Source: Synergistota bacterium
GTDB lineage: Bacteria; Synergistota; GBS-1
DNA: 64,000 nt
Direction: 5' to 3'
Assembly: GCA_025060595.1 (NCBI GenBank)
Contig: JANXBX010000003.1
Location: 138,746 to 202,745 of the forward strand
In this document: piece after piece, positions 1 to 64,000 of the stretch
How the letters are laid out: each line of letters begins with the position of its first letter
How positions within the stretch are numbered: the stretch's first letter is position 1
Notes under the pieces: model-generated
The model's database searches: none
Told to the model about the DNA's origin: nothing
Seen by the model: only the letters and a program-made list of their open reading frames with translations
Made by a program: the position numbers and the translations under genes

Positions 1-19
1 TCAACTCTGCTTTTCACAT

Positions 20-904
20 CTACCATCTTACAAAAGCCCCTTCACTTACCTTATCAGGTTCAACAACTATTCTATCACCGTCTTTTAAATCCGAAGTTAT
101 AGCCAAAGCTGAGCTAAGCTCCTTAAACTTTATTTCTTTAAAGAAAACCCTCCCTCCCTTAACCATATAAACTCCACTCTTACCATCTTTAATTATTATA
201 GCATTGATAGGTATTACAGCCCCCGTAAGCTTCCTCTTGATAAGTCTAACATCAACACTCCTTAGTCTTACAAGCTCGTCCCAGCCTACTAAAGATAAAA
301 TAACAAAAAGATCACCCTCCACAACCTTTATATCTACAAGCTTACTTAATACCTCTCTCTTAAAAGAAGGAAAAACCAAAGAAATCTTCCTTTTCTCTAA
401 CCACCTAGCATCAAAATCTTCTTTCTTAACTCTCAAAAAAAGATTTATAAATAAGTTATCCCTGATTTCCCCTATAGGAGAGCCCGCTTTGACAATTGAG
501 CCATCTTCGATTAACCTTATCTTCCCAGAAGGTATATTTATAATCCCTCTCTCCCAAGCATCTTCGAGCTTCCATATACCAGAAAGATCATCAACTCCAT
601 AGAGTAGGATGCCGCTTTCTCCAGCCAAAACATCCCTATCACCAACTTTAGCAACAATAGAGCCCTTTTTAACCCTCTCTCCATCCTTTTTTAGCCACGT
701 TACCTTCCCAGAAGAAGGGGAAACCAAGAGAGATCCCTCACAAAAAACAAAAGCTTTAGCCTCTATAAATTCTTCCATCTTCTCAAGCTTAACACTTAGA
801 GTCGAAATCTTAGGAGGTTGAGAGGCGCTCTCTACCCTAAAATAAAAAATACAAGCTGATATCACAATTATTACTGAAAATAGAATTACTATTACTTTCC
901 TCAT
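20..904 (-). CDS. HlyD-like membrane-anchored adaptor protein
   Basis: About 294 residues. An N-terminal hydrophobic segment (residues about 4-23, VIVILFSVIIVISACIFYF) should anchor it with the rest outside the membrane. The body has the biotinyl/lipoyl-like strand pattern of HlyD/RND adaptor proteins: SPSSGKVTWLKKDGERVKKGSIVAKVGD near residues 62-90, and a C-terminal VPINAIIIKDGKSGVYMV-type strand. No partner pump gene is visible. It lies 3' of frr behind a hairpin. ATG at 904 is preceded directly by an in-frame GTG (907), and no good Shine-Dalgarno is seen for either. The family is fairly clear, the substrate unknown. Confidence 0.6.
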   Translation of the reverse strand: MRKVIVILFSVIIVISACIFYFRVESASQPPKISTLSVKLEKMEEFIEAKAFVFCEGSLLVSPSSGKVTWLKKDGERVKKGSIVAKVGDRDVLAGESGILLYGVDDLSGIWKLEDAWERGIINIPSGKIRLIEDGSIVKAGSPIGEIRDNLFINLFLRVKKEDFDARWLEKRKISLVFPSFKREVLSKLVDIKVVEGDLFVILSLVGWDELVRLRSVDVRLIKRKLTGAVIPINAIIIKDGKSGVYMVKGGRVFFKEIKFKELSSALAITSDLKDGDRIVVEPDKVSEGAFVRW

Positions 905-915
905 CACTAAAGGGC

Positions 916-939
916 AAGGAAGAGCTAATTAGCTCTTCC

Positions 940-941
<2 letters not shown>
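916..941 (-). terminator. Perfect 26-bp palindrome at the end of frr
   Basis: Two 13-nt arms (AAGGAAGAGCTAA / TTAGCTCTTCCTT) form a perfect inverted repeat overlapping the frr stop codon. The transcript after the stem is only mildly U-rich, so termination may be partial, allowing readthrough into the HlyD-like gene 10-35 nt further on, which has no visible promoter of its own. Confidence 0.5.
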
Positions 942-2821
<1,880 letters not shown>

Positions 2822-2823
2822 AA

Positions 2824-3672
2824 CTACATCTCCCCCTTACGACGACGTTTCTTTATTTCCTCTTCTTCATCAAAATCCTCTTCAAGTTCATCAAAAACAT
2901 CTCCATACTTCTCCAAAAGCTCCTCTCTCATGGTCATATCCTCTTCCTCAGCCGCAACCTCTTCACCTTCTTGTACTCCTCTTATCTGTACCCCTTGTTT
3001 ACCTTCCAAGACAGCATCAGCTATGATACTTGTTATTAACTTTATAGATCTTATAGCATCATCATTACCCGGAATAGGATAATCAACAGGATCTGGATCA
3101 CAGTTAGTATCAACTATAGCAACTACAGGTATTTCAAGTCTATTAGCTTCGGTAACAGCGATTTTTTCTTTCCTTGGATCTACGACAAAAAGAACATCAG
3201 GAAGATCGGTCATTTCCTTAATGCCACCGAGATACCTTCCAAGCTTACTCTTTTCTCTTTCAAGTCTCACTACTTCCTTTTTAGGTAAAACCTCAAACAT
3301 TCCTTCCTTTTCCATCTCCTCAAGCTCCTTAAGCCTTTCAATCCTCTTTCTTATGGTCTTAAAATTCGTCAAAAGTCCACCAAGCCACCTCTGGTTAACA
3401 TAAAACATCTCGCACCTTTCAGCCTCGCTCTTGACCACGTCTTGTGCCTGACGTTTCGTACCAACGAAAAGAACAGTCCCACCATTCATAACTCTCTCCT
3501 TGACAAAGTTATAAGCCTCTTCAATCTTCTTTAAGGTCTTTTGAAGATCGATGATGTAAATACCGTTTCTCTCTGTAAAAATGTACTCCTTCATTTTAGG
3601 ATTCCAGCGTTTAGTTTGGTGTCCGAAATGTACACCAGCCTCAAGAAGCTGTTTCATACTAACTATAGCCAC
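2824..3672 (-). CDS. rpsB: 30S ribosomal protein S2
   Basis: 282 residues. The S2 core is evident: [47 protein letters not shown], and [19 protein letters not shown] followed by [21 protein letters not shown]. After residue about 225 there is an extra strongly acidic then basic tail ([34 protein letters not shown]), longer than in E. coli S2. Start is GTG at 3672, with AAGGAGGG eight nt upstream. It is the first gene of the translation operon, behind a structured leader and an extended -10 promoter. Confidence 0.97.
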
Positions 3673-3710
3673 GCAAACATCCCTCCTTAAAATTTTGGTT
3701 TTATACCCTC

Positions 3711-3770
3711 CATGTCCATCTTCAAGAAGAGGAACCCCTTCTTAGGCACCGCCCCTTCTCTCCGGACATG
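3711..3770 (-). promoter_or_regulatory. Candidate structured leader upstream of rpsB
   Basis: In the 113-nt untranslated leader of rpsB, CATGTCC (3770-3764 on the transcript strand) can pair with GGACATG (3717-3711). This encloses a second hairpin with arms AAGAAG / CTTCTT. A closing helix around an inner stem-loop just before a ribosomal protein gene is the layout of autogenous r-protein leaders. Known S2 leader RNAs exist, but I have not matched this to their consensus. Confidence 0.35.
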
Positions 3771-3791
3771 TGTGATTTACAAGCTCTTTGA

Positions 3792-3820
3792 AGTATATCA
3801 TAAACTCTCAAGAAAAGCAA
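3792..3820 (-). promoter_or_regulatory. Extended -10 promoter for rpsB operon
   Basis: On the minus strand TG-A-TATACT (3800-3792) is an extended -10 element. TTGCTT sits at 3820-3815 with a 17-nt spacer as a weak -35. The TGA of the extended -10 is also the stop codon of hldD. Predicted start near 3785 gives a leader of about 113 nt to the rpsB GTG. Confidence 0.5.
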
Positions 3821-4388
3821 AATACTCACGGATGCCCTCCTCCAAAGAGGCAAAAGCCTCGCTGTACCCTGCCTCCTCCCTGAGAAGGGTTAAATCTGCT
3901 TGAGTATAACCTTGATATCTTCCAACTAGCTCATCAGGAAAGGGAATATATTCGTAGCTTCCTTTACCGTTTAGCTGAATTAATATTCTAACCACATCAT
4001 TAAAGCTCCTTGAAACCCCTGTTCCACAGTTAAATATACCTGAAATTTCCCTTTCAAAAAGAAATAGGTTTACTTTTACTACATCTTTAACATATACGAA
4101 ATCCCTTCTTTGTTCTCCAGCCCTATATCCGCCACCTTCTCCAAAAAGCCTTATAACGCCCTTTTCCTTAAGCTGCTTATAAAACTGATAAATTACCGAA
4201 GCCATCTTCCCCTTATGAAACTCATTAGGCCCATAAACATTAAAGTATCTTAAGCCGGTTACCTGCAAAGTTACCCCTTTTTGGTAAATTTTTCTAACAT
4301 AACGATCAAACATGTATTTCGAAAAACCATTCAGCCCCTTAATGAGATTACTACCTATAAAACCCGCTCCTCCAGTTACAACTATCAT
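3798..4388 (-). CDS. hldD: ADP-heptose epimerase HldD with internal in-frame deletion
   Basis: Family: ADP-L-glycero-D-manno-heptose 6-epimerase, an SDR enzyme of about 310 residues; here only 196. The NAD-binding start MIVVTGGAGFIGSNLIKGLN is intact, then the reading frame jumps directly to GFSKYMFDRYVRKIYQ, which in the family follows the catalytic tyrosine (Y-G-[YF]-S-K). The Tyr is replaced by Asn at the junction, and about 115 residues, including the Ser position and much of the Rossmann fold, are absent. The rest (LRYFNVYGPNEFHKGKMAS, QRRDFVYVKDVV, YIPFPDELVGRYQGYTQADL) matches well. It starts on the hldE stop (TAATG). Probably non-functional, or an assembly artefact at about 4330. Confidence 0.8.
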   Translation of the reverse strand: MIVVTGGAGFIGSNLIKGLNGFSKYMFDRYVRKIYQKGVTLQVTGLRYFNVYGPNEFHKGKMASVIYQFYKQLKEKGVIRLFGEGGGYRAGEQRRDFVYVKDVVKVNLFLFEREISGIFNCGTGVSRSFNDVVRILIQLNGKGSYEYIPFPDELVGRYQGYTQADLTLLREEAGYSEAFASLEEGIREYFAFLESL

Positions 4389-5824
4389 TATTTTTTTCCC
4401 TCCAATATCTTTCTCACGAGGGAGGTAGTAGAATACCCCTTAAATAGCGGAACTATATGAACCTCACGAGCATATTCCCTACCAACCACTTCTTCTACTT
4501 TGTAATCTCCACCCTTAACAAGAACATCAGGTCTAATAAGACTGATAAGCTTCTCCGGTGTATCCTCATCGAAGATAACCACACAATCAACGAATTCCAA
4601 AGCAGCAAGCATCCTTGCCCTGTCCTCCTGAGGAACTAAAGGCCGTCCTTCTCCCTTAAGTCTCCTAACCGATGAATCAGAGTTAAGCCCCACTATAAGT
4701 TTATCTCCTCTCTTTTTTGCTTCCTCAAGAGAATATATATGTCCAACGTGAAGAAGATCAAAACAACCATTAGTAAAGACTATCTTAAAGCCGTCCCTTT
4801 TCCATCTCCTTACAAGTTCTATAGTTTCGTCAAAGCTCTTTATCTTAGATTCAATACTAAGTTTAAAGCTTGAATTTCTCAAAGCCTCCTCAAGCTCCGA
4901 TAGGGTTATGGGGGCAGTTCCAATCTTACCTACAACCACGCCAGCCGCAATGTTAGATAGCCTAGCAGAATCAACTAAATCTCTTCCAGTTGCAATACAA
5001 GCCGCTAATGTAGCTACAACCGTATCTCCAGCTCCAGAAACATCAAAAACCTCCCTAGCCTTCGTAGGTATGTGATGTATGTTTCCACTTTCAAATAGAG
5101 TCATTCCCTTTTCAGAACGGGTAACCAAAAGATTCTCAAGCTTATATTTATATAAAACTTCAAACCCCGCTTTTTCTATATCCTTATCAACGTTAGGAAC
5201 GCCCTTACCATATACCTCACCTAATTCCTTTACATTAGGGGTAACTATAAATGCACCCTCATACTTTTTCCAATCCGGCCCTTTAGGATCCACTATAACA
5301 GGAATTCCAAACCTCTTCGATTCCTCTATAACAAAGCGACATAAGCTAGTTGTGCAAAAGCCTTTACCATAATCAGATATCACAACACACTTTGAATCCC
5401 TTATTTCTTCAAGAAACCAATCCAAAACTATTTCTTCTTCCGCTCTTTTAAGAGGGGAAACCTCTTCAAAATCAACCCTAACCACTTGCTGCCTACCACC
5501 TAAAATTCTCACCTTAGTTATAGTAGGACAGCTTCTAAGAATCAAACCTGAAACGTCTATACCCTTATCAAGGAGTGCCTTCTTAAGAAGCTCTCCAGAA
5601 GAGTCTTCCCCTAAAGCTCCAGCAAGAAAAACCTTGCATCCTAAATTAACTAAGTTAACTGCAACATTCCCTGCCCCACCTGGAGAAACTTTCTCCTCAC
5701 AAACCCTAACCACAGGAACGGGAGCCTCCGGGGAAATCCTATTAACTTCACCATAGTAATACCTATCAAGCATAACATCACCGATAACGAGAATTTTGGC
5801 AACAAAAGGGGATAAACTATCCAT
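4388..5824 (-). CDS. hldE: Bifunctional heptose-7-phosphate kinase / heptose-1-phosphate adenylyltransferase
   Basis: About 478 residues. The N-terminal PfkB-type kinase domain shows GDVMLDRYYYGEVNRISPEAP, SPGGAGNVAVNL and the anion-hole motif DVSGAGDT near residue 260. The C-terminal nucleotidyltransferase shows FTNGCFDLLHVGHIYSLEEA (HxGH) and KGGDY. Together these make ADP-heptose for LPS core in the cytoplasm. It overlaps gmhA by 8 nt. ATG at 5824 gives the family's usual N terminus; GTG at 5848 is an in-frame alternative. An AGGAGG lies 15 nt upstream of the ATG, farther than ideal. Confidence 0.93.
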   Translation of the reverse strand: MDSLSPFVAKILVIGDVMLDRYYYGEVNRISPEAPVPVVRVCEEKVSPGGAGNVAVNLVNLGCKVFLAGALGEDSSGELLKKALLDKGIDVSGLILRSCPTITKVRILGGRQQVVRVDFEEVSPLKRAEEEIVLDWFLEEIRDSKCVVISDYGKGFCTTSLCRFVIEESKRFGIPVIVDPKGPDWKKYEGAFIVTPNVKELGEVYGKGVPNVDKDIEKAGFEVLYKYKLENLLVTRSEKGMTLFESGNIHHIPTKAREVFDVSGAGDTVVATLAACIATGRDLVDSARLSNIAAGVVVGKIGTAPITLSELEEALRNSSFKLSIESKIKSFDETIELVRRWKRDGFKIVFTNGCFDLLHVGHIYSLEEAKKRGDKLIVGLNSDSSVRRLKGEGRPLVPQEDRARMLAALEFVDCVVIFDEDTPEKLISLIRPDVLVKGGDYKVEEVVGREYAREVHIVPLFKGYSTTSLVRKILEGKK

Positions 5825-6374
5825 AGAGGGCTTTTTCAACCTCCTCACAAACCAGATGACCTATCAAAATATGGACCTCTTGAATCCGAGGAGTAGAGTT
5901 TGAAGGAACAACTATAGCAACATCGCAAAGCTCCCTTAACTTGCCTCCTCCCTTTCCCAAAAGACCAACTACTCTTACATTCTTATTCTTAGCACCTAAA
6001 ACAGCTTTTACCACGTTCGGACTTTCACCGGAAGTGGATATAGCAACAAGCAAATCACCCTCTCTTAGTAATGCGTCAACCTGCCTTAAGAAAATGTGTT
6101 CAAACCCATAATCATTCCCCACAGCAGTTAGTATGGATGTATCCGTCGTCAAGGCCACGGCTGGAAGAGGAGCTCTGTCTTTAGCAAACCTACCAACAAA
6201 CTCCGCAGCTAAATGTTGACTATCAGCAGCACTACCGCCGTTTCCCATAAAGGCAATTTTTCCTCCATTTTTTAGAGTTTTTATAGCAAGCTCGATAAAA
6301 GCCTTTATTTCTTGTTCACATACTCTTAATGTCTCTCTAACTACAGATATATGTTCCTCAAAGGACTCCTTCAT
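5817..6374 (-). CDS. gmhA: Sedoheptulose-7-phosphate isomerase
   Basis: About 185 residues, a SIS-domain isomerase making D-glycero-D-manno-heptose 7-phosphate, the first step toward ADP-heptose. Motifs seen: FMGNGGSAADSQHLAAEFVGRF, LTTDTSILTAVGNDYGFEHIF, AISTSGESPNVVKA and HILIGHLVCEEVE. ATG at 6374 has AAGGTG at 8 nt; the in-frame TTG just upstream is less likely. It heads the heptose genes gmhA-hldE-hldD. No gmhB phosphatase is in the window. Confidence 0.94.
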   Translation of the reverse strand: MKESFEEHISVVRETLRVCEQEIKAFIELAIKTLKNGGKIAFMGNGGSAADSQHLAAEFVGRFAKDRAPLPAVALTTDTSILTAVGNDYGFEHIFLRQVDALLREGDLLVAISTSGESPNVVKAVLGAKNKNVRVVGLLGKGGGKLRELCDVAIVVPSNSTPRIQEVHILIGHLVCEEVEKALYG

Positions 6375-6413
6375 CAAATTGTCACCTTATCTAATTTTAA
6401 CATAATTATGAAG

Positions 6414-6983
6414 TCATTTCCTTTTAGGCCCAAAGAGCTTCCTAAGAAAATCTAGCAATTTTGCATCTCCATACCTTGATATAGGAACCACCTTTTTAGC
6501 CTCCCTAACGTCTTCGATAGTATAGAAAGACTGAGGACTATACTGATAAACTATACTAAGAAAGCGCTCGATCCTCTTCCTTTCAACAACGGCAAATATA
6601 ATCACAATAGGACCTTCCCTTCCCTGAGCATCAACCGTAGTCACGATAAACCCCTCGTCTCTCAAAGCCTTAATCAATGTCTCAGGCTCTTGTCGTGTTA
6701 TAACCCTTATAACCACGTTTCCAAGGGCAAGCTTAGCCTCAAGAACCAAACCGACGTAGTTACCACAAGCGAACCCACCAGCAAAGGCCACATAATATAT
6801 AGGGCTTGCCAGATGCTTTATTATCTGAGCAGTCACAATTATCCAAAGCAAGGATTCAAAAAAACCTATTAAGCTCGCCTCTAAACGACGTCCTCGCGCT
6901 AAAAGAACTATACGAACTGTACCCAAGCTAACATCGCATATTCTCGCTAAGAATATCAAAAGCGCTCCTTCTATTAAACCCAT
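6414..6983 (-). CDS. UPF0316 (DUF2179/DUF5698) membrane protein
   Basis: 189 residues from ATG 6983. The N-terminal part has three hydrophobic segments (MGLIEGALLIFLARICDVSLG, FFESLLWIIVTAQII, YYVAFAGGFACGNYVGLVLEA), followed by a cytosolic DUF2179-like domain with EGFIVTTVDAQGREGP. Proteins of this family (for example Bacillus YebE) are conserved but of unknown function. A longer reading from 7034 would begin inside the -35 region and the adjacent terminator. The promoter at 7006-7034 and the palindrome both fall upstream of ATG 6983, which therefore is preferred. Confidence 0.75.
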   Translation of the reverse strand: MGLIEGALLIFLARICDVSLGTVRIVLLARGRRLEASLIGFFESLLWIIVTAQIIKHLASPIYYVAFAGGFACGNYVGLVLEAKLALGNVVIRVITRQEPETLIKALRDEGFIVTTVDAQGREGPIVIIFAVVERKRIERFLSIVYQYSPQSFYTIEDVREAKKVVPISRYGDAKLLDFLRKLFGPKRK

Positions 6984-6988
6984 TGCCT

Positions 6989-7012
6989 CTATCATAACGG
7001 CCGTCATGATAG
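6989..7012 (-). promoter_or_regulatory. 24-bp near-perfect palindrome, operator candidate
   Basis: CTATCATGACGG followed by CCGTTATGATAG (transcript strand) is an inverted repeat with 11 of 12 positions matching and no spacer. It covers the -10 hexamer TATCAT and the expected transcription start of the UPF0316 gene, and ends 5 nt before the preferred ATG. Position and symmetry suit a repressor-binding site; the protein is unknown. Confidence 0.4.
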
Positions 7013-7034
7013 CATAAAAATTGACATAAATCAA
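7006..7034 (-). promoter_or_regulatory. Sigma-70-type promoter of the UPF0316 gene
   Basis: TTGATT (7034-7029), a 17-nt spacer and TATCAT (7011-7006) on the minus strand. It sits directly downstream of the flagellin terminator, consistent with a new transcription unit. Confidence 0.5.
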
Positions 7035-7066
7035 CGGGGTGCTCTCCTTAAGGAGAGCACCCCGTT
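7033..7066 (-). terminator. Flagellin transcription terminator
   Basis: Perfect 34-bp inverted repeat (arms AACGGGGTGCTCTCCTT / AAGGAGAGCACCCCGTT) 24 nt past the flagellin stop. The following transcript sequence GATTTATGTCAATTTTTATG is moderately U-rich. The -35 box of the next gene begins at its edge. Confidence 0.8.
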
Positions 7067-7090
7067 TAAGGGAGAAAACTATTAGTAAAC

Positions 7091-9592
7091 TTATCTTAAT
7101 AACTGAAGAACTGATTGCGGCAGCTGATTAGCTTGAGCAAGCATTGCCACTCCCGATTGATGCAGTATCTGAAGCCTAACGAACTCCATCATTTCCTGAG
7201 CTATATCAGCATCCCTTATTCTTGACTCAGCTGCCTGAACATTAACCTCCATTATGTTAAGGTTCTTTATGGTATGTTCAAGCCTATTTTGAAAAGCACC
7301 AAGCTTTGAACGAGCGGTTGAAACCTGCTCTAAAGCTTTGGTTACCTTACTAATAGCAAGCTCCGCTTCCTCCCTTGTTAGGACGGTTAAGTCTGATATT
7401 CCAAGTCCATCAGTATTCAAGGAGTCTATATCAACTCTCATAAGCTCATTTTCATTAGGACCTATATGTAAAAAGAGCGTACCTGAGGCATCAACCCTTA
7501 TATCAGCCTCATCCCACCTTTCTCCGTTTATTTCAAAAGAAAGCCCAAGAGGAATAAGCGTATAATTAACATTAGTGGGTGTATAATACTTGTAGTCCTT
7601 TATCTTCTTTTCAAGGACTACATGAGATCCCGTTCCCTCTATTATTAGAGTATCAGGACTGTTTATATCATAAGAATTACCATTTTCATCCTTCGATGGA
7701 ACTCTCACCTTAACATTAGTTCCAGAGGAGGCTATAGTCCCATCCTCTATTCCCTCAGTTACATTATCTAAACCGAGCCAATTAATTAATGTAGCGTTCC
7801 CTTCAACTATTATCTTGCTCGAGGGATCACCAGAGGATTGAATTAGGAAAAGATAACTATCACCGTTAACATTTCTATTGTAAGCTTTGACATTAGTATA
7901 AGCCGAGAGATTATTTATCTTTCTTATAACGTTAGAGAGAGTATCAGAAGCATCAATATCTATTCTAACACCATTTATGTATATAGCACTTGTAACTCCG
8001 GCAGCTACAATTACAGGATCCCCTCCCATAACCCATCTTCTTGGATCATATCGAGTATCATCATGAGCCCAGTGAGTTCTAAAGCCTATCCTTTCAAGAA
8101 AAGTCGTAGTCACATTAACCATATCCTTATCTTCAAGCTCTATCTTAGTCCCAGGATTTGCAACTAATCTTATATAAGCTCTGTAGTCCCCGCCACCAGC
8201 ATCATAATAAGTCAATGTAGCTGTAACCCCTGTTTCAGGAGACTTAGCATTTATTGCATCAACTACTTTATTAAGATCAAGGTCATCAGCATTACCATCG
8301 CCATCGAGATCTTCCGTAGTAACATTTATTTCAACACCATTTACGTAAAATGTATAAGTGGTCCCACTAGGAGTAGCAGTACCATCGAAGTTTATGAAGT
8401 AGGTTCTATTTGTATCATTCACATCAACATCAAATCCTCTCATTTCCATCTGAGTCTGACTCACTCTCGTAGTATTAAAGCCTATCGCTTGAAGATCTAA
8501 ATCGTACCTATTAAGTCCTCCCAAAAACTCAACATCTTCCTCTAATACCACATCTCTACCAGAACCTTGAGCGTTTATCCTTATATAGAGCTTACCACCA
8601 ATATCAAGAACCTCCGCCCAGACTTGACCCCCCATCTGGGAGTTTATCCTATTAACGACATCTTGCCATGTAGAAGCTCCGCTTAAGTCCACAGTGGTTC
8701 CATTTATCTTTATTAACCTGTCCCCACTAAAAGTGGGACCGGTCCCCGAAAGCTCATTACTTAAAACACTAGGTACAGCACCAAATCCTAAGTCTTGAAG
8801 AAGATCCTGACTACCTGACAATACTATCCTTTTTCCAGAACCTTCTTCAGTCTGAACAAGCTTTAAGTGACCACCTGATCTTTCCGCTTTAACACCAGTA
8901 TTATGGGTTTTCTCATTGATCTTATCTATTACATATTGAAGCTTATCTAAGGCAGCTGAGAACTCTGTAGAATTTAAATAAACCGCCACACCATTTATAA
9001 CTATCTCACCGGTATGAATCCTATCTAACGAAGATATATTTGTAACCCCCGTCAGCTCCGCCCTACTTGCCTCCTGATAAATCTTCACCTTATAAGTCCC
9101 AGGCTGAGTAGAGGGAGAAGCCGTCATATTAGAAACATAAGCATTACCACCAACTTGGTTGATTATAAATGAAAGCTCTCCCGTAAGAAGCTTTCTTGTA
9201 TTAAACTGGGCACTTTCACCAATCCTATCTATCTCAGCTTTAAGCTGATCTATTTCCTTTTGAATTTGCTCTCTATCGTAAGAAGTATAAGTATCATTTG
9301 CAGCCTGAATAGCAAGCTCCCTTATTCTATGGAGAATCGCTTGAACTTCATCAAGCGCTCCTTCCGCAGTTTGAATAAGAGAAATGCCATCCTGTGCATT
9401 TCTCGATGCCTGATGAATGCTTCTTATCTGGGAGCGCATCTTTTCTGAGATAGCCAAACCCGCAGCATCATCAGCTGCACGATTAATCCTTAAACCTGAG
9501 GAAAGCTTCTCGAGGGTACTTTGCAGTTGACCCGAGGTCACAGTCAACTGCCTGTAGGCTTCCATAGCCGCAATATTATGATTTATTCTCAT
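7091..9592 (-). CDS. fliC: Flagellin with four tandem Flagellin_IN-like repeats
   Basis: 833 residues, far longer than the minimal flagellin of about 275. The N-terminal D0/D1 helices (MRINHNIAAMEAYRQL, LSSGLRINRAADDAAGLAIS) and C-terminal D1/D0 (DADIAQEMMEFVRLQIL, ANQLPQSVLQLLR) are canonical. Between residues about 196 and 610 are four diverged copies of a module with the pattern NGV.I, then V...IN, TGV.A, L.L and a closing LGF/IGF: about 196-270, 293-371, 416-504 and 537-608. The third copy contains DLDGDGNADDLD (428-439), which fits a calcium-binding DxDxDG loop. Secreted filament subunit. Transcribed from its own sigma-28 promoter. Confidence 0.95.
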   Translation of the reverse strand: MRINHNIAAMEAYRQLTVTSGQLQSTLEKLSSGLRINRAADDAAGLAISEKMRSQIRSIHQASRNAQDGISLIQTAEGALDEVQAILHRIRELAIQAANDTYTSYDREQIQKEIDQLKAEIDRIGESAQFNTRKLLTGELSFIINQVGGNAYVSNMTASPSTQPGTYKVKIYQEASRAELTGVTNISSLDRIHTGEIVINGVAVYLNSTEFSAALDKLQYVIDKINEKTHNTGVKAERSGGHLKLVQTEEGSGKRIVLSGSQDLLQDLGFGAVPSVLSNELSGTGPTFSGDRLIKINGTTVDLSGASTWQDVVNRINSQMGGQVWAEVLDIGGKLYIRINAQGSGRDVVLEEDVEFLGGLNRYDLDLQAIGFNTTRVSQTQMEMRGFDVDVNDTNRTYFINFDGTATPSGTTYTFYVNGVEINVTTEDLDGDGNADDLDLNKVVDAINAKSPETGVTATLTYYDAGGGDYRAYIRLVANPGTKIELEDKDMVNVTTTFLERIGFRTHWAHDDTRYDPRRWVMGGDPVIVAAGVTSAIYINGVRIDIDASDTLSNVIRKINNLSAYTNVKAYNRNVNGDSYLFLIQSSGDPSSKIIVEGNATLINWLGLDNVTEGIEDGTIASSGTNVKVRVPSKDENGNSYDINSPDTLIIEGTGSHVVLEKKIKDYKYYTPTNVNYTLIPLGLSFEINGERWDEADIRVDASGTLFLHIGPNENELMRVDIDSLNTDGLGISDLTVLTREEAELAISKVTKALEQVSTARSKLGAFQNRLEHTIKNLNIMEVNVQAAESRIRDADIAQEMMEFVRLQILHQSGVAMLAQANQLPQSVLQLLR

Positions 9593-9667
9593 GAGTCCTC
9601 ACCCCATCCTTGTAATCTGCCGCATCCTTGCGCTGTCTAACTTATCCTCATCCGTGAGGACCATTCA
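9593..9667 (-). promoter_or_regulatory. Flagellin leader RNA with CsrA-type hairpin and SD-masking helix
   Basis: The transcript contains TCCTCA-CGGA-TGAGGA (9660-9645), a 6-bp hairpin presenting GGA in its tetraloop, as in CsrA sites. Its 5' half, GTCCTCAC (9662-9655), is also fully complementary to GTGAGGAC inside the flagellin Shine-Dalgarno region (9602-9595), which directly abuts the ATG. Two folds therefore compete for the same segment. Further AAGGATG GGA motifs lie near 9625 and 9608. csrA and fliW are the next genes upstream. Confidence 0.5.
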
Positions 9668-9674
9668 CTTATCT

Positions 9675-9702
9675 TTATCGGCAAAGGTGAGGACTCGCTT
9701 TA
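9675..9702 (-). promoter_or_regulatory. Sigma-28 (FliA/SigD) promoter for flagellin
   Basis: TAAA (9702-9699), a 16-nt spacer, then GCCGATAA (9682-9675), a perfect match to the -10 consensus of flagellar sigma-28. Start expected near 9667. It lies just after the csrA stop codon. flgM, encoding the cognate anti-sigma, is in the same cluster. Confidence 0.88.
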
Positions 9703-9708
9703 GAAAAC

Positions 9709-9966
9709 TTATGTCTTTTTCTTTTTTAGCTTTTCAAGTTCTTTTACAACACTTTCTTCAACCTTTTCCTCAACTTGAGCCGCCATTTGAGCAGCAAGTA
9801 TGTTTTCCTTAACTATAGCTTCGTATACCTCTTTTCTATGCACGGGAACTCTTTTAGGAGCCTCTATACCAATGCGAACTTGGTCCCCTCTTATCTCCAA
9901 GATCTTTATCTCTATATCATCACCTATCATTATGCTCTGGTTAACCTTCCGACTTAAGACAAGCAC
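9709..9966 (-). CDS. csrA: Carbon storage regulator CsrA
   Basis: About 85 residues: the canonical beta-rich core [44 protein letters not shown], then a charged coiled tail ending KKKKT that is longer than in E. coli CsrA. It binds GGA-containing hairpins in mRNA and typically represses flagellin translation; FliW antagonises it. GTG at 9966 gives the family-standard M-L-V-L-S start with GGAGG 9 nt upstream; TTG at 9972 is in frame but too close to the Shine-Dalgarno. Confidence 0.95.
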
Positions 9967-9968
9967 AG

Positions 9969-10403
9969 TCAAGCTCCTCCTTCAGGAAAAAGAGGGTAAC
10001 GAACCGGATAATCTTCATTCAAAGCTATAACTTGTTTAGCCTTTTTATTTTTGATATTTATAACTATAGGAGCCTTTAGGTTAACGGTAGCATCCTTTGG
10101 CTTACCAGCGGGTATTACCATAACAAGAAAAATTATGGCATCCCTGGGATCCTTAAGCTCTATATCCTCAAGATCGCTATCGCTTATATCTACACTAAAG
10201 TTTGAGAAAATCTCAAAAGGGTTAATTACAGGAAGGGCTATCTTGGGATCATCAACAGATTGAAGCCATCTTACAAGCTGCCCCTCTTCTCCTATTACAA
10301 AAAAGCTTTTAAGCTCTGGGAAACCTATTAGACCATGAGGCATTAGTATTAGCTTTTCTTCGGGTATCTCGATCTCCCCAAAGCGAAGGGTATTAACCCT
10401 CAA
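9969..10403 (-). CDS. fliW: Flagellar assembly factor FliW
   Basis: 144 residues, normal for FliW, which binds either flagellin or CsrA and so couples flagellin secretion to its translation. Seen: [71 protein letters not shown]. Starts with TTG (10403) followed by AGG. The gene immediately precedes csrA and flagellin, as in Bacillus and relatives. Confidence 0.95.
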
Positions 10404-10426
10404 TCCCTCATTCCCCCTCTTTCCAG

Positions 10427-11635
10427 CTACTCAAGGAAATCTATAAGACTGGTTTGAATTATCCTAGCACCAGTTCTTAAGGCTGCCTGATATATAGCTT
10501 GCTGATTGCTCAAGTCCATGACTATCTCTGCAATATCCACATCCTCTATTTTTGAAAGAAGCGAAGTTAGCTGAATCTTGTTATCTTCAAACCTACTCTG
10601 AGTTGCCTCAAGCCTGTTAACCTTAGCCCCAACCCTCGCTCTCATCCTTAAAAGATGATCAAGATAAGCATCGAGCTCTTCAAGCCTTTCACCGGACAAA
10701 GAAGTAACCCTACTATATCTTAAATCCTCACTTATCTTCTGCAATATATCAAATATATCTAAGTTACCAACAAAAACCTTTTCCTCCTTCTTATCAAGCA
10801 AACCTAAGCTACTTAAAACCGAACCAACAGAATCAGAAAGACTCATATGTTCATTAGTTTTAGTTTGAATAACAAGTTTGACCCCAATACCATCTGGAAC
10901 AAGATATGCGTTCACCTTACTCCCTGCCCTCAAATTTATCCTATCAGCTATTATAGAAACGTTCGCTCCAGAAGGAATATCCACTGTAAAAACACTGCTT
11001 CCAACTCTTATGGTAAACGCTCCTGGACCAAATACAGAGGAAGCGAGGTGCATATCGCTTTCTATTCTATACTCAATCCTTTGAGCGGCAAAAACCTGAC
11101 TTCCAGGGATATTAACTACTACCCTTTCACCGCTCTCTATCTCCCAGGCCATCTCCCCCTCATCTCCCTGATATATAGCCACGTTACTATCTCCAAGAGC
11201 GTAAGGCTTGCTTTGCGTCCTAAACCCAGCAAATATATACCTACCTCCTAAAGAGGTATTGGCTATTTGGAGGGCTTCCTCTCTTAACTTATCTATTTGA
11301 TCAGCGATAGCGTCTCTATCTACTTGAGCCAGAGTATCATTAGCTCCCTGGATAACTCTTTCCCTTACAGTATGAATTATAGAAGTCAATTGATCTAACG
11401 CGGATTCCGTAGCGCTTAACCAGCTTATCGCCTCATCCATGTTTTTGGTAAACTGCTCATTCTCATTAAGTACCCTATTTAACCTCAAACTTCTAACCGA
11501 ACCTACCGGGTCTTCCTCAGGTAGATCAAACCTCTTGCCCGTTGAAGCTTGATGCTGAAGCTTAAGAAGTTTATCTCTATTACCCATCAAATCTGTTAAA
11601 AACACACTTGTAAAAACCTTATCGCTCACCCTCAT
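10427..11635 (-). CDS. flgL: Flagellar hook-filament junction protein FlgL
   Basis: 402 residues. Flagellin-like N terminus (VFTSVFLTDLMGNRDKLLKLQHQASTGKRFDLPEEDPVGSVRSLRLN) and C terminus (DVDIAEIVMDLSNQQAIYQAALRTGARIIQTSLIDFL). The centre (about 215-290) carries a Flagellin_IN-like module, FTIRVGSSVFTVDIPSGANV through SSLGLL, resembling those in the flagellin here. HAP3 joins hook to filament outside the cell. It follows flgK after 9 nt, within the flagellar operon. Confidence 0.93.
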   Translation of the reverse strand: MRVSDKVFTSVFLTDLMGNRDKLLKLQHQASTGKRFDLPEEDPVGSVRSLRLNRVLNENEQFTKNMDEAISWLSATESALDQLTSIIHTVRERVIQGANDTLAQVDRDAIADQIDKLREEALQIANTSLGGRYIFAGFRTQSKPYALGDSNVAIYQGDEGEMAWEIESGERVVVNIPGSQVFAAQRIEYRIESDMHLASSVFGPGAFTIRVGSSVFTVDIPSGANVSIIADRINLRAGSKVNAYLVPDGIGVKLVIQTKTNEHMSLSDSVGSVLSSLGLLDKKEEKVFVGNLDIFDILQKISEDLRYSRVTSLSGERLEELDAYLDHLLRMRARVGAKVNRLEATQSRFEDNKIQLTSLLSKIEDVDIAEIVMDLSNQQAIYQAALRTGARIIQTSLIDFLE

Positions 11636-11644
11636 TTATAAAGC

Positions 11645-13741
11645 TCACCTACCTACAAGCCCCAAATTATTTACAATCCTGTTATAAACTTCATCCATAG
11701 CGTTTATAAATCTAGCAGCAGCAGAAAAAGCATGCTGATACTTTATGAGTTCTGTCATTTCCTCATCTAAAGATACCCCCATAACCTCCTGACGCCTGTT
11801 ATCTATCTGTTTTACAAGAAGCTCCTGATTAGAGCTCATTCTACTTGCCTCTTGAGCTTCAACCCCAAGCTTAGCTATTGTAGCTTCAAGAAACTGATTT
11901 AAATTCACAGTTCCGCCCCTCATTACATTCCTATACCTTATATAAGCAAGCTTATAAGCTACAGAGCCATCGCCAGGACCATTGTTCAAGCCATTATTAT
12001 CTCCAGCCGTAGCAATCATTTCTGGATAGCGATTTATATAATCTGAAATAGATATTAAAGAAGAGGCTCCCTCTGGCTTATAAATTTCATTAAAGAAATT
12101 AACCCCGTTTTTAACCTGATTTAGACCGTATCCTGCTCTGTGCTGAGCATTAAATTCCTTTATAAATGTATAAGAAAACTCATCAAGAAGATTAAGATAG
12201 TTAACTAAAATCCCATCTCTTGACTCTAAGTATCCAAGAAGCTCACCATTCTGAGCTGGGAAATAGGATTTAAATATCGTAGTTCCAATCCCTTTAAGCT
12301 CAAAAAGCATACCATTTACGACTAAGCCATATTCTCCAGTAGAAACTTTCACAGCCTCTCGGAAACGATTTCTACTACTTCTGTAAAGCTCTCCGTTAAC
12401 GCTAAATATAGCATCTTGAGGTGTCCAAATGTCATTAGTATTTGTTCCATTCCAAAGCCCTAATCGCTGAGCTATGCTTGCCATATCACCCAGAATAGTT
12501 ATCCTATAGTCTTCCCCAAGCTCATTACTTCTTAACACAAGATAATACCTTCCATTGTCATTCCTAGCTATAGAAGCAGCAAGCCATTCCTTATATGTAA
12601 ATGGATAAGAAGAGAGAGATTCATTATGAAAGGCAGCGTTTATCTTATTCATTACGGTCCTAAGGCTATCCCCACCATCTACATGTATACTAACTACAGG
12701 ACCATTATCAACCTTTATAGAAAAGTCTCCCCTTTCATTTCTATCAAGCCAACCTAAAGTATAAAACGTTATATCTTCACTCACTAAAGAGGCAGCCTCA
12801 CTTCCTATCATATGAGGAAGCTCATTAGCGACTTGTATCACACTTACCATGTATTGAGTGTTTCCCGCTATTGTAGAAGCATAACCTATGGCCACATCAG
12901 GATTAGAAGAAAAGCTCAGGGGCTCAAAATCCCAACGAACATCATACATCCCATTATTCGAAGGGTTAGGGATAAGAACAAGATAATGCTTTATACCACC
13001 CCTTATAACATCAACGCCGTTAACAGTTAAAATTACCCCCCCTATAGGATCTTCACGAACATCCACATCTATCATCTTAGATAACTTCTCAACAAGAAGA
13101 TCCTGCTTATCTTCCAAATCATTAGGGTTATCCCCAAGACCCCTAACCATTTGAATCTGACGATTAAGATCAGCTATTTGATCTATGTAAGAGTTTATCT
13201 CATAAACTTTTGCTGCTATCTCATCGTTTAGCTCAGATCTATAAGAGCTCAATTTACTTGATATATATTTAATCAAGCTAGATAAAGTTAAAGCCTTTTC
13301 TCTAACGCTCTCTCTTAAAGCAGGGTCCTCAGGGTTAGTTTGAAGGGATTGTAAGGCAGCCCAAAATTCATCAAAAGATTGCCTTATGCTTGAATCAGAA
13401 GGTTCATTAAAAAACTCCTGGATCCTTTGGTAAACTACTTCTTTTACTTTCCACTTACCCCAAGTTTGGAGCTCCTCTCTATACTGAAAGTCAAGGAATT
13501 TATCCCTTAAACGAGCTATCTGATCAATAGTTACACCGGTCCCTAACTGACCAGGAGTCGCAGGTCTATTAAGCGCAGGATCAGTATAAGGAACCATCGT
13601 TGTTAATTCTACTCTCTGTCGAGAATACCCCTCGGTTCCCGCATTAGACACATTGTGCCCTGTTACCTCAAGACCACGCTTTTGAGCGAATATAGCTCTT
13701 TTCCCTAGCTCTATTCCAAAGAAGCCACCTGGATCTCCCAT
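11645..13741 (-). CDS. flgK: Flagellar hook-associated protein FlgK
   Basis: 698 residues, larger than E. coli FlgK (547). N terminus GIELGKRAIFAQKRGLEVTGHNVSNAGTEGYSRQRVEL and C terminus EASRMSSNQELLVKQIDNRRQEVMGVSLDEEMTELIKYQHAFSAAARFIN are the rod/hook/HAP signatures. The extra length lies in a central domain (about 325-440) containing a Flagellin_IN-like module (FSIKVDNGPVVSIHVDGGDSLRTVMNKIN). HAP1 caps the hook as the first junction zone. It follows flgN by 6 nt. Confidence 0.94.
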   Translation of the reverse strand: MGDPGGFFGIELGKRAIFAQKRGLEVTGHNVSNAGTEGYSRQRVELTTMVPYTDPALNRPATPGQLGTGVTIDQIARLRDKFLDFQYREELQTWGKWKVKEVVYQRIQEFFNEPSDSSIRQSFDEFWAALQSLQTNPEDPALRESVREKALTLSSLIKYISSKLSSYRSELNDEIAAKVYEINSYIDQIADLNRQIQMVRGLGDNPNDLEDKQDLLVEKLSKMIDVDVREDPIGGVILTVNGVDVIRGGIKHYLVLIPNPSNNGMYDVRWDFEPLSFSSNPDVAIGYASTIAGNTQYMVSVIQVANELPHMIGSEAASLVSEDITFYTLGWLDRNERGDFSIKVDNGPVVSIHVDGGDSLRTVMNKINAAFHNESLSSYPFTYKEWLAASIARNDNGRYYLVLRSNELGEDYRITILGDMASIAQRLGLWNGTNTNDIWTPQDAIFSVNGELYRSSRNRFREAVKVSTGEYGLVVNGMLFELKGIGTTIFKSYFPAQNGELLGYLESRDGILVNYLNLLDEFSYTFIKEFNAQHRAGYGLNQVKNGVNFFNEIYKPEGASSLISISDYINRYPEMIATAGDNNGLNNGPGDGSVAYKLAYIRYRNVMRGGTVNLNQFLEATIAKLGVEAQEASRMSSNQELLVKQIDNRRQEVMGVSLDEEMTELIKYQHAFSAAARFINAMDEVYNRIVNNLGLVGR

Positions 13742-13747
13742 ATAAGG

Positions 13748-14242
13748 TTAAGCCTCCTTCTGAAAAAGAGAAAAAAGCGGAGCGCTCTGCTTTCCTCTAC
13801 TATAAGTGGGCCTTGTGAGAGAGCTCATTAATGAATCTATAAAATAACTTATATATTTTAGAGTAGACTCAACCAAATAACGATTTGTTTCGTTTATCTC
13901 TTTAAGCTCGTTCAATACAGCCTTAAGTTGATTAGCCCTTTCCTCCAAAGGAGAGAACTCCTCGCTATCTAAAAAGCTCCTGAGATCACTTAGCTTTATA
14001 TCCCCGTTTAATCCAAGCTCCTGAGCTATTTTTACAACCTCACTTAACCTTTTAGATTCGAGTCTTTCAGCCTCAACAATAAGTATCCTCTCTTCACCTA
14101 TAATTTTAGTCAAAAGCTCGATGTTATCTTTCAAAATAGCCTCTTTCTTCTGCAAAGATAAATTACAAAGCTTCCGATAAAGAGCAAGCTCCTCATCCAA
14201 TACGGAAACGAGCCTATTTAAATTCAACTTCTCTCCACTCAT
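13748..14242 (-). CDS. flgN: FlgN-type flagellar chaperone
   Basis: 164 residues, predominantly helical and charged, with NLNRLVSVLDEELALYRKLCNLSLQKKEAIL at the N terminus and ETNRYLVESTLKYISYFIDSLM later, typical of FlgN. FlgN proteins chaperone FlgK and FlgL for export in the cytoplasm. Low sequence conservation makes the call rest partly on position between flgM and flgK, 2 nt after the flgM stop. Confidence 0.82.
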   Translation of the reverse strand: MSGEKLNLNRLVSVLDEELALYRKLCNLSLQKKEAILKDNIELLTKIIGEERILIVEAERLESKRLSEVVKIAQELGLNGDIKLSDLRSFLDSEEFSPLEERANQLKAVLNELKEINETNRYLVESTLKYISYFIDSLMSSLTRPTYSRGKQSAPLFSLFQKEA

Positions 14243-14244
14243 TT

Positions 14245-14547
14245 TTATTCACCTGAGGAGAAGTAAAATTCCTCCAATATCTTACGAGCTACCTGTTTTA
14301 AGTCAGGATTGTACTTCCCCTCCTCTATAAGCTTCTTTATCTCTTCCACCTTTTCCTTTCTAATATCAGGAACTTTCGAAAGAGCATCCTTTGCTATTTT
14401 AAGCTCAACAGCTCTGGAAGATATTTCTACCTTATCATCTGCTGATGATACCTTACTTTCCTCCTCAAATTTTATCTTTTTCCTTATGGGTTTTATTCCC
14501 TCAAGATATGTCTTAAAAATCTCACCTATCTTTTTTCCATACTCCAC
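14245..14547 (-). CDS. flgM: Anti-sigma-28 factor FlgM
   Basis: 100 residues. The C-terminal sigma-28 binding region is recognisable: DKVEISSRAVELKIAKDALSKVPDIRKEKVEEIKKLIEEGKYNPDLKQVARKIL shows the D-[KR]-[VL]-x-[IL]-S motif and the I..G.Y..[DN]...VA pattern. FlgM holds sigma-28 until exported through a finished hook. Start is GTG at 14547, with GAGGGGG 9 nt upstream. That Shine-Dalgarno lies in a stem (see 14557-14589). Confidence 0.9.
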   Translation of the reverse strand: MEYGKKIGEIFKTYLEGIKPIRKKIKFEEESKVSSADDKVEISSRAVELKIAKDALSKVPDIRKEKVEEIKKLIEEGKYNPDLKQVARKILEEFYFSSGE

Positions 14548-14556
14548 TGAGGTTCA

Positions 14557-14589
14557 CCCCCTCATTTTTATTCTCGGCAAGCGAGGGGG
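14557..14589 (-). promoter_or_regulatory. Stem masking the flgM Shine-Dalgarno
   Basis: CCCCCTC (14589-14583) lies just after the yvyF stop codon and pairs perfectly with GAGGGGG (14563-14557), the flgM ribosome-binding site, across a 19-nt loop. A ribosome terminating on yvyF would cover the upstream arm, so flgM translation may be coupled to yvyF. Confidence 0.4.
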
Positions 14590-14595
14590 ACTTCT

Positions 14596-15042
14596 TCACT
14601 CCTTTTTATCCTTTTTCTTAAAGACATCTATTATGTACATCTTAGCCATCTCCTTTTCTTTCTCTTTCCTTTCAACATCTTTCCCAAGCTCCTCTTGAAT
14701 CTTGCTTAAGGATTCCTGAAACTCTTTAAGACAACTTGGACAATACTCTCCAGAGCTTATAGGTTCCCCACATCTCTTACATCTCAGCCTACCAGCCACA
14801 TCAGTAAACTTAAGTTGAATCCTCCCTTGCTTTATAAACTCAAGTATTTCATCTTCATCAACCTCTGTAGCTTCACTTATTTCCCTTATAGTTGCACGAG
14901 GGTGATCTCTCAGATAGTTATAAACTTTTTCAAAATCCTTCTCTTCCTCCTCAAGACACCGAGGACACACTTTCCTTCCACCCGTCCACAAAAAAGCTCT
15001 ATTGCACTTTATGCAATTAGCAAGATCTGCCAACCTAGACAC
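14596..15042 (-). CDS. TIGR03826/YvyF-type flagellar operon protein
   Basis: 148 residues. Two zinc-ribbon cysteine sets flank a small winged-helix-like segment: CIKCNRAF...CPRC near residues 10-30, then TIREISEATEVDEDEILEFIKQGRI, then CKRCGEPISSGEYCPSC near 90-107. The C terminus is coiled-coil-like and lysine-rich. This is the layout of YvyF (FlgM-operon regulator) of Bacillus, found between comFC and flgM. Exact role unsettled; a regulatory function for flagellar genes has been proposed for the family. Confidence 0.8.
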   Translation of the reverse strand: MSRLADLANCIKCNRAFLWTGGRKVCPRCLEEEEKDFEKVYNYLRDHPRATIREISEATEVDEDEILEFIKQGRIQLKFTDVAGRLRCKRCGEPISSGEYCPSCLKEFQESLSKIQEELGKDVERKEKEKEMAKMYIIDVFKKKDKKE

Positions 15043-15052
15043 CCCCTTTCTA

Positions 15053-15643
15053 TTAAGGGTTAACTGCTATAACGAGCTTGTAAACCTTAAAAGCCCCCGC
15101 ATTGTACAAAGCTTTTGAACATTCTCTCAAAGTAGAACCTGTTGTAGTAACATCATCAACTAAAAGAACCTTCTTCTCATGAAAACTTTCCTTAGCTAAA
15201 AAAACCCCCTTTAAGTTTTTTTCTCTCTCCCTCTTCTCAAGACCAACTTGTGGAGGGGTAGGGAAAACCTTAATCAGTGAAATAGAAAGCGCTCTATCCA
15301 AAATTAAACTCAAAAGTTCAGCTAAAAATGATACATGATTAAAAATCCTTCTTCTTAAAGGGTCCTCTGGAACGGGAACTATTAAGTCTACCTTGTCCTT
15401 AAGGGGATAGATATCCTCTTTAAAGAAAAATAAAAGCTCCTTTAACGGTTCACTATAAGATTCAAATTTAGCCTTGTAAATGAGCTCCTTTAAAACCCCC
15501 TCATAAAATCCGAAAGCATAAACTTCACCATAAAGCTTAAAACCCCCTATTTTGCTTAAACAACGCTCACATAACGCCCTACCCCAAGATCCACAACCTA
15601 CGCATCTATCAGGAAAAAAAAGCTCCCTTAAAAACGAAAGCAT
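15053..15643 (-). CDS. comFC: ComFC-like phosphoribosyltransferase-family protein
   Basis: 196 residues. N-terminal zinc-binding pair CVGCGSWGRALCERC, then FGFYEGVLKELIYKAKFES, and a PRTase signature VLLVDDVTTTGSTLRECSKAL near residues 158-178. ComFC/GntX proteins are linked to DNA uptake or processing in competent bacteria. comEA and comEC are also present at 44-46 kb, so a competence role is plausible. It lies 10 nt after metK and 10 nt before yvyF. Confidence 0.9.
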   Translation of the reverse strand: MLSFLRELFFPDRCVGCGSWGRALCERCLSKIGGFKLYGEVYAFGFYEGVLKELIYKAKFESYSEPLKELLFFFKEDIYPLKDKVDLIVPVPEDPLRRRIFNHVSFLAELLSLILDRALSISLIKVFPTPPQVGLEKREREKNLKGVFLAKESFHEKKVLLVDDVTTTGSTLRECSKALYNAGAFKVYKLVIAVNP

Positions 15644-15653
15644 AAATATAGTT

Positions 15654-16850
15654 TTATAGTCTCTCAGCCGCCTTCTTTAAAGCTTCAGCTTTATCTGTCC
15701 TTTCCCAAGGGACATCAAGATCTTCTCTACCAAAGTGACCATAAGCTGCAACCTGCTTATATATAGGCCTACGCAGGTTAAGATCCCTTATTATAGCAGC
15801 AGGACGAAAATCGAAGTACTCCTTAACAAGCTCCTCTATCTTATCGTCAGCTATCTTACCTGTACCAAAAGTATCAACAGATATAGCAACCGGGTGCGCC
15901 ACACCTATAGCGTAAGCCACGTGTATCTCACATTTATCCGCAAGCCCAGCAGCAACTACATTTTTAGCAGCATACCTTGCCATATAAGCGCCAGACCTGT
16001 CTACTTTAGTTGGATCCTTTCCAGAGAAGCAACCTCCACCATGCCTAACAACCCCACCATAAGTATCAACCATTATCTTTCTTCCAGTTAATCCCGTATC
16101 CGCTAGAGGACCACCAAGGACAAATCTACCTGTGGGGTTTATAAGATATCTCACATCTTTGGCTAAAAGCTCCGGAGGTATTACAGGTCTTATAACATGC
16201 TCAATTATGTCACCTCTAAGCTGATCAAGCTCTATAGCAGGATGATGCTGAGCAGAAACTATAACCGTTGTTACCCTTACAGGCTTCCCATTTTCATACT
16301 CCACAGTAACTTGAGTTTTGCCATCTGGCCTAAGATATGGAAGAATTTTTTCTTTTCTCACATACGCAAGTCTCTTAGCAAGCTTATGAGCTAAAGTTAT
16401 AGGAAGAGGCATTAATTCTGGGGTCTCCGTACAAGCATATCCTATCATTATACCCTGGTCTCCTGCTCCAATTTTGTCTATCTCCGCATCACTTGATGCT
16501 CCCTCTCTAACTTCAAGTGCCATATTAACACCCTGTGCTATATCAGGAGACTGTTCATCAATTGCGGTTACCACTGCACAGGTATCCCCATCGAACCCAT
16601 ACTTTGCTCTAGTGTAACCAATATCCTTAACCGTTTCCCTAGCAATTTTAGGAATATCAACATAACACTCAGTTGTGATTTCACCAGCTACGACAACCAA
16701 TCCTGTAGTTACAAGTACCTCACAAGCCACCCTCCCCATGGGGTCCTTTTCCAAGATAGCATCAAGAACAGCATCAGAGATTTGATCAGCAATCTTATCA
16801 GGGTGTCCTTCAGTAACAGACTCTGAAGTCAGTAAATACTTTCTTGGCAT
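15654..16850 (-). CDS. metK: S-adenosylmethionine synthetase
   Basis: 398 residues. Converts methionine plus ATP to SAM. Landmarks: [139 protein letters not shown] at 16850 has AAAGGAGGAG directly upstream. The upstream in-frame ATG at 16868 lies inside that Shine-Dalgarno region, so the shorter form is preferred. No SAM riboswitch is apparent upstream; it sits 14 nt after the preceding gene. Confidence 0.97.
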
Positions 16851-16864
16851 TTCTTCTCCTCCTT

Positions 16865-17917
16865 TCACAAATGTTTTGCCATCTCATTTTTAAGTTTATT
16901 TATTATACTCACTGGAGTTGGATCTACTCCATTAAGATAAGCTAGATATAAACTGACAAAATCTCCAAAGTATATTAGACTGTAAAGAAGAGCCATCTCG
17001 CTTTCCCCTTTCCCCTCCACCTCTTTCCAACCACCAATATTCCCCACAATTAAGCTTCTTGTGATATCAAACCTCAAAGATGTTCTCCTATTCTCCTTAG
17101 AGTGCCTTAAAGCAACAACCTTAAATATACCTTTAAAGCTTTCACTCATCCATCCCACAATTTCGTTATGATCAAGCTCGGGAAGCTCACAGGAGTAAGC
17201 AGGCTGTTTACTATTTTCGTTAAACTGGGTTTTCCATCTATAAGCTGCAACCCTTCCTACACCCTCATCACCATATATTAGAGGAACGCTCCCCTTAAGC
17301 CATAATGCTAAATCTTTTGCCCCGTTACGGGAAAGCGATACCTCTGGAGCAAGCTCCTCTCTTAATCCTCTAAGGACAGAAATCGTTTCTTCAAAACCTC
17401 TATCGAAATTAACAATATTAAATCTGCTCATAAACACTAAGAGAGGAACCGAAAGATAACCCAATGCTCCTCTCGGCTGAAAACCTGATGGCACCTTAAA
17501 ATGGAAAACACCCTTTAATTTAGCCATTTCTTCAAGCTTTCCACCACTGCTTAAAAAAATAGCCTTAGATCCTCTCTTTAAGCCTATCTCGCAAGCTGAA
17601 AGCGTTTCTTCCGTATCTCCAGAGTAGCTAACCCCTAAAAGTAAGGTATCTTTATCGACCCAAGAGGGAAGCTCATATCCACGAACTACTTCAACAAATA
17701 CCCTAGAACTCTGCCTTAAAAGAACTCTAAGTATATCCCCACCAACAGCTGAACCTCCCATACCTACTACCACTATGTTTTTAAACTCAAGCCTGGGCAA
17801 GTCACAACTTAGGGCTCTTCTAAATGCATCCTCAAACTGTTCAGGAAAGGACAAAAGGGTTTTCATACTCCCACCAGGATCGCAAAGGGACAAATCCAAT
17901 GAGTCTAAGTTTACCAC
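16865..17917 (-). CDS. Bifunctional phosphoglucose/phosphomannose isomerase (SIS type)
   Basis: 350 residues, the length of the archaeal/thermophile PGI/PMI family rather than classical Pgi (about 450-550). It interconverts fructose-6-P with glucose-6-P and mannose-6-P. Motifs: [19 protein letters not shown] (first SIS domain), [38 protein letters not shown] carrying the family's catalytic Glu and His. The C terminus ends in [11 protein letters not shown]. Placed between lptB and metK without large gaps. Confidence 0.88.
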
Positions 17918-17939
17918 ACTTTATCCCTCCTTAAAATAC

Positions 17940-18662
17940 TTAAAGAACAAACTTTTCTCCCAAATAGAGCTTTCTTGCTGCTTTGCTCCTTGCCACAACG
18001 CCAGGCGGCCCCTCTATTAAAATTTTCCCTCCATGAATAAGATAAGCTCTATCAGTTATAGATAAAGTCTCTCGAACGTTGTGATCCGTTAAAAGTATTC
18101 CTATACCTTGTTCTTTCAATGAAAGTATCATTCTCTGAATATCATAAACCGTTATAGGATCTATCCCGGAAAAAGGCTCATCAAGTAAAAGAAAAAGAGG
18201 AGCCCCAACCATAGCTCTAGCTATCTCAACTCTTCTTCTCTCACCACCTGAAAGAGAAAAACCCTTATAATCTGCTATTTCCACAAGACCAAAATCTTCA
18301 AGTATCTTCTCTAAGAGCTTCTTACGCCTAGATGGGGGTACCCCCATCCCATCCATCGCAAGCAGGAGATTTTCTTTAACCGTTAAATCTCTAAAAACGG
18401 ACGGCTCCTGAGGAAGATAAGCTATACCAGCCCGAGCTCTTTTATACATTGGCACATTGGTAATGTCAATATCATCTAAAAAAATTTTACCAGAATCAGG
18501 CTTTATCAAACCAACGATCATATAAAAAGTGGTAGTTTTACCAGCACCGTTTGGACCAAGCAAACCTACAATTTCTCCTTCCCTAACTGATAGGGATACT
18601 TCCTTTATAACTTCTCTTCCACTAAAAACCTTTACCAAGCTTTCGCCACGGAGAACAGCCAT
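17940..18662 (-). CDS. lptB: LPS export ABC transporter ATP-binding protein LptB
   Basis: 240 residues. Walker A LLGPNGAGKTTTFYMI near residue 34, Q-loop YLPQEPSVFRDLTVKENL, signature LSGGERRRVEIARAM, Walker B LFLLLDEPFSGIDP, switch His in LTDHNVRE. The FRDLTVKENL..A.E/D pattern and adjacency to an LptA-like gene fit LptB, which powers LPS extraction from the inner membrane. The permeases LptF/G are not in the window. Confidence 0.93.
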   Translation of the reverse strand: MAVLRGESLVKVFSGREVIKEVSLSVREGEIVGLLGPNGAGKTTTFYMIVGLIKPDSGKIFLDDIDITNVPMYKRARAGIAYLPQEPSVFRDLTVKENLLLAMDGMGVPPSRRKKLLEKILEDFGLVEIADYKGFSLSGGERRRVEIARAMVGAPLFLLLDEPFSGIDPITVYDIQRMILSLKEQGIGILLTDHNVRETLSITDRAYLIHGGKILIEGPPGVVARSKAARKLYLGEKFVL

Positions 18663-18663
18663 C

Positions 18664-19446
18664 TCAGTGTATTACCATCCTAGTTTCCCCAACCGCTCGC
18701 ATAACCCCCGTATCAACATTGTATATTATCTCATTAGCACGAAGCTCAGTTTTATCTTTAAAGGCAGAGGCCTTTCCTGATATCTTCACTACTCCCGAAG
18801 TTACATCGTAAAATCCTTCGTCTGCCTTAGCCTGAAAGATACTTTTATCCCTAACATGCTTAATAAAAACATTCCCTAAAGCCCTGATATTTTTTATTTT
18901 TCCTTCATTGTCAAGTGACATATTCGCCTTAAGGGCGGTTATCAAGATGCTCTTAGACTTATCTTCATAACTTGGAGATTCTATTTCAGCTTCGCTTCCC
19001 TCAAGGAGTATTTCAGAAGCTTTAAGAACAGATTCCTTAACCGTTATGATAGGAGACTCGTAAGCTCTAAACTTATCTTTACCATAGGCTTCAAGCTTTC
19101 CACATTCAAGCTTCAACCCATCTTTAGTTAAAAGAAGCACCTTCCCTTGCGCTAAGTATTTCTCAGATTTAGAATCAAAGCTGACCTTCTGGGCTACTAA
19201 CCTTCCCTTTTCATCCTCTACGGTCACGTTTCCCTCAAGAAAAGCATCTTGCGTTTTAAAGTTAACCCAACCCTTATCCGCAGAAGCCTTTCTATCTCCC
19301 CAAAACAGTCTGACATTCCCCAACGCTTCCATAATATCCTTTTCCGGATAATAAAGAACCTTATCAGCGATTAGCTTAACTTCTAAAGCTATGGAAAAGG
19401 AACATATAAAAGATAGTGATAAAACAAGCAAAGCTATCCTTCTCAT
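18664..19446 (-). CDS. lptA: LptA/OstA-like periplasmic LPS-transport protein
   Basis: 260 residues. Signal peptide MRRIALLVLSLSFICSFSIALE. The remainder is a long series of OstA beta-jellyroll turns: VLYYPEKDIMEALGNVRLFWGD, AFLEGNVTVEDEKGRLVAQKVSFD, KYLAQGKVLLLTKDGLKLECG, IRALGNVFIKHV. LptA bridges inner and outer membrane with LptC and LptD. At 260 residues it is longer than E. coli LptA (185) and may cover part of an LptC role. It is directly upstream of lptB, with its start overlapping the prfB end by 4 nt. Confidence 0.82.
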   Translation of the reverse strand: MRRIALLVLSLSFICSFSIALEVKLIADKVLYYPEKDIMEALGNVRLFWGDRKASADKGWVNFKTQDAFLEGNVTVEDEKGRLVAQKVSFDSKSEKYLAQGKVLLLTKDGLKLECGKLEAYGKDKFRAYESPIITVKESVLKASEILLEGSEAEIESPSYEDKSKSILITALKANMSLDNEGKIKNIRALGNVFIKHVRDKSIFQAKADEGFYDVTSGVVKISGKASAFKDKTELRANEIIYNVDTGVMRAVGETRMVIH

Positions 19447-20568
19447 GGTACCACCTTCTTACCACCTAATGCAATCCAGCGAAGATAGGCATCTATAAAG
19501 GGATCTATGTCTCCATCTATAACCTTCAAAGCGTTAGTAACTTCAAAACCTGTTCTATGGTCCTTAACCAAAGTATAAGGATGAAAAACATAGGATCTTA
19601 TCTGACTTCCCCAAGCTATTTCCCTCTTTTCCCCTTTTAACTTCTCTAACTCTTCCATCTTCTTCCTTCTCTCAAGTTCATATAGTTTACTTTTCAAAAT
19701 CCTTAACGCAGTCATTCTATTCTGATATTGAGACCTTTCGTTTTGACAAGAAACAACAATACCTGTAGGAATATGAACTATCCTAACAGCGCTATCAGTG
19801 GTATTTACATACTGACCTCCCCTACCACTCGCTCTAAAGGTATCTATCTTAAGATCTTCTTCCTTTATCTCTACCTCTACATCCTCGGATATCTCAGGTA
19901 TAACCTCAACAGAGGCAAAAGAAGTATGCCTCCTTTTAGAGGCATCAAAGGGAGAGATTCTAACAAGCCTGTGAACCCCATTCTCTCCCTTTAATAAACC
20001 ATAGGCATACTCCCCCTCAATTAATATAGTAGCGCTTTTTATACCCGCATCTTCAGCCTCCTGATATTCAAGAACCTTCACTCCAAAACCTTTGTCTTCA
20101 GCCCACCTCATATACATTCTAAGAAGCATATAAGCCCAGTCTTGAGATTCCGTACCACCTGCTCCAGGATGAATAGAAAGTATAGCATTCGAATTATCGA
20201 ATTCGTCGGAAAGAAACACCTTTCTTTCCCAATCAAGAATATCATTCTCCAAATTACCAAGTTCCTTAATAAGCTCCTCTCCTAAAGCATCATCATACTC
20301 TTCTCTTAAAAGATCAAAAAAAGCTTTTATATCCTCTATCCTTTTTTCCGTATGCGTAACAGCAAAAAGGGTCTTCTCGATTTCCTTTAACTTCTTCGCC
20401 GCTTTTTGAGTTTCCTCTGCATCCCTCCATGCATCAGGAGAGGCAATCTTTTCCTCAAGAGCGCTTTTTTCAGAAACTAAGCTTGAAACGTCAAAAACAG
20501 CTCCGGATGCGCCCCCAGCGTCCCAAAAGCTCCTCAAAGCGTATAAGCATCTCATCTATCTTCATCAT
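19443..20568 (-). CDS. prfB: Peptide chain release factor 2 with programmed +1 frameshift
   Basis: Read as 20568-20494 joined to 20492-19443, about 374 residues. Frame 0 starts ATG ATG with AAGGAGG 10 nt upstream and runs 25 codons to UUU-UGA; skipping one base gives Asp (GAC) and the full RF2 body. The shift falls at codons 25/26, as in E. coli RF2, and the distance from the shifted Asp to the conserved P-D-x-W motif equals that in E. coli. RF2 hallmarks: RISPFDASKRRHTSFASVEV (SPF recognises UAA/UGA) and SGRGGQYVN (catalytic GGQ). Confidence 0.92.
20490..20505 (-). promoter_or_regulatory. prfB frameshift site, UUU UGA C with SD-like element
   Basis: Transcript CGGAGCTGTTTTTGAC: GGAG followed by 4 nt, slippery codon UUU (20496-20494), in-frame UGA (20493-20491) and C. 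The common bacterial site is CUU UGA C with a Shine-Dalgarno-like element 3 nt upstream; here Phe UUU replaces Leu CUU. Confidence 0.75.
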
Positions 20569-20583
20569 GATACTAAAACCTCC

Positions 20584-21228
20584 TTATCCTTTTCTATATT
20601 GCATAACTATCAATTTGGTTTCCTTAGGAAGAGTATAAGGATCTACCTCGATCCAACTTCTGTCAAGAACCTCAACATTCTTCAATCCTGATAAAAATGG
20701 CTCAACTCCACTTATAGGAAAGCCTAAAACAGGCGTTTTAAAATGCATAGGTATAGCAATCTTAGGATTAAGCTCCGCTAAGATCTTTCGAGCATCTCCC
20801 CCATCTATGGTGTAAAAACCACCAACAGGAATAAACAAAACATCAACTCTGCCAAAGTTAGAAAGCTGAGCTGGCGTAGGGACATGTCCCAGATCACCAA
20901 GATGAACGAGCCTTAAACCATCAGCATCTATTATAAAAGCGATATTTTTGCCCCTTTCCCTACCGGCAGACCTATCATGGAAGAGCTCAACGCCTGATAT
21001 GCTAACACCCTTGATAGTCCTAAGTTCGGGCGTCATAACCACATAAGGATTACCTTTCACACCCTCAACGTAATTATGGTCAAAGTGATCATGACTAACT
21101 AAAACTATGTCAGCCTCATCACGTATAGGTGGATAACCTAAGGCTGGATCATAGGGATCGGTGATTATTTTAACCCCGTTTCTAGTTTCTATTAGAAAGC
21201 AAGCATGCCCCAGCCATTCTATCCTCAA
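20584..21228 (-). CDS. UPF0173 family metal-dependent hydrolase
   Basis: 214 residues of the metallo-beta-lactamase fold. Start IEWLGHACFLIETRNGVKIITDPYDP and the metal-binding motif SHDHFDHNYV (HxHxDH pattern) near residue 48, with LVHLGDLGHVPTPAQ and IPMHFKTP (later metal-ligand His) following. Substrate unknown for the family. TTG start (21228) with GAGGTG 8 nt upstream. It precedes prfB in the transcript by only 15 nt. Confidence 0.88.
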   Translation of the reverse strand: MRIEWLGHACFLIETRNGVKIITDPYDPALGYPPIRDEADIVLVSHDHFDHNYVEGVKGNPYVVMTPELRTIKGVSISGVELFHDRSAGRERGKNIAFIIDADGLRLVHLGDLGHVPTPAQLSNFGRVDVLFIPVGGFYTIDGGDARKILAELNPKIAIPMHFKTPVLGFPISGVEPFLSGLKNVEVLDRSWIEVDPYTLPKETKLIVMQYRKG

Positions 21229-21244
21229 ATTTTAAACACCTCAC

Positions 21245-23128
21245 TTAAGAGAAATCCCTTAAACTTTCCTTTCCCTCTACTTCCTCACACAAGGGAGAAT
21301 GAGCGTCCTCTTTCGTCGCCCAAGGAGTTAAAGGAAACCTTATGGTCATAGGAACTCTTAAAAAGGGTTGATCTACTATAAGCTCTCCCTGAAGCAAAGT
21401 TGAAGCCCTTTCTCTCTGAGCACCAAAGAGATGGGCATATTCATCTTTCTTAAGTTCCGCTACCTTTTGATGCCCAACAACAACAGTTGAAGCCTGAGTT
21501 ATCACTCTGTAGTCGACCTCCGATGCAGTTTGCTCAGCTCCTATCATTATTATTCTGAAAGACCTTCCCCTTTCAGCTATGTCCCTAAATATAGCTCCTA
21601 ATGGCCCTCCGCCAGTCCTCGGCGCATACTTATTGAGTTCATCAAGAAAGATAAATACAGGTTCCGGCCTTCCCGCTGTCTCTTTAAGGTGAAGAACTTC
21701 CTTCAATATGGCACCTACAACAAAAACCTGCGCTCTATATCTGAGCTTGGCTATATCTATAACGGTAACCTTACCATTAATATCCCAATCTACCCTATAA
21801 GAGGGGGGTTCGTATTTATCAACCATACCGATGAAATCCAACCCCTCAACTGGCTTCCAAACTCTATCAAGGTCAAGCTTAAATGCTGCTTTTAACCTTC
21901 TTGCCATTGCCTTTATCGTCTTCTCTTCGAGCTCTTCCTCAGCTAAAAGCCTATTCCTAACATCCTCTGATTTCAAAAATTCTATTAAAGATCTAAAATC
22001 AGGAGGAAGGCCCTCTTCCGTTAAAACCTCGTTAGGATCCCTACCACAAACCTTAAGGTAAAGCCTGACCCTTTCTTCTTCATTAAGCGATTCTAAATCC
22101 AAACGATATCTCTTCCTTATCTCAGGCTCGTTTAGCTCCTTTTCAACTCTATTTACAAATTTCCTATAGTTATCTTCAAGTATATCAGATAAAGCTGAAA
22201 CGGCAAGCTGTAAGTTTACATTCTTAGACAGCTCCTCCGGATCAAACATAAGCTCAAGTAAACTCAATTTTATTATATCAATTATATCCCACCCAAATAC
22301 TTTAACCCCATATGTTCTATGAGCCACATCAGGCTCCGCATCCTTTCTACGCTTGGACGGAGCATAATAGCTCACGTTGCTAAAAGGCTTAGGAGTAAGC
22401 TCCATCTTACGGAACATCTCCTCCCATTCTTTCTTCCGCGAACTATTACACCACTCCGTATTCCACTCGTCTAAAAATAGAAGTCCTTCTCCTTTAACAT
22501 TAAAAACAATAGCTCTAGAGTTAGCAAGCTCCCTTAAGGAAGCATCCTCCTTAGCAAGCTTCTTTCCTGTCTCCAAAAGAGAGTAAAGCAAAAACGTAGC
22601 GTAAGAGGTCTTAGCGGCAACTCCCGATACCCCTGATACGTTTATATGAGCACCGTTATCCCCAAGTATGTAAGCTAAATCCAGGTAGGCTACCCCTCCG
22701 TTAAGCAATATTCCAACGGGAAGAGCTCTTTTTCTTCTTTTAAGGGAAACAAAATCATAAACCTCATCAGACTCTCCCTCTTCGACGAGAAAGGCAGGAG
22801 CACCAGGAGGGGGAGGAACAGAGACGAAGGGCTCTATCCGTGTTACCACAACTCGAGCAAGGTAAACAGGCAAGATAAAGCTTCTTTTAGAAGTGACCAA
22901 TGCTTCTTCAAAACCTCTCATTCCGTCGCTATCCCATCTCGTTTCTATTTCAACTATAACCCCATAAGTGGTCACTCTCTTAAAATTGCCGTAGTTAAAA
23001 TTAACTTTAACCATATCATCCACTTGAAGCATTCTAAGGGGTTCGCCGTTCTCCTCATCAATTTCTATTCTTAACCAGAACTCATACGGGGTTATAGTTT
23101 TAAGACCGCTTACGCTACCCACCCTCAA
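21245..23128 (-). CDS. herA: HerA-like DNA translocase ATPase
   Basis: 627 residues. An N-terminal HAS-barrel-like region (residues about 1-120) precedes a FtsK/HerA-class ATPase: Walker A NVSGVSGVAAKTSYATFLL near residue 165, Walker B PVFIFLDELNKYAP near 465, and a sensor-like GRSFRIIMIGAEQ segment. HerA hexamers drive duplex DNA through NurA during end resection. Start is TTG at 23128, overlapping the nurA end by 4 nt. It is last in mre11-rad50-nurA-herA. Longer than archaeal HerA (about 500), so some divergence is expected. Confidence 0.87.
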   Translation of the reverse strand: MRVGSVSGLKTITPYEFWLRIEIDEENGEPLRMLQVDDMVKVNFNYGNFKRVTTYGVIVEIETRWDSDGMRGFEEALVTSKRSFILPVYLARVVVTRIEPFVSVPPPPGAPAFLVEEGESDEVYDFVSLKRRKRALPVGILLNGGVAYLDLAYILGDNGAHINVSGVSGVAAKTSYATFLLYSLLETGKKLAKEDASLRELANSRAIVFNVKGEGLLFLDEWNTEWCNSSRKKEWEEMFRKMELTPKPFSNVSYYAPSKRRKDAEPDVAHRTYGVKVFGWDIIDIIKLSLLELMFDPEELSKNVNLQLAVSALSDILEDNYRKFVNRVEKELNEPEIRKRYRLDLESLNEEERVRLYLKVCGRDPNEVLTEEGLPPDFRSLIEFLKSEDVRNRLLAEEELEEKTIKAMARRLKAAFKLDLDRVWKPVEGLDFIGMVDKYEPPSYRVDWDINGKVTVIDIAKLRYRAQVFVVGAILKEVLHLKETAGRPEPVFIFLDELNKYAPRTGGGPLGAIFRDIAERGRSFRIIMIGAEQTASEVDYRVITQASTVVVGHQKVAELKKDEYAHLFGAQRERASTLLQGELIVDQPFLRVPMTIRFPLTPWATKEDAHSPLCEEVEGKESLRDFS

Positions 23129-24186
23129 GATAATCCCCCCTTCTTCAAAAGAGAACTTAGATAACTATTCCACAAAAAGAAAGATGAAAGATAAGATTCC
23201 AGGGAATAAACTATAGGTAGATTTTCAGGACTCCTCGGAAGGTTACATCCCTTCATAGTCATTGAAGAAATAAATAGGGCTAAGGAATCAAAAGCCTCTG
23301 AAATTTCCCTCTTCAAAATATCTCTTTTATCCCCGCTTTCAAAATCCCTTCTTAAAACAAGAGTTTCCAAACGAACTATCCCTTTTATAGGGTTTTCTCC
23401 GCTTTCAATATCAATAAGCCTCAAATAACACATGACCCTTAGTATATCTTCCGTTTCTCTGAGATAAACAGTATAGAAGGGAGTTCTCTCTCCCTTGCGT
23501 AAGCTTTGCACCAAAGATAGAAAATCCTGAGAAAGATGCTCCTTAATAATTCTTTTAACAAGCCCTACTGGCCCGTATTCTCTCCCTATAAAAGTAGGTG
23601 ACCCTGGATGCATAGTTCCATCTTTAATTATGAAGCCTTCCCTCTTTAAAACCATTTCTCCTAAATAAGCTCTTTCCTCGTTAAGAAGCAGATTATTAAC
23701 GCTCTTTGAAATTCTATCCTCTCCCTCAGAAGCAAGCTCCACAATCTCGAAGGGAAACCTCTCAAGGGTTGGGAAATAAGCTTCGCGTTCAAGAATCCTT
23801 CTTACTAAGCTTCCAGATAATATTAAAAACCTTTTGATTAATGGGTCTTTACAGGTCCTAATGTAATCCTTACCCCATATCACATGACCAATCACTATTT
23901 CCGCAATACACCCCTCTGAACCATCTAAACCATGAAGCCTCCTATGTATTTTTCTAACGCCGTCTATAAAAATAACCTTTTCTAATCTCCTTGGTTTTCT
24001 ACTTTTATCTATCAGCCAAGATTTCCATAACTCTGTGCTTAGAGGAATTTCATGAAACTCTACCTCTTCAGCAAGACGAGATTCCTTCTCCACACGAGTA
24101 TGATAAAAAGGAAAATCCTCAGATTCCTGCCAATGATCAGAGTATACCCCATTGTCTTTCAAAAGCTTCAATATATCTAGGCCCAT
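23125..24186 (-). CDS. nurA: NurA domain 5'-3' nuclease
   Basis: 353 residues. Recognised by KVIFIDGVRKIHRRLHG near residue 69 (first metal-binding Asp of NurA), then NLLLNEERAYLGEMVLKREGFIIKDGTMHPGS, which supplies the later acidic metal ligand, and GPVGLVKRIIKEHL. NurA is an RNaseH-fold dimeric nuclease working with HerA. Its start overlaps the rad50 end by 10 nt. The sequence is divergent, so the call leans on the first motif and gene context. Confidence 0.82.
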   Translation of the reverse strand: MGLDILKLLKDNGVYSDHWQESEDFPFYHTRVEKESRLAEEVEFHEIPLSTELWKSWLIDKSRKPRRLEKVIFIDGVRKIHRRLHGLDGSEGCIAEIVIGHVIWGKDYIRTCKDPLIKRFLILSGSLVRRILEREAYFPTLERFPFEIVELASEGEDRISKSVNNLLLNEERAYLGEMVLKREGFIIKDGTMHPGSPTFIGREYGPVGLVKRIIKEHLSQDFLSLVQSLRKGERTPFYTVYLRETEDILRVMCYLRLIDIESGENPIKGIVRLETLVLRRDFESGDKRDILKREISEAFDSLALFISSMTMKGCNLPRSPENLPIVYSLESYLSSFFLWNSYLSSLLKKGGLS

Positions 24187-26486
24187 CTGGCCTTACCCCC
24201 ATTTACGAGGAGCTTCACCGCAAAATAATCAGCAAAGACCGGATCATGAGTTATAATACCTATAAGTTTTCCACTATTATCAAGCTCAGTAAGCTCATGA
24301 GCAACCATATCTAAATTCTCTCTATCCAACGGGGAAAAGCCCTCATCTATAAAAAAGGCCTCTAATCCACCTGCTAAAACCTCAGCAATACCCAAGGCCA
24401 AAGATAGGGATATCAATACCTTTTCCCCTCCTGAAAGGTCCCTCATGCTTCTTCTTTCCCCACCTATGTCTTCATCAATCACGAAAAGATCTAGCTTTTC
24501 CGTAGCTTCTATAAGATACCTACCCTTAGTTAAGCGCGAGAGATAAGAGTTAGCAATATTTGCCGCCTCCATTAAATAGTGAGAAACCAAGAATTTAGGA
24601 AAGTTACTATCTGATAAGTTCTTCTTAAGTTCGCTAAGCAAACCAACCTCAGCCTGCAAAATCTCAACCTTACTTTTAAGCGAGTTATAATTTTTTATAT
24701 CCTTATCTATAGCTTCTAATCTGCTTCTTTTTCTCCAAAGCTCAGCATTTAAAGAATCCCTCTCAGACCTCTTGGCCCTAATATCATTCTCTCTTAAGGT
24801 TATTTCCCTCTGAATCTCCTCAAGGGTTAAAGATGTATCTATTCGTGATTCCAAAGCTGCAATTTTTTCGCTCAAAATAGAAAGCTCCTTTTCAACTTCT
24901 ACAAGCTCATTTTCCAAATTAACTTTTTCGTCACTTAATCCTTTTAAGGAAGCCTTAAGCGAACTCATCTTTAACTTGATTTCCTCTTTTTTCTTTCGAA
25001 GCTCTTCCATCTTTGCTTTTTTACGGGCTCTCAAGCCTTCCAAATCTTGTTCTCCAAACTGCTTTTTGATATAGTTAAGCATCTCTTCAAGCAAGCTCCC
25101 CTTCTCCTTTAATCTACTTTCAGAAAGAGTTATTTCAGAAATAAGCTCTCTCCTATAGCGTTCCCTCTCCCTAAGTTCTCCCTCAATGCCTGTTAAAGAT
25201 TTTTCTCTCTCCTGACGTCTTTTTGAAGCATCCTCATAGAGCTTCCTAAGATGTTTTAAGGTCTCGATTTCGATATTCTCCTCCTGCACTAGCGAGGTTA
25301 TGACAGAACCACACACTGGACACAGATCCCCCACTTTCAAACCCCTTTTAACTTCGTTAGTAAAATATTTCTCGCGAGCCCTCTCATAACTCTCCTTAAG
25401 CTTCTCTTCCTCCTCTCTCAAATATTCACAGTTCTGTTTCTCTTCCTTAAGCTTTTTAAGAAGTACATCTATTTCTTCTTCTATCCTCTTAACTTTGTAT
25501 ACTTTGCTTTTGAACTCATTTTCTAAAGAAGAAAACTCCGTTTTTAAGGGAAGAATTTTATCCCAAACAGACTCAAGAGTTTCAAATAGGCTTCGCTCCT
25601 TTTCATAATCATCCTCTACGCTTTCCAATAGCGAAATGAGTCTCTTTTCAATATCTGAACCCTCTGATATTTTATTCTCTATCTCCGAAAGCCTTAGCAA
25701 AGCTCTATCTTTCCTCCTCCTTAGGCTCTCCATTAGCTCTTTATCCCTCGCTAACTCTTTAAGAGCGCTTTCCTTGCCTCTAAGCTCATTAAGCGCTTTT
25801 TCCAAAGCCTCTATTTCTCTAGCTATCTTAGATATCTCAAACTCAAGCTCATCTATCTGAGGCAATATCCTCTCTTTCTCTTTCTTAAGCTCCTCCAAGT
25901 TAATTGCGCTAATTTGAGCAGTATAAACTCTAAGCTCCCCCTCCTTTCCCTTCAGGTCAGATTCAGCATACTCAGCGATACGAGAAAGTTTATTACCGCT
26001 TAAAAGCTCTTTTAAAACCTTCATTCTATCTGTACCTGTGAGCTCCAAAAACCTGGTTATCTCACCCTGCGGAAGCAAAACCGTAGTCTTAAAAGTTTCG
26101 CTAGTTAAACCTATGAGCCTCTCTATTCTCTTTGAAGCCTCTATAGAGGAAGCTATCCTTTCCATGGTATCCAAACACTCTAAATAAACAGACCCCTTCC
26201 TTGTGGACTCAATCACTTCTCTCTTTATCCTCCAGCGCTTACCATGATGAGAAAATTCAAGCTCTACTAAAGCTTTACCATCGTTAGACTCCCTATTAAC
26301 CACTCCCTCATATCCAGTTCCATGCCTTAAAGTTCTGCCAAACAAGGCAAAGTATATCGCTTCAAGGATACTACTCTTGCCAGCTCCATTAGGTCCCTGA
26401 ATAACAAAAACCTCTTTCCCTACGAATGATATATCAACATCTCGAAGCCCCATAAAGTTCCTCACCACAAGCCTAAGAGGCTTCAT
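24177..26486 (-). CDS. Rad50/SbcC-type SMC-like ATPase
   Basis: 769 residues, shorter than E. coli SbcC (1048) and near archaeal Rad50 (about 880). Walker A GPNGAGKSSILEAIYFALFG near residue 32; long heptad-rich coiled coil from about 175 to 620, interrupted by the zinc hook CPVCG near 390; signature LSGGEKVLISLSLALGIAE and Walker B EAFFIDEGFSPLD at the C terminus. It pairs with the Mre11 nuclease to process DNA ends. Overlaps mre11 by 14 nt. Confidence 0.94.
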   Translation of the reverse strand: MKPLRLVVRNFMGLRDVDISFVGKEVFVIQGPNGAGKSSILEAIYFALFGRTLRHGTGYEGVVNRESNDGKALVELEFSHHGKRWRIKREVIESTRKGSVYLECLDTMERIASSIEASKRIERLIGLTSETFKTTVLLPQGEITRFLELTGTDRMKVLKELLSGNKLSRIAEYAESDLKGKEGELRVYTAQISAINLEELKKEKERILPQIDELEFEISKIAREIEALEKALNELRGKESALKELARDKELMESLRRRKDRALLRLSEIENKISEGSDIEKRLISLLESVEDDYEKERSLFETLESVWDKILPLKTEFSSLENEFKSKVYKVKRIEEEIDVLLKKLKEEKQNCEYLREEEEKLKESYERAREKYFTNEVKRGLKVGDLCPVCGSVITSLVQEENIEIETLKHLRKLYEDASKRRQEREKSLTGIEGELRERERYRRELISEITLSESRLKEKGSLLEEMLNYIKKQFGEQDLEGLRARKKAKMEELRKKKEEIKLKMSSLKASLKGLSDEKVNLENELVEVEKELSILSEKIAALESRIDTSLTLEEIQREITLRENDIRAKRSERDSLNAELWRKRSRLEAIDKDIKNYNSLKSKVEILQAEVGLLSELKKNLSDSNFPKFLVSHYLMEAANIANSYLSRLTKGRYLIEATEKLDLFVIDEDIGGERRSMRDLSGGEKVLISLSLALGIAEVLAGGLEAFFIDEGFSPLDRENLDMVAHELTELDNSGKLIGIITHDPVFADYFAVKLLVNGGKARWA

Positions 26487-27636
26487 CCTCTTCTTCCACC
26501 TTCCTAAAATAATACCTAAATCTCTCTAGAAGCGAGCGATCCTCAACTCCCTTCAGTTTAAGATACTCTCTGAACATCTCAACAAGGTCTCCACTCTTGG
26601 AAATCCTGACACTCCTTTGATCTTCTCTATCGCCTCTATCCAACTTTACCTTTACTATTCTCTCGTCCATGGAAAAAACTCTATTAATATAAAAGGAAGA
26701 TGAGAAGAAAGGCCCCTTTGACATATCTAACTCAACTCTAATATAAGCATCCTCCTTTAAGGATTCCAACATATCTTTAAGGACATCCAAATCCGAAGCT
26801 AAAACCTTGAGGGTCTTTAGCTCCTTAGAGGTAATCTTTATAGGCTCGACTTTCACCTCACTCCCTTCCTCAATCTCAACCCATAAGGCACCAACTAAGT
26901 TGCCTTCCTCCTTAAACCCTATTCTAATCAACCCCCCACAGTAGTAGGAGGGAACAGATGTTCCTGGAACCTTCATTTGAGAGTGAACATGTCCTAAGGC
27001 AACATAATCGAAAACTTCGCTACTTAAAAAATCCTTTGGTACAAAAAGCTCAGATAAAATGGTAATTTCATTTTGATAGGGAAGCCCCTCGACAGATAGG
27101 TGTCCAACGAGAATATTCCATCTATCAAGTTTAGCAAACTTCTTAAGCTCATTTTTGTAGTCAGAAAGTAGCTTCCTTGCTTGATCTTGAAGCTCAGATG
27201 CTCGATATTTCTTCAGCAAATTTCGTAATGGAAAATAAGGAAAGTAAAAGATTCTCAATCCATCTATTTCCTCAAACGGGCTCTCACAAAGAGATGATAA
27301 TATATGTATACCCATACGGGAGGAAAAAGGATGATAAGTAGCAAGGCCTCGCCAATCATGATTACCCAACACAATGACAACAGGGGCTATTTTAGAAAAA
27401 TCTATTATCAAGGATAAAACCTCTTTCGCCTCAATTTCAGATGGAGCAACGTAATGATCAAAGATATCACCGCAGATTAGGATACAATCAGGCTTATTCT
27501 TATAGCTATAATCATATATCTCTTCCAGTGCCCTCCTTATCTCTGGATTTCTATCCACAGCGCGAGGAGAATCCTTCCAAGACACACGTCCCCAATGCCA
27601 ATCAGCTGTCTGAAGCAATCTAATAGATCGTCGCAT
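26473..27636 (-). CDS. Mre11/SbcD-type exonuclease
   Basis: 387 residues. Calcineurin-like phosphoesterase motifs: QTADWHWGRVSW, ICGDIFDHY, VIVLGNHDWRG, LVGHLSVEG, VALGHVHSQMKVP. These supply the two-metal site. Mre11 opens and trims double-strand ends with Rad50. ATG at 27636, GAGGTGATC upstream, and a good extended -10 promoter only about 20 nt upstream. First gene of the resection operon. Confidence 0.94.
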   Translation of the reverse strand: MRRSIRLLQTADWHWGRVSWKDSPRAVDRNPEIRRALEEIYDYSYKNKPDCILICGDIFDHYVAPSEIEAKEVLSLIIDFSKIAPVVIVLGNHDWRGLATYHPFSSRMGIHILSSLCESPFEEIDGLRIFYFPYFPLRNLLKKYRASELQDQARKLLSDYKNELKKFAKLDRWNILVGHLSVEGLPYQNEITILSELFVPKDFLSSEVFDYVALGHVHSQMKVPGTSVPSYYCGGLIRIGFKEEGNLVGALWVEIEEGSEVKVEPIKITSKELKTLKVLASDLDVLKDMLESLKEDAYIRVELDMSKGPFFSSSFYINRVFSMDERIVKVKLDRGDREDQRSVRISKSGDLVEMFREYLKLKGVEDRSLLERFRYYFRKVEEEDEAS

Positions 27637-27656
27637 TCTAGATCACCTCAAGGGCA

Positions 27657-27665
27657 ATTATATCA
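27657..27665 (-). promoter_or_regulatory. Extended -10 promoter of the mre11-rad50-nurA-herA operon
   Basis: TG-A-TATAAT on the minus strand (27665-27657), perfect for an extended -10. No convincing -35 (best GTTAGT at 17 nt). The short region between rng and mre11 is otherwise A+T-rich. Predicted leader about 14 nt. Confidence 0.5.
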
Positions 27666-27680
27666 TAATATATAATTAAA

Positions 27681-29081
27681 CTAACTTTTCGCCCTAAGCC
27701 TGAAAGTATCAAAGGAAATATTGGGATCTTCAACAATTTCTATAGTCCTGCTATAATCTTTTTCCCACTCCTCCTTCACTTTATTCAAAGATCCCTTCAA
27801 AGCAGGGTTCACCACTATCTCTATGATTTGAGTATTATTAGAAGATAAGAACTTTTTCAAACGCCTTTTAATATCCATGATAAGAGTATCTTCGCTTAAA
27901 ACCCAGCCTCTTCCATCACAATAAGGACAAGTCATACCAAGACGTTCTATCAGATCTGGTCCTTCACGCTCTCTCGTAAGCTCAAGAAGGCCTAATGGGC
28001 TAAAAGAGCATATCTCTACTTCCCTCTTATCCTTTTTAAGCTCTAAAGCCAATTCTTTTATTAGCGTCTCTTTATTCTTGTCATTTTTCATATCTATAAA
28101 ATCTATAATAACTATGCCCCCTATACCTCTTAACCTAAGCTGACGAGCTATCTCCTTCGCCGCTTCTATATTAGTCGTCAAAGCCGTTTTTTCAAAGCTT
28201 TCTCCCCCAACGAAGCTTGAGGTATTTACATCTATAACCGTCAAGGCTTCAGCCCTATCTATTACCACCTCACCACCACATTTCAATGGAACCTTCCTCA
28301 GAAGAAGCTTATTAAGCTCATCTTCCACCCCATAAGCCTCAAATAGAGAGAGAAAAGGATTGTCATGATAGACAAAGTTAACATCAGCCTCTCCCCTATT
28401 CCACCCATCTATTATCTTCTTGACTTCTGACAAGGCTTCAATATTATCAGAACATATTTCCTTAACTTCAGGAGAATACCAATCCCTTAAAACCTTCTTA
28501 ATAAGAGGAGGCTCAGAGTAAAGAAGGGAAGGAGCTGGTAAAGAATAAAATTTTTCCATTATTTCAGACCATAATGAGAGAAGCTCAGAAAGCTCATTTA
28601 ATATAACATCATCGCTTTCCCCCCAACTTACAGTTCGAGCTACAGCACCGAAACCAGGCGGTAGGGATCTTTCAAGGAGCTCTTTAAGCCTTTTCCTTTC
28701 CGACGGTTTATTTATTCTCCGTGAAACCCCTATCCTATCGGAACCTGGAAGAAGAAGTATATAGTGGCCAGGAAGGGAAACCCTCGAGGTAAGTCTCGGT
28801 CCCTTAAGTTCCTTTCCCTCCCTTGCAACTTGGATGATTATTTCCTCTCCCGCTCTAATACTTCTGTCTAAGTCCTTGAATGGAAGAAAACCGTTTTTTC
28901 CTATGCCTATGTTTATAAAAGCAGCTCCCATGCCAGGCAGAACCCTTTCGACCCTTCCTTTATATATATTTCCAACTATGTCCTTGATCCATGGCCTTTC
29001 TATAAAGAATTCAACCAGAGCCCCATCCTCAAGCAAAGCTATACGTGTCTCCTCATCCACACTTATTAACATACTTATCAA
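27681..29081 (-). CDS. rng: Ribonuclease G/E family endoribonuclease
   Basis: About 466 residues, the RNase G length, without the long C-terminal scaffold of RNase E. N-terminal S1 domain with IYKGRVERVLPGMGAAFINIGIGKNGFLPF; DNase I-like catalytic region with VIDVNTSSFVGG and VIIDFIDMKND supplying the two Mg-binding Asp; zinc-link CPYCDGRG near the end. It processes rRNA and mRNA 5' ends. The start is uncertain: TTG at 29081 has GGAGG at 9 nt and gives the family N terminus; ATG 29072 and ATG 29099 are alternatives. Overlaps the preceding gene. Confidence 0.93.
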   Translation of the reverse strand: MISMLISVDEETRIALLEDGALVEFFIERPWIKDIVGNIYKGRVERVLPGMGAAFINIGIGKNGFLPFKDLDRSIRAGEEIIIQVAREGKELKGPRLTSRVSLPGHYILLLPGSDRIGVSRRINKPSERKRLKELLERSLPPGFGAVARTVSWGESDDVILNELSELLSLWSEIMEKFYSLPAPSLLYSEPPLIKKVLRDWYSPEVKEICSDNIEALSEVKKIIDGWNRGEADVNFVYHDNPFLSLFEAYGVEDELNKLLLRKVPLKCGGEVVIDRAEALTVIDVNTSSFVGGESFEKTALTTNIEAAKEIARQLRLRGIGGIVIIDFIDMKNDKNKETLIKELALELKKDKREVEICSFSPLGLLELTREREGPDLIERLGMTCPYCDGRGWVLSEDTLIMDIKRRLKKFLSSNNTQIIEIVVNPALKGSLNKVKEEWEKDYSRTIEIVEDPNISFDTFRLRAKS

Positions 29082-29664
29082 GTTGCTCAACCTCCCCAAA
29101 GGGATTAATAATTATCTCCCCCTCAAACTTCCACAAACCAAGCCTTCTTATAAGACACATATCCTCCCATGAAAGACCTAAAGAAAAAAGAACTTTAACT
29201 ATACCTGAGGACTCACCCTTCTGAAAGAGAAAGATCCTATAAGTCTTGGTGGAGCGCTTTTCCAATTTATATAAAATATCTCCGAGAGCCTTAAAATCTA
29301 AGTCTCTCTCCTCTCTTAAGAAAAGATCATAAATAGAGAAATTTACAAACTTAGATATCTCAAAGCTGGGAGATACTTCACATCTTAAAATATGGAGCTC
29401 CTCGGGAAGCTCTCTATTCAACTTGTACATAACCTGAACAGGATCCTCAGGTTTTTCAAGTTCTAAGTCAAAATACTCCTTTAAACCCTCCACTCCAAGG
29501 GGAAGGGGAATTCCTAAATTTATTCTCATTTGAGGAGAAAATCCAGAGCTATAACTTATGGGAATCAAAGCTCTTCTTATGGCCCGCTTCAAGGAATTAA
29601 GCCAATCAAGATGTGATACAAACCTAAAAATACCTATCTTTCTATGTTCCAAGCGCAATTTCAT
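29053..29664 (-). CDS. TIGR03936 / DUF2344 family protein
   Basis: 203 residues from ATG 29664, which has GGAG six nt upstream. Family hallmarks: KLRLEHRKIGIFRFVSHLDWLNSLKRAIRRALIPISYSSGFSPQMRINLGIPLPLG near the N terminus. It always follows the TIGR03960 radical SAM gene in such clusters, sometimes fused to it, and the two are thought to act together on an unknown (possibly tRNA/rRNA) substrate. Overlaps the radical SAM gene by 23 nt. A longer in-frame reading to 29787 is unlikely, being inside the neighbour. Confidence 0.88.
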   Translation of the reverse strand: MKLRLEHRKIGIFRFVSHLDWLNSLKRAIRRALIPISYSSGFSPQMRINLGIPLPLGVEGLKEYFDLELEKPEDPVQVMYKLNRELPEELHILRCEVSPSFEISKFVNFSIYDLFLREERDLDFKALGDILYKLEKRSTKTYRIFLFQKGESSGIVKVLFSLGLSWEDMCLIRRLGLWKFEGEIIINPFGEVEQLDKYVNKCG

Positions 29665-31423
29665 TTCTAACTCCATATTTATGACATACTCCACAATTAG
29701 AGCATAAGCCAAATCTACAATCCCTAGTGGTTTCACCCTTAAGAGCTCTTTCGTGTTCTTTAATGAGGAATTCTTTTGAAATTCCACTATCTATGAAATC
29801 CCACGGGAGAGCCTCAGTATAAGACGGCTTTCTCTGAGCATACCAATAAGGATCAATCCCCTCCTCCTCAAAAGAGGAAAGCCATATATTCATATTAAGC
29901 TGTTCATTCCAACCATCGAAACGAGCCCCTCTTTTCCAAGCCCTTTCAATAACATTAGCAAGCTTTTCGTCTCCACGAGATAAAACCGCTTCCAAAAAGC
30001 TTAGATTAACATCATGATAGTGAATTTCTATATCCCTTCCCTTTAAGGAGCCTTTTACAAACCTTAACGTCTCAAGAAGATAATCCAAGGGAAATTGACC
30101 TTCCCACTGAAATGGAGTATGAGCCTTCGGGACGAAAGAAGCTAAGCTCACAGACAGAGAAAATCTCCTACTAAATCTTTTACCCAATCTATGAACTTCC
30201 TTAATTAACGAAACCAGCCCATTTATATCCTCTTCACTCTCAGTAGGTAACCCAACCATAAAATATAACTTAACTCTATTCCAACCCCTTCTAGCAAGCT
30301 CCTCTATCGTTCTAAATATATCATCATCACTAATATTTTTATTTATTACATCCCTAAGCCTTTGCGTTCCAGCTTCGGGAGCAAAGGTGAGAGTCGTCTT
30401 CTTACCACTACCTATAATCTCGTCAACCAAGCTAACAGAAAACCCATCCATCCTAAGAGATGGAAGGGAAAAGTTCACTCTAAGGCCTAATTTTTTCAAT
30501 TCATTCTTTATAGAAAAAAGAGCCTCCTTAATTACAGAATAATCACAAGAAGCTAAAGAAGTTAAGGACATTTCCTCATAACCAGTTGAAGAAACCAAAC
30601 TTTTAGCAAGCTCAACCACCCTTTTAAGGCTTCTTTCTCTCACAGGTCTATATATCATACCAGCTTGGCAGAATCTACAACCTCGAGCGCATCCTCTAAA
30701 AACCTCAACAGAAACCCTATCATGTACGATCTCACACCAAGGTACAAGATCCGTCATCGGATAAAAGGCCTCATCCAAGTTTGGAAGTATGCATCTTTTT
30801 ACTACCTGCTTATTTGAAAATAGAGGAACCCAAAGCCATGGGAAACGCTTGTCTGCCTCCGATAGAAACTCCTCTCTCTTAAAACCGTATTTTTTACACT
30901 CTCTGTAAAACTTTAAAAGCTCTAAAAAGGACTCCTCTCCATCTCCTACAAGGAAACAGTCGAAAAATGGAGCAAAAATCTGAGCTGTAAAAGCCCCAGG
31001 GCCACCGCCGATCACTATAGGATGCTTTTCTTGTCTATCCTCCGTCCTTAAGGGTATTCCTCCAAGATCAAGGAGAGTTAAGATATTTGTAGCATTCATC
31101 TCATATTGAAGAGTTATACCTAGAAAATCAAAATCCTTAAGAGGAGTATCACTCTCATAAGAGCTTAGGAAATCCCCGCTTTTTCTTATATAGTCCTCCG
31201 CATCTATCCAAGGAACATAAGCTCTTTCAACGGCGAGCCAATCAAATCTATTCAGGTGCCAATAGAGTATCTTATAACCAAGATAAGACATACCTATTTC
31301 ATAGGTATCAGGATAAGCAAGGCAGACCCTAACATCTACCTTTTCCCAATCCTTAAAAGGGGTATTCCACTCTTTACCTATATATCTTGAAGGGCGAGAC
31401 ACAAGAGAAAGCCATTTCCTCAT
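29642..31423 (-). CDS. TIGR03960 family B12-binding-like radical SAM protein
   Basis: 593 residues. The N-terminal B12-binding-like fold includes YPDTYEIGMSYLGYKILYWHLN and PIVIGGGPGAFTAQIFAPFFDCFLVGDGEES. The radical SAM cluster motif is FRGCARGCRFCQAG (CxxxCxxC) near residue 247, followed by SLTSLASCDYS, TFAPEAGTQRLRDVINK and KLYFMVGLPTESEEDI. A C-terminal cysteine set CRFGLCSNCGVCHKYG follows. Function unknown; universally paired with the DUF2344 partner and placed near rng. Confidence 0.92.
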   Translation of the reverse strand: MRKWLSLVSRPSRYIGKEWNTPFKDWEKVDVRVCLAYPDTYEIGMSYLGYKILYWHLNRFDWLAVERAYVPWIDAEDYIRKSGDFLSSYESDTPLKDFDFLGITLQYEMNATNILTLLDLGGIPLRTEDRQEKHPIVIGGGPGAFTAQIFAPFFDCFLVGDGEESFLELLKFYRECKKYGFKREEFLSEADKRFPWLWVPLFSNKQVVKRCILPNLDEAFYPMTDLVPWCEIVHDRVSVEVFRGCARGCRFCQAGMIYRPVRERSLKRVVELAKSLVSSTGYEEMSLTSLASCDYSVIKEALFSIKNELKKLGLRVNFSLPSLRMDGFSVSLVDEIIGSGKKTTLTFAPEAGTQRLRDVINKNISDDDIFRTIEELARRGWNRVKLYFMVGLPTESEEDINGLVSLIKEVHRLGKRFSRRFSLSVSLASFVPKAHTPFQWEGQFPLDYLLETLRFVKGSLKGRDIEIHYHDVNLSFLEAVLSRGDEKLANVIERAWKRGARFDGWNEQLNMNIWLSSFEEEGIDPYWYAQRKPSYTEALPWDFIDSGISKEFLIKEHERALKGETTRDCRFGLCSNCGVCHKYGVRNEIALGT

Positions 31424-31426
31424 TCC

Positions 31427-32503
31427 TTAAGACTCCCTAATAATCCTCCCCCTATAAACGCTTAAAACCAAACCTATGCATATCATAAAAGATAAGGTTG
31501 CACTACCTCCGTAACTGAAGAATGGAAGAGGTAACCCTTTAACGGGTATAAGTCCGATAGTCATAGCTATGTTCACAAATATATGTAAGAAGAATAGAGA
31601 AACAACTCCCGATGCTATATAAAAACCTTCCTTATCCTTGGAAAGAAGCGCTATTTTATAAATCCTCCATATAAGCAAAGTATAAAGAAGGATAAGCAAG
31701 GAAGTCCCTAAAAAGCCAAACTCTTCCCCCCAGACGCAGAATATAAAATCGGTGTGATGCTCTGGAAGAAATCTAAGCTTATGCTGTAAACCATTTAAAA
31801 AGCCAGCTCCCAGAACCCCACCTGAACCCAAGGATATCTTCGATTGAAGAAGATTATATCCAACTCCAAGAGGATCATATTCTGGATCTAAAAAAGCAAG
31901 TAGCCTCCTTTTTTGATAATCCTTAAGAAACTCCCATAAGATCGGAATGGAGCCTATAGAAGCAAGCATGGTAACGAAAAAATACCTTAAATGCGAAGAA
32001 GATAAGAAAAGATAAACCAGGAAAAAGAAGATCATTACTCCTGAGGTACCCAAGTCAGGTTGTTTGGCTATAAGTAAAGCTGGGAGGAGAGAGTACAAGC
32101 TAAGCTCGACCACTTCTCCCCATCTTTCTATTCCACCCTTTAAAGCTAAAATACGAGAGTAAAGAAGTATCATTACAGGCTTTATAAACTCAGAAGGCTG
32201 AAATGAAAAACCAAATATAACAAGCCATCTTTTAGCTCCTCCCGCTCCTCTCCCAAAAACTAAAACCAAGAGCAGAAGCCCGATAAAAGCTACATAAAGA
32301 AGGTTACTAAGCTTAATTAAACGATGATAATCATAAAAAGCAAAAATAATACATAAACCGAAACCTATGAGGTTCCAGAAAATTTGTCTATAAAAGAAAG
32401 CCTCCTTCTGATTAAGGGTAGCGCTATACAAGTTTAAGGTTCCTAAAATCATTAATAAAAAAAGGATCACCAAAAGAGAAAAATCTAATTCCCTAATCCT
32501 CAA
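31427..32503 (-). CDS. rodA: Peptidoglycan glycosyltransferase RodA (SEDS family)
   Basis: 358 residues with about ten transmembrane segments. SEDS motifs: FQPSEFIKPVMILLYSRILA, KQPDLGTSGVM (with the catalytic Asp region), LRFLPEHHTDFIFCVWGEEFGFLG, IPVKGLPLPFFSYGGSATLS. Polymerises glycan strands for elongation with PBP2 (mrdA, also here). TTG start (32503), GGAGAG 7 nt upstream. Its position in the mre/min cluster favours RodA over FtsW. Confidence 0.93.
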   Translation of the reverse strand: MRIRELDFSLLVILFLLMILGTLNLYSATLNQKEAFFYRQIFWNLIGFGLCIIFAFYDYHRLIKLSNLLYVAFIGLLLLVLVFGRGAGGAKRWLVIFGFSFQPSEFIKPVMILLYSRILALKGGIERWGEVVELSLYSLLPALLIAKQPDLGTSGVMIFFFLVYLFLSSSHLRYFFVTMLASIGSIPILWEFLKDYQKRRLLAFLDPEYDPLGVGYNLLQSKISLGSGGVLGAGFLNGLQHKLRFLPEHHTDFIFCVWGEEFGFLGTSLLILLYTLLIWRIYKIALLSKDKEGFYIASGVVSLFFLHIFVNIAMTIGLIPVKGLPLPFFSYGGSATLSFMICIGLVLSVYRGRIIRES

Positions 32504-32506
32504 ATT

Positions 32507-32791
32507 TTATCTCTCCAAACTCCTCGATGGTGACCTACCTATAACAGGGACGCTTATAAAGAGAAAGGTCTCTCCCTTTTCCCTCTTAACTTTCATTTCA
32601 ACTCTATCCCTATCATAGCTAACATAATCCCTAAGAACCATAAGTATCTTATCCATCATCTCTATCATCTCGTTTCGCGTAAGTTCCGCTCTATCGTGTT
32701 TAACCATTATTTCAAGTCTGCTTTTAGCTATCTGCGAAGATTGCTCTCCTCTCTTAAATAAACCCTTAAAAAGCGAAAACAAGGCTATCAC
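32507..32791 (-). CDS. minE: Cell division topological specificity factor MinE
   Basis: 94 residues. Anti-MinCD segment SQIAKSRLEIMVKHDRAELT near residues 19-38, membrane-targeting N terminus MIALFSLFKGLFKR, and C-terminal dimerisation strands VEMKVKREKGETFLFISVPV. MinE stimulates MinD ATPase and restricts division to midcell. ATG overlaps the minD stop by 4 nt. Confidence 0.93.
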   Translation of the reverse strand: MIALFSLFKGLFKRGEQSSQIAKSRLEIMVKHDRAELTRNEMIEMMDKILMVLRDYVSYDRDRVEMKVKREKGETFLFISVPVIGRSPSRSLER

Positions 32792-33588
32792 CTTCCACCA
32801 AAAAGTTTCCTAATCTTACTCCAGAATCCCGTATCCTTCTTCGAAGAAAGCTCAATTAAGGGAACGTCATACCCTTGTAACCTTGCAACTATGTTTTTAA
32901 AAGCTTTCGAAGCATCACTATTTTCTCTAAGTATAACTGGTTCTCCCTTATTAGTTGCAACTATAACTTCTTCATCTTCAGGAATTATCCCTAAGAGAGG
33001 AATAGCAAGAATATCAAGTACATCTCTGACGCTAAGCATGTCTCCCTTTTCTACCATATCCGCTCTTAATCTGTTAATTATAAGCTGAGGAGTCCCTTTC
33101 CCCATGGCTTCGAGTAAACCTATTATCCTATCAGCATCTCTAACCGCAGAAACCTCCGGTGTAGTAACTACTATACCCTTATCAGCTCCTATCGCAGCGT
33201 TTCTAAAACCAGATTCTATACCTGCTGGACTATCTATGAGCACATAGTCAAACATCTCTCTTAGTCTAGAACAGACGTCTATCATCTGATCAGGAGAGAC
33301 AGCCTCTTTGGTCCTTGTTTGAGCGGCAGGAAGCAGAAAAAGAGTTTCAACTCGCTTATCTCTTACAAGAGCCTGCTCAAGCCTACAACTTCCCTCTACC
33401 ACATCAACTATATTAAATACTATCCTGTTTTCAAGCCCGAGAACGACATCCAAGTTTCTCAATCCTATATCCGCATCAACCGTGACAACTCTCGCTCCCC
33501 CTAAAGCCAATCCAATCCCTAGGTTAGCCGTAACCGTCGTCTTACCAACCCCTCCTTTTCCAGAGGTTATCACATAAACCTCTCCCAT
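32788..33588 (-). CDS. minD: Septum site-determining ATPase MinD
   Basis: 266 residues. Deviant Walker A SGKGGVGKTTVTANLGIGLA, switch DADIGLRNLDVVLGLENR, LIDSPAGIESGFRNA, and TTPEVSAVRDADRIIGLLE. The C-terminal amphipathic membrane-targeting helix is visible as KKDTGFWSKIRKLFGGR. It recruits MinC to the membrane and cycles with MinE. Confidence 0.96.
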   Translation of the reverse strand: MGEVYVITSGKGGVGKTTVTANLGIGLALGGARVVTVDADIGLRNLDVVLGLENRIVFNIVDVVEGSCRLEQALVRDKRVETLFLLPAAQTRTKEAVSPDQMIDVCSRLREMFDYVLIDSPAGIESGFRNAAIGADKGIVVTTPEVSAVRDADRIIGLLEAMGKGTPQLIINRLRADMVEKGDMLSVRDVLDILAIPLLGIIPEDEEVIVATNKGEPVILRENSDASKAFKNIVARLQGYDVPLIELSSKKDTGFWSKIRKLFGGR

Positions 33589-33592
33589 TTAA

Positions 33593-34222
33593 TCACCCTC
33601 CTCGAATAGGCTGAAAACTAATTTTTTCATCAGAGAACAAAATTAAAGCTGGCTTATCCTTTGAAACGTTTGAGGGAATAGAAATTATTCTACCCTTAAG
33701 AACAAGAAGAGAAGGAGAAAGTTTTAAGGCTGCAACTACCACTTCTCCTTCACCCTCCATACCTACATATGCACTTCCTCTAAGAGCTCCAAAAACTAAA
33801 AGACTTCCACCGACTCTAACCTCTGCTCCTGGATTAACATCCCCTATTATTACAAGGTTTCCCTTACACTCTAGAGAGCTACCTGAACGGAGCGTACCTA
33901 TGTGAAACGAAGGAAAAACCTTAGATTCTTCTTGAGGATAAACTTGCGGCAAAAATTCCTTAACTACTTTTCTTGTGATAGGATTAAGCGCCTTAACCCC
34001 AACAAGCTTTAAAAACGGTTTCTTATAAAACAACTCATCTATAAGCTTATACTCTTCCTTGCTCAACTTTCTCTCACCAAGCTCAAGAAAAACCTTCCCC
34101 TCGTTAAAGAAAGACATGTTAAGCTTCTTTTCAAGCTCCTCAATGACACTACTCCAACAAGCCTTATCATCTATTACAATCTTTATTCCACCTTTAACTC
34201 CCTTGACCTTTACCGCTTCCAT
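33593..34222 (-). CDS. minC: Septum site-determining protein MinC
   Basis: 209 residues from ATG 34222 (GGGAGGT at 6 nt). N-terminal FtsZ-inhibiting domain is poorly conserved; the C-terminal beta-helix shows FHIGTLRSGSSLECKGNLVIIGDVNPGAEVRVGGSLLVFGALRGSAYVGMEGEGE, the typical MinC C-domain. Overlaps the end of mrdA by 29 nt. An upstream extension to 34285 is in frame but lies within mrdA coding sequence and adds nothing family-like. Confidence 0.92.
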   Translation of the reverse strand: MEAVKVKGVKGGIKIVIDDKACWSSVIEELEKKLNMSFFNEGKVFLELGERKLSKEEYKLIDELFYKKPFLKLVGVKALNPITRKVVKEFLPQVYPQEESKVFPSFHIGTLRSGSSLECKGNLVIIGDVNPGAEVRVGGSLLVFGALRGSAYVGMEGEGEVVVAALKLSPSLLVLKGRIISIPSNVSKDKPALILFSDEKISFQPIRGG

Positions 34223-35969
34223 AAACATACCTCCCAAAGAAAAACTCCAAAACCTTCTTTGCCACAGGCACAGCGGCAACCCCACCTGTTCCCCCCTCTT
34301 CTACCAAAACGACAATAGCAACCCTAGGATCGTCATAAGGTGCAAAACCTATAAACCAAGCATGCTCTTTACCTCGGGGGTTCTGAGCGCTACCAGTTTT
34401 ACCCGCTGCTTTTATAATACCATCAGATAAAAGCTTAGCAGTACCCTCAGATACAGCGAGTCTCATTCCCTTTCTGACATGTTCCATAACTTGCTTTGAA
34501 AAAGGAAGCTCTCCATAAGGCTCCGGAGAAAATCTCTCAATTATATTACCACTATCATCTACAAGAGCTCTCGCTATTCTGGGCCTATACAATGTCCCAC
34601 CATTAGCTATAGCTGAAACGAAAGAAAGCATCTGTATAGGAGTAACAAGCAAATAGCTCTGCCCTATTGAAAGATTAATCGTATCACCAGGATACCACGG
34701 TTCTTTAAATCTCTTTTTCTTCCACTCCGGTGTAGGAATAAATCCCTTAGACTCCGAAAGTAGATCTATACCGGTTTCCACTCCTAAACCACATCTATTA
34801 GCGTAACTTACTATCTTCTCAGCTCCAAGCTCCCTGCCCAAAGTGTAAAAGTAAACATTACAAGACTGAGCTATAGCTTGATAAAGCTCAACAACACCGT
34901 GCCCTCCCTCTTTCCAACATTTAAAATCTCTATCACCAACTTTTAAGGAACCTGTGCAAAGAGCTCTTCTCTGAGGGGAAGCAACTCCCTCCGATAAAGA
35001 GGATAACGCTACTATAATTTTAAAAAGAGAGCCTGGAGGAAGCTCCGCTTGAATCGCTCGGTTGAACATAGGACGATCAGGATCATCAATTAGCTCTTTC
35101 CATTCAGACGAATCCACACCCCATACAAAGCGATTAGGATCAAAGGATGGTTTAGATACTAATGCCAAAATAGAACCATCTCTAGGATCCATCACTATAA
35201 TACAACCCTTATTATCCCCCAACGCATCATAAGCCACTTTTTGAAGATGTTTATCTATATTTAGCATCAAATTAAAACCATTTTCTGGAGGAACCTCCTT
35301 AATAAGAGACATCTCCTTACCGAGAGCATCAACCTCTACTTCCCTATATCCATCTATACCCTTTAGATACTCTTCATAAACGCTCTCAAGCCCCATTTTA
35401 CCAATATGATCGCCACCTCTATAACCTCTACTACCATAAAGCTTAAGCTCCCTCTCTGAGATTTCAGCCGTATAACCTATAACGTGAGAGAAAAGCTCCC
35501 CCCATGGATAAAGTCTTCTTGTATCCACCTCAAGATTAAGGAAATCCTTAGACATTAACCACTCCCTCACATCTATTACCTGGACAAGAGGCATATTATC
35601 AACTACAAGAACTGACCAGTAGTTAGAGTAAAACCTCCTTTTATAGTTCTTACAAAGCTCCTCATAAGGAACTTTAAGCTCCTGAGAAAGTTCCTTCAAG
35701 AAATCTTCAATGGAGGAATAGTTACCCTTAACTAAAGCAGGTATAAAGGATATGCCATAGGAAGGAAGATTAAAGGCCAAAACCGAACCAGCTCTATCGT
35801 ATATCATCCCCCTCAAAGCCTTAACGCGAACCAATCTTATCCTGTTTTCCTGAGCAGCGGTCTTATAACGCTCTTCCATGAGAACTTGTATATACCACAG
35901 TCTAGCAAGCAGAATAAAGAAAAGAAAAATATAAACGAAAATTAACGTAATTAACCTATTAACCCTCAA
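34194..35969 (-). CDS. mrdA: Penicillin-binding protein 2 (transpeptidase)
   Basis: 591 residues. N-terminal TM anchor (LITLIFVYIFLFFILLARLWY), dimerisation domain with LRGMIYDRAGSVLA, then the transpeptidase: PGSLFKIIVALS (SxxK), SCNVYFYTLG (SxN) and AAGKTGSAQNPRGKEHAWF (KTG). Cross-links peptidoglycan during elongation with RodA and MreBCD. TTG start followed by AGG at 35969, overlapping mreD by 4 nt. Confidence 0.95.
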   Translation of the reverse strand: MRVNRLITLIFVYIFLFFILLARLWYIQVLMEERYKTAAQENRIRLVRVKALRGMIYDRAGSVLAFNLPSYGISFIPALVKGNYSSIEDFLKELSQELKVPYEELCKNYKRRFYSNYWSVLVVDNMPLVQVIDVREWLMSKDFLNLEVDTRRLYPWGELFSHVIGYTAEISERELKLYGSRGYRGGDHIGKMGLESVYEEYLKGIDGYREVEVDALGKEMSLIKEVPPENGFNLMLNIDKHLQKVAYDALGDNKGCIIVMDPRDGSILALVSKPSFDPNRFVWGVDSSEWKELIDDPDRPMFNRAIQAELPPGSLFKIIVALSSLSEGVASPQRRALCTGSLKVGDRDFKCWKEGGHGVVELYQAIAQSCNVYFYTLGRELGAEKIVSYANRCGLGVETGIDLLSESKGFIPTPEWKKKRFKEPWYPGDTINLSIGQSYLLVTPIQMLSFVSAIANGGTLYRPRIARALVDDSGNIIERFSPEPYGELPFSKQVMEHVRKGMRLAVSEGTAKLLSDGIIKAAGKTGSAQNPRGKEHAWFIGFAPYDDPRVAIVVLVEEGGTGGVAAVPVAKKVLEFFFGRYVYGSGKGQGS

Positions 35970-36409
35970 ACTTTAGTGCCCCCACTCAACCTCATTAAAA
36001 TTAGACCCATTCCTAAAATCAAAGTATCTATAATAACCCTGCCAAAGAATATAATAAAATTGACATCGTACTCAAGTCTCAATAATCGATAAAAACCAAA
36101 CTTAAAGGCCTGAAACAAAAATAAAATAGCAAGACCAATCAAAATACTCCTATAGCGAAGCTTAAAGCGAGACCCCCTTATTAAAGAGCTTAATGGATAT
36201 GCTATTGAAACAAAATAAATGGAGCTAAGACCTATAACGGGTTCCCACCTTAAATCTAACAAAAAACCGCTTAGAAAGGCAAAAAGCAGAGCTTTTACAC
36301 TGCTTAAGCAACAAGAAGAAGTTATTACAACTACTGCAGCAAGATCAGGAGTTAGGGGACCCAAAAATGGAGATAAAGCCCCTTCAACGCTTAAGGCTAA
36401 AAAGAGCAA
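35966..36409 (-). CDS. mreD: Rod shape-determining protein MreD
   Basis: At least 147 residues, about five transmembrane helices, with the MreD-like VKALLFAFLSGFLLDL segment. Membrane component of the elongasome. The start is uncertain: TTG at 36409 is 23 nt from the strong GGGGAGGTG, whereas an in-frame ATT at 36424 has ideal spacing of about 8 nt and would add five residues. No ATG or GTG is available between. Confidence 0.85.
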   Translation of the reverse strand: MLFLALSVEGALSPFLGPLTPDLAAVVVITSSCCLSSVKALLFAFLSGFLLDLRWEPVIGLSSIYFVSIAYPLSSLIRGSRFKLRYRSILIGLAILFLFQAFKFGFYRLLRLEYDVNFIIFFGRVIIDTLILGMGLILMRLSGGTKV

Positions 36410-36431
36410 AGCAAGCCAAACAATAAGAGCT

Positions 36432-37202
36432 TCACCTCCCCTTTAATATCCATAGATCTCTAAGCTTACTAAAATCCTCAAGAGGTTTAACCTTAATCTC
36501 CACAAAACCGCTTCTTCCCTTTACATAGAACACCTTGCCTATAGCTATACCTGCAGGTATCCTTTCCCCCATCCCAGCGGTAACCACATCATCGTTTACT
36601 GAGACGTCTCCCTCCTCAGGAATATAAAGTAGCTCACAATAAGAGCCTCCTGTCCCCCTCAAAACCCCAAAGCTCCTTGACCTAACTAAAAGAGCGCCTA
36701 TTATCGAATTGCGAGAGGTTATCAATCTGACCCTAGATATCCTAGCACTGACCTCAACAACCTCTCCGACAAGCCCCCTTTCCCCTAAAACAGCCATTCC
36801 AACGCCAACACCATCATCCTTCCCCTTATCCACAACTAACTCACTGAACCATCTATCTGGAAAGCGATAAACTATCCTACAAGGAATGAAACCCTCTCTC
36901 AAGCGAGGCGCTCCATTAAAACCCGACTTAAGAATAGAAAGCTCATGTCTCAGTAAGGAAAGCTCTCTCCTAAGATTAGCATTTTCCCTTACAAGGTTAA
37001 CGTGCGAACATAAAAAATAAAGAAGCTCCCTTCCCTTCACTAAAGGTAAAGACAAAACCTTTTCCACCGGAAAGGCAAAAGACATATAACCTCTTCTCAC
37101 AAGCTCTATACCCGACCATCCTCTTAAACTTAAAGAGGATAAAAGAAGGGAAAAGAAGAGGAGAATTCCCATCAAAAACCAGGTTCTTCTCAGACTTTCC
37201 AA
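36432..37202 (-). CDS. mreC: Rod shape-determining protein MreC
   Basis: 256 residues. N-terminal TM (TWFLMGILLFFSLLLSSLSL), a short coiled coil (LVRENANLRRELSLLRHELSIL), then the periplasmic beta domains with FIPCRIVYRFPDRWFSELVVDKGKDDGVGVGMAVLGERGLVGEVVEVS and DVVTAGMGERIPAGIAIGKV. Scaffold linking MreB to the cell-wall synthases. Begins directly after the mreB stop. Confidence 0.94.
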   Translation of the reverse strand: MESLRRTWFLMGILLFFSLLLSSLSLRGWSGIELVRRGYMSFAFPVEKVLSLPLVKGRELLYFLCSHVNLVRENANLRRELSLLRHELSILKSGFNGAPRLREGFIPCRIVYRFPDRWFSELVVDKGKDDGVGVGMAVLGERGLVGEVVEVSARISRVRLITSRNSIIGALLVRSRSFGVLRGTGGSYCELLYIPEEGDVSVNDDVVTAGMGERIPAGIAIGKVFYVKGRSGFVEIKVKPLEDFSKLRDLWILKGR

Positions 37203-38243
37203 CTATTCTTCTCCTCTCTTAATGCTTAAGAGTACCCTCCTTAAAGTATCAAGCTCCTCAAGAACCTTTCCCGCTCCTAAAGCCACACAATACATAGGAT
37301 TCTCACTAAGGTATGCCGGAACACCAACCCCCTTACTTACCATCTTATCTAATCCCTTAAGAAGAGAGGTCCCTCCCGTCATAACTATACCTCTATCTAT
37401 AATATCTGCAGAAAGCTCTGGGGGGGTTTGCTCAAGGACTGCCCTAACAGCTTCGATTATCCTTTGTGCAACCGGCTTTAAAACCTCCCTTATCTCAGAG
37501 GAGCTTATCTCCTTAACCCTTGGAACACCATTCCTTAAATCCCTACCCTTAACTTCCATACTAACTTCATCCATATCATCATCTACATTACCTATCGTTT
37601 TCTTAATATTCTCAGCCATCTGTTCCCCTATAACGAGCTCATGAACCCTATTCATATACTCCATTATCGCATTATCCATCTCATCACCGGCCACTTTTAT
37701 GGACTCTCTAACTACTATGCCTCCTAGCGATATAACCGCCACTTCCGTTCTTCCACCACCTATATCAAGAACCATATTCCCACGAGGCTCATGTATAGGA
37801 AGACCAGCACCTATAGCGGCAGCGAGAGGCTCCTCTATTAGGTAAGCCTCGCGAGCGCCAGCCTGAAGGGTCGCATCCACAACAGCTCTTCTTTCAACTT
37901 CCGTGATTCCAGAAGGAACACAAACAATAACCCTCGGCTTAAACATCCCCTTCCTACCATGAACTTTACTCATAAAGTACCGAAGCATCATCTTAGTAAC
38001 ATCGAAATCAGCTATAACACCATTTCTCATGGGCTTTATTGCTTCTATATCTTGTGGTGTTTTACCTACCATTTTTTTAGCTTCCTCTCCAACAGCTATA
38101 ATCTCTTTAGTGGCCTTTTGAATGGCAACAACCGATGGCTCAGATATAACGATCCCTTTTCCCCTGACATAAACCACAGTATATGCAGTTCCAAGGTCTA
38201 TCCCCATATCTTTAGAGAACAAACCTGCTATAAAGTCAAACAC
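37203..38243 (-). CDS. mreB: Rod shape-determining actin-like protein MreB
   Basis: 346 residues. Actin-fold motifs: DMGIDLGTAYTVVYVRGKGIV (phosphate 1), NMVLDIGGGRTEVAVISLGGIV (phosphate 2), IVMTGGTSLLKGLDKMVSKGVGVPAYLSENP (adenosine). Membrane-associated filament guiding elongation. Followed without gap by mreC, giving the standard mreBCD-mrdA order. Confidence 0.97.
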   Translation of the reverse strand: MFDFIAGLFSKDMGIDLGTAYTVVYVRGKGIVISEPSVVAIQKATKEIIAVGEEAKKMVGKTPQDIEAIKPMRNGVIADFDVTKMMLRYFMSKVHGRKGMFKPRVIVCVPSGITEVERRAVVDATLQAGAREAYLIEEPLAAAIGAGLPIHEPRGNMVLDIGGGRTEVAVISLGGIVVRESIKVAGDEMDNAIMEYMNRVHELVIGEQMAENIKKTIGNVDDDMDEVSMEVKGRDLRNGVPRVKEISSSEIREVLKPVAQRIIEAVRAVLEQTPPELSADIIDRGIVMTGGTSLLKGLDKMVSKGVGVPAYLSENPMYCVALGAGKVLEELDTLRRVLLSIKRGEE

Positions 38244-38247
38244 AACG

Positions 38248-38940
38248 CTATCCCTCCTCTAAAACTGCCTTCTTAGCGAAGCTGTAAAACCTTTTATTGC
38301 CAATTATTATATGATCATCAAACCTTATATCCATCTTAAAAGCAAGCTCCTTTATCTTCTCCGTTACAAGGATATCTTCCTCACTCGGAGAAGGATCACC
38401 AGAAAGATGATTATGAGAAATTATCATCCTAGAAGCATTGGATTTAATAACAGCGCTTATCACCTCTCTAGGGTAAAAAGGACTCTCCGCTAAAGTACCC
38501 TGTCCCACCTTTTTTACACCCAAGAGCTTTCCTTTGGCGTCAAGGGATAAAACGTAAATCTCTTCTCTCTCCCAAGAGAACACTCCCTTAAGAAAACGAT
38601 AAGCTTCAAAAGGATTTAATATCTTTATATAAGGCGAAAAAGGACTTCTTTCAATCCTCTTTACGATCTCAGCTACCGCCTTTATTTGGCATGCTTTAGC
38701 TAGACCCATACCTTCTATTCCCTCAAGCTCCTCTAAGGTCGCCTCCAAAAGCCCTTTAAGACCACCAAATGTATTAAGTAACCTTTCCGATAGCTCCAAG
38801 ACGCTACTTTTATTAGAACCAGTTCTTAAGATAATCGCTAAAAGTTCCGCCTCAGATAAAAAAGAACTTCCATAAAGCTTAAGCTTCTCCCGTGGCTTCT
38901 CAGATCCCGGCCTAAGCTTAAACGAGGAACGGGTTTCCAT
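38248..38940 (-). CDS. radC: RadC / JAB-domain protein
   Basis: 230 residues. Helix-hairpin-helix stretch EGIEGMGLAKACQIKAVAEIVKRI and C-terminal MPN/JAB metalloprotease-like motif ISHNHLSGDPSPSEEDILVTEKI (family consensus HNHPSGDP; Pro is Leu here). Historic name DNA repair protein RadC; real activity unclear. Located immediately upstream of mreB, as is common. Confidence 0.93.
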   Translation of the reverse strand: METRSSFKLRPGSEKPREKLKLYGSSFLSEAELLAIILRTGSNKSSVLELSERLLNTFGGLKGLLEATLEELEGIEGMGLAKACQIKAVAEIVKRIERSPFSPYIKILNPFEAYRFLKGVFSWEREEIYVLSLDAKGKLLGVKKVGQGTLAESPFYPREVISAVIKSNASRMIISHNHLSGDPSPSEEDILVTEKIKELAFKMDIRFDDHIIIGNKRFYSFAKKAVLEEG

Positions 38941-39547
38941 ACATCTCCTCCTCTATTGTCGTTTCCTCTCCATGACCAGGATAAACCTTAGTAATTTTAG
39001 GAAGCCTAAAAAGCTTATTCCTTATGGAACTTATCAAAGCTTCCCAAGAACTACCAGGGAAATCTGTCCTCCCCACAGATCTACAGAAAAGGGTATCACC
39101 AGAAAAGAGTATCCCCACATCTTTCACATAAAAGCAAACGCTCCCAGGAGTATGTCCAGGAGTGTGTATAACCTCAATTTTAAAATTACCAAGCTCTATC
39201 AGGTCCCCATTACTGAGGCACATATCAGCTTTAGGAGAGGATATAACGCTCCCTAACCATATAGAGAGATTTAAGGCAGGAGAAGTAAGCATAGATGCGT
39301 CTTCCTCATGTATTAGAATTTTAGCATTTTCAAAAGCTCTCTTTAAAGCAGCATTTCCAGCTATGTGATCCGCATGTCCATGAGTATTAAGTATATATTT
39401 AAGATCAAAAGGAGCTCTCTTTAAGAAATCTATTATCTCCCATGGATCCCCACCAGGATCAACAACAAGCGCAACTTTATTAATCTCGTCAGCAAGAAGA
39501 TAGGCATTAGAAGCTAATTCTCCCAAAACCCATCGCTTTAGAATCAT
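38918..39547 (-). CDS. MBL-fold hydrolase, glyoxalase II-like
   Basis: 209 residues. Metal motif [19 protein letters not shown] (HxHxDH), then [35 protein letters not shown] and [14 protein letters not shown]. This is the glyoxalase II-like subgroup, often called hydroxyacylglutathione hydrolase although glutathione need not be the substrate here. Overlaps radC by 23 nt and dtd by 4 nt. Confidence 0.9.
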
Positions 39548-40008
39548 CCCCTACGAGGCCTCCTTCTATCCTCGCTATCAAGCATAATCGTAACAGGGCC
39601 ATCATTATAAATCTTAACAAGCATCATCGCACCAAACTCACCAGTTTCAACCCTGATTCCCCTCTCTCTAAGTCTATTTATAAAAAGTTCATACATCTCC
39701 TTACCCTTTTCCGGCGTAGCGGCCTCAGTAAAGCTTGGTCTTCTTCCCTTCCTACAATCAGCATAAAGGGTAAACTGAGAAACAACCAAGGCCTCTCCTC
39801 CCACATCTAACAAAGACAGGTTCATTTTGCCATCCATATCAGGAAAAACTCTTAAGTTGACTACTTTATCTATAAGATAATCCAAATCCTCTATGGTATC
39901 ATTCTGACCAACACCTAAAAGAATCACAAAACCTTTCCCTATCCTTCCCACTTCCTTATCGTTTATGAAAACAGCACCCTCTTTAACGCGTTGTATAAGA
40001 GCTCTCAC
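39544..40008 (-). CDS. dtd: D-aminoacyl-tRNA deacylase
   Basis: 154 residues, standard DTD length. Motifs [28 protein letters not shown] (the SQFTL motif) and [17 protein letters not shown] (Gly-cisPro motif). Hydrolyses D-amino acids and Gly mischarged on tRNA. Sits between relA/spoT and an MBL hydrolase, as in many Firmicutes-like genomes. Confidence 0.96.
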
Positions 40009-40015
40009 TTTCCAT

Positions 40016-42241
40016 TTAACCCTCCCTCTGAATAGCTATTACGCTACTAACCTCTCTTATCTTACCAAATAAATTATATAGGAAGTTAAGGTTTTTAACC
40101 CTTATGGTCATGGAAATCTCAGCCATACCGCTTTGTTTAACCTTTACATTCATAGAATCTATATTTATACCGAAAGAGGCTATCTCCCTAGAGATATCGG
40201 CTACCAAACCTGGCCGATCAAAAGCCTCTATCCTTACCTTTACAGGGAAGTCCCCTTCCATAAATCCTCCCCACCAAACTCTAACGAACCTTTTAGTATC
40301 AAAAGTTTTTAAAGATTTACAATCTACCCTATGAACGGTTATACCACGCCCCTTAGTTACATACCCCAAAATTTCGTCGCCTGGAACAGGGCTACAACAC
40401 TTAGCCAAGTTAACTTGGATCCCATCTATTCCCTCAACCATTATCCCAAGAGGACTATAAGACTTTCTTCTCTCCGGCTCTCTCTTTTCCTCTATCCTAA
40501 AACCAAGAAGCTTTTGAAGAACGCTACTTACAGAGAGGGTTCCTTCAGCTATACCAAGAAGAAGATCCTCCTCGCTTAAGAAGCCAAACTCTTTTGCCAG
40601 CTCGTTAAGCTTGCCAGAAGCTAAAATCTTCTGATCGTCAGCTCCTCTCCCTCTTATATCCCTCGCTAAGATCTCTCTTCCCCTTCTAATTAAGGCCTCT
40701 CTCTCCTTTAACTCCTTTCTTCTAAACCACTGCTTTATCTTTGTCTTCGCTCTCGAGGTTTTAACGAAGTTAAGCCAGTCTCTACTCGGAGCACCATGAG
40801 AGGAGGTAAGTATCTTAACTATATCACCGTGCTGAAGCTTGTAATCTAGAGGAACTATTCTGTTATTAACTATCGCCCCTACACAACTGTTACCCACATC
40901 TGTATGGATAGCATAGGCAAAATCAACAGGCGTAGAACCCTTGGGTAAAGATAGGATATCCCCTTTCGGTGTAAAAACGTAAACTTCCTCCACATCAGAA
41001 AGCTCTGTCTCAATCCCCTCACTGAACTCGTCAAGGCTTATAACATCCCTTTGCCATTCCAACAATTTTCTAAACCAGGAAATTTTCTCTTCTATGCTGT
41101 CTATCCTTCTCTTTCCTTCCTTGTACCTCCAGTGAGCAGCTATACCATACTCGGCAACCCTGTGCATATCCCAAGTCCTTATCTGAACTTCAAGCGGCTC
41201 CCCACCAGGGCCAACAACCGCAGTATGAAGAGACTGATACATATTAGACTTAGGCATTGCTATATAATCATCAAAATGCCCAGGTATAGGCCTCCATAAA
41301 CTATGAACAACACCTAAAACGGTATAGCACTCTGTAACAGTATTCACTATAACTCTGACAGCATGAAGGTCCATAACCTCATCAAGACTTAAGTTCTTCC
41401 TCTTCATTTTCTGATATATGCTGTAAAAATGCTTAGGCCTGCCCTGAATAATTGCGTTTATGCCTAACTTCTCAAGTTCAGAGAGAAGAATTTTCTTGAC
41501 ATCCTCTATATAAATCTCTCTTTCTTTCCTTGTTCTCATAACATGCTTCGAAATGGTTTCATACATCTCAGGATTAAGCACTTTAAAAGACAGATCTTCA
41601 AGTTCCCACTTAATCTTATGAATTCCTAATCGATGAGCTAAGGGGGCATAAATCTGTAAGGTTTCTTTTGCTATTCTCTCTCTTTTATCCTGAGGAAGAT
41701 AATCTACGGTTCTCATATTATGAAGCCTATCAGCAAGCTTTATAAGTACCACCCTTATGTCATGAGCCATAACCAAAAACATCTTCCTTAAATTCTCAAT
41801 CTGATAAGAATGCTCATCCTTAAAAGGAATTTGACTTAGCTTTGTAACTCCCTCAACAAGGCGAACTATGGTTCCACCGAACTCCTTTTCAAGCTCTTCC
41901 CGAGAGCATGAGGTATCTTCCAATAAATCATGAAGTAACGCCGCTGCTATAGTTTCCTCATCTAGACCAAGCTCCGCAAGTATTTTTGAAACAGCAATTG
42001 GGTGAACTATATAAGGCTCACCTGATAACCTCTTTTGGTCATTATGAAACCTTCTAGCAAAATAAAAAGCCTTATCTATTATACTTAAATCGAGATTCTC
42101 TTCTCTCTTCCTAAGGAGCTCTTTCAGCTCCTCAAATTCCCTATCTACCTTATCTATCTCAGAACTGGATAACGCTATAGACGTCGTATCCTCTAAGCGC
42201 TTCTCTCCCGTTAAGCTCTCTGAGTTCAATGAGGAATGCAA
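40016..42241 (-). CDS. RelA/SpoT family (p)ppGpp synthetase/hydrolase
   Basis: About 741 residues. HD hydrolase domain with [17 protein letters not shown] and [22 protein letters not shown]; synthetase domain with [39 protein letters not shown] and [24 protein letters not shown] domain [28 protein letters not shown]-terminal ACT. HD residues intact, so probably bifunctional. The start is unclear because the N terminus lies inside apt: TTG 42241 has GGGGAGG about 8 nt upstream; ATG 42271 is an alternative with a 113-nt overlap. Confidence 0.94.
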
Positions 42242-42674
42242 AACCCAACACCTCCCCACCAAGCCGCTCAATTAACCTCTTAGTGGCTAAAACGGTTCCA
42301 CCAGTAGCCAAAAGATCATCCACTATCAAAACCTTTTCTCCCTTAGATATAGCATCCACATGAATCTCTAAGCGCTCCTCACCATATTCAAGAGTACATC
42401 TTTCAAAGATCTTATCAGCAGGAAGCTTTCCAGCTTTCCTTACAGGAACAAAACCAGCCCCTAAAATGTAAGCCAAAGGTGTACCAAATATAAACCCTCT
42501 TGCCTCAATAGCAGCTACCTTATCTATAGCCTTTCCCTTGAAAGGCTCAGCCAAACGTTCTAAAGCCTCCTTAAAAGCCTCCTTATCCTTTATAAGCGTG
42601 GTTATGTCCCTGAAAAGTATCCCTTTCTTTGGAAAATCAGGTATGGATCTTATCCTCTCCTTTAGATCTATCAA
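42159..42674 (-). CDS. apt: Adenine phosphoribosyltransferase
   Basis: 171 residues, exact family length. IRSIPDFPKKGILFRDITTLI at the N terminus, AIEARGFIFGTPLAYILGAGFVPVRKAGKLP, and the PRPP loop VLIVDDLLATGGTVLATKRLIE. Salvages adenine to AMP. The 3' end overlaps the beginning of the RelA/SpoT gene, whose ribosome-binding site lies within apt. Confidence 0.96.
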   Translation of the reverse strand: MIDLKERIRSIPDFPKKGILFRDITTLIKDKEAFKEALERLAEPFKGKAIDKVAAIEARGFIFGTPLAYILGAGFVPVRKAGKLPADKIFERCTLEYGEERLEIHVDAISKGEKVLIVDDLLATGGTVLATKRLIERLGGEVLGFAFLIELRELNGREALRGYDVYSVIQF

Positions 42675-44314
42675 GACCAGTCACCCCCATTAAATAGGTT
42701 TTCAACCTTGAAGCAGGGCGTTCCCGCCCAGCTATCTAAGCACCAGAAACCAAGGAGAGTTACCTTCTTCCCAACCCAAAAAGGTAAATCCCCTTTTGGA
42801 GAAAACACATCAAAAACAATCCCATCCTTTATACCTTTGAAAGAACGATTACCATTTAAACCGTTTGACTGAAGAATCACATTCTCTAAGACAAATAACG
42901 GCTGCGGATTTCCCTTCCCCCAAGGAGAAAGATTTGAAATCTCCTGAGCCAGAGAAGATGTAAGGTCTTTACCTTCCAACTTACCATCTATCCACCGCCA
43001 TTCAACTAAGGGAAAAGCCTTCCCTTTCGAGAAATCTAAAAGTTTTTCCTTAAAATCAAAGATTTTTTCTTCTTTTAAAGAGAATCCCCCCGCAAGCTCA
43101 TGTCCACCATAGCTGTCAAGGACCTCAGAACAGTAAGACAAAGCCTCATCTATTCTAAAACCCTCAATTCCACGAGCAGATCCCTTTACCTTTCCACCAC
43201 CCTTACACATTAAAAACGCAGGCTTACCATACTTCTCAACAAGTTTCGAGGCAACTATCCCTAAAACCCCTAAATGCCACTTCTCATCATATAAAAAGAT
43301 TATAGGCAAATCTTCTATCCTACCTTCAACATCGTTAAGCATCCTCTCTTCAATACTCTTTCTCTTTGAATTTAAAATATTAAGCCTTTTAGACAGCTCT
43401 CTTGCTTTTAAAAAGGATGGCGTCAATAAGAGATTTACACTCAGATCAGCGATATCCATTCTACCTGCAGCATTGAGTCTTGGGGCCATGATAAAAGAAA
43501 TCAACCATTCATCGATCTTCCTTGAGGGTTTTATCCCGGCCTCCTTAAGAAGCTCCCTTATACCAGGACGAATCACTCTCTCAAGGAGTTTAAAACCCTC
43601 CTTAACTAATATCCTATTTTCTCCTAATAAAGGAACCATATCAGCCACGGTCCCAAGAGCTACAAGATCAAGAAACTCAACTAAGGGTTTTCCAACAAAC
43701 GCAGACAAGAACTTCCACGCTACACCAACCCCTGCAAGATCCTTAAAAGGATACCTACTCCCCTTTAACTTAGGATTTATAATTATAGCTCCCTCAGGCA
43801 ATCTTTCCCCTGGAATATGATGATCCGTTATTATGAAATCTATTCCCATCCTTAAGCCTTCAGAAACAACATCTACGCTACCTATGCCACAATCAACAGT
43901 TATTACTAAGGAAAATCCCTTATCCCGAGCATATCTTATTATTTCAGAGTGAAGACCGTATCCCTCCTTAACTCTATGAGGGATGAAATAGCTTATTCTG
44001 TTACCAAAAGCCTCTCTTAAGACCAAAAGTAAAAGGGCCGTTCCTGTAACTCCATCTACATCATAATCCCCATAAACCAGTATTTTCTCTCCATTAACTA
44101 AGGCCCTCTTAAGCCTTTCAACACCTTCCTTAACTCCAGGCATAATATAAGGATCATACAGCTTATCTAAGGTAGGGAAAAGAAATATCTCTACATCCTC
44201 TTCCCTCTCTATGCCTCTATTTATAAGAATGGAAGCTGTGATAGGAGATATACCATACCTTAAGCTTAAAAGCCCTTTCTTAAAGGAGTCAGGTGTCTTA
44301 AAGATCCATGACAA
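42671..44314 (-). CDS. recJ: Single-stranded-DNA exonuclease RecJ
   Basis: 547 residues. DHH-family motifs: VYGDYDVDGVTGTALLLLVLRE, VITVDCGIGSVDVV, FIITDHHIPGERLPE, LVALGTVADMVPL, APRLNAAGRMDIADLSVNLLLT; DHHA1 region YGGHELAGGFSL and C-terminal OB domain. 5'-3' ssDNA exonuclease in recombination and mismatch repair. Overlaps apt by 4 nt. Confidence 0.95.
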   Translation of the reverse strand: MSWIFKTPDSFKKGLLSLRYGISPITASILINRGIEREEDVEIFLFPTLDKLYDPYIMPGVKEGVERLKRALVNGEKILVYGDYDVDGVTGTALLLLVLREAFGNRISYFIPHRVKEGYGLHSEIIRYARDKGFSLVITVDCGIGSVDVVSEGLRMGIDFIITDHHIPGERLPEGAIIINPKLKGSRYPFKDLAGVGVAWKFLSAFVGKPLVEFLDLVALGTVADMVPLLGENRILVKEGFKLLERVIRPGIRELLKEAGIKPSRKIDEWLISFIMAPRLNAAGRMDIADLSVNLLLTPSFLKARELSKRLNILNSKRKSIEERMLNDVEGRIEDLPIIFLYDEKWHLGVLGIVASKLVEKYGKPAFLMCKGGGKVKGSARGIEGFRIDEALSYCSEVLDSYGGHELAGGFSLKEEKIFDFKEKLLDFSKGKAFPLVEWRWIDGKLEGKDLTSSLAQEISNLSPWGKGNPQPLFVLENVILQSNGLNGNRSFKGIKDGIVFDVFSPKGDLPFWVGKKVTLLGFWCLDSWAGTPCFKVENLFNGGDWS

Positions 44315-44339
44315 TGTGATTCACCTCACAAAGATTATA

Positions 44340-45497
44340 TCAAAGATTAATAGATGGTAATAGCTTTAAAGACAACATCGATATAAAAAATATAAGCTCT
44401 ATAATAAAAGTCACCATAGGAGCTAAAAACTCCCCTATAAAGGGGAATAGCGACAAGGCACTTAAAGGAAGAGCGATAGAAAAAATGGGGATACTGATAA
44501 AGTTAGATAAAAAGGATGCCAATGGAAGATAACCAAAGCGGATGGCTAATATCGGAAGGGTTCCTAATTGGGGAAATAAATAAACTAAGTGGTACGGAAG
44601 GTCAAACTCTAAAGCAATAACAATTAAGAGAAAAGCTGAAAAAGATAGCTGAAAACCCGCATCCCAAACAACAAATGGATTCCATATGGCAAGAATAAGG
44701 CCACAACCCCCAAGAAGGTTTAGCAAGCTAACCCTTAACCCCAAAAGCTTACCTAAAGAAAATAGGAAAAAAATAAAATATGCTCTTAAAGCTGATGGCT
44801 GAAATCCTATGTAGTAAAGGTAGGGGAGCAAAAGGATTATGGAAAGAATTAAAATAAACCTTGGGGAAATACCAACTATGTTTAAAAATAAACATAAAAA
44901 ACCAACTAAAATACTTATGTGAAGCCCGGAAACAGCAAGAAGATGCCCTATTCCAGAATGATAAACTACATTCTTGAGATCAGATGGAATTCCTCTTTTA
45001 TCTCCCGATATGGCACCATACAAGAAATAAGCCACATCTTCAGGATATAGCTCTTTCAAACGATTTAAGAGAGGATCACTTAAAAGCTTGATTAAATGAA
45101 ACGTTTCAACTTTTAACATCTTATAGAATCCCCTACTCCAGAGATAGCTTCTTTTATCTTGGGGAATCTCACTTAACTCTCCTTTAATCCTATATATCCC
45201 ATCCTTAAGATACCTCGAAAGGTAAAACCTGTCCCCATTCGACTCAGCAAGTGAACCACGAACTTCAAAAACCCCCTCCACCTCTCCTAAAAAAATATTA
45301 GATGGGGTACGAAGCTCTGCATAAACCATACCTGTGATAATTAAAGCAAAGATTAAAAAGATTTGCCACTTTAAAGAGAGAAAAACCATTATAAATAAAA
45401 CTATTAAAAGGGGAAAGATATTAAATCTACAAAACCAGCTTAACCCTACACCTAAACCAAAGCTTCCAAGAGCTATAAGAAGAGGATAACCCTTCAA
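44340..45497 (-). CDS. comEC: ComEC-type DNA uptake channel lacking the hydrolase domain
   Basis: 385 residues. Many transmembrane segments, an N-terminal OB-like stretch (VEGVFEVRGSLAESNGDRFYLSRYL), and the competence-domain signature VVYHSGIGHLLAVSGLHISILVGF. Typical ComEC proteins are 700-800 residues with a C-terminal metallo-beta-lactamase domain; here the protein stops after the last membrane helix (SLKLLPSINL). ComEC forms the inner membrane channel for transforming DNA. comEA directly precedes it (4-nt overlap). Confidence 0.88.
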   Translation of the reverse strand: MKGYPLLIALGSFGLGVGLSWFCRFNIFPLLIVLFIMVFLSLKWQIFLIFALIITGMVYAELRTPSNIFLGEVEGVFEVRGSLAESNGDRFYLSRYLKDGIYRIKGELSEIPQDKRSYLWSRGFYKMLKVETFHLIKLLSDPLLNRLKELYPEDVAYFLYGAISGDKRGIPSDLKNVVYHSGIGHLLAVSGLHISILVGFLCLFLNIVGISPRFILILSIILLLPYLYYIGFQPSALRAYFIFFLFSLGKLLGLRVSLLNLLGGCGLILAIWNPFVVWDAGFQLSFSAFLLIVIALEFDLPYHLVYLFPQLGTLPILAIRFGYLPLASFLSNFISIPIFSIALPLSALSLFPFIGEFLAPMVTFIIELIFFISMLSLKLLPSINL

Positions 45498-46090
45498 AAG
45501 GTTATCATGCTCCTTATCTTCTCGAGCTTTTTCTCCCCGATTCCCTTAACCTTAAGCAAGTCGGAAGGTTCCTTAAATGGACCGTTTTTCTCCCTGTACT
45601 CCACAATTCTCTTAGCCATGGTCTTTCCTATACCTGGAAGTCTTTCAAGCTCTTCCACAGTAGCTTTATTAACGTTTACAAGCTTAGAAGCCTTTCCCTG
45701 AGCTCCTTCATCCCTTGTTGAAGAGGAACCCAAAACCTCCCCTATCTTTGGAATAAAAATCTTTTCTCCATCTTCTACTACTTTAGCTAAGTTCACCGAT
45801 CTAATATCAGCTTCAGGGGAAGGACCTCCAGCCATGTTAACTACCTCAAAGAGCCTCGTCCCTTTCTTAACCTTATAAACGCCGGGATTCTTAATAGCGC
45901 CATAAACTTGAACATATATAGTTGAAGGAGAAGAAATCTTTTCGCTATCCTTAAGGTGGTCCTTCTCAGCTTTGACTATTATTCCTCCTGGCGGAGGAGA
46001 AAATTTATCATAAAGATGAAAAACCAAACCCGCAACCAAAATAACAGCTATAAGCACGAGTACGCCTTTTCTTTGACTTCCTAAAAACAA
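45494..46090 (-). CDS. comEA: ComEA-type DNA receptor, SLBB plus helix-hairpin-helix
   Basis: 198 residues. N-terminal TM (VLVLIAVILVAGLVFHLY), SLBB domain (IYVQVYGAIKNPGVYKVKKGTRLFEVVNMAGGPSPEADIRSVNLAKVVEDGEKIFIP), linker, then tandem helix-hairpin-helix VNVNKATVEELERLPGIGKTMAKRIVEYREKNGPF and LLKVKGIGEKKLEKI. Binds incoming DNA at the outer face of the inner membrane and hands it to ComEC. Confidence 0.94.
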   Translation of the reverse strand: MFLGSQRKGVLVLIAVILVAGLVFHLYDKFSPPPGGIIVKAEKDHLKDSEKISSPSTIYVQVYGAIKNPGVYKVKKGTRLFEVVNMAGGPSPEADIRSVNLAKVVEDGEKIFIPKIGEVLGSSSTRDEGAQGKASKLVNVNKATVEELERLPGIGKTMAKRIVEYREKNGPFKEPSDLLKVKGIGEKKLEKIRSMITF

Positions 46091-46858
46091 CTACCTTCCC
46101 CTCCAAACGGGTTTTCTCTTCTCAAAGAAAGCTCTTATTCCCTCCTTAGCATCCTCAGTCTGAGCAAGCAAAGTGAAAAGCTCCCCTGCATAACTTAAAG
46201 CTTCATGATAAGGAAGATCCTCAGAAGCATAAAGACCCCTTTTTGCAAGCTCTATAGCGAAGGGATTCTTCTCAGCTAAACTTAAGGCAAATTTTTCCGT
46301 TTCCTCTTCCAAGCTCTCATCAGGGACAACCCTATTAACCAAACCAAGCCTATAAGCCTCATGAGCATCGATCCATTCACCTAGAAGCACCATCTCAAGA
46401 GCTCTTTTCCTCCCAAGACATCTTAAAGCTATAACCCCAGGACCTATACAAGCTAAACCAACTTTAATTGCCGTTGTCCCTATCTTTGCATTCTCTGAAG
46501 CCACAGCAAAATCGCTTGCCATCATTAAACCAGCACCATTAGCCAGAACATACCCTCTAACAGAGGCCACTACCGGCTTTTTCATGTTAGCTATAGTATG
46601 ACTATGAAGCTCCATTAGCTTAATAAAGCTCCTAAGTTCCCTGCTATCTTTATTTAAAAACTCGTTAAGGTCTATACCCGCTGAAAAGTTCTTACCTTGA
46701 GCTTTAATAATAATGACTCGAATCCCTGGATCTTTATCAAATTCAACAAGAGCTTGATTAAGCTGAATAGCTAAAGAGCTATTGAAAGTATTCATCGCCT
46801 CAGGCCTATTAAGAACAATAAAGGCTAACGCATCTTTCCTTTCTATAAGTATCTCCAT
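46091..46858 (-). CDS. Enoyl-CoA hydratase/isomerase superfamily protein lacking hydratase glutamates
   Basis: 255 residues, crotonase fold. Oxyanion-hole segments NFSAGIDLNEFL and GYVLANGAGLMMASDFAVA are intact. The two glutamates of enoyl-CoA hydratase are absent: GGGCE-type position reads NGAGL and QPE-type position reads TAIK. A thioester substrate is likely, but the reaction may be isomerisation, hydrolysis or decarboxylation instead of hydration. It sits between comEA and larC with a 25-nt gap; relation to the catabolic genes upstream is only positional. Confidence 0.82.
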   Translation of the reverse strand: MEILIERKDALAFIVLNRPEAMNTFNSSLAIQLNQALVEFDKDPGIRVIIIKAQGKNFSAGIDLNEFLNKDSRELRSFIKLMELHSHTIANMKKPVVASVRGYVLANGAGLMMASDFAVASENAKIGTTAIKVGLACIGPGVIALRCLGRKRALEMVLLGEWIDAHEAYRLGLVNRVVPDESLEEETEKFALSLAEKNPFAIELAKRGLYASEDLPYHEALSYAGELFTLLAQTEDAKEGIRAFFEKRKPVWRGR

Positions 46859-46883
46859 AACCTATTCACCTATTTTAATTTTA

Positions 46884-47972
46884 TCACATCAATTTTTTTA
46901 AATCCTCAAACTCAAGCTTAACCTTTCTGATGTCCTTAAAGGAACTTACCTTTAACCTAAGCTCCGGTTCAACATTAACTACCTTACTTTCCCTATTCAT
47001 CTCTATCTTGTTAAGAGGGATGATTCTAACTCCAATGGTAGATGTCCATCTGAATATCGCCTCGATCACATTGTCAAGAACATCACCTGAAACTATAGCT
47101 CCAAGTTTATAAGCAGGTCTTCCCTTCTTCATATAAATTGGAGTGAAGTATACGTCAACCGCTCCAGCATCCATAACCTTTTCCAAAGCCAAGGCCATCT
47201 CCTCCCCCGTCATATCGTCTATATTAGCAAAGACCTCAAACCAATCCTTTTCAGGTACGATTTCCTCACCCAATACAGCCCTTAAAAGATTAGGGATTGA
47301 AAGGACCTTAGTCCCGGCACCATAACCTATACTCTTTATCCTCATGTAAGGCATAGAAGTGAAGCCCTTAGACACAGTAGCAGCTATACCAATTCCTGTA
47401 GGAGTAACAAGCTCACTTTCAACATCTATGGTTCCTAAAGGAATATTATTAAGTCTGGCTATCTCAAGAACTGCAGGAGCAGGAACAGGAATTAAACCAT
47501 GCATAGATTTAGTAAAACCTCTACCATCAAAAAGAGGAGAAAACAATATAACATCAGGCTTTAGATAATTTATACACAAGGAAAAACCAACTATGTCAGC
47601 TATGGAATCATCAGCACCAATTTCATGAAACTCCACATCTTCAACATCAACACCATGAATCTTAGCTTCAGCCTGGGCTATCTTTTCAAAGATCTTTAAA
47701 GATAAGCCTTTTACCCCATCATCAAGGCTACTTCTCTCTATAAGTCTAACTATATCTTTAAACGACCTGTGATGATGCTCCTCAGACGCTTTAACTATAA
47801 ATCTCTTTGCCTTTATACCATTTACGGATTTCTCTTCCAAACTCACCTTGACCTTAAGACCGAGAGATTCTATTCCTGAAAGCAGATACCCAAAATCCAC
47901 ACCTGCATCAATTAAGGAAGCCACAAGCATGTCTCCCGCTACCCCAGACTTAGCATCAAAGTATATTATCAT
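46884..47972 (-). CDS. larC: Nickel-pincer cofactor nickel insertase LarC
   Basis: 362 residues in one frame (in Lactobacillus plantarum LarC is made by frameshifting between larC1 and larC2). IIYFDAKSGVAGDMLVASLIDAGVDF at the start, DVEFHEIGADDSIADIVG, GRGFTKSMHGLIPVPAPAVLEI, ELVTPTGIGIA, FANIDDMTGEEMALALEKVMDAGAVDVYFTPIYMKKGRP. LarC inserts nickel into the pyridinium-dithiocarboxylate mononucleotide using CTP. Adjacent to larB; larE is not in the window. Confidence 0.94.
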   Translation of the reverse strand: MIIYFDAKSGVAGDMLVASLIDAGVDFGYLLSGIESLGLKVKVSLEEKSVNGIKAKRFIVKASEEHHHRSFKDIVRLIERSSLDDGVKGLSLKIFEKIAQAEAKIHGVDVEDVEFHEIGADDSIADIVGFSLCINYLKPDVILFSPLFDGRGFTKSMHGLIPVPAPAVLEIARLNNIPLGTIDVESELVTPTGIGIAATVSKGFTSMPYMRIKSIGYGAGTKVLSIPNLLRAVLGEEIVPEKDWFEVFANIDDMTGEEMALALEKVMDAGAVDVYFTPIYMKKGRPAYKLGAIVSGDVLDNVIEAIFRWTSTIGVRIIPLNKIEMNRESKVVNVEPELRLKVSSFKDIRKVKLEFEDLKKLM

Positions 47973-47987
47973 TATAAAATTACCTCC

Positions 47988-48761
47988 TTAAAGATTACCG
48001 TTTACGAGAGAATTAATCATATGAGCGAATACAGCAGCACCAAAACCATTATCTATGTTAACCACAGCAACTCCACTTGAGCATGAGTTAAGCATCGTTA
48101 AAAGAGCCGATATTCCCTTAAAATTAGCCCCATACCCCACAGAAGTAGGAACAGCAATAACAGGCTTAGAAACAAGCCCAGCAATAACTGATGGAAGAGC
48201 ACCTTCCATTCCAGCAACCGCTATTATCACATTAGAGGATTGAATATCGTCAAGATAATGAAAAAGCCTGTGAACACCAGCAACTCCCACATCGTATATC
48301 CTTTTAACAGTATTCCCTAATATTTCCAATACCACAGCAGCCTCTTCAGCCACTTTATAATCAGCCGTCCCAGCTGAAACTACAGCAACGTATCCTTTAG
48401 GATTTCTATTGATTTCCCTCCTCCTTAAGCATATCACCTGAGCATCCTCATAATAGGTTAGTTCCTCCCCTAATCTCCCTTTAAGATAGTCATAAAGCTC
48501 CTTACTAGCCCTTGTGCCGATAACGTTTACCTCATCCTTTTCGAGCATCTTTTCGAATATCTTTAAAACCTGCTCCTTAGTTTTCCCCTCGCAGAAAACG
48601 ACCTCAGACATACCACGCCTCAGCTTCCTATGATGATCAATCTTAGCAAAATCTATATCCTCAAAAGGAAGCCTAATTAAAATACTTAAAGCTTCATCAA
48701 TAGAAAGTCTGTCCCTTTTAACCTCCTCTAAGATCCTTCTAACATCCACTTTTAAAATCAC
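47988..48761 (-). CDS. larB: Pyridinium-3,5-biscarboxylate mononucleotide synthase LarB
   Basis: 257 residues. AIR-carboxylase-like C-terminal half: VAVVSAGTADYKVAEEAAVVLEILGNTVKRIYDVGVAGVHRL, VIIAVAGMEGALPSVIAGLVSKPVIAVPTSVGYGANFKGISALLTMLNSCSSGVAVVNIDNGFGAA. N-terminal FAKIDHHRKLRRGMSEVVFCEGKT. LarB carboxylates and hydrolyses NaAD to begin the nickel-pincer nucleotide. GTG start at 48761. Fifteen nt before larC. Confidence 0.94.
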   Translation of the reverse strand: MILKVDVRRILEEVKRDRLSIDEALSILIRLPFEDIDFAKIDHHRKLRRGMSEVVFCEGKTKEQVLKIFEKMLEKDEVNVIGTRASKELYDYLKGRLGEELTYYEDAQVICLRRREINRNPKGYVAVVSAGTADYKVAEEAAVVLEILGNTVKRIYDVGVAGVHRLFHYLDDIQSSNVIIAVAGMEGALPSVIAGLVSKPVIAVPTSVGYGANFKGISALLTMLNSCSSGVAVVNIDNGFGAAVFAHMINSLVNGNL

Positions 48762-48819
48762 CCTTTCTCTTTTGTATTATCTGAGCTATAAATTATTCTC
48801 CTTCTTTAAAACCACAGCC

Positions 48820-49923
48820 TTAAACTCTAAACAGCTCATTCGGATAAGCGGTTAAAATCTCATTGCCTTTTTCACCCACATAAATAACATCGGTTATCCT
48901 TGGTCCACCAATTTCCTTATTATAAAGCGTCGGTAAAAGAAGATCTACTACCATACCCGCTTCTATAACTTCAGTTCTATTCTTACCTATTATAGGGTAA
49001 AACTCAGACTGTCTCAGCCCTACACCATATCCCACAACATCAAGATAGTATCTTTCATACCCAGCTTCCCTTATTACCTCTCTTGCTGCAGCATCTACCT
49101 CCCAAGATCTTGCACCAGGCCTTAACGCAGCTATCGCTCTTCTCTGAGCTTCTAGCAAAAGGTAGTAAGTCTTCTCTCGCTCAGAAGATACTCTACCAAC
49201 AACTACCGTCCGGCACATCTTAGCGCAATAGCCTTCATAAGTAGCACCTATATGGATGACAACAACTTCTCCTTCGTTAATTTTCTTATGACTAGCACAA
49301 GGATGACTTAAAAGCGTTCTTTCCCCCGAAATTATATGTGGGCGAAATGGAGAGCCTCCAGACCCTGCTTTCAACATAGCATATTCCGCCTCTGCTAAAA
49401 CCTCAATTTCACTTACCCCCGGCTTCACTGCTTTTATAGCAGCATCCATCCCCTTACACAAAGCCATAGCAGCTTTTCTTATCTTTTCAACCTCCTCAGG
49501 CCCTTTTATGGCTCTAACGCGGTAAAATAAATCCCCAGCTCCAACAAAATTATCTTGAGGAAAAGCTTGGCGCAACGCATCATATAAAGCGTAATCTATA
49601 AAATATCTTTCGAATCCTATGCGAGGAGAAACATACCCCAAAGATTTCATCACTTCTACAACTTTGCTACCTAAGCTCTCTCTGGGAAAGATATACCCAA
49701 ATGTCTTTATACCGGACTCCCTCTCAACATATTCCACATCAAGCCAAAGTGTAACAGCACACGGTTCTCCTTCTCTCGGTATAATAATAGCCAAGCACTC
49801 TATTTGAGTTAAGCCAGTGAAGTATATAAGGTTTTCCCTGTTAACTACAAACAAAATATCAAGCTCTCTTTCATCCATCAATTCTTGGATCTTTTTAAAT
49901 CTATGAGCAAAGCGAGGAGCCAT
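48820..49923 (-). CDS. M24 (pita-bread fold) protein without metal ligands, creatinase/ectoine hydrolase-like
   Basis: 367 residues. Creatinase N domain (residues about 1-130) and M24 C domain (about 145-360). The five metal ligands of aminopeptidase P are replaced: VIHIGA (Asp to His), GYCAKMCRT (Asp to Lys), GYGVGL (His to Tyr), DLLLP (Glu to Leu), PRITD (Glu to Thr). The catalytic-type His in LLSHPCASH is kept, as in metal-free creatinase. A C-N hydrolase on a small substrate is a better guess than a peptidase. Followed in the transcript by larB after a 58-nt gap with no clear promoter. Confidence 0.72.
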   Translation of the reverse strand: MAPRFAHRFKKIQELMDERELDILFVVNRENLIYFTGLTQIECLAIIIPREGEPCAVTLWLDVEYVERESGIKTFGYIFPRESLGSKVVEVMKSLGYVSPRIGFERYFIDYALYDALRQAFPQDNFVGAGDLFYRVRAIKGPEEVEKIRKAAMALCKGMDAAIKAVKPGVSEIEVLAEAEYAMLKAGSGGSPFRPHIISGERTLLSHPCASHKKINEGEVVVIHIGATYEGYCAKMCRTVVVGRVSSEREKTYYLLLEAQRRAIAALRPGARSWEVDAAAREVIREAGYERYYLDVVGYGVGLRQSEFYPIIGKNRTEVIEAGMVVDLLLPTLYNKEIGGPRITDVIYVGEKGNEILTAYPNELFRV

Positions 49924-49937
49924 ATCCTCACCTCCTA

Positions 49938-50539
49938 CTAAACTTTCCTGCGTAAGGGCATAGTAGCACTTGCGACTTCAGCTACCCTTAAGCCAAGTCT
50001 ACGAGCTCTCTCTATCGCAAACTCATCCTTATCAGAAGGCTCTTGAGCACAAGATCCATGATGCCCAGCATCTGCTTCCTTATAGCCATTACCTACTATA
50101 ATCATTCCCTGTATTATCATCATATCAAATAAAGCCTTTAAGGTCGTTTCCTGCCCACCAAATCGGGCACGGGCTACCGTTATGGCACCCCTACTACGTT
50201 AAGCAATGCCTTTTCCCTGCGTAAAATCCTTGTTCTATCCCAAAAAGCCTTAAGCTGAGCAGAAACCGTACCAAAATGCACCGGGCTACCCACAATAATC
50301 CCATCAGCTTTACGCAAAACATCAAAAGCCTCTCCTAAAGCATTACCTTTAGAGCAGCGCCCCTCACAAGGATTACTACACACTACACAAAAGGGAGATC
50401 CCTGACCATTTAAGGCATCAACTACATGAATGAGAGAAACATCAGCTCCAAAACCTTTAGCAGCCTCCAAGGCAACATTCAACAAAAAAGCAGTGTTACC
50501 ATTTTTCCTAGGACTACCATTAATCCCTACTATATGCAT
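49938..50539 (-). pseudogene. Flavodoxin-fold NAD(P)H reductase, frameshifted
   Basis: First part (50539-50190): MHIVGINGSPRKNGNTAFLLNVALEAA, cysteine run CVVCSNPCEGRC, GIIVGSPVHFGTVSAQLKAFWDRT. The frame then breaks at a G4 tract (50191-50188). Restoring one G gives VVGGAITVARARFGGQETTLKALFDMMIIQGM..., continuing to the stop at 49938. The rebuilt protein would be 200 residues, the usual length for FMN-dependent flavodoxin-family (iron-sulfur flavoprotein-like) reductases. Real lesion, slippage-based expression or sequencing error cannot be separated here. Confidence 0.82.
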
Positions 50540-50590
50540 ATTTTGATCACCCCCATTTCATAGTATATAGGAACGTAGGGGCATATTAAA

Positions 50591-50618
50591 GGGGGAAGGT
50601 TTTTTCTCCTCCCCCCCT
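50591..50618 (-). terminator. Terminator after the BenE-like transporter gene
   Basis: Stem GGGGGGAGG / CCTTCCCCC with one G-U pair around an AGAAAAAA loop on the minus-strand transcript, followed by TTTAATATG. It lies about 18 nt after the stop codon of the transporter gene. Confidence 0.65.
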
Positions 50619-50635
50619 GCTATTACCACCTATCT

Positions 50636-51868
50636 TTAAGATTTAAAATCCTGAGGCTCCAGTATCATAGAAGCTATAACTCCCCCCACAAGAGCCCAGA
50701 AAGGAGAGCTAATTTTGAGAAAAACTATACCAGACATAGCTATCACCAAAGCAAAAAAGGCTCCATATCTAAACTTCTTTGGTGAAAATGCCCCTTCAAA
50801 TGCATTAAGCAAAACTCCTATCATAGATAATCCAGCAAGCAAACTTATAAGCTCCGCCGGAAGCGCTCTAACGAAGGGAACAACAATGCTCGCAAACAAA
50901 CCGAAAGAACCAAAGAGAATGCCATTAACTACGGTAGCAGCATAGCGCCCAGATTTATCAGGTCCAGCTGTATCAGAACTACATATAGCTGTCATAGGGC
51001 CAGCTATATTAGCGTTATGTCCACCAAATATAGAAGTGATTATACCACCTATACCACTTATAACCGTCATGGCGTTTATAGGAGCCTTATACCCCTCAGC
51101 AGTAAGTACTCCATAAGCCTGTGCGTTTTCAGCCCCTATGACAAGTATAGCAAGAGGAATAGCTATAGCAAATAGTGCCTCAGTGGAAAAAGATGGCGTG
51201 AAAAACTGTGGCCCCATCCAGCTTATCTTAACCCCGGCTAATTTCACACCGCCACTTAAAAAGGCTACGATGATACCTACAATCAAAGCCCATAAGATCG
51301 GAGATATCTTCCTGCTGAGCCTGTAACCTACAAAATAAGACACCAAGACAGCAGTTCCTATTAATGGGGCCTTCTGAGTTGACGTAACTATCCCTAATCC
51401 AAATCTAAACATAGCCCCGGCTATCATAGCCATAACTATAGGAAGGGGAATCCAACGCATGGCTCTACCTATTAAACCTGAAACACCGAGAAATAAAACA
51501 ATTATTCCAGCAATAAGATAAGAGCCAACAACTTGGTTAAAGGGGAAAAGCGGTAGAGCCGAAGCCATCATCACGGCACCCGGAATTGACCAAGCTCCAT
51601 TCACAGGCATTTTATAATACAAAGCTAAAACAAGGCTAATTAACCCCCCAAGGAAATAAACGGAAAACAACCACGAAATAGTTTGAACATCTGTAAGCTT
51701 CCCATTCTGAGCTGCATTCATTATAATTAATGCTGGTCCCGTACATCCAAAAATAGCAGCTACAACTCCAGCCGTAATAGTATTAGCATTTATCTTACTC
51801 CCAAGATCTCTAATTCCTGATGCAAAACCTGGCCCTTTTTCCCAAATGGTAAAATTAGTCTTAGACAT
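50636..51868 (-). CDS. BenE-family (benzoate/H+ symporter-like) transporter
   Basis: 410 residues with about twelve hydrophobic segments. Family clues: ITAGVVAAIFGCTGPALIIMNAA near the N terminus, MPVNGAWSIPGAVMMASALP, GAENAQAYGVL and FGGHNANIAGPMTAICSSDTAGPDKSGRYAATVVNG, corresponding to the conserved BenE central motif. The substrate need not be benzoate; other aromatic or small carboxylates are possible. ATG 51868 has GGGAGG at 8 nt. A hairpin separates it from the LarA-like gene, and no clear promoter is seen. Confidence 0.75.
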   Translation of the reverse strand: MSKTNFTIWEKGPGFASGIRDLGSKINANTITAGVVAAIFGCTGPALIIMNAAQNGKLTDVQTISWLFSVYFLGGLISLVLALYYKMPVNGAWSIPGAVMMASALPLFPFNQVVGSYLIAGIIVLFLGVSGLIGRAMRWIPLPIVMAMIAGAMFRFGLGIVTSTQKAPLIGTAVLVSYFVGYRLSRKISPILWALIVGIIVAFLSGGVKLAGVKISWMGPQFFTPSFSTEALFAIAIPLAILVIGAENAQAYGVLTAEGYKAPINAMTVISGIGGIITSIFGGHNANIAGPMTAICSSDTAGPDKSGRYAATVVNGILFGSFGLFASIVVPFVRALPAELISLLAGLSMIGVLLNAFEGAFSPKKFRYGAFFALVIAMSGIVFLKISSPFWALVGGVIASMILEPQDFKS

Positions 51869-51928
51869 ACCTTTCACCTCCCATGAAGCTTAATCCTTGA
51901 CATCTTTCTCACCACTATCTCAAGCATA

Positions 51929-51954
51929 TGCCCCCGAGTGGCGGCTCGGGGGCA
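51929..51954 (-). terminator. Hairpin between LarA-like and BenE-like genes
   Basis: TGCCCCCGAG / CTCGGGGGCA, 10-bp perfect stem with a 6-nt loop, 16 nt past the LarA-like stop. On the minus strand it is not followed by a U-tract (TATGCTTGAG), so it may only attenuate or protect the 3' end. The U-rich side faces the plus strand, where no gene is present. Confidence 0.55.
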
Positions 51955-51969
51955 AGCTTTTTAACCATA

Positions 51970-53436
51970 TTACGCTCCGACAGCATACTTCTTATATATT
52001 TGCTCTTTTATCCTTAGATCTACACCTCTTTGCCGCAACCACTTAGGCAAAAGCTCATTTTCAACCCTCTCATTGACCTCAGGTGCTTTCTTCAAGAGAT
52101 ACTCAGCCAAAGGTTCGCTAACGTTAATCCCTCCTATAGCTCCGTCAAATATAAGTACTTTTCTTGTTCCCGTAACTCTGTAAGCAAACTCCATAGCGGT
52201 TTCAAGATCATCTGCTATTAAGGCATGTTTCATGTAATTCAAATTCTGAGGATCCCGATTAAATAGATCGGCTTGCTCTCTTCCAACCACTATCGTTGGT
52301 ATATGCTCACTAAAGAAAACACTGGGATATCCTATCCAAGCATAGTTATGCACACACATTTTTATAGCTGGATTAACGGGAGGTATATCGCTTAAAAGCG
52401 GCTTCCCCTTCTTTCCATAAAAGGATTCTGTATACCATGTATAACCCGGCAAAGGTACATTATCTAAATCATAAAGGTCCGTATTAGCCCCAGCAAAATT
52501 AGCGTATATTACTCCTCCCGCAAAAACATAAACTACAGGACATGGAAAGTCCAAAGCAACTATACATTCATCAATAGAGCCTAAAAGCGTCATCATCTTG
52601 CCATAGTAACGACACCCAATAAATGTTATACGATCGTTTAAAGCATAAAGGTCATTATCAGCATCTATTCCTATAATCCCATGGGGAGCAACGGTAAGGA
52701 AACAGGCAAATGCAAACTTCTTCTGAACAAAAGGAGAATCAAATATTGCCCTTGCAACAAAGTTAGCAGCTCTCGGGCCCATGTTTTGATGATATGTAGA
52801 CCTGGTTTCAATACGTGCATAGGACATACCAAAGGGTTTTACAGCTCGATCAACCTGCCTATGAAAGTGAACCTCACGAACATCAGAGTTGTGAGCATGA
52901 ACGATCCAGTCCGCATCATAGGCCTTCTTTAGACCGTAAAGCGTCCCTATCTCGGTCTCAATTGGTATACCTTCGTCAATTGGTGCTATCCCTATAGCTT
53001 TATCATCGAAATGCTTATCAAGTCCATAGCGCTTAATATATTCTTCGGTCTCCCTAAACCTTAAGCCAACACCTGCTCTTAGACGAATATCTCTACAGCC
53101 AGTTTTAACTTGAATTACATCCTTTATAGTTTTAAGCATTTCAGCATATGGCTCTCCACCTAAGAGAGTAAAACCATGGTGAGAAGCCAGTATATTAACC
53201 GAGTGTTCAGGCTTTATCATACTCATATCCACATTCTTTAGCGCTTCCTCTGTAGCCTTACGAACGGCGTCTACACCCTTATCAGTTGGATAAATAACAT
53301 CAGGCATATCAGGAAAAAGTTCCCTTATAAGAACAGAAGTCATCCCCGGAAGCTCTGAAACCCTCTTTTTAACCAACGATGGGTCAATGCCGTATTGAGA
53401 CTTTCTAGGAGGAATAGGCATTATAGGGGCACGCAT
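51970..53436 (-). CDS. Divergent LarA-superfamily (nickel-pincer) racemase/epimerase-like protein
   Basis: 488 residues. The layout resembles LarA: SVNILASHHGFT (H86/H87, equivalent to the LarA ATG-H region), GIPIETEIG before DADWIVHAH, then H190-x9-K200-x15-H216 (EVHFHRQVDRAVK to STYH). The spacing equals that of LarA H174, K184 (cofactor-attaching Lys) and H200 (Ni ligand). The arginine motif of lactate racemase (TRP) is not apparent, so the substrate probably differs. larB and larC lie nearby. Last gene of the mhp-like operon, 2 nt after the ferredoxin gene. ATG with GGAGGTG upstream. Confidence 0.6.
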   Translation of the reverse strand: MRAPIMPIPPRKSQYGIDPSLVKKRVSELPGMTSVLIRELFPDMPDVIYPTDKGVDAVRKATEEALKNVDMSMIKPEHSVNILASHHGFTLLGGEPYAEMLKTIKDVIQVKTGCRDIRLRAGVGLRFRETEEYIKRYGLDKHFDDKAIGIAPIDEGIPIETEIGTLYGLKKAYDADWIVHAHNSDVREVHFHRQVDRAVKPFGMSYARIETRSTYHQNMGPRAANFVARAIFDSPFVQKKFAFACFLTVAPHGIIGIDADNDLYALNDRITFIGCRYYGKMMTLLGSIDECIVALDFPCPVVYVFAGGVIYANFAGANTDLYDLDNVPLPGYTWYTESFYGKKGKPLLSDIPPVNPAIKMCVHNYAWIGYPSVFFSEHIPTIVVGREQADLFNRDPQNLNYMKHALIADDLETAMEFAYRVTGTRKVLIFDGAIGGINVSEPLAEYLLKKAPEVNERVENELLPKWLRQRGVDLRIKEQIYKKYAVGA

Positions 53437-53438
53437 TC

Positions 53439-54059
53439 CTACTTCACCTCCCTTCCTTGCAAAGGTGCCATCCTAACCCTATCTAATAGTTTTTCATCCT
53501 CATCAAAATAGAAACCCCTTGAGGAGTGTTTCTCCCTAACTTTTTTCGGAATATCCCATACCGTTACAGTTTTGCCATACCATTGCCATCCACCTTGAGG
53601 AGGAGACGGCTTAATTCCCGCAGCCTCAAGAAGCCTCAAAACAGGTTGTATACACTCCACCTTACAACCAGTCCTCGCACCTGTCATTAAGGAAACATCT
53701 TCTGGCGACTTAGCTCCATTAAGGATAGCAGCAGCTATCTCTTCCGCCCTTGTACCAGTACAATAACAAGCAACATGTTCAGGATGCAATTTTGCCTTAT
53801 CACATAACCTGATTATCTCATCATAATCAACAGAGCTAACATCTACCTTGACCAATAACGGTTTATCACGCCTCTCCATCAATATGGCATAAACTGGACA
53901 TCTCTGCTCACAAGCCGCACAACCTCTGCATTTTTCCACATCTACTTTTGCCTTACGATCTACAACCTTTATAGCAAGAACGGGACAAACTCTTTCGCAC
54001 GTTTTACATCCTATACACTTTTCCAGATTAACCACCGCTACCAGATTAACCAACTTCAA
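53439..54059 (-). CDS. Two-cluster ferredoxin fused to a Bfd-like [2Fe-2S] domain
   Basis: 206 residues. N-terminal 2x[4Fe-4S] ferredoxin: CIGCKTCERVCP near residue 15 and CRGCAACEQRCP near 44. Then a Bfd-like segment ACYCTGTRAEEIAAAILNGAKSPEDV...TGCKVEC (CxC and CxxxC rather than the usual CxxC) near 97-134, and an unassigned C terminus with WQWYGKTVTVWDIP. Likely an electron-transfer partner for a redox step of the operon. TTG start at 54059. Lies between the aldolase and the LarA-like gene. Confidence 0.78.
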   Translation of the reverse strand: MKLVNLVAVVNLEKCIGCKTCERVCPVLAIKVVDRKAKVDVEKCRGCAACEQRCPVYAILMERRDKPLLVKVDVSSVDYDEIIRLCDKAKLHPEHVACYCTGTRAEEIAAAILNGAKSPEDVSLMTGARTGCKVECIQPVLRLLEAAGIKPSPPQGGWQWYGKTVTVWDIPKKVREKHSSRGFYFDEDEKLLDRVRMAPLQGREVK

Positions 54060-54086
54060 GCTCCCTCACCCCCCTATAAATAACTT

Positions 54087-55106
54087 CTATCCACTCTTAT
54101 CTCTTCGAGAAAGCTGATAAGCTACATCAATAATCATGTCTTCTTGTCCACCAACCATCTTCCTTCTACCAAGTTCAACTAAAATATCTCTAGGATCCAA
54201 GCCAAACTTCTCAGCCGCCTTATAGGTATGAAGAAGAAAACTTGAATACACACCAGCATAACCCAGCATCAAAGAGGCATTTCTTATAACTTGGGGCCTC
54301 TTCATTATAGGCTCAACTATCTCCTCCGCCACATCCATAATCTTGTAAAAATCAATACCAGTTTCATAGCCAGCCTTATTTAAAACCCCCACCAGTACCT
54401 CAGTCTGAGTGTTCCCTGCACCTGCTCCTAGTCCTCTACATGTAGAATCTAAAAAGGTAGCACCACCCTCTAATGCTGCAAGGCTATTTGCAATAGCTAA
54501 ACCCAGGTTATTATGAGCATGAAAACCAACTGGTATACTAACTTTTTTAACAACAGTCTGAACATATGCTTTAACTTCCGAAGGAAGCATGGCTCCCGCA
54601 GAATCAGCCAAATAAACGTAATCAGCTCCATATGATTCAAAGAGAGCCGCCTGCTCAGCAACCTTCTCAGGTGGGACCATATGAATCATCATTAGAAAAC
54701 CAAAGGCCTCCATCCCCATCTCCTTGGCTATGCGGATATGCTGTTCACCTATATCCGCTTCCGTAACATGTGTAGCAACCCGCACAGCTTTTGCACCACA
54801 CCCTAAAGCAAGCTTAAGTTCTTTATGAGTTCCAATTCCAGGAAGAAGCAGAACGGTTAGCCTCCCTCTTTTAATAGCTTTACCAGCAGCGCGAAGCATC
54901 TCTTCATCGGTCAATTTAGAAAAACCATAGTTATAGGAGGATCCCCCTAAACCATCCCCATGTGAAACTTCTATATACTCAACTCCTGCCTCATCAAGCC
55001 CTTTGGCAATACTTCCTATCTGCTCCTCAGTAAACTGATGAGCTACGGCATGACTACCATCACGCAAAGTAGTATCCACTATATGAATAAACTTATTGTT
55101 GCTCAC
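54087..55106 (-). CDS. mhpE: 4-hydroxy-2-oxovalerate aldolase
   Basis: 339 residues, DmpG/BphI/MhpE family. Active-site start [21 protein letters not shown], metal ligands [22 protein letters not shown], and [15 protein letters not shown]. Splits 4-hydroxy-2-oxoacids to pyruvate and an aldehyde, passed through a channel to the acylating dehydrogenase. The ATG overlaps the stop of the dehydrogenase gene by 4 nt, matching the known complex. Confidence 0.94.
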
Positions 55107-55981
55107 ACCATAATCCCCCCTCTCAACATCTTTAATGCCAATCGCTCAGCCACCGCAACAGCAGCTGCAGTTATAATATCAAGGTTTCCCGCATACTTAG
55201 GCAAAAAGTCACCCGCACCTTCAACTTCGATTATCGTAGTTACCTTGTTACCGTCCAGAATAGGAGGAACTCTGAGTCGATACCCAGGAACATACTCTTG
55301 AACCCTTTTTACCATATCAAACACCGCTCTTCTTATTCTTTCTTCATCAGGATCTTCGACTTCAACGTAAATAGTATCAGTCATTATTATTGGAGGCTCA
55401 GCAGGATTAAGGATTATTATGGCTTTGCCTTTTTTAGCTCCACCAAGCTCACAAAGAGCTTTAGCGGTAGTCTCAGTAAACTCATCTATATTCTGACGCG
55501 TTCCCGGTCCAGCGCTTTTACTCGAAATTGCAGCAACTATCTCAGCATACTTTGCCCCCGCAACCTGGCTTATAGCATAAACTATTGGAACAGTAGCTTG
55601 TCCACCGCAAGTAACTAAATTCAAATTTGGTGAATCAGAAACCTCATCTAAGTTAACCACAGGAACAACACGAGCACCAATAGCTGCAGGTGTCAAATCG
55701 ATGGCTATTTTGCCAGCCTCCTTAAGTAATGGAGCATGCCTGATATGAGCCTTAGCTGTTGTGGCATCAAAAACTATCTTTATATCATCTTCCTCCAAAA
55801 CAGCATCTATACCCTTAACGCTCGTTCTAATACCCAAACTTTGCGCTCTCCTTATACCCTCTGATTCTACAATACCGATCATCATTTCCATTTTCAGATA
55901 GGGGCTACGCAATATTTTAAACATCAGATCTGTCCCTATATTCCCTGGTCCTATTACAGCTACCTTCACCTTTTTATCCAC
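55103..55981 (-). CDS. mhpF: Acetaldehyde dehydrogenase (acylating)
   Basis: 292 residues, DmpF/BphJ/MhpF family. NAD-binding [18 protein letters not shown], catalytic cysteine in [12 protein letters not shown] (C125), [19 protein letters not shown]. Converts aldehyde plus CoA and NAD+ to acyl-CoA. Forms the channelled complex with the aldolase encoded next. Substrate could be acetaldehyde or propanal depending on the 4-hydroxy-2-oxoacid. Confidence 0.95.
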
Positions 55982-56012
55982 AAAAGCTCGCCTCCTAACG
56001 TAATTTCAGGCC

Positions 56013-56786
56013 CTATTCAAAATAAACGGTAACTGAACCAAGCTCGTAAAAGGCTACGGTAAAAACATCTCCTTTACTAGCATCTAAAGCAGCTGTGACA
56101 GCTCCAGAAAGAATTATCTCTCCCGCTTCCAATGCAACACCAAATTCAGCAAGTTTATTCGCTAACCACGCTACAGCAGCTGCAGGATGCCCCCACACAG
56201 CAGCACCAGCACCCGTACTCATAACCCTTCCATTCTTCTCCAAAATCATACCTATAAGCCTTAAATCTAAATTTTTAACAGGAACAGCTTTGCTTCCTAA
56301 GATAAACCTTGCACTTGAAGCGTTATCTGCTATCGTATCCTCAAGCTTTATCTTCCAATCACGAATTCGACTATCCACTATCTCTATAGCAGGTATAACG
56401 AACTCTGTTGCCTTAAGAACATCAGTCATCGTCACCCCTGGTCCTTTCAAGGTATCTCCCAATACGAAAGCGATCTCTCCCTCCACTTTAGGTTGAATAA
56501 GATCTTCCCTTTTACATGGCTGACCTTGTAAAATAAGCATATCATCCAAAAGATGACCATAATCAGGCTCTTTAACGCCAAGCAAATCTTGCATAGCTTT
56601 ACTTGTAAGACCTATTTTCTTACCAATTACCTTCCTACCAAGTCCAATCTTGATTTTTACTCCCTCCAATTGAACCTTGTAAGCATCATTCACGCTTAAT
56701 CCTTGATAGGTTGATGTAAGAGGATCAATTGGGCTTCTCTTTCTCTCCGCTTCAATCAACTTTAAGGCTATCTCCCTATGATCCAT
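56013..56786 (-). CDS. mhpD: 2-keto-4-pentenoate hydratase / oxoacid hydratase-decarboxylase family
   Basis: 257 residues of the MhpD/DmpE/DmpH family: VIGKKIGLTSKAMQDLLGVKEPDYGHLLDDMLI, KVEGEIAFVLGDTLKGPGVT (metal-binding E-x-E type), AIEIVDSRIRDWKIKLEDTIADNASSARFILG. Expected to hydrate 2-hydroxy-dienoate to 4-hydroxy-2-oxoacid, the substrate of MhpE. Overlaps the upstream gene by 11 nt. Decarboxylase members share the fold, so the exact step is uncertain. Confidence 0.88.
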   Translation of the reverse strand: MDHREIALKLIEAERKRSPIDPLTSTYQGLSVNDAYKVQLEGVKIKIGLGRKVIGKKIGLTSKAMQDLLGVKEPDYGHLLDDMLILQGQPCKREDLIQPKVEGEIAFVLGDTLKGPGVTMTDVLKATEFVIPAIEIVDSRIRDWKIKLEDTIADNASSARFILGSKAVPVKNLDLRLIGMILEKNGRVMSTGAGAAVWGHPAAAVAWLANKLAEFGVALEAGEIILSGAVTAALDASKGDVFTVAFYELGSVTVYFE

Positions 56787-57681
56787 GAACCTCAGCTCCT
56801 TTCTTCGTTTTAGCCTGCCAATGGCTTCTTATGGCCTTGGCAATCTCCTGAGCCATAGTAAAATCATCAACATCTCTTAATAAATATTTTTCAAGCACTT
56901 CACAAGCAATTTTAACTTCTTCATGAGGCCCAGGCAAAGCTATCAATCGCGCTAGCCCCACACGTCCAACAGCTATGCGTACTCCCTCCTTGTGATGACG
57001 CCTATAGTCTGGTTCAAATTTTAATATCCAAGGGGTATGCGCCTTAGGATCAAGTTGCAATATAGCCTCTATATTGCAATCCTTATCTTCTGCTCCAACA
57101 CCACCTGTTATGATTATCAAGCCATATCCTTTTCCCAGAGCTTCATCTAATCTATTTACTACAGAATAAACATCATCCGCTAGAATCCCACCAAATTCCG
57201 CCTTGAATCCTAGATTACTTAAAAAGCCAATTATATAAGGAGAATTTAAATCCTGAATCTTTCCCAAAATTAACTCGGTTCCTGAAGCAAAAACCAACGC
57301 TCTTAAAGAAACCTGCTTCACAACTTCTGAAGCTAGCTCAGCAGCTCTAGAGATGAAATCATCCGCTTCTTCTTCACCTAACGCAATTAGCCCCAATATC
57401 CCTTCCGAATGAACCTTAGCATCAGGTTTCACATATACTCCCTCAATAGAGCCTAAACGCTTTAAAAGATCCTTTTCTTTACCAACAATAGCTTCCGCCT
57501 TTATCTCCCTTCTCAATATATCGAAGGCCACTAAGTTCGGTCTTACATCAACGACCATAATTTCATGAGACTCTAATTCAAGAGCTAAAGCTGCCTCTTT
57601 AGACAAATGCTCCAAATTCACATTAGACAACTCTATGCCTTCAACCCAAAAACTAGTTTTTTCAAGTAAATTCCACTTCAC
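56776..57681 (-). CDS. Molybdopterin-binding (MoCF) domain protein
   Basis: 301 residues. The C-terminal half fits the MoaB/MogA/CinA-type MPT-binding fold: YIIGFLSNLGFKAEFGGILADDVYSVVNRLDEAL, then LIIITGGVGAEDKDCNIEAI, corresponding to the TGG[TV]G...D motif. The N-terminal about 135 residues (ESHEIMVVDVRPNLVAFDILRREI) are not recognised beyond resembling other members of this uncharacterised family. No molybdoenzyme is in the window. Lies between ModD-like and mhpD genes, 9 nt after the former. Confidence 0.65.
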   Translation of the reverse strand: MKWNLLEKTSFWVEGIELSNVNLEHLSKEAALALELESHEIMVVDVRPNLVAFDILRREIKAEAIVGKEKDLLKRLGSIEGVYVKPDAKVHSEGILGLIALGEEEADDFISRAAELASEVVKQVSLRALVFASGTELILGKIQDLNSPYIIGFLSNLGFKAEFGGILADDVYSVVNRLDEALGKGYGLIIITGGVGAEDKDCNIEAILQLDPKAHTPWILKFEPDYRRHHKEGVRIAVGRVGLARLIALPGPHEEVKIACEVLEKYLLRDVDDFTMAQEIAKAIRSHWQAKTKKGAEVHGS

Positions 57682-57690
57682 CTTTTTTTT

Positions 57691-58488
57691 TCAACTCCTT
57701 ATCACATCCAAGCTAAAATCTAAAAGAGGAGCGTCTATAATAGCTCTTCCCACATCCACTATATCAGCACCAGCTTCTATAACATTCTCAATATCATCTG
57801 CTTTTACTCCACCACTAAAGGCAACCTTGACCCTCTCCTTAAAACCTCTTTCAAGAACTATCTTCTTAACACAAACTAAGTCTTTTAGCCTTCCCGTATC
57901 TACCATAAGTACTCCAGCACCTTCCCTTAAAGACTCGATAGCTTCCTCTTCCAGAGACGATACATCACCACGCAACTGAACAACTATCACCCTTCCCTTT
58001 ATTTCCTTTGCTTTTCTTATGGCAGGGGCTAAACCTCCAAACATACGAATATAATTTTTGTCTAAGTAGATAAACGGTTCCTCTAAAACCCTAATACCAG
58101 CACCTCCAATTTTTATAGCCTCTCTAAAATCCTGCCTTACCTCCAAAGGAACTTTCTTCCACGCTCCACAAACCACCCTTATTCTTCCACCCGCTAACTT
58201 AACCATAAGCGCACTTGCCGTAGCTATACCAGAAACTTTACCTATAAGTCCTAGAAGGCGCTCCTCTGCCATGGCTACCTGCCAAGCATCCCCTTTTCCA
58301 CAAAAAACCACATCCCCTCTTTTTATGGATACGCCATCTTCACTAATAAAATCAACATCTAGTCCTATTCTCTTTGCCTCCTCCAAAAGCCTCTTAACCC
58401 CAGCTAATATTCCTTCCTCCCTTGCCTCTATCTTAAAAATATAAAGCTTCCCCTTTAAAGGCTCAAATAATAAATCCCTTATATCCAT
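57691..58488 (-). CDS. NadC/ModD-like (type II phosphoribosyltransferase fold) protein
   Basis: 265 residues. Matches quinolinate phosphoribosyltransferase/ModD in layout: an N-terminal alpha/beta region (DGVSIKRGDVVFCGKGDAW, ERLLGLIGKVSGIATASA) and a barrel ending in VKVAFSGGVKADDIENVIEAGADIVDVGRAIIDAP. The NadC active-site string RKTxPG / GGGxNHR is degenerate (AWKKVPLEVRQDF, IGGAGIRVLEEP), nearer to ModD. First gene after the 58.55 kb promoter. ATG at 58488 has no obvious Shine-Dalgarno. Confidence 0.65.
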   Translation of the reverse strand: MDIRDLLFEPLKGKLYIFKIEAREEGILAGVKRLLEEAKRIGLDVDFISEDGVSIKRGDVVFCGKGDAWQVAMAEERLLGLIGKVSGIATASALMVKLAGGRIRVVCGAWKKVPLEVRQDFREAIKIGGAGIRVLEEPFIYLDKNYIRMFGGLAPAIRKAKEIKGRVIVVQLRGDVSSLEEEAIESLREGAGVLMVDTGRLKDLVCVKKIVLERGFKERVKVAFSGGVKADDIENVIEAGADIVDVGRAIIDAPLLDFSLDVIRS

Positions 58489-58538
58489 ACTAATTTATTC
58501 GTTATTATAAAATGCCTTTCTACATTAACCTCAGAGTT

Positions 58539-58567
58539 ATTATAATTTCTAGCTTTCAAGCTGTCAA
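58539..58567 (-). promoter_or_regulatory. Consensus sigma-70 promoter for the ModD-like/mhp/LarA-like operon
   Basis: TTGACA (58567-58562), 17-nt spacer, TATAAT (58544-58539) on the minus strand: both hexamers perfect. Start near 58532 leaves a leader of about 45 nt. The 144-nt gap 58489-58632 shows no other clear element. The hypothetical gene upstream has no obvious terminator. Confidence 0.82.
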
Positions 58568-58632
58568 GAGACCCAAAACCCCAGTTTAAGAGATATACTT
58601 GAGCTATCAGTTCTTTAAGTAACAAACTCTCC

Positions 58633-59061
58633 TTACAACTTCAAATCTATTATAGCGCTTACACCAACACCCTGAACTCTCCTAAAGCGCTCTAAAGGAT
58701 TTTCAGAATCTATAGGGATTAAGACATCTATTCGCGCTTTACCTTGAAATGAAACCTCAAGTCTGGCAACAGCCTTCGTTTCATCAATCGCCTTAGCGGG
58801 ACCAGAAACCTGTGCAGCTCCTATATAGACACCGCTACCTACGCTAACTATAGGAACCACCTTTGTAGCATAATTATTCTTAACCCCTCGATTTAAGGTT
58901 ACCTCATTAATGAAAGAGTTAAGCGGTTCTGCCATGGTCTTAACAAGCAATCCTCCGCCAACCACACCTATAAGCTCTTTAAGTCCAACCGTATAAGCTA
59001 CTCCCGAGAAAAACAAGCTAAGAACTATTACAAATAACATAATCTTTTTTTTATCGAACAA
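58633..59061 (-). CDS. Hypothetical exported protein
   Basis: 142 residues, not recognised. N-terminal signal-like sequence KKKIMLFVIVLSLFFSGVAYTVG with possible cleavage near residue 24. The mature part is small and beta-rich: LIGVVGGGLLVKTMAEPLNSFINEVTLNRG, VVPIVSVGSGVYIGAAQVSGPAKAIDETKAVARLEV, KARIDVLIPIDSENPLERFRRVQGVGVSAIIDLKL. The last segment resembles a DUF-type lipid- or ligand-binding strand set, but I assign no function. Isolated between the IclR terminator and the ModD-like operon promoter. Confidence 0.55.
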   Translation of the reverse strand: MFDKKKIMLFVIVLSLFFSGVAYTVGLKELIGVVGGGLLVKTMAEPLNSFINEVTLNRGVKNNYATKVVPIVSVGSGVYIGAAQVSGPAKAIDETKAVARLEVSFQGKARIDVLIPIDSENPLERFRRVQGVGVSAIIDLKL

Positions 59062-59107
59062 GAGGACACACCTCCCTTACAAACAAGGACCACATAACTC
59101 AAAAATG

Positions 59108-59145
59108 AAAGATGGAGAAGCTTAAAAAGCTTGCTCTCCATCTTT
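59108..59145 (-). terminator. Rho-independent terminator after the IclR gene
   Basis: AAAGATGGAGA / TCTCCATCTTT 11-bp stem with an inner AAGCTT-type helix, followed on the minus strand by CATTTTTGAG. About 30 nt after the regulator's stop codon. Confidence 0.8.
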
Positions 59146-59174
59146 TAAAAGCAATGATACTTATTAATAAGGCT

Positions 59175-59954
59175 TTAACGATCCTTTTCTCCCCTATACC
59201 CAAGCTCCGCAGATATACCAGCGGCCGCACTTACCACCTTCTCCACAGCCTTTGCAAGCTTCTCCCCCCTTAAGCGGGAGGTAGGACCAGAAATACTCAT
59301 AGCTGCGCAAACCTTACCCGTGTAATCCCTTATAGGTGCAGCAACACACTTAAGCCCTTCCATAAACTCCTCATTATCAAACGCGTACCCTTGTTCTCGC
59401 ACCTTTGCAAGCTCAGCCTCTAAAACCTCTGGATCCGTTATAGTATTTTTAGTGAACCTCTTCAATCCCTTCTCAGCTATTATTCTCTTTCGTTCTTCAG
59501 CTGGCAGAAAAGCCAATAAAACCTTTCCTACACCTGTGCAATGAGCAGGAAGTCTTGCTCCAACGCGTGATGCTATTCTTATAGATTGCTGGCTTTCCCT
59601 CTTATCTATATAAAGAACTTCCCCCTTATCAAGTATCGTTAAATGAACGGTTTCCTCCATCTCCTCTACAAGCTTTTGAATATACGGAGCAGCTACATTT
59701 TTAACCTCTAACCTTAGCGCTACTATGTTACCAAGCTCGAAAAGCTTAAAACCAAGCCTGTATTTACCCGTAAAGGGAGACTGATCAATATAACCAAAAT
59801 CACAAAGAGTGGATATTAAACCATGAGCTGTACTCTTGGGCATCTTCATCTTCTCCGCTATTTCTCCCAGAGCCATCTCTCCAACATCTTTAGCCAATAT
59901 CTCAATTATTTTTAATGCTTTAGCTACCGATTTTATACGATGCTCCTTCTCCAT
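59175..59954 (-). CDS. IclR family transcriptional regulator
   Basis: 259 residues. N-terminal winged helix: SVAKALKIIEILAKDVGEMALGEIAEKMKMPKSTAHGLISTLCDFGYI; C-terminal effector domain with CTGVGKVLLAFLPAEERKRII, AFDNEEFMEGLKCVAAPIRDYTGKVCAAMSISGPTSRL. IclR proteins often control aromatic or carboxylate catabolism. Probable targets are the flanking paaK, mad and mhp-like genes, by position only. Own 74-nt upstream gap contains A+T-rich TATAAT at about 59973 but no convincing -35. Confidence 0.93.
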   Translation of the reverse strand: MEKEHRIKSVAKALKIIEILAKDVGEMALGEIAEKMKMPKSTAHGLISTLCDFGYIDQSPFTGKYRLGFKLFELGNIVALRLEVKNVAAPYIQKLVEEMEETVHLTILDKGEVLYIDKRESQQSIRIASRVGARLPAHCTGVGKVLLAFLPAEERKRIIAEKGLKRFTKNTITDPEVLEAELAKVREQGYAFDNEEFMEGLKCVAAPIRDYTGKVCAAMSISGPTSRLRGEKLAKAVEKVVSAAAGISAELGYRGEKDR

Positions 59955-60028
59955 GTCTTTATCTTAGTTAATTATACTATAAATCCTGCCTATCTTTCCA
60001 CCCATATATTAAAAAAATTTTATATCCT

Positions 60029-61270
60029 CTATCCGCTAATCAACCTCTTCGCCTTACCAGACGATCTCTCAAGGCTACCTGGAGGAAGTATGACAAGATC
60101 CACTGTAACTCCAAGCTTATCTTTAAGTGTCTTGGAAACGCGCTGAGTAAGCTCATCTACATCCCCCATAAAGCCGTTAGAAAGCTCACACCTTACCTCA
60201 AGTCTCTTTAAGTGCTTCTTTTCACCTACAACAAGCTGATAGTTTAAACTAAGCTCACTAAAGCCTCCTAATATAGACTCTATCTGCTTAGGAAAAACAT
60301 TAACACCACGAATTATAAGCATATCATCTGTTCTACCTTTTACCCTATCCATCTTCAGTCCAGAAAGCCCACATGCACAGCTTTTGTAAAAGAGTCTAGT
60401 TATATCTCTAGTCCTATATCTTATCATAGGTGTGGCCTCTCTATTCAAAGTAGTTATAACAAGCTCTCCTTCCTCTCCCATTGGGATAGGCTTTAAGGTT
60501 TCTGGATCTATAACTTCCATTATAAAATAATCTTCCCTTATGTGAAGACCATCTTTATAAGAACACTCGATAGCCACACCTGGTCCCCATATCTCACTTA
60601 AACCATAGCAATCAAGCGCAACCAAGCCCAATCCCCTTTCTATCTGAACCCTCATCTCCTCGCTCCAAGGCTCACCACCAAATATACCTAAGCGAAGCTT
60701 AAGCTGATCCGGTGAAATACCTTTCTCAGCCAACACCTCAGCAAGATAAAGAGCATAGCTTGGAGTAGAAGTAATAGCAGTTGTTCCAAGATCCATCATA
60801 AGCTCTATTTGTCTTTCCGTATAACCCCCTGAAGCTGGAATTACACAACATCCGATACGCTCAGCTCCATAGTGATAACCAAATGAACCGGTGAAGAGAC
60901 CATAGTTGTAAGATATTTGAAATATATCATCTTTTCTTAAACCAGCCACACGAAGGCACCAGGCCATAAGCTCAGCCCACTTATCAATATCTCCCTGGGT
61001 ATAACTAACAACTGTAGGCTTGCCCGTAGTCCCAGAAGAACAGTGAATTCTAATTACATCAACCACATCAACAGCAGTTACACCCCAAGGGTATCCTTTT
61101 CTAAGATCATCCTTGGTCATAAAGGGAAGATATCTAATATCTTCAAGGCTTGCTATATCCTCCGGTTTAATCCCGGCCTCATCCATCTTCTCACGATACC
61201 AAGGATAACCCAGATAAGCCCTTTTAACACTATCCTTTAAAGCTGCCAATTGATTATTAGCATCGATCAT
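60029..61270 (-). CDS. paaK: Phenylacetate-CoA ligase-type AMP-forming ligase
   Basis: 413 residues, the normal PaaK length. Adenylation motifs: RIHCSSGTTGKPTVVSYTQGDID, GCCVIPASGGYTERQIELM, YGLSEIWGPGVAIEC, TTLNREATPMIRYRTRDITRL, GRTDDMLIIRGVNVFPKQIE. Activates an aryl acetate (phenylacetate or related) to its CoA thioester in the cytoplasm. Anaerobes use such ligases on products of Phe/Tyr oxidation. Its leader carries a Tyr-rich short ORF and a terminator. ATG with GGGAGGG upstream. Confidence 0.93.
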   Translation of the reverse strand: MIDANNQLAALKDSVKRAYLGYPWYREKMDEAGIKPEDIASLEDIRYLPFMTKDDLRKGYPWGVTAVDVVDVIRIHCSSGTTGKPTVVSYTQGDIDKWAELMAWCLRVAGLRKDDIFQISYNYGLFTGSFGYHYGAERIGCCVIPASGGYTERQIELMMDLGTTAITSTPSYALYLAEVLAEKGISPDQLKLRLGIFGGEPWSEEMRVQIERGLGLVALDCYGLSEIWGPGVAIECSYKDGLHIREDYFIMEVIDPETLKPIPMGEEGELVITTLNREATPMIRYRTRDITRLFYKSCACGLSGLKMDRVKGRTDDMLIIRGVNVFPKQIESILGGFSELSLNYQLVVGEKKHLKRLEVRCELSNGFMGDVDELTQRVSKTLKDKLGVTVDLVILPPGSLERSSGKAKRLISG

Positions 61271-61299
61271 CTTTAACCCTCCCGATATATAAAATTAAA

Positions 61300-61332
61300 C
61301 CGGGGGCTCCACCTATTCGATGGAGCCCCCGG
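61300..61332 (-). terminator. Attenuator/terminator hairpin in the paaK leader
   Basis: CCGGGGGCTCCA / TGGAGCCCCCGG, a perfect 12-bp stem with a 9-nt loop, followed on the transcript by TTTAATTTTATATAT. Classical intrinsic terminator. It lies 29 nt before the paaK ATG and downstream of the promoter at 61454-61483, so it must be bypassed for paaK to be expressed. Confidence 0.85.
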
Positions 61333-61350
61333 CTCACTTTAAACCAAAAC

Positions 61351-61379
61351 TTAAGGGCTTCCCCCTAAGGGGGCCTTAA
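61351..61379 (-). promoter_or_regulatory. Second leader hairpin upstream of paaK terminator
   Basis: TTAAGG-CCCCC-TTA-GGGGG-(AAGC)-CCTTAA on the transcript strand, 11 bp with one bulge. The stop codon (TAG) of the Tyr-rich leader ORF lies in its loop and right arm. Its CCCCC arm is also complementary to the GGGGG of the terminator stem, so alternative pairing is possible. Confidence 0.5.
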
Positions 61380-61439
61380 AGCCGGAGACCCTATGAAGCT
61401 ATAATAATAAACATAATAGCACATCTTTAGCTTTCTCAT
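61365..61439 (-). CDS. Candidate Tyr-rich leader peptide upstream of paaK
   Basis: 24-codon ORF (ATG 61439 to TAG 61365) beginning MRKLKM, then CYYVYYYSF: five Tyr in six codons plus a Phe, followed by IGSPALRPP. It starts only about 8 nt after the predicted transcript start and lacks a clear Shine-Dalgarno; a second ATG (codon 6) is possible. Position between promoter and terminator hairpins is that of an attenuation leader. The TAT repeats could also be low-complexity chance. Confidence 0.42.
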   Translation of the reverse strand: MRKLKMCYYVYYYSFIGSPALRPP

Positions 61440-61453
61440 GATATTCTAGGCTA

Positions 61454-61483
61454 ATTATACATCTGCTTAAGAAAAAATGTCAA
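61454..61483 (-). promoter_or_regulatory. Consensus promoter for paaK leader
   Basis: TTGACA (61483-61478), 18-nt spacer, TATAAT (61459-61454) on the minus strand, both hexamers perfect. It begins 16 nt after the madM stop codon. The leader from about 61447 to the paaK ATG is about 177 nt; the region 61271-61498 holds this promoter, the leader ORF and two hairpins. Confidence 0.82.
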
Positions 61484-61498
61484 TAAGCTTAAAACTAT

Positions 61499-62257
61499 TT
61501 AAAAGAATGCTTTAACGATTAAGAAACCAACGGATGGTATCAATAAGCACCCTAAGCCTGTATAGAAAGTGGCAGTCATGGCTCCATAAGGAACAAGCTT
61601 AGGATCGGTAGCTGCTAACCCCCCTGCTACACCACTAGTTGTTCCCATTATACCACCATAAACCATGGCTACGGTCGGATTATTCAATCCTATTTTGGGC
61701 GCTATAAAAGGCGTTAACATCATCGTTAAAACAGCCTTAACAACACCCGTAGCAATAGAAAGAGCTATAACATCAGAGCTTGCCTTCAATGCTGAACCGG
61801 TTACAGGCCCAACTATAAAGGTACAGGCCCCTCCACCTATGGTGGTTATAGAAACCGGGTCTTTAAAGCCAAGCAACACTGCAAATATACACCCTATAGC
61901 GAAGGAGAAAAATACTCCTACAAATAAAGATACAGTTCCGGGTAAACCGGCTTTCTTAAGATTTTCCCATTTAGCTCCATAGGCTGTAGAAATAATAGCG
62001 TAATCTCTAAGCATAGCACCACCAAGTAAAGCCATGCCTGAGAAAATTTTAACATCTGCTATACCGTTTTTTCCTCCAGTGTAAGCGCCACCTATATAAG
62101 CTAAAATTAAACCAAGCGTTATAGCTATGGAAGAGCTCAATCTCTTCTGACCAATCGATGTAGCTATCCTATCAGCTATAAGCATTAAAATAGCCACTAC
62201 TCCGAAAGCCGTAACCAAATTATTCCTAACAAGTACTCCCTCAAGTAAGCTTAACAT
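61499..62257 (-). CDS. madM: Malonate transporter subunit MadM
   Basis: 252 residues, near the family length of about 254, with several membrane helices. Recognised from LVRNNLVTAFGVVAILMLIADRIATSIGQKRLSSSIAITLGLILAYIGGAYTGGKNGIADVKIFSGMALLGGAMLRDYAI and the GGGACTFIVGPVTGSALKASSDV / GGIMGTTSGVAGGLAATDPKLVPYGAMTATFYTGLGC glycine-rich segments. MadL-MadM form a Na+-dependent malonate symporter (Malonomonas). Begins 21 nt after madL. Confidence 0.9.
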   Translation of the reverse strand: MLSLLEGVLVRNNLVTAFGVVAILMLIADRIATSIGQKRLSSSIAITLGLILAYIGGAYTGGKNGIADVKIFSGMALLGGAMLRDYAIISTAYGAKWENLKKAGLPGTVSLFVGVFFSFAIGCIFAVLLGFKDPVSITTIGGGACTFIVGPVTGSALKASSDVIALSIATGVVKAVLTMMLTPFIAPKIGLNNPTVAMVYGGIMGTTSGVAGGLAATDPKLVPYGAMTATFYTGLGCLLIPSVGFLIVKAFF

Positions 62258-62278
62258 CTTAAGTCATCCCCCCATAAC

Positions 62279-62647
62279 CTAACCTTGTTTAGACTTTCCA
62301 ATCTTAGATATAAGCGGAACGATGAAAAAGGAAAGTACAGTAGCTCCTCCACCAGCTAATAAAGCTGTCCATCCGCCTTTAACAGCAGCTACAACGTTTT
62401 GAATAGAAGCCATAGCGACTACTACAGGTATATAAAGAGCAGCTACGAATTCTATACCTTTCCCCACTCGCTCGGGCAATGGTTTACCTTTTATCTCTAA
62501 GTAGTTAGTAATAAAAACTAATAGAAGCATGGCAAAGCCAACCCCACCCACATCGCTGTTAAGTCCGAGCAGCTTACCTAGAGAATTGCCTATGAATAAT
62601 CCAACTACCATACACCCTGCTAGTATACCAAGCCCCAATATCTCCAT
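62279..62647 (-). CDS. madL: Malonate transporter subunit MadL
   Basis: 122 residues, four predicted membrane helices. Family pattern LGLGILAGCMVVGLFIGNSLGKLLGLNSDVGGVGFAMLLLVFITNYLEIKGKPL and KGIEFVAALYIPVVVAMASIQNVVAAVKGGWTALLAGGGATVLSFFIVPLISKIG. Pairs with MadM. Nineteen nt after the CoA-transferase gene, in the same transcription unit. Confidence 0.9.
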   Translation of the reverse strand: MEILGLGILAGCMVVGLFIGNSLGKLLGLNSDVGGVGFAMLLLVFITNYLEIKGKPLPERVGKGIEFVAALYIPVVVAMASIQNVVAAVKGGWTALLAGGGATVLSFFIVPLISKIGKSKQG

Positions 62648-62666
62648 CTGTGCACCCCCTTTTAGA

Positions 62667-63884
62667 CTACTTTATTACTCCCTTTTCCTTCAGAACTAAT
62701 AAATCTTCCTCCTTAAGACCTAACACTTCTTTTAGTACCTCTTCTGTATGCTCGCCCAACTGAGGAGCCCTCATTCTAACCTCACCAGGCGTTTCAGAAA
62801 GCCTAAAAGGAGAGCCGACTATCCTTATCCTCCCGATCTTAGGTTGTTCAACCTCAACTATCATCTTTCTATAGCTTATCACAGGATCTGAAGCAACCTT
62901 ATCGATAGTATTAACTGGAGAGTAAGGTACTCCATACTCATCGAATATCTTAAACCAATCGCTCGCCTTCTTCTTCCTTATCTCTTCTTGAAGAATAGGT
63001 ATAAGCTCCGATCTATTCTTAGTCCTTAAAGGATTAGTTTTAAATCTCGGATCATCTATAAGATCCGGTCTTCCAATAGCGTTACAGAATTTAGCCCACA
63101 AGCTATCATTACCCACGGGGATCACGATCCACTCATCAGCAGCCTCGAAAGCCTGGAAAGGCGTTATGGTAGGATGAGCTGTACCCAAAGGCGTAGGAAT
63201 TTCGCCAGCAAGCGTGTAACGAACAATAGCGTTTTCCAATATATAAACTAAACCATCAACCATGGATACATCTATGCGCTGTCCCTTTCCTGTTCTATCC
63301 CTATACCACAAGGCAGCAAGAATAGCTATCGCAGCTTGATGCCCAGCTACTATATCTCCAACGGAAGTACCAACTCTACAGGGGGGGCCTCCCATAGGCC
63401 CAGTTATACTCATTAAACCGCTATAAGCCTGAGCGACCATATCATAAGCCGGTTTACCTTGAGCTCCTGGAGGAACATCATGTCCAAAACCAGATATGGA
63501 ACAGTAAATTATATCGGGCTTTATTTCCTTAAGCTTGTCGTAGGAAAAGCCCATTTTTTCCATGGTTCCAGGTCTGAAGTTCTCCACCACTACATCAGAT
63601 ATAGATATTAACTTCCTTAATATTTCTTTACCCTCTTCAGTCTTAAGGTTTAAACATACGCTCTTTTTATTTCTATTTATACTTATGAAATAGCCACTCT
63701 GCTGATTCCCATCTGAATCCTTAACGAAGGGACCAAATTGCCGAGAATCATCTCCGTCTGGAGGCTCAATTTTTATCACCTCCGCACCTAAATCAGCCAA
63801 GATCATAGTACAAAACGGACCAGCTAAAACGTGTGTTAAATCGAGCACTCTTATATCCTCTAAAGCTTTACCTCCCACCAACAT
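62667..63884 (-). CDS. CaiB/BaiF family (class III) CoA-transferase
   Basis: 405 residues. Motifs: RVLDLTHVLAGPFCTMILADLGAEVIKIEPP at the N terminus, FISINRNKKSVCLNLKTEEGKEILRKL, VVVENFRPGTMEKMGFSYDKLKEIKPDIIYCSISGFG, and the catalytic aspartate in KPAYDMVAQAYSGLMSITG near residue 147. Transfers CoA between carboxylic acids. Next to malonate uptake genes and a Na+-pumping decarboxylase, so a malonyl-CoA-forming transferase is a reasonable inference, not shown. Confidence 0.92.
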   Translation of the reverse strand: MLVGGKALEDIRVLDLTHVLAGPFCTMILADLGAEVIKIEPPDGDDSRQFGPFVKDSDGNQQSGYFISINRNKKSVCLNLKTEEGKEILRKLISISDVVVENFRPGTMEKMGFSYDKLKEIKPDIIYCSISGFGHDVPPGAQGKPAYDMVAQAYSGLMSITGPMGGPPCRVGTSVGDIVAGHQAAIAILAALWYRDRTGKGQRIDVSMVDGLVYILENAIVRYTLAGEIPTPLGTAHPTITPFQAFEAADEWIVIPVGNDSLWAKFCNAIGRPDLIDDPRFKTNPLRTKNRSELIPILQEEIRKKKASDWFKIFDEYGVPYSPVNTIDKVASDPVISYRKMIVEVEQPKIGRIRIVGSPFRLSETPGEVRMRAPQLGEHTEEVLKEVLGLKEEDLLVLKEKGVIK

Positions 63885-63913
63885 AAACGTACACCCCCTT
63901 TATAACTATTCTT

Positions 63914-64000
63914 CTACCTAAGTACAGCCAGCATTACACCAGCTGCAACAGCAGTACCTATTACCCCAGCCACATTCGGACCCATAGCATGCATCAAAAC
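63914..64000 (-). CDS. Na+-transporting decarboxylase beta subunit (C-terminal fragment, runs off window)
   Basis: Only the last 28 residues are present: LMHAMGPNVAGVIGTAVAAGVMLAVLR to the TAG stop. This is the highly conserved tail of OadB/MmdB/GcdB/MadB beta subunits, the membrane part that pumps Na+ on decarboxylation of oxaloacetate, methylmalonyl-CoA, glutaconyl-CoA or malonate. It precedes the CoA-transferase by 30 nt. Which decarboxylase it belongs to needs the sequence beyond the window. Confidence 0.85.
   Translation of the reverse strand, partial: VLMHAMGPNVAGVIGTAVAAGVMLAVLR

Follow-up and report, generated by a model that had tools for sequence, protein, structure and literature searches.

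A predicted tyrosine- and phenylalanine-sensing leader-peptide attenuator before a phenylacetate-CoA ligase gene, likely one of a modular class in Synergistota

The paaK gene of the Synergistota bacterium analysed here is very probably preceded by a ribosome-mediated attenuator, by which a shortage of charged tyrosine or phenylalanine tRNA would switch the gene on, likely for aryl-acetate salvage. The attenuator appears to be one of a modular class in this phylum. An ORF, RNA elements with mutually exclusive pairings, their conservation, and a match between leader codons and controlled genes were all observed. An earlier note on this DNA had suspected a Tyr/Phe leader attenuator on paaK, and the idea is now supported by the conserved ORF, terminator and antiterminator together with the codon-gene match, on comparative grounds and without experiment. 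The window, that is, the whole stretch of 64,000 nucleotides analysed, has the following features on its minus strand.

61454..61483 (-): sigma-70-type promoter, with the -35 box TTGACA (61483-61478), an 18-nt spacer and the -10 box TATAAT (61459-61454)
61365..61439 (-): leader ORF of 24 codons encoding MRKLKMCYYVYYYSFIGSPALRPP, with ATG at 61439 and the stop codon TAG at 61367-61365 (direct reading)
61401..61418 (-): sensing codons TAT TAT GTT TAT TAT TAT; a Phe codon is next at 61397-61395
61379..61391 (-): element A, the antiterminator 5′ arm GGGTCTCCGGCTT, which overlaps the end of the leader ORF and pairs with element D
61361..61373 (-): hairpin CCCCC-TTA-GGGGG, whose loop and right arm hold the stop codon of the leader (direct reading)
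61323..61335 (-): element D, GAGCCGGGGGCTC, partner of element A and left arm of the terminator
61291..61332 (-): intrinsic terminator, 12 perfect base pairs (61332-61321 with 61311-61300) and the tail TTTAATTTT
61278..61283 (-): Shine-Dalgarno sequence GGGAGG of paaK, directly 3′ of the terminator (direct reading)
60029..61270 (-): paaK, phenylacetate-CoA ligase-like, 413 amino acids, PF00501 and PF14535

In a promoter scan, the TTGACA-N18-TATAAT sequence (61483-61454) matched all 12 consensus positions, and equivalent promoters are present in the homologues of the window's family (f1). The terminator stem-loop (61332-61300) is GC-rich with a 9-nt loop, and its T-rich tail ends 20 bases 5′ of the paaK start. 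Thus, the perfect promoter, the perfect 12-bp terminator with its U-tract and the following paaK are as previously reported. Since the scan placed no promoter-like site in the interval from the terminator to paaK, any transcript arriving from upstream has to pass the terminator. The paaK product, starting from the ATG at 61270, is an AMP-binding ligase with a PaaK-type C-terminal domain. The madM gene ends at 61499 on the same strand, just 5′ of the promoter-leader-terminator-paaK unit. On the 3′ side of paaK, positions 56013-59954 of the window carry genes for an IclR regulator, a 142-residue protein, a QRPTase-like protein, a molybdopterin-binding-domain protein and an FAA hydrolase; the homologous cluster of genome G003 also has acetaldehyde dehydrogenase/aldolase-like ORFs (by reading).

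The leader ORF has the clustered sensing codons of ribosome-mediated attenuators, encoding CYYVYYYSF, and none of 5000 dinucleotide shuffles of the leader contained an ATG-initiated ORF in which six or more of ten residues are aromatic. The 24-codon ORF of the earlier note was thus confirmed by direct reading, while its start was moved from 61437 to the ATG at 61439. No Shine-Dalgarno sequence was found 5′ of this ATG, nor 5′ of the leader ATGs of family f1, whereas leaders outside f1 mostly have sites of the GGAGG type. This absence had been held to weaken the case. The absence is real, but it has an explanation: the distance from the -10 box to the ATG is only 14 nt in the window and 11 nt in each of the four f1 homologues, so that the mRNA is probably nearly leaderless, as inferred from the promoter spacing.

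The leader RNA is far more stable than its shuffles (z -4.05), and the folding analysis proposed for it was informative. When the leader was folded without the right arm of the terminator, a 13-bp helix emerged between GGGUCUCCGGCUU (61391-61379, element A) and GAGCCGGGGGCUC (61335-61323, element D), closing around the inner hairpins; the same helix was found in the window and in four homologues. Since element D is the left arm of the terminator, the A:D antiterminator and the terminator are mutually exclusive. The ORF's last sense codons (...GGG TCT CCG GCT...) run into element A. The A:D helix therefore has both properties of an antiterminator, exclusion of the terminator and a position within reach of a ribosome that is ending leader translation. 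From ribosome dimensions, element A would be partly covered by a ribosome that has reached the stop codon, but would stay mostly accessible when the ribosome stalls on the Tyr codons. The hairpin holding the ORF stop in its loop and right arm is present as described before (61373-61361, minus strand), but the CCCCC:GGGGG pairing once considered as the antiterminator is this stop-codon hairpin itself. It has equivalents in the f1 copies, and GACGCCTAGGCGTC occurs in other families.

Element A contains an invariant AGGGTCTCCGG in all five f1 copies. Among families, the sequences of A and D differ while their complementarity is kept (element A is GGGTCTCCGGCTT in f1, CGCGGGTCCTCTTCA in f2 and GTGGGGCCTCCTGG in f6). 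Compared with dinucleotide shuffles of A, the A:D pairing had a median z of -1.75, with p<=0.05 in 30 of 61 loci; for the window locus alone, p was 0.06 against GC-rich shuffles. Compensatory changes were seen in the terminator pairs in an alignment of 12 leaders, although the near-identical f1 copies show little compensatory change on their own. In one f1 homologue (L040), the ORF ends just 5′ of element A.

Taken together, these elements suggest the following mechanism. Transcription would start just 5′ of the nearly leaderless 24-codon ORF. When charged tRNA-Tyr (and tRNA-Phe) is plentiful, the ribosome would reach the stop codon in the hairpin and cover element A, leaving D free to pair with the right arm of the terminator, and transcription would stop before paaK. 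When charged Tyr- or Phe-tRNA is short, the ribosome would stall on the Tyr codons, the 13-bp A:D helix would form in place of the terminator, and paaK would be transcribed. Leader translation, ribosome stalling, amino-acid-responsive read-through, the direction of control and the role of the enzyme are inferred, there being no RNA, ribosome or reporter data.

Is the leader conserved before other paaK genes? Its conservation in relatives was the test set beforehand by the earlier note, and the test was passed with 61 loci in eight Synergistota families. By DNA search, the leader was located before paaK-like genes in both other genera of the family, and the same genome has it once more, before another paralogue; its layout is kept in all of these family homologues. 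A third PaaK paralogue (42% identity) lacks the leader. The family's leader peptides, MRKLKMCYYVYYYSFIGSPALRPP in the window and MKEIICVYSFVYYYYKE, MKVSMNLCVFRFYFSWKGSPA, MKGSLSGFGFYYYTNRGSPA and MRQHYVVYLFVFYFRCLGSPV elsewhere, vary in residues and keep their aromatic character. When the f1 leaders were made into a covariance model, its weak matches in family f7 proved, on reading, to be diverged homologues before paaK. PaaK genes were then collected by protein search and 94 upstream sequences were read. Of these loci, 61 were retained, in which the leader peptide has a cluster of Phe/Tyr residues and then (V/A)GP or GSP; every one has an intrinsic terminator. About one third of the sequences read have no such leader. 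L106, L111, L128 and L141 were left out as false pattern-based ORF calls, and L080 and L097 as duplicates. In the 56 distinct cores, 225 of 784 in-frame codons are aromatic; the remaining two frames have 75 and 94, and for each of the residues both synonymous codons occur. The roughly 60 leader loci share descent and cannot be counted as that many independent events. In 79 loci of other phyla, no convincing paaK leader was found, and the short aromatic ORFs there look like background. The exact motif GGGTCTCCGGC was also searched for in 61 genomes and was discarded, because a reversed control indicated mostly chance matches outside the family.

The same RNA chassis was found at other amino-acid genes. 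A covariance model (R2) was derived from 12 paaK leaders and made codon-blind by letting it begin 3′ of the sensing codons; it matched in 77 of 185 genomes, in many cases not at paaK. Matches lie before ilvB, ilvN and ilvC with corresponding Ile/Leu/Val codons (the ilvB leader of the window's own genome is MQAYNSSMGFMVIIALVLVIISLRRGSPPGVIGV), before leuA (LLLL), threonine-dehydratase-like/ilvA-like genes (IIII), metQ and metY (MMM), and aspartate kinase (MTMT); representative downstream gene families were confirmed by NCBIfam. Among 30 leaders, limited to R2 matches with a nameable downstream gene, none of 20000 permutations matched codon content to gene class (ilv, leu, met or paaK) as well as the real assignment. 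The leader codons thus agree with the gene product, as is required of an attenuator; in the case of paaK, this agreement depends on the aryl-acid salvage route discussed below. Because the chassis serves ilv, leu and met genes with matching codons, starvation likely switches the controlled gene on.

The ilvB attenuators of this class, in the window's own genome and in relatives, are at G000:C1:5864-5962 (L334; leader VIIALVLVIISL), G001:C10:6071-6184 (L335) and G003:C1:376944-377043 (L336). Aromatic leaders (FWYGYYF, FYFYFWF and similar) also precede putative transporter genes (L320-L322, L326, L327, L330, L357, L360; L339, L341; L345, L346). These encode one sodium/solute symporter and two membrane-protein families without an NCBIfam match; the gene at L360 was not identified. 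The transporters may carry aromatic amino acids or aryl acids.

The distribution of Phe and Tyr codons was overlaid on a tree of 59 PaaK proteins, made by a quick method with SH-aLRT support only and with some long branches. Ten PaaKs from f6, f7, f8 and f11 form a clade whose leaders use Phe alone or nearly so, and another 19, from f4, f6, f7, f8, f10 and f11, form a clade whose leaders contain Tyr. The Phe-only label requires 8 changes on the tree compared with 19.4 in shuffles (0 of 500 as low), and the Tyr label 6 compared with 8.5. The sensing residue largely follows the PaaK gene tree, a pattern expected of functional codons in front of paralogues that serve different amino acids. At least 14 genomes have one Phe-type and one Tyr-type leader. 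The leaders of the window paaK and of its 90%-identical orthologue are Tyr-dominated (five Tyr, one Phe).

What does PaaK do in these bacteria? The enzyme forms aryl-acetyl-CoA at the expense of ATP. Most likely, PaaK would activate 4-hydroxyphenylacetate or phenylacetate, and indolepyruvate-type ferredoxin oxidoreductases would carboxylate the product to an aryl-pyruvate, from which Tyr or Phe would be made. Indolepyruvate oxidoreductase can carboxylate aryl-acetyl-CoA esters, a route by which Methanococcus converts aryl acids to aromatic amino acids (work cited in PMC4162585); synthesis of Phe from phenylacetate has been described for rumen microbes (PMC7356843). IorA homologues were found in every relative searched, 53 of 61 above the curated cut-off. 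Synergistota genomes of group f4-g8 have iorA-iorB-paaK operons and no detectable chorismate synthase; no leader was seen within 330 nt before iorA in these operons. The window's source genome has chorismate synthase, so aryl-acid salvage is not its only route to Tyr and Phe.

It remains possible, if unlikely, that the same attenuator has a catabolic role, in which PaaK degrades aryl-acetates and aromatic supply tunes the gene, perhaps with opposite polarity (cf. TnaC and tryptophanase). The IclR and hydratase/aldolase-type genes that adjoin the window paaK would also fit such a setting, as would the amino-acid-fermenting lifestyle of Synergistota. However, most of the paaK copies read lie outside any evident catabolic cluster, runs of sensing codons mark the sensing of tRNA starvation rather than arrest by a ligand, and the chassis also serves the biosynthetic and uptake genes ilv, leuA, metY and metQ, where starvation must activate. 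Aryl-acetate salvage is preferred over catabolism in view of the ior-PaaK route, the iorA-iorB-paaK operons and the Phe T-box found at clostridial paaK genes (below). The earlier view of paaK as a catabolic gene is therefore probably wrong, since PaaK with indolepyruvate:ferredoxin oxidoreductase makes up a known aromatic biosynthesis route present as an operon in the phylum.

A metabolite-binding riboswitch with an incidental ORF would also be a conserved, structured RNA with a very stable fold and a terminal terminator, but it is highly improbable here: Rfam gave no match at gathering in the window and only sub-threshold matches in relatives, none credible even in an E-value search; what is conserved is the reading frame with its start, stop and sensing codons; the RNA core that is kept amounts to element A, the stop-codon hairpin and the terminator, without a separate aptamer; and the leader codons change with the downstream gene. 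The position of madM, ending just upstream on the same strand, would suit a constitutive intergenic terminator for madLM with a chance ORF and partial read-through into paaK, a reading that can hardly be upheld when madM and the leader are separated by a consensus promoter and there is none between the terminator and paaK, when the unit is conserved where the upstream gene differs, and when the third PaaK paralogue lacks the unit.

The leader-peptide attenuator favoured here resembles those of pheA, pheS, trp, ilv and his in having a short ORF of sensing codons, exclusive antiterminator and terminator structures, and the controlled gene directly 3′. Those systems are known from Proteobacteria, Actinobacteria and a few Firmicutes; here, in contrast, the phylum is different, there is no Rfam sequence kinship, one RNA chassis serves several amino acids, the controlled gene encodes an aryl-acid CoA ligase, and the leader ORF is near-leaderless in the window's family. 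Until 2010, leader-peptide systems were described only from Proteobacteria and Actinobacteria, and Firmicutes were then added (Naville and Gautheret 2010; PMC2965389). T-box leaders (RF00230) likewise respond to uncharged tRNA through a terminator and an antiterminator, but here a translating ribosome would be the sensor, and no T-box sequence, stem I or specifier loop was found by Rfam search in the window or its relatives. In two Clostridiaceae MAGs, a T-box lies directly before paaK (L161, 1372-1651, 108.9 bits; L204, 4563-4825, 117.6 bits), both with an aligned UUC (Phe) specifier. Control of trp genes by TRAP (MtrB) also acts on aromatic amino-acid genes by alternative RNA structures, whereas sensing here is codon-based and no NAG-repeat array was noticed in the window leader. 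As a separate observation, NAG triplets spaced 2-3 nt in chains of 4 to 8, rare in shuffles, lie 5′ of iorA at L234, L235, L237, L238 and L239 (family f2), and TRAP (PF02081) occurs in 22 of 61 relatives, the window's genome being one of them. The ior genes of Synergistota may be under TRAP control.

Stav 2019 (PMC6429828) examined intergenic regions of five genomes, among them that of the synergistete Thermovirga lienii, and reports two Phe/Tyr uORFs near shikimate genes from one of the five; those candidates would be the same kind of element as the window leader. From T. lienii, the main text names the SLH motif alone. The open-licence literature searched gave no account of leader-peptide attenuation either in Synergistota or at paaK, in line with the earlier note, which knew of no described Tyr leader attenuator on a paaK gene, although an earlier listing of part of this class in the Stav 2019 supplement cannot be excluded.

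In Synergistota, there is probably a phylum-wide set of modular attenuators, each consisting of a GP- or GSP-coding antiterminator arm, a stop-codon hairpin and a terminator, in which the sensing codons are exchangeable for branched-chain, Met or aromatic genes and by which duplicated PaaKs are wired separately to Phe or Tyr. This would extend codon-sensing attenuation to a phylum for which no such report was found, with one chassis reused across amino acids, and suggests that much of the amino-acid supply of these little-studied bacteria is under ribosome-sensed attenuation. If the modular reading is true, the leader codons would predict whether a ligase acts on phenylacetate or on 4-hydroxyphenylacetate, and would mark it as an enzyme of biosynthetic salvage. 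It would provide a regulatory argument for a role in amino-acid supply of these AMP-forming aryl-CoA ligases, which are commonly taken to be catabolic, and the Phe/Tyr split of the leaders would yield testable substrate predictions for many unassigned PaaK paralogues.
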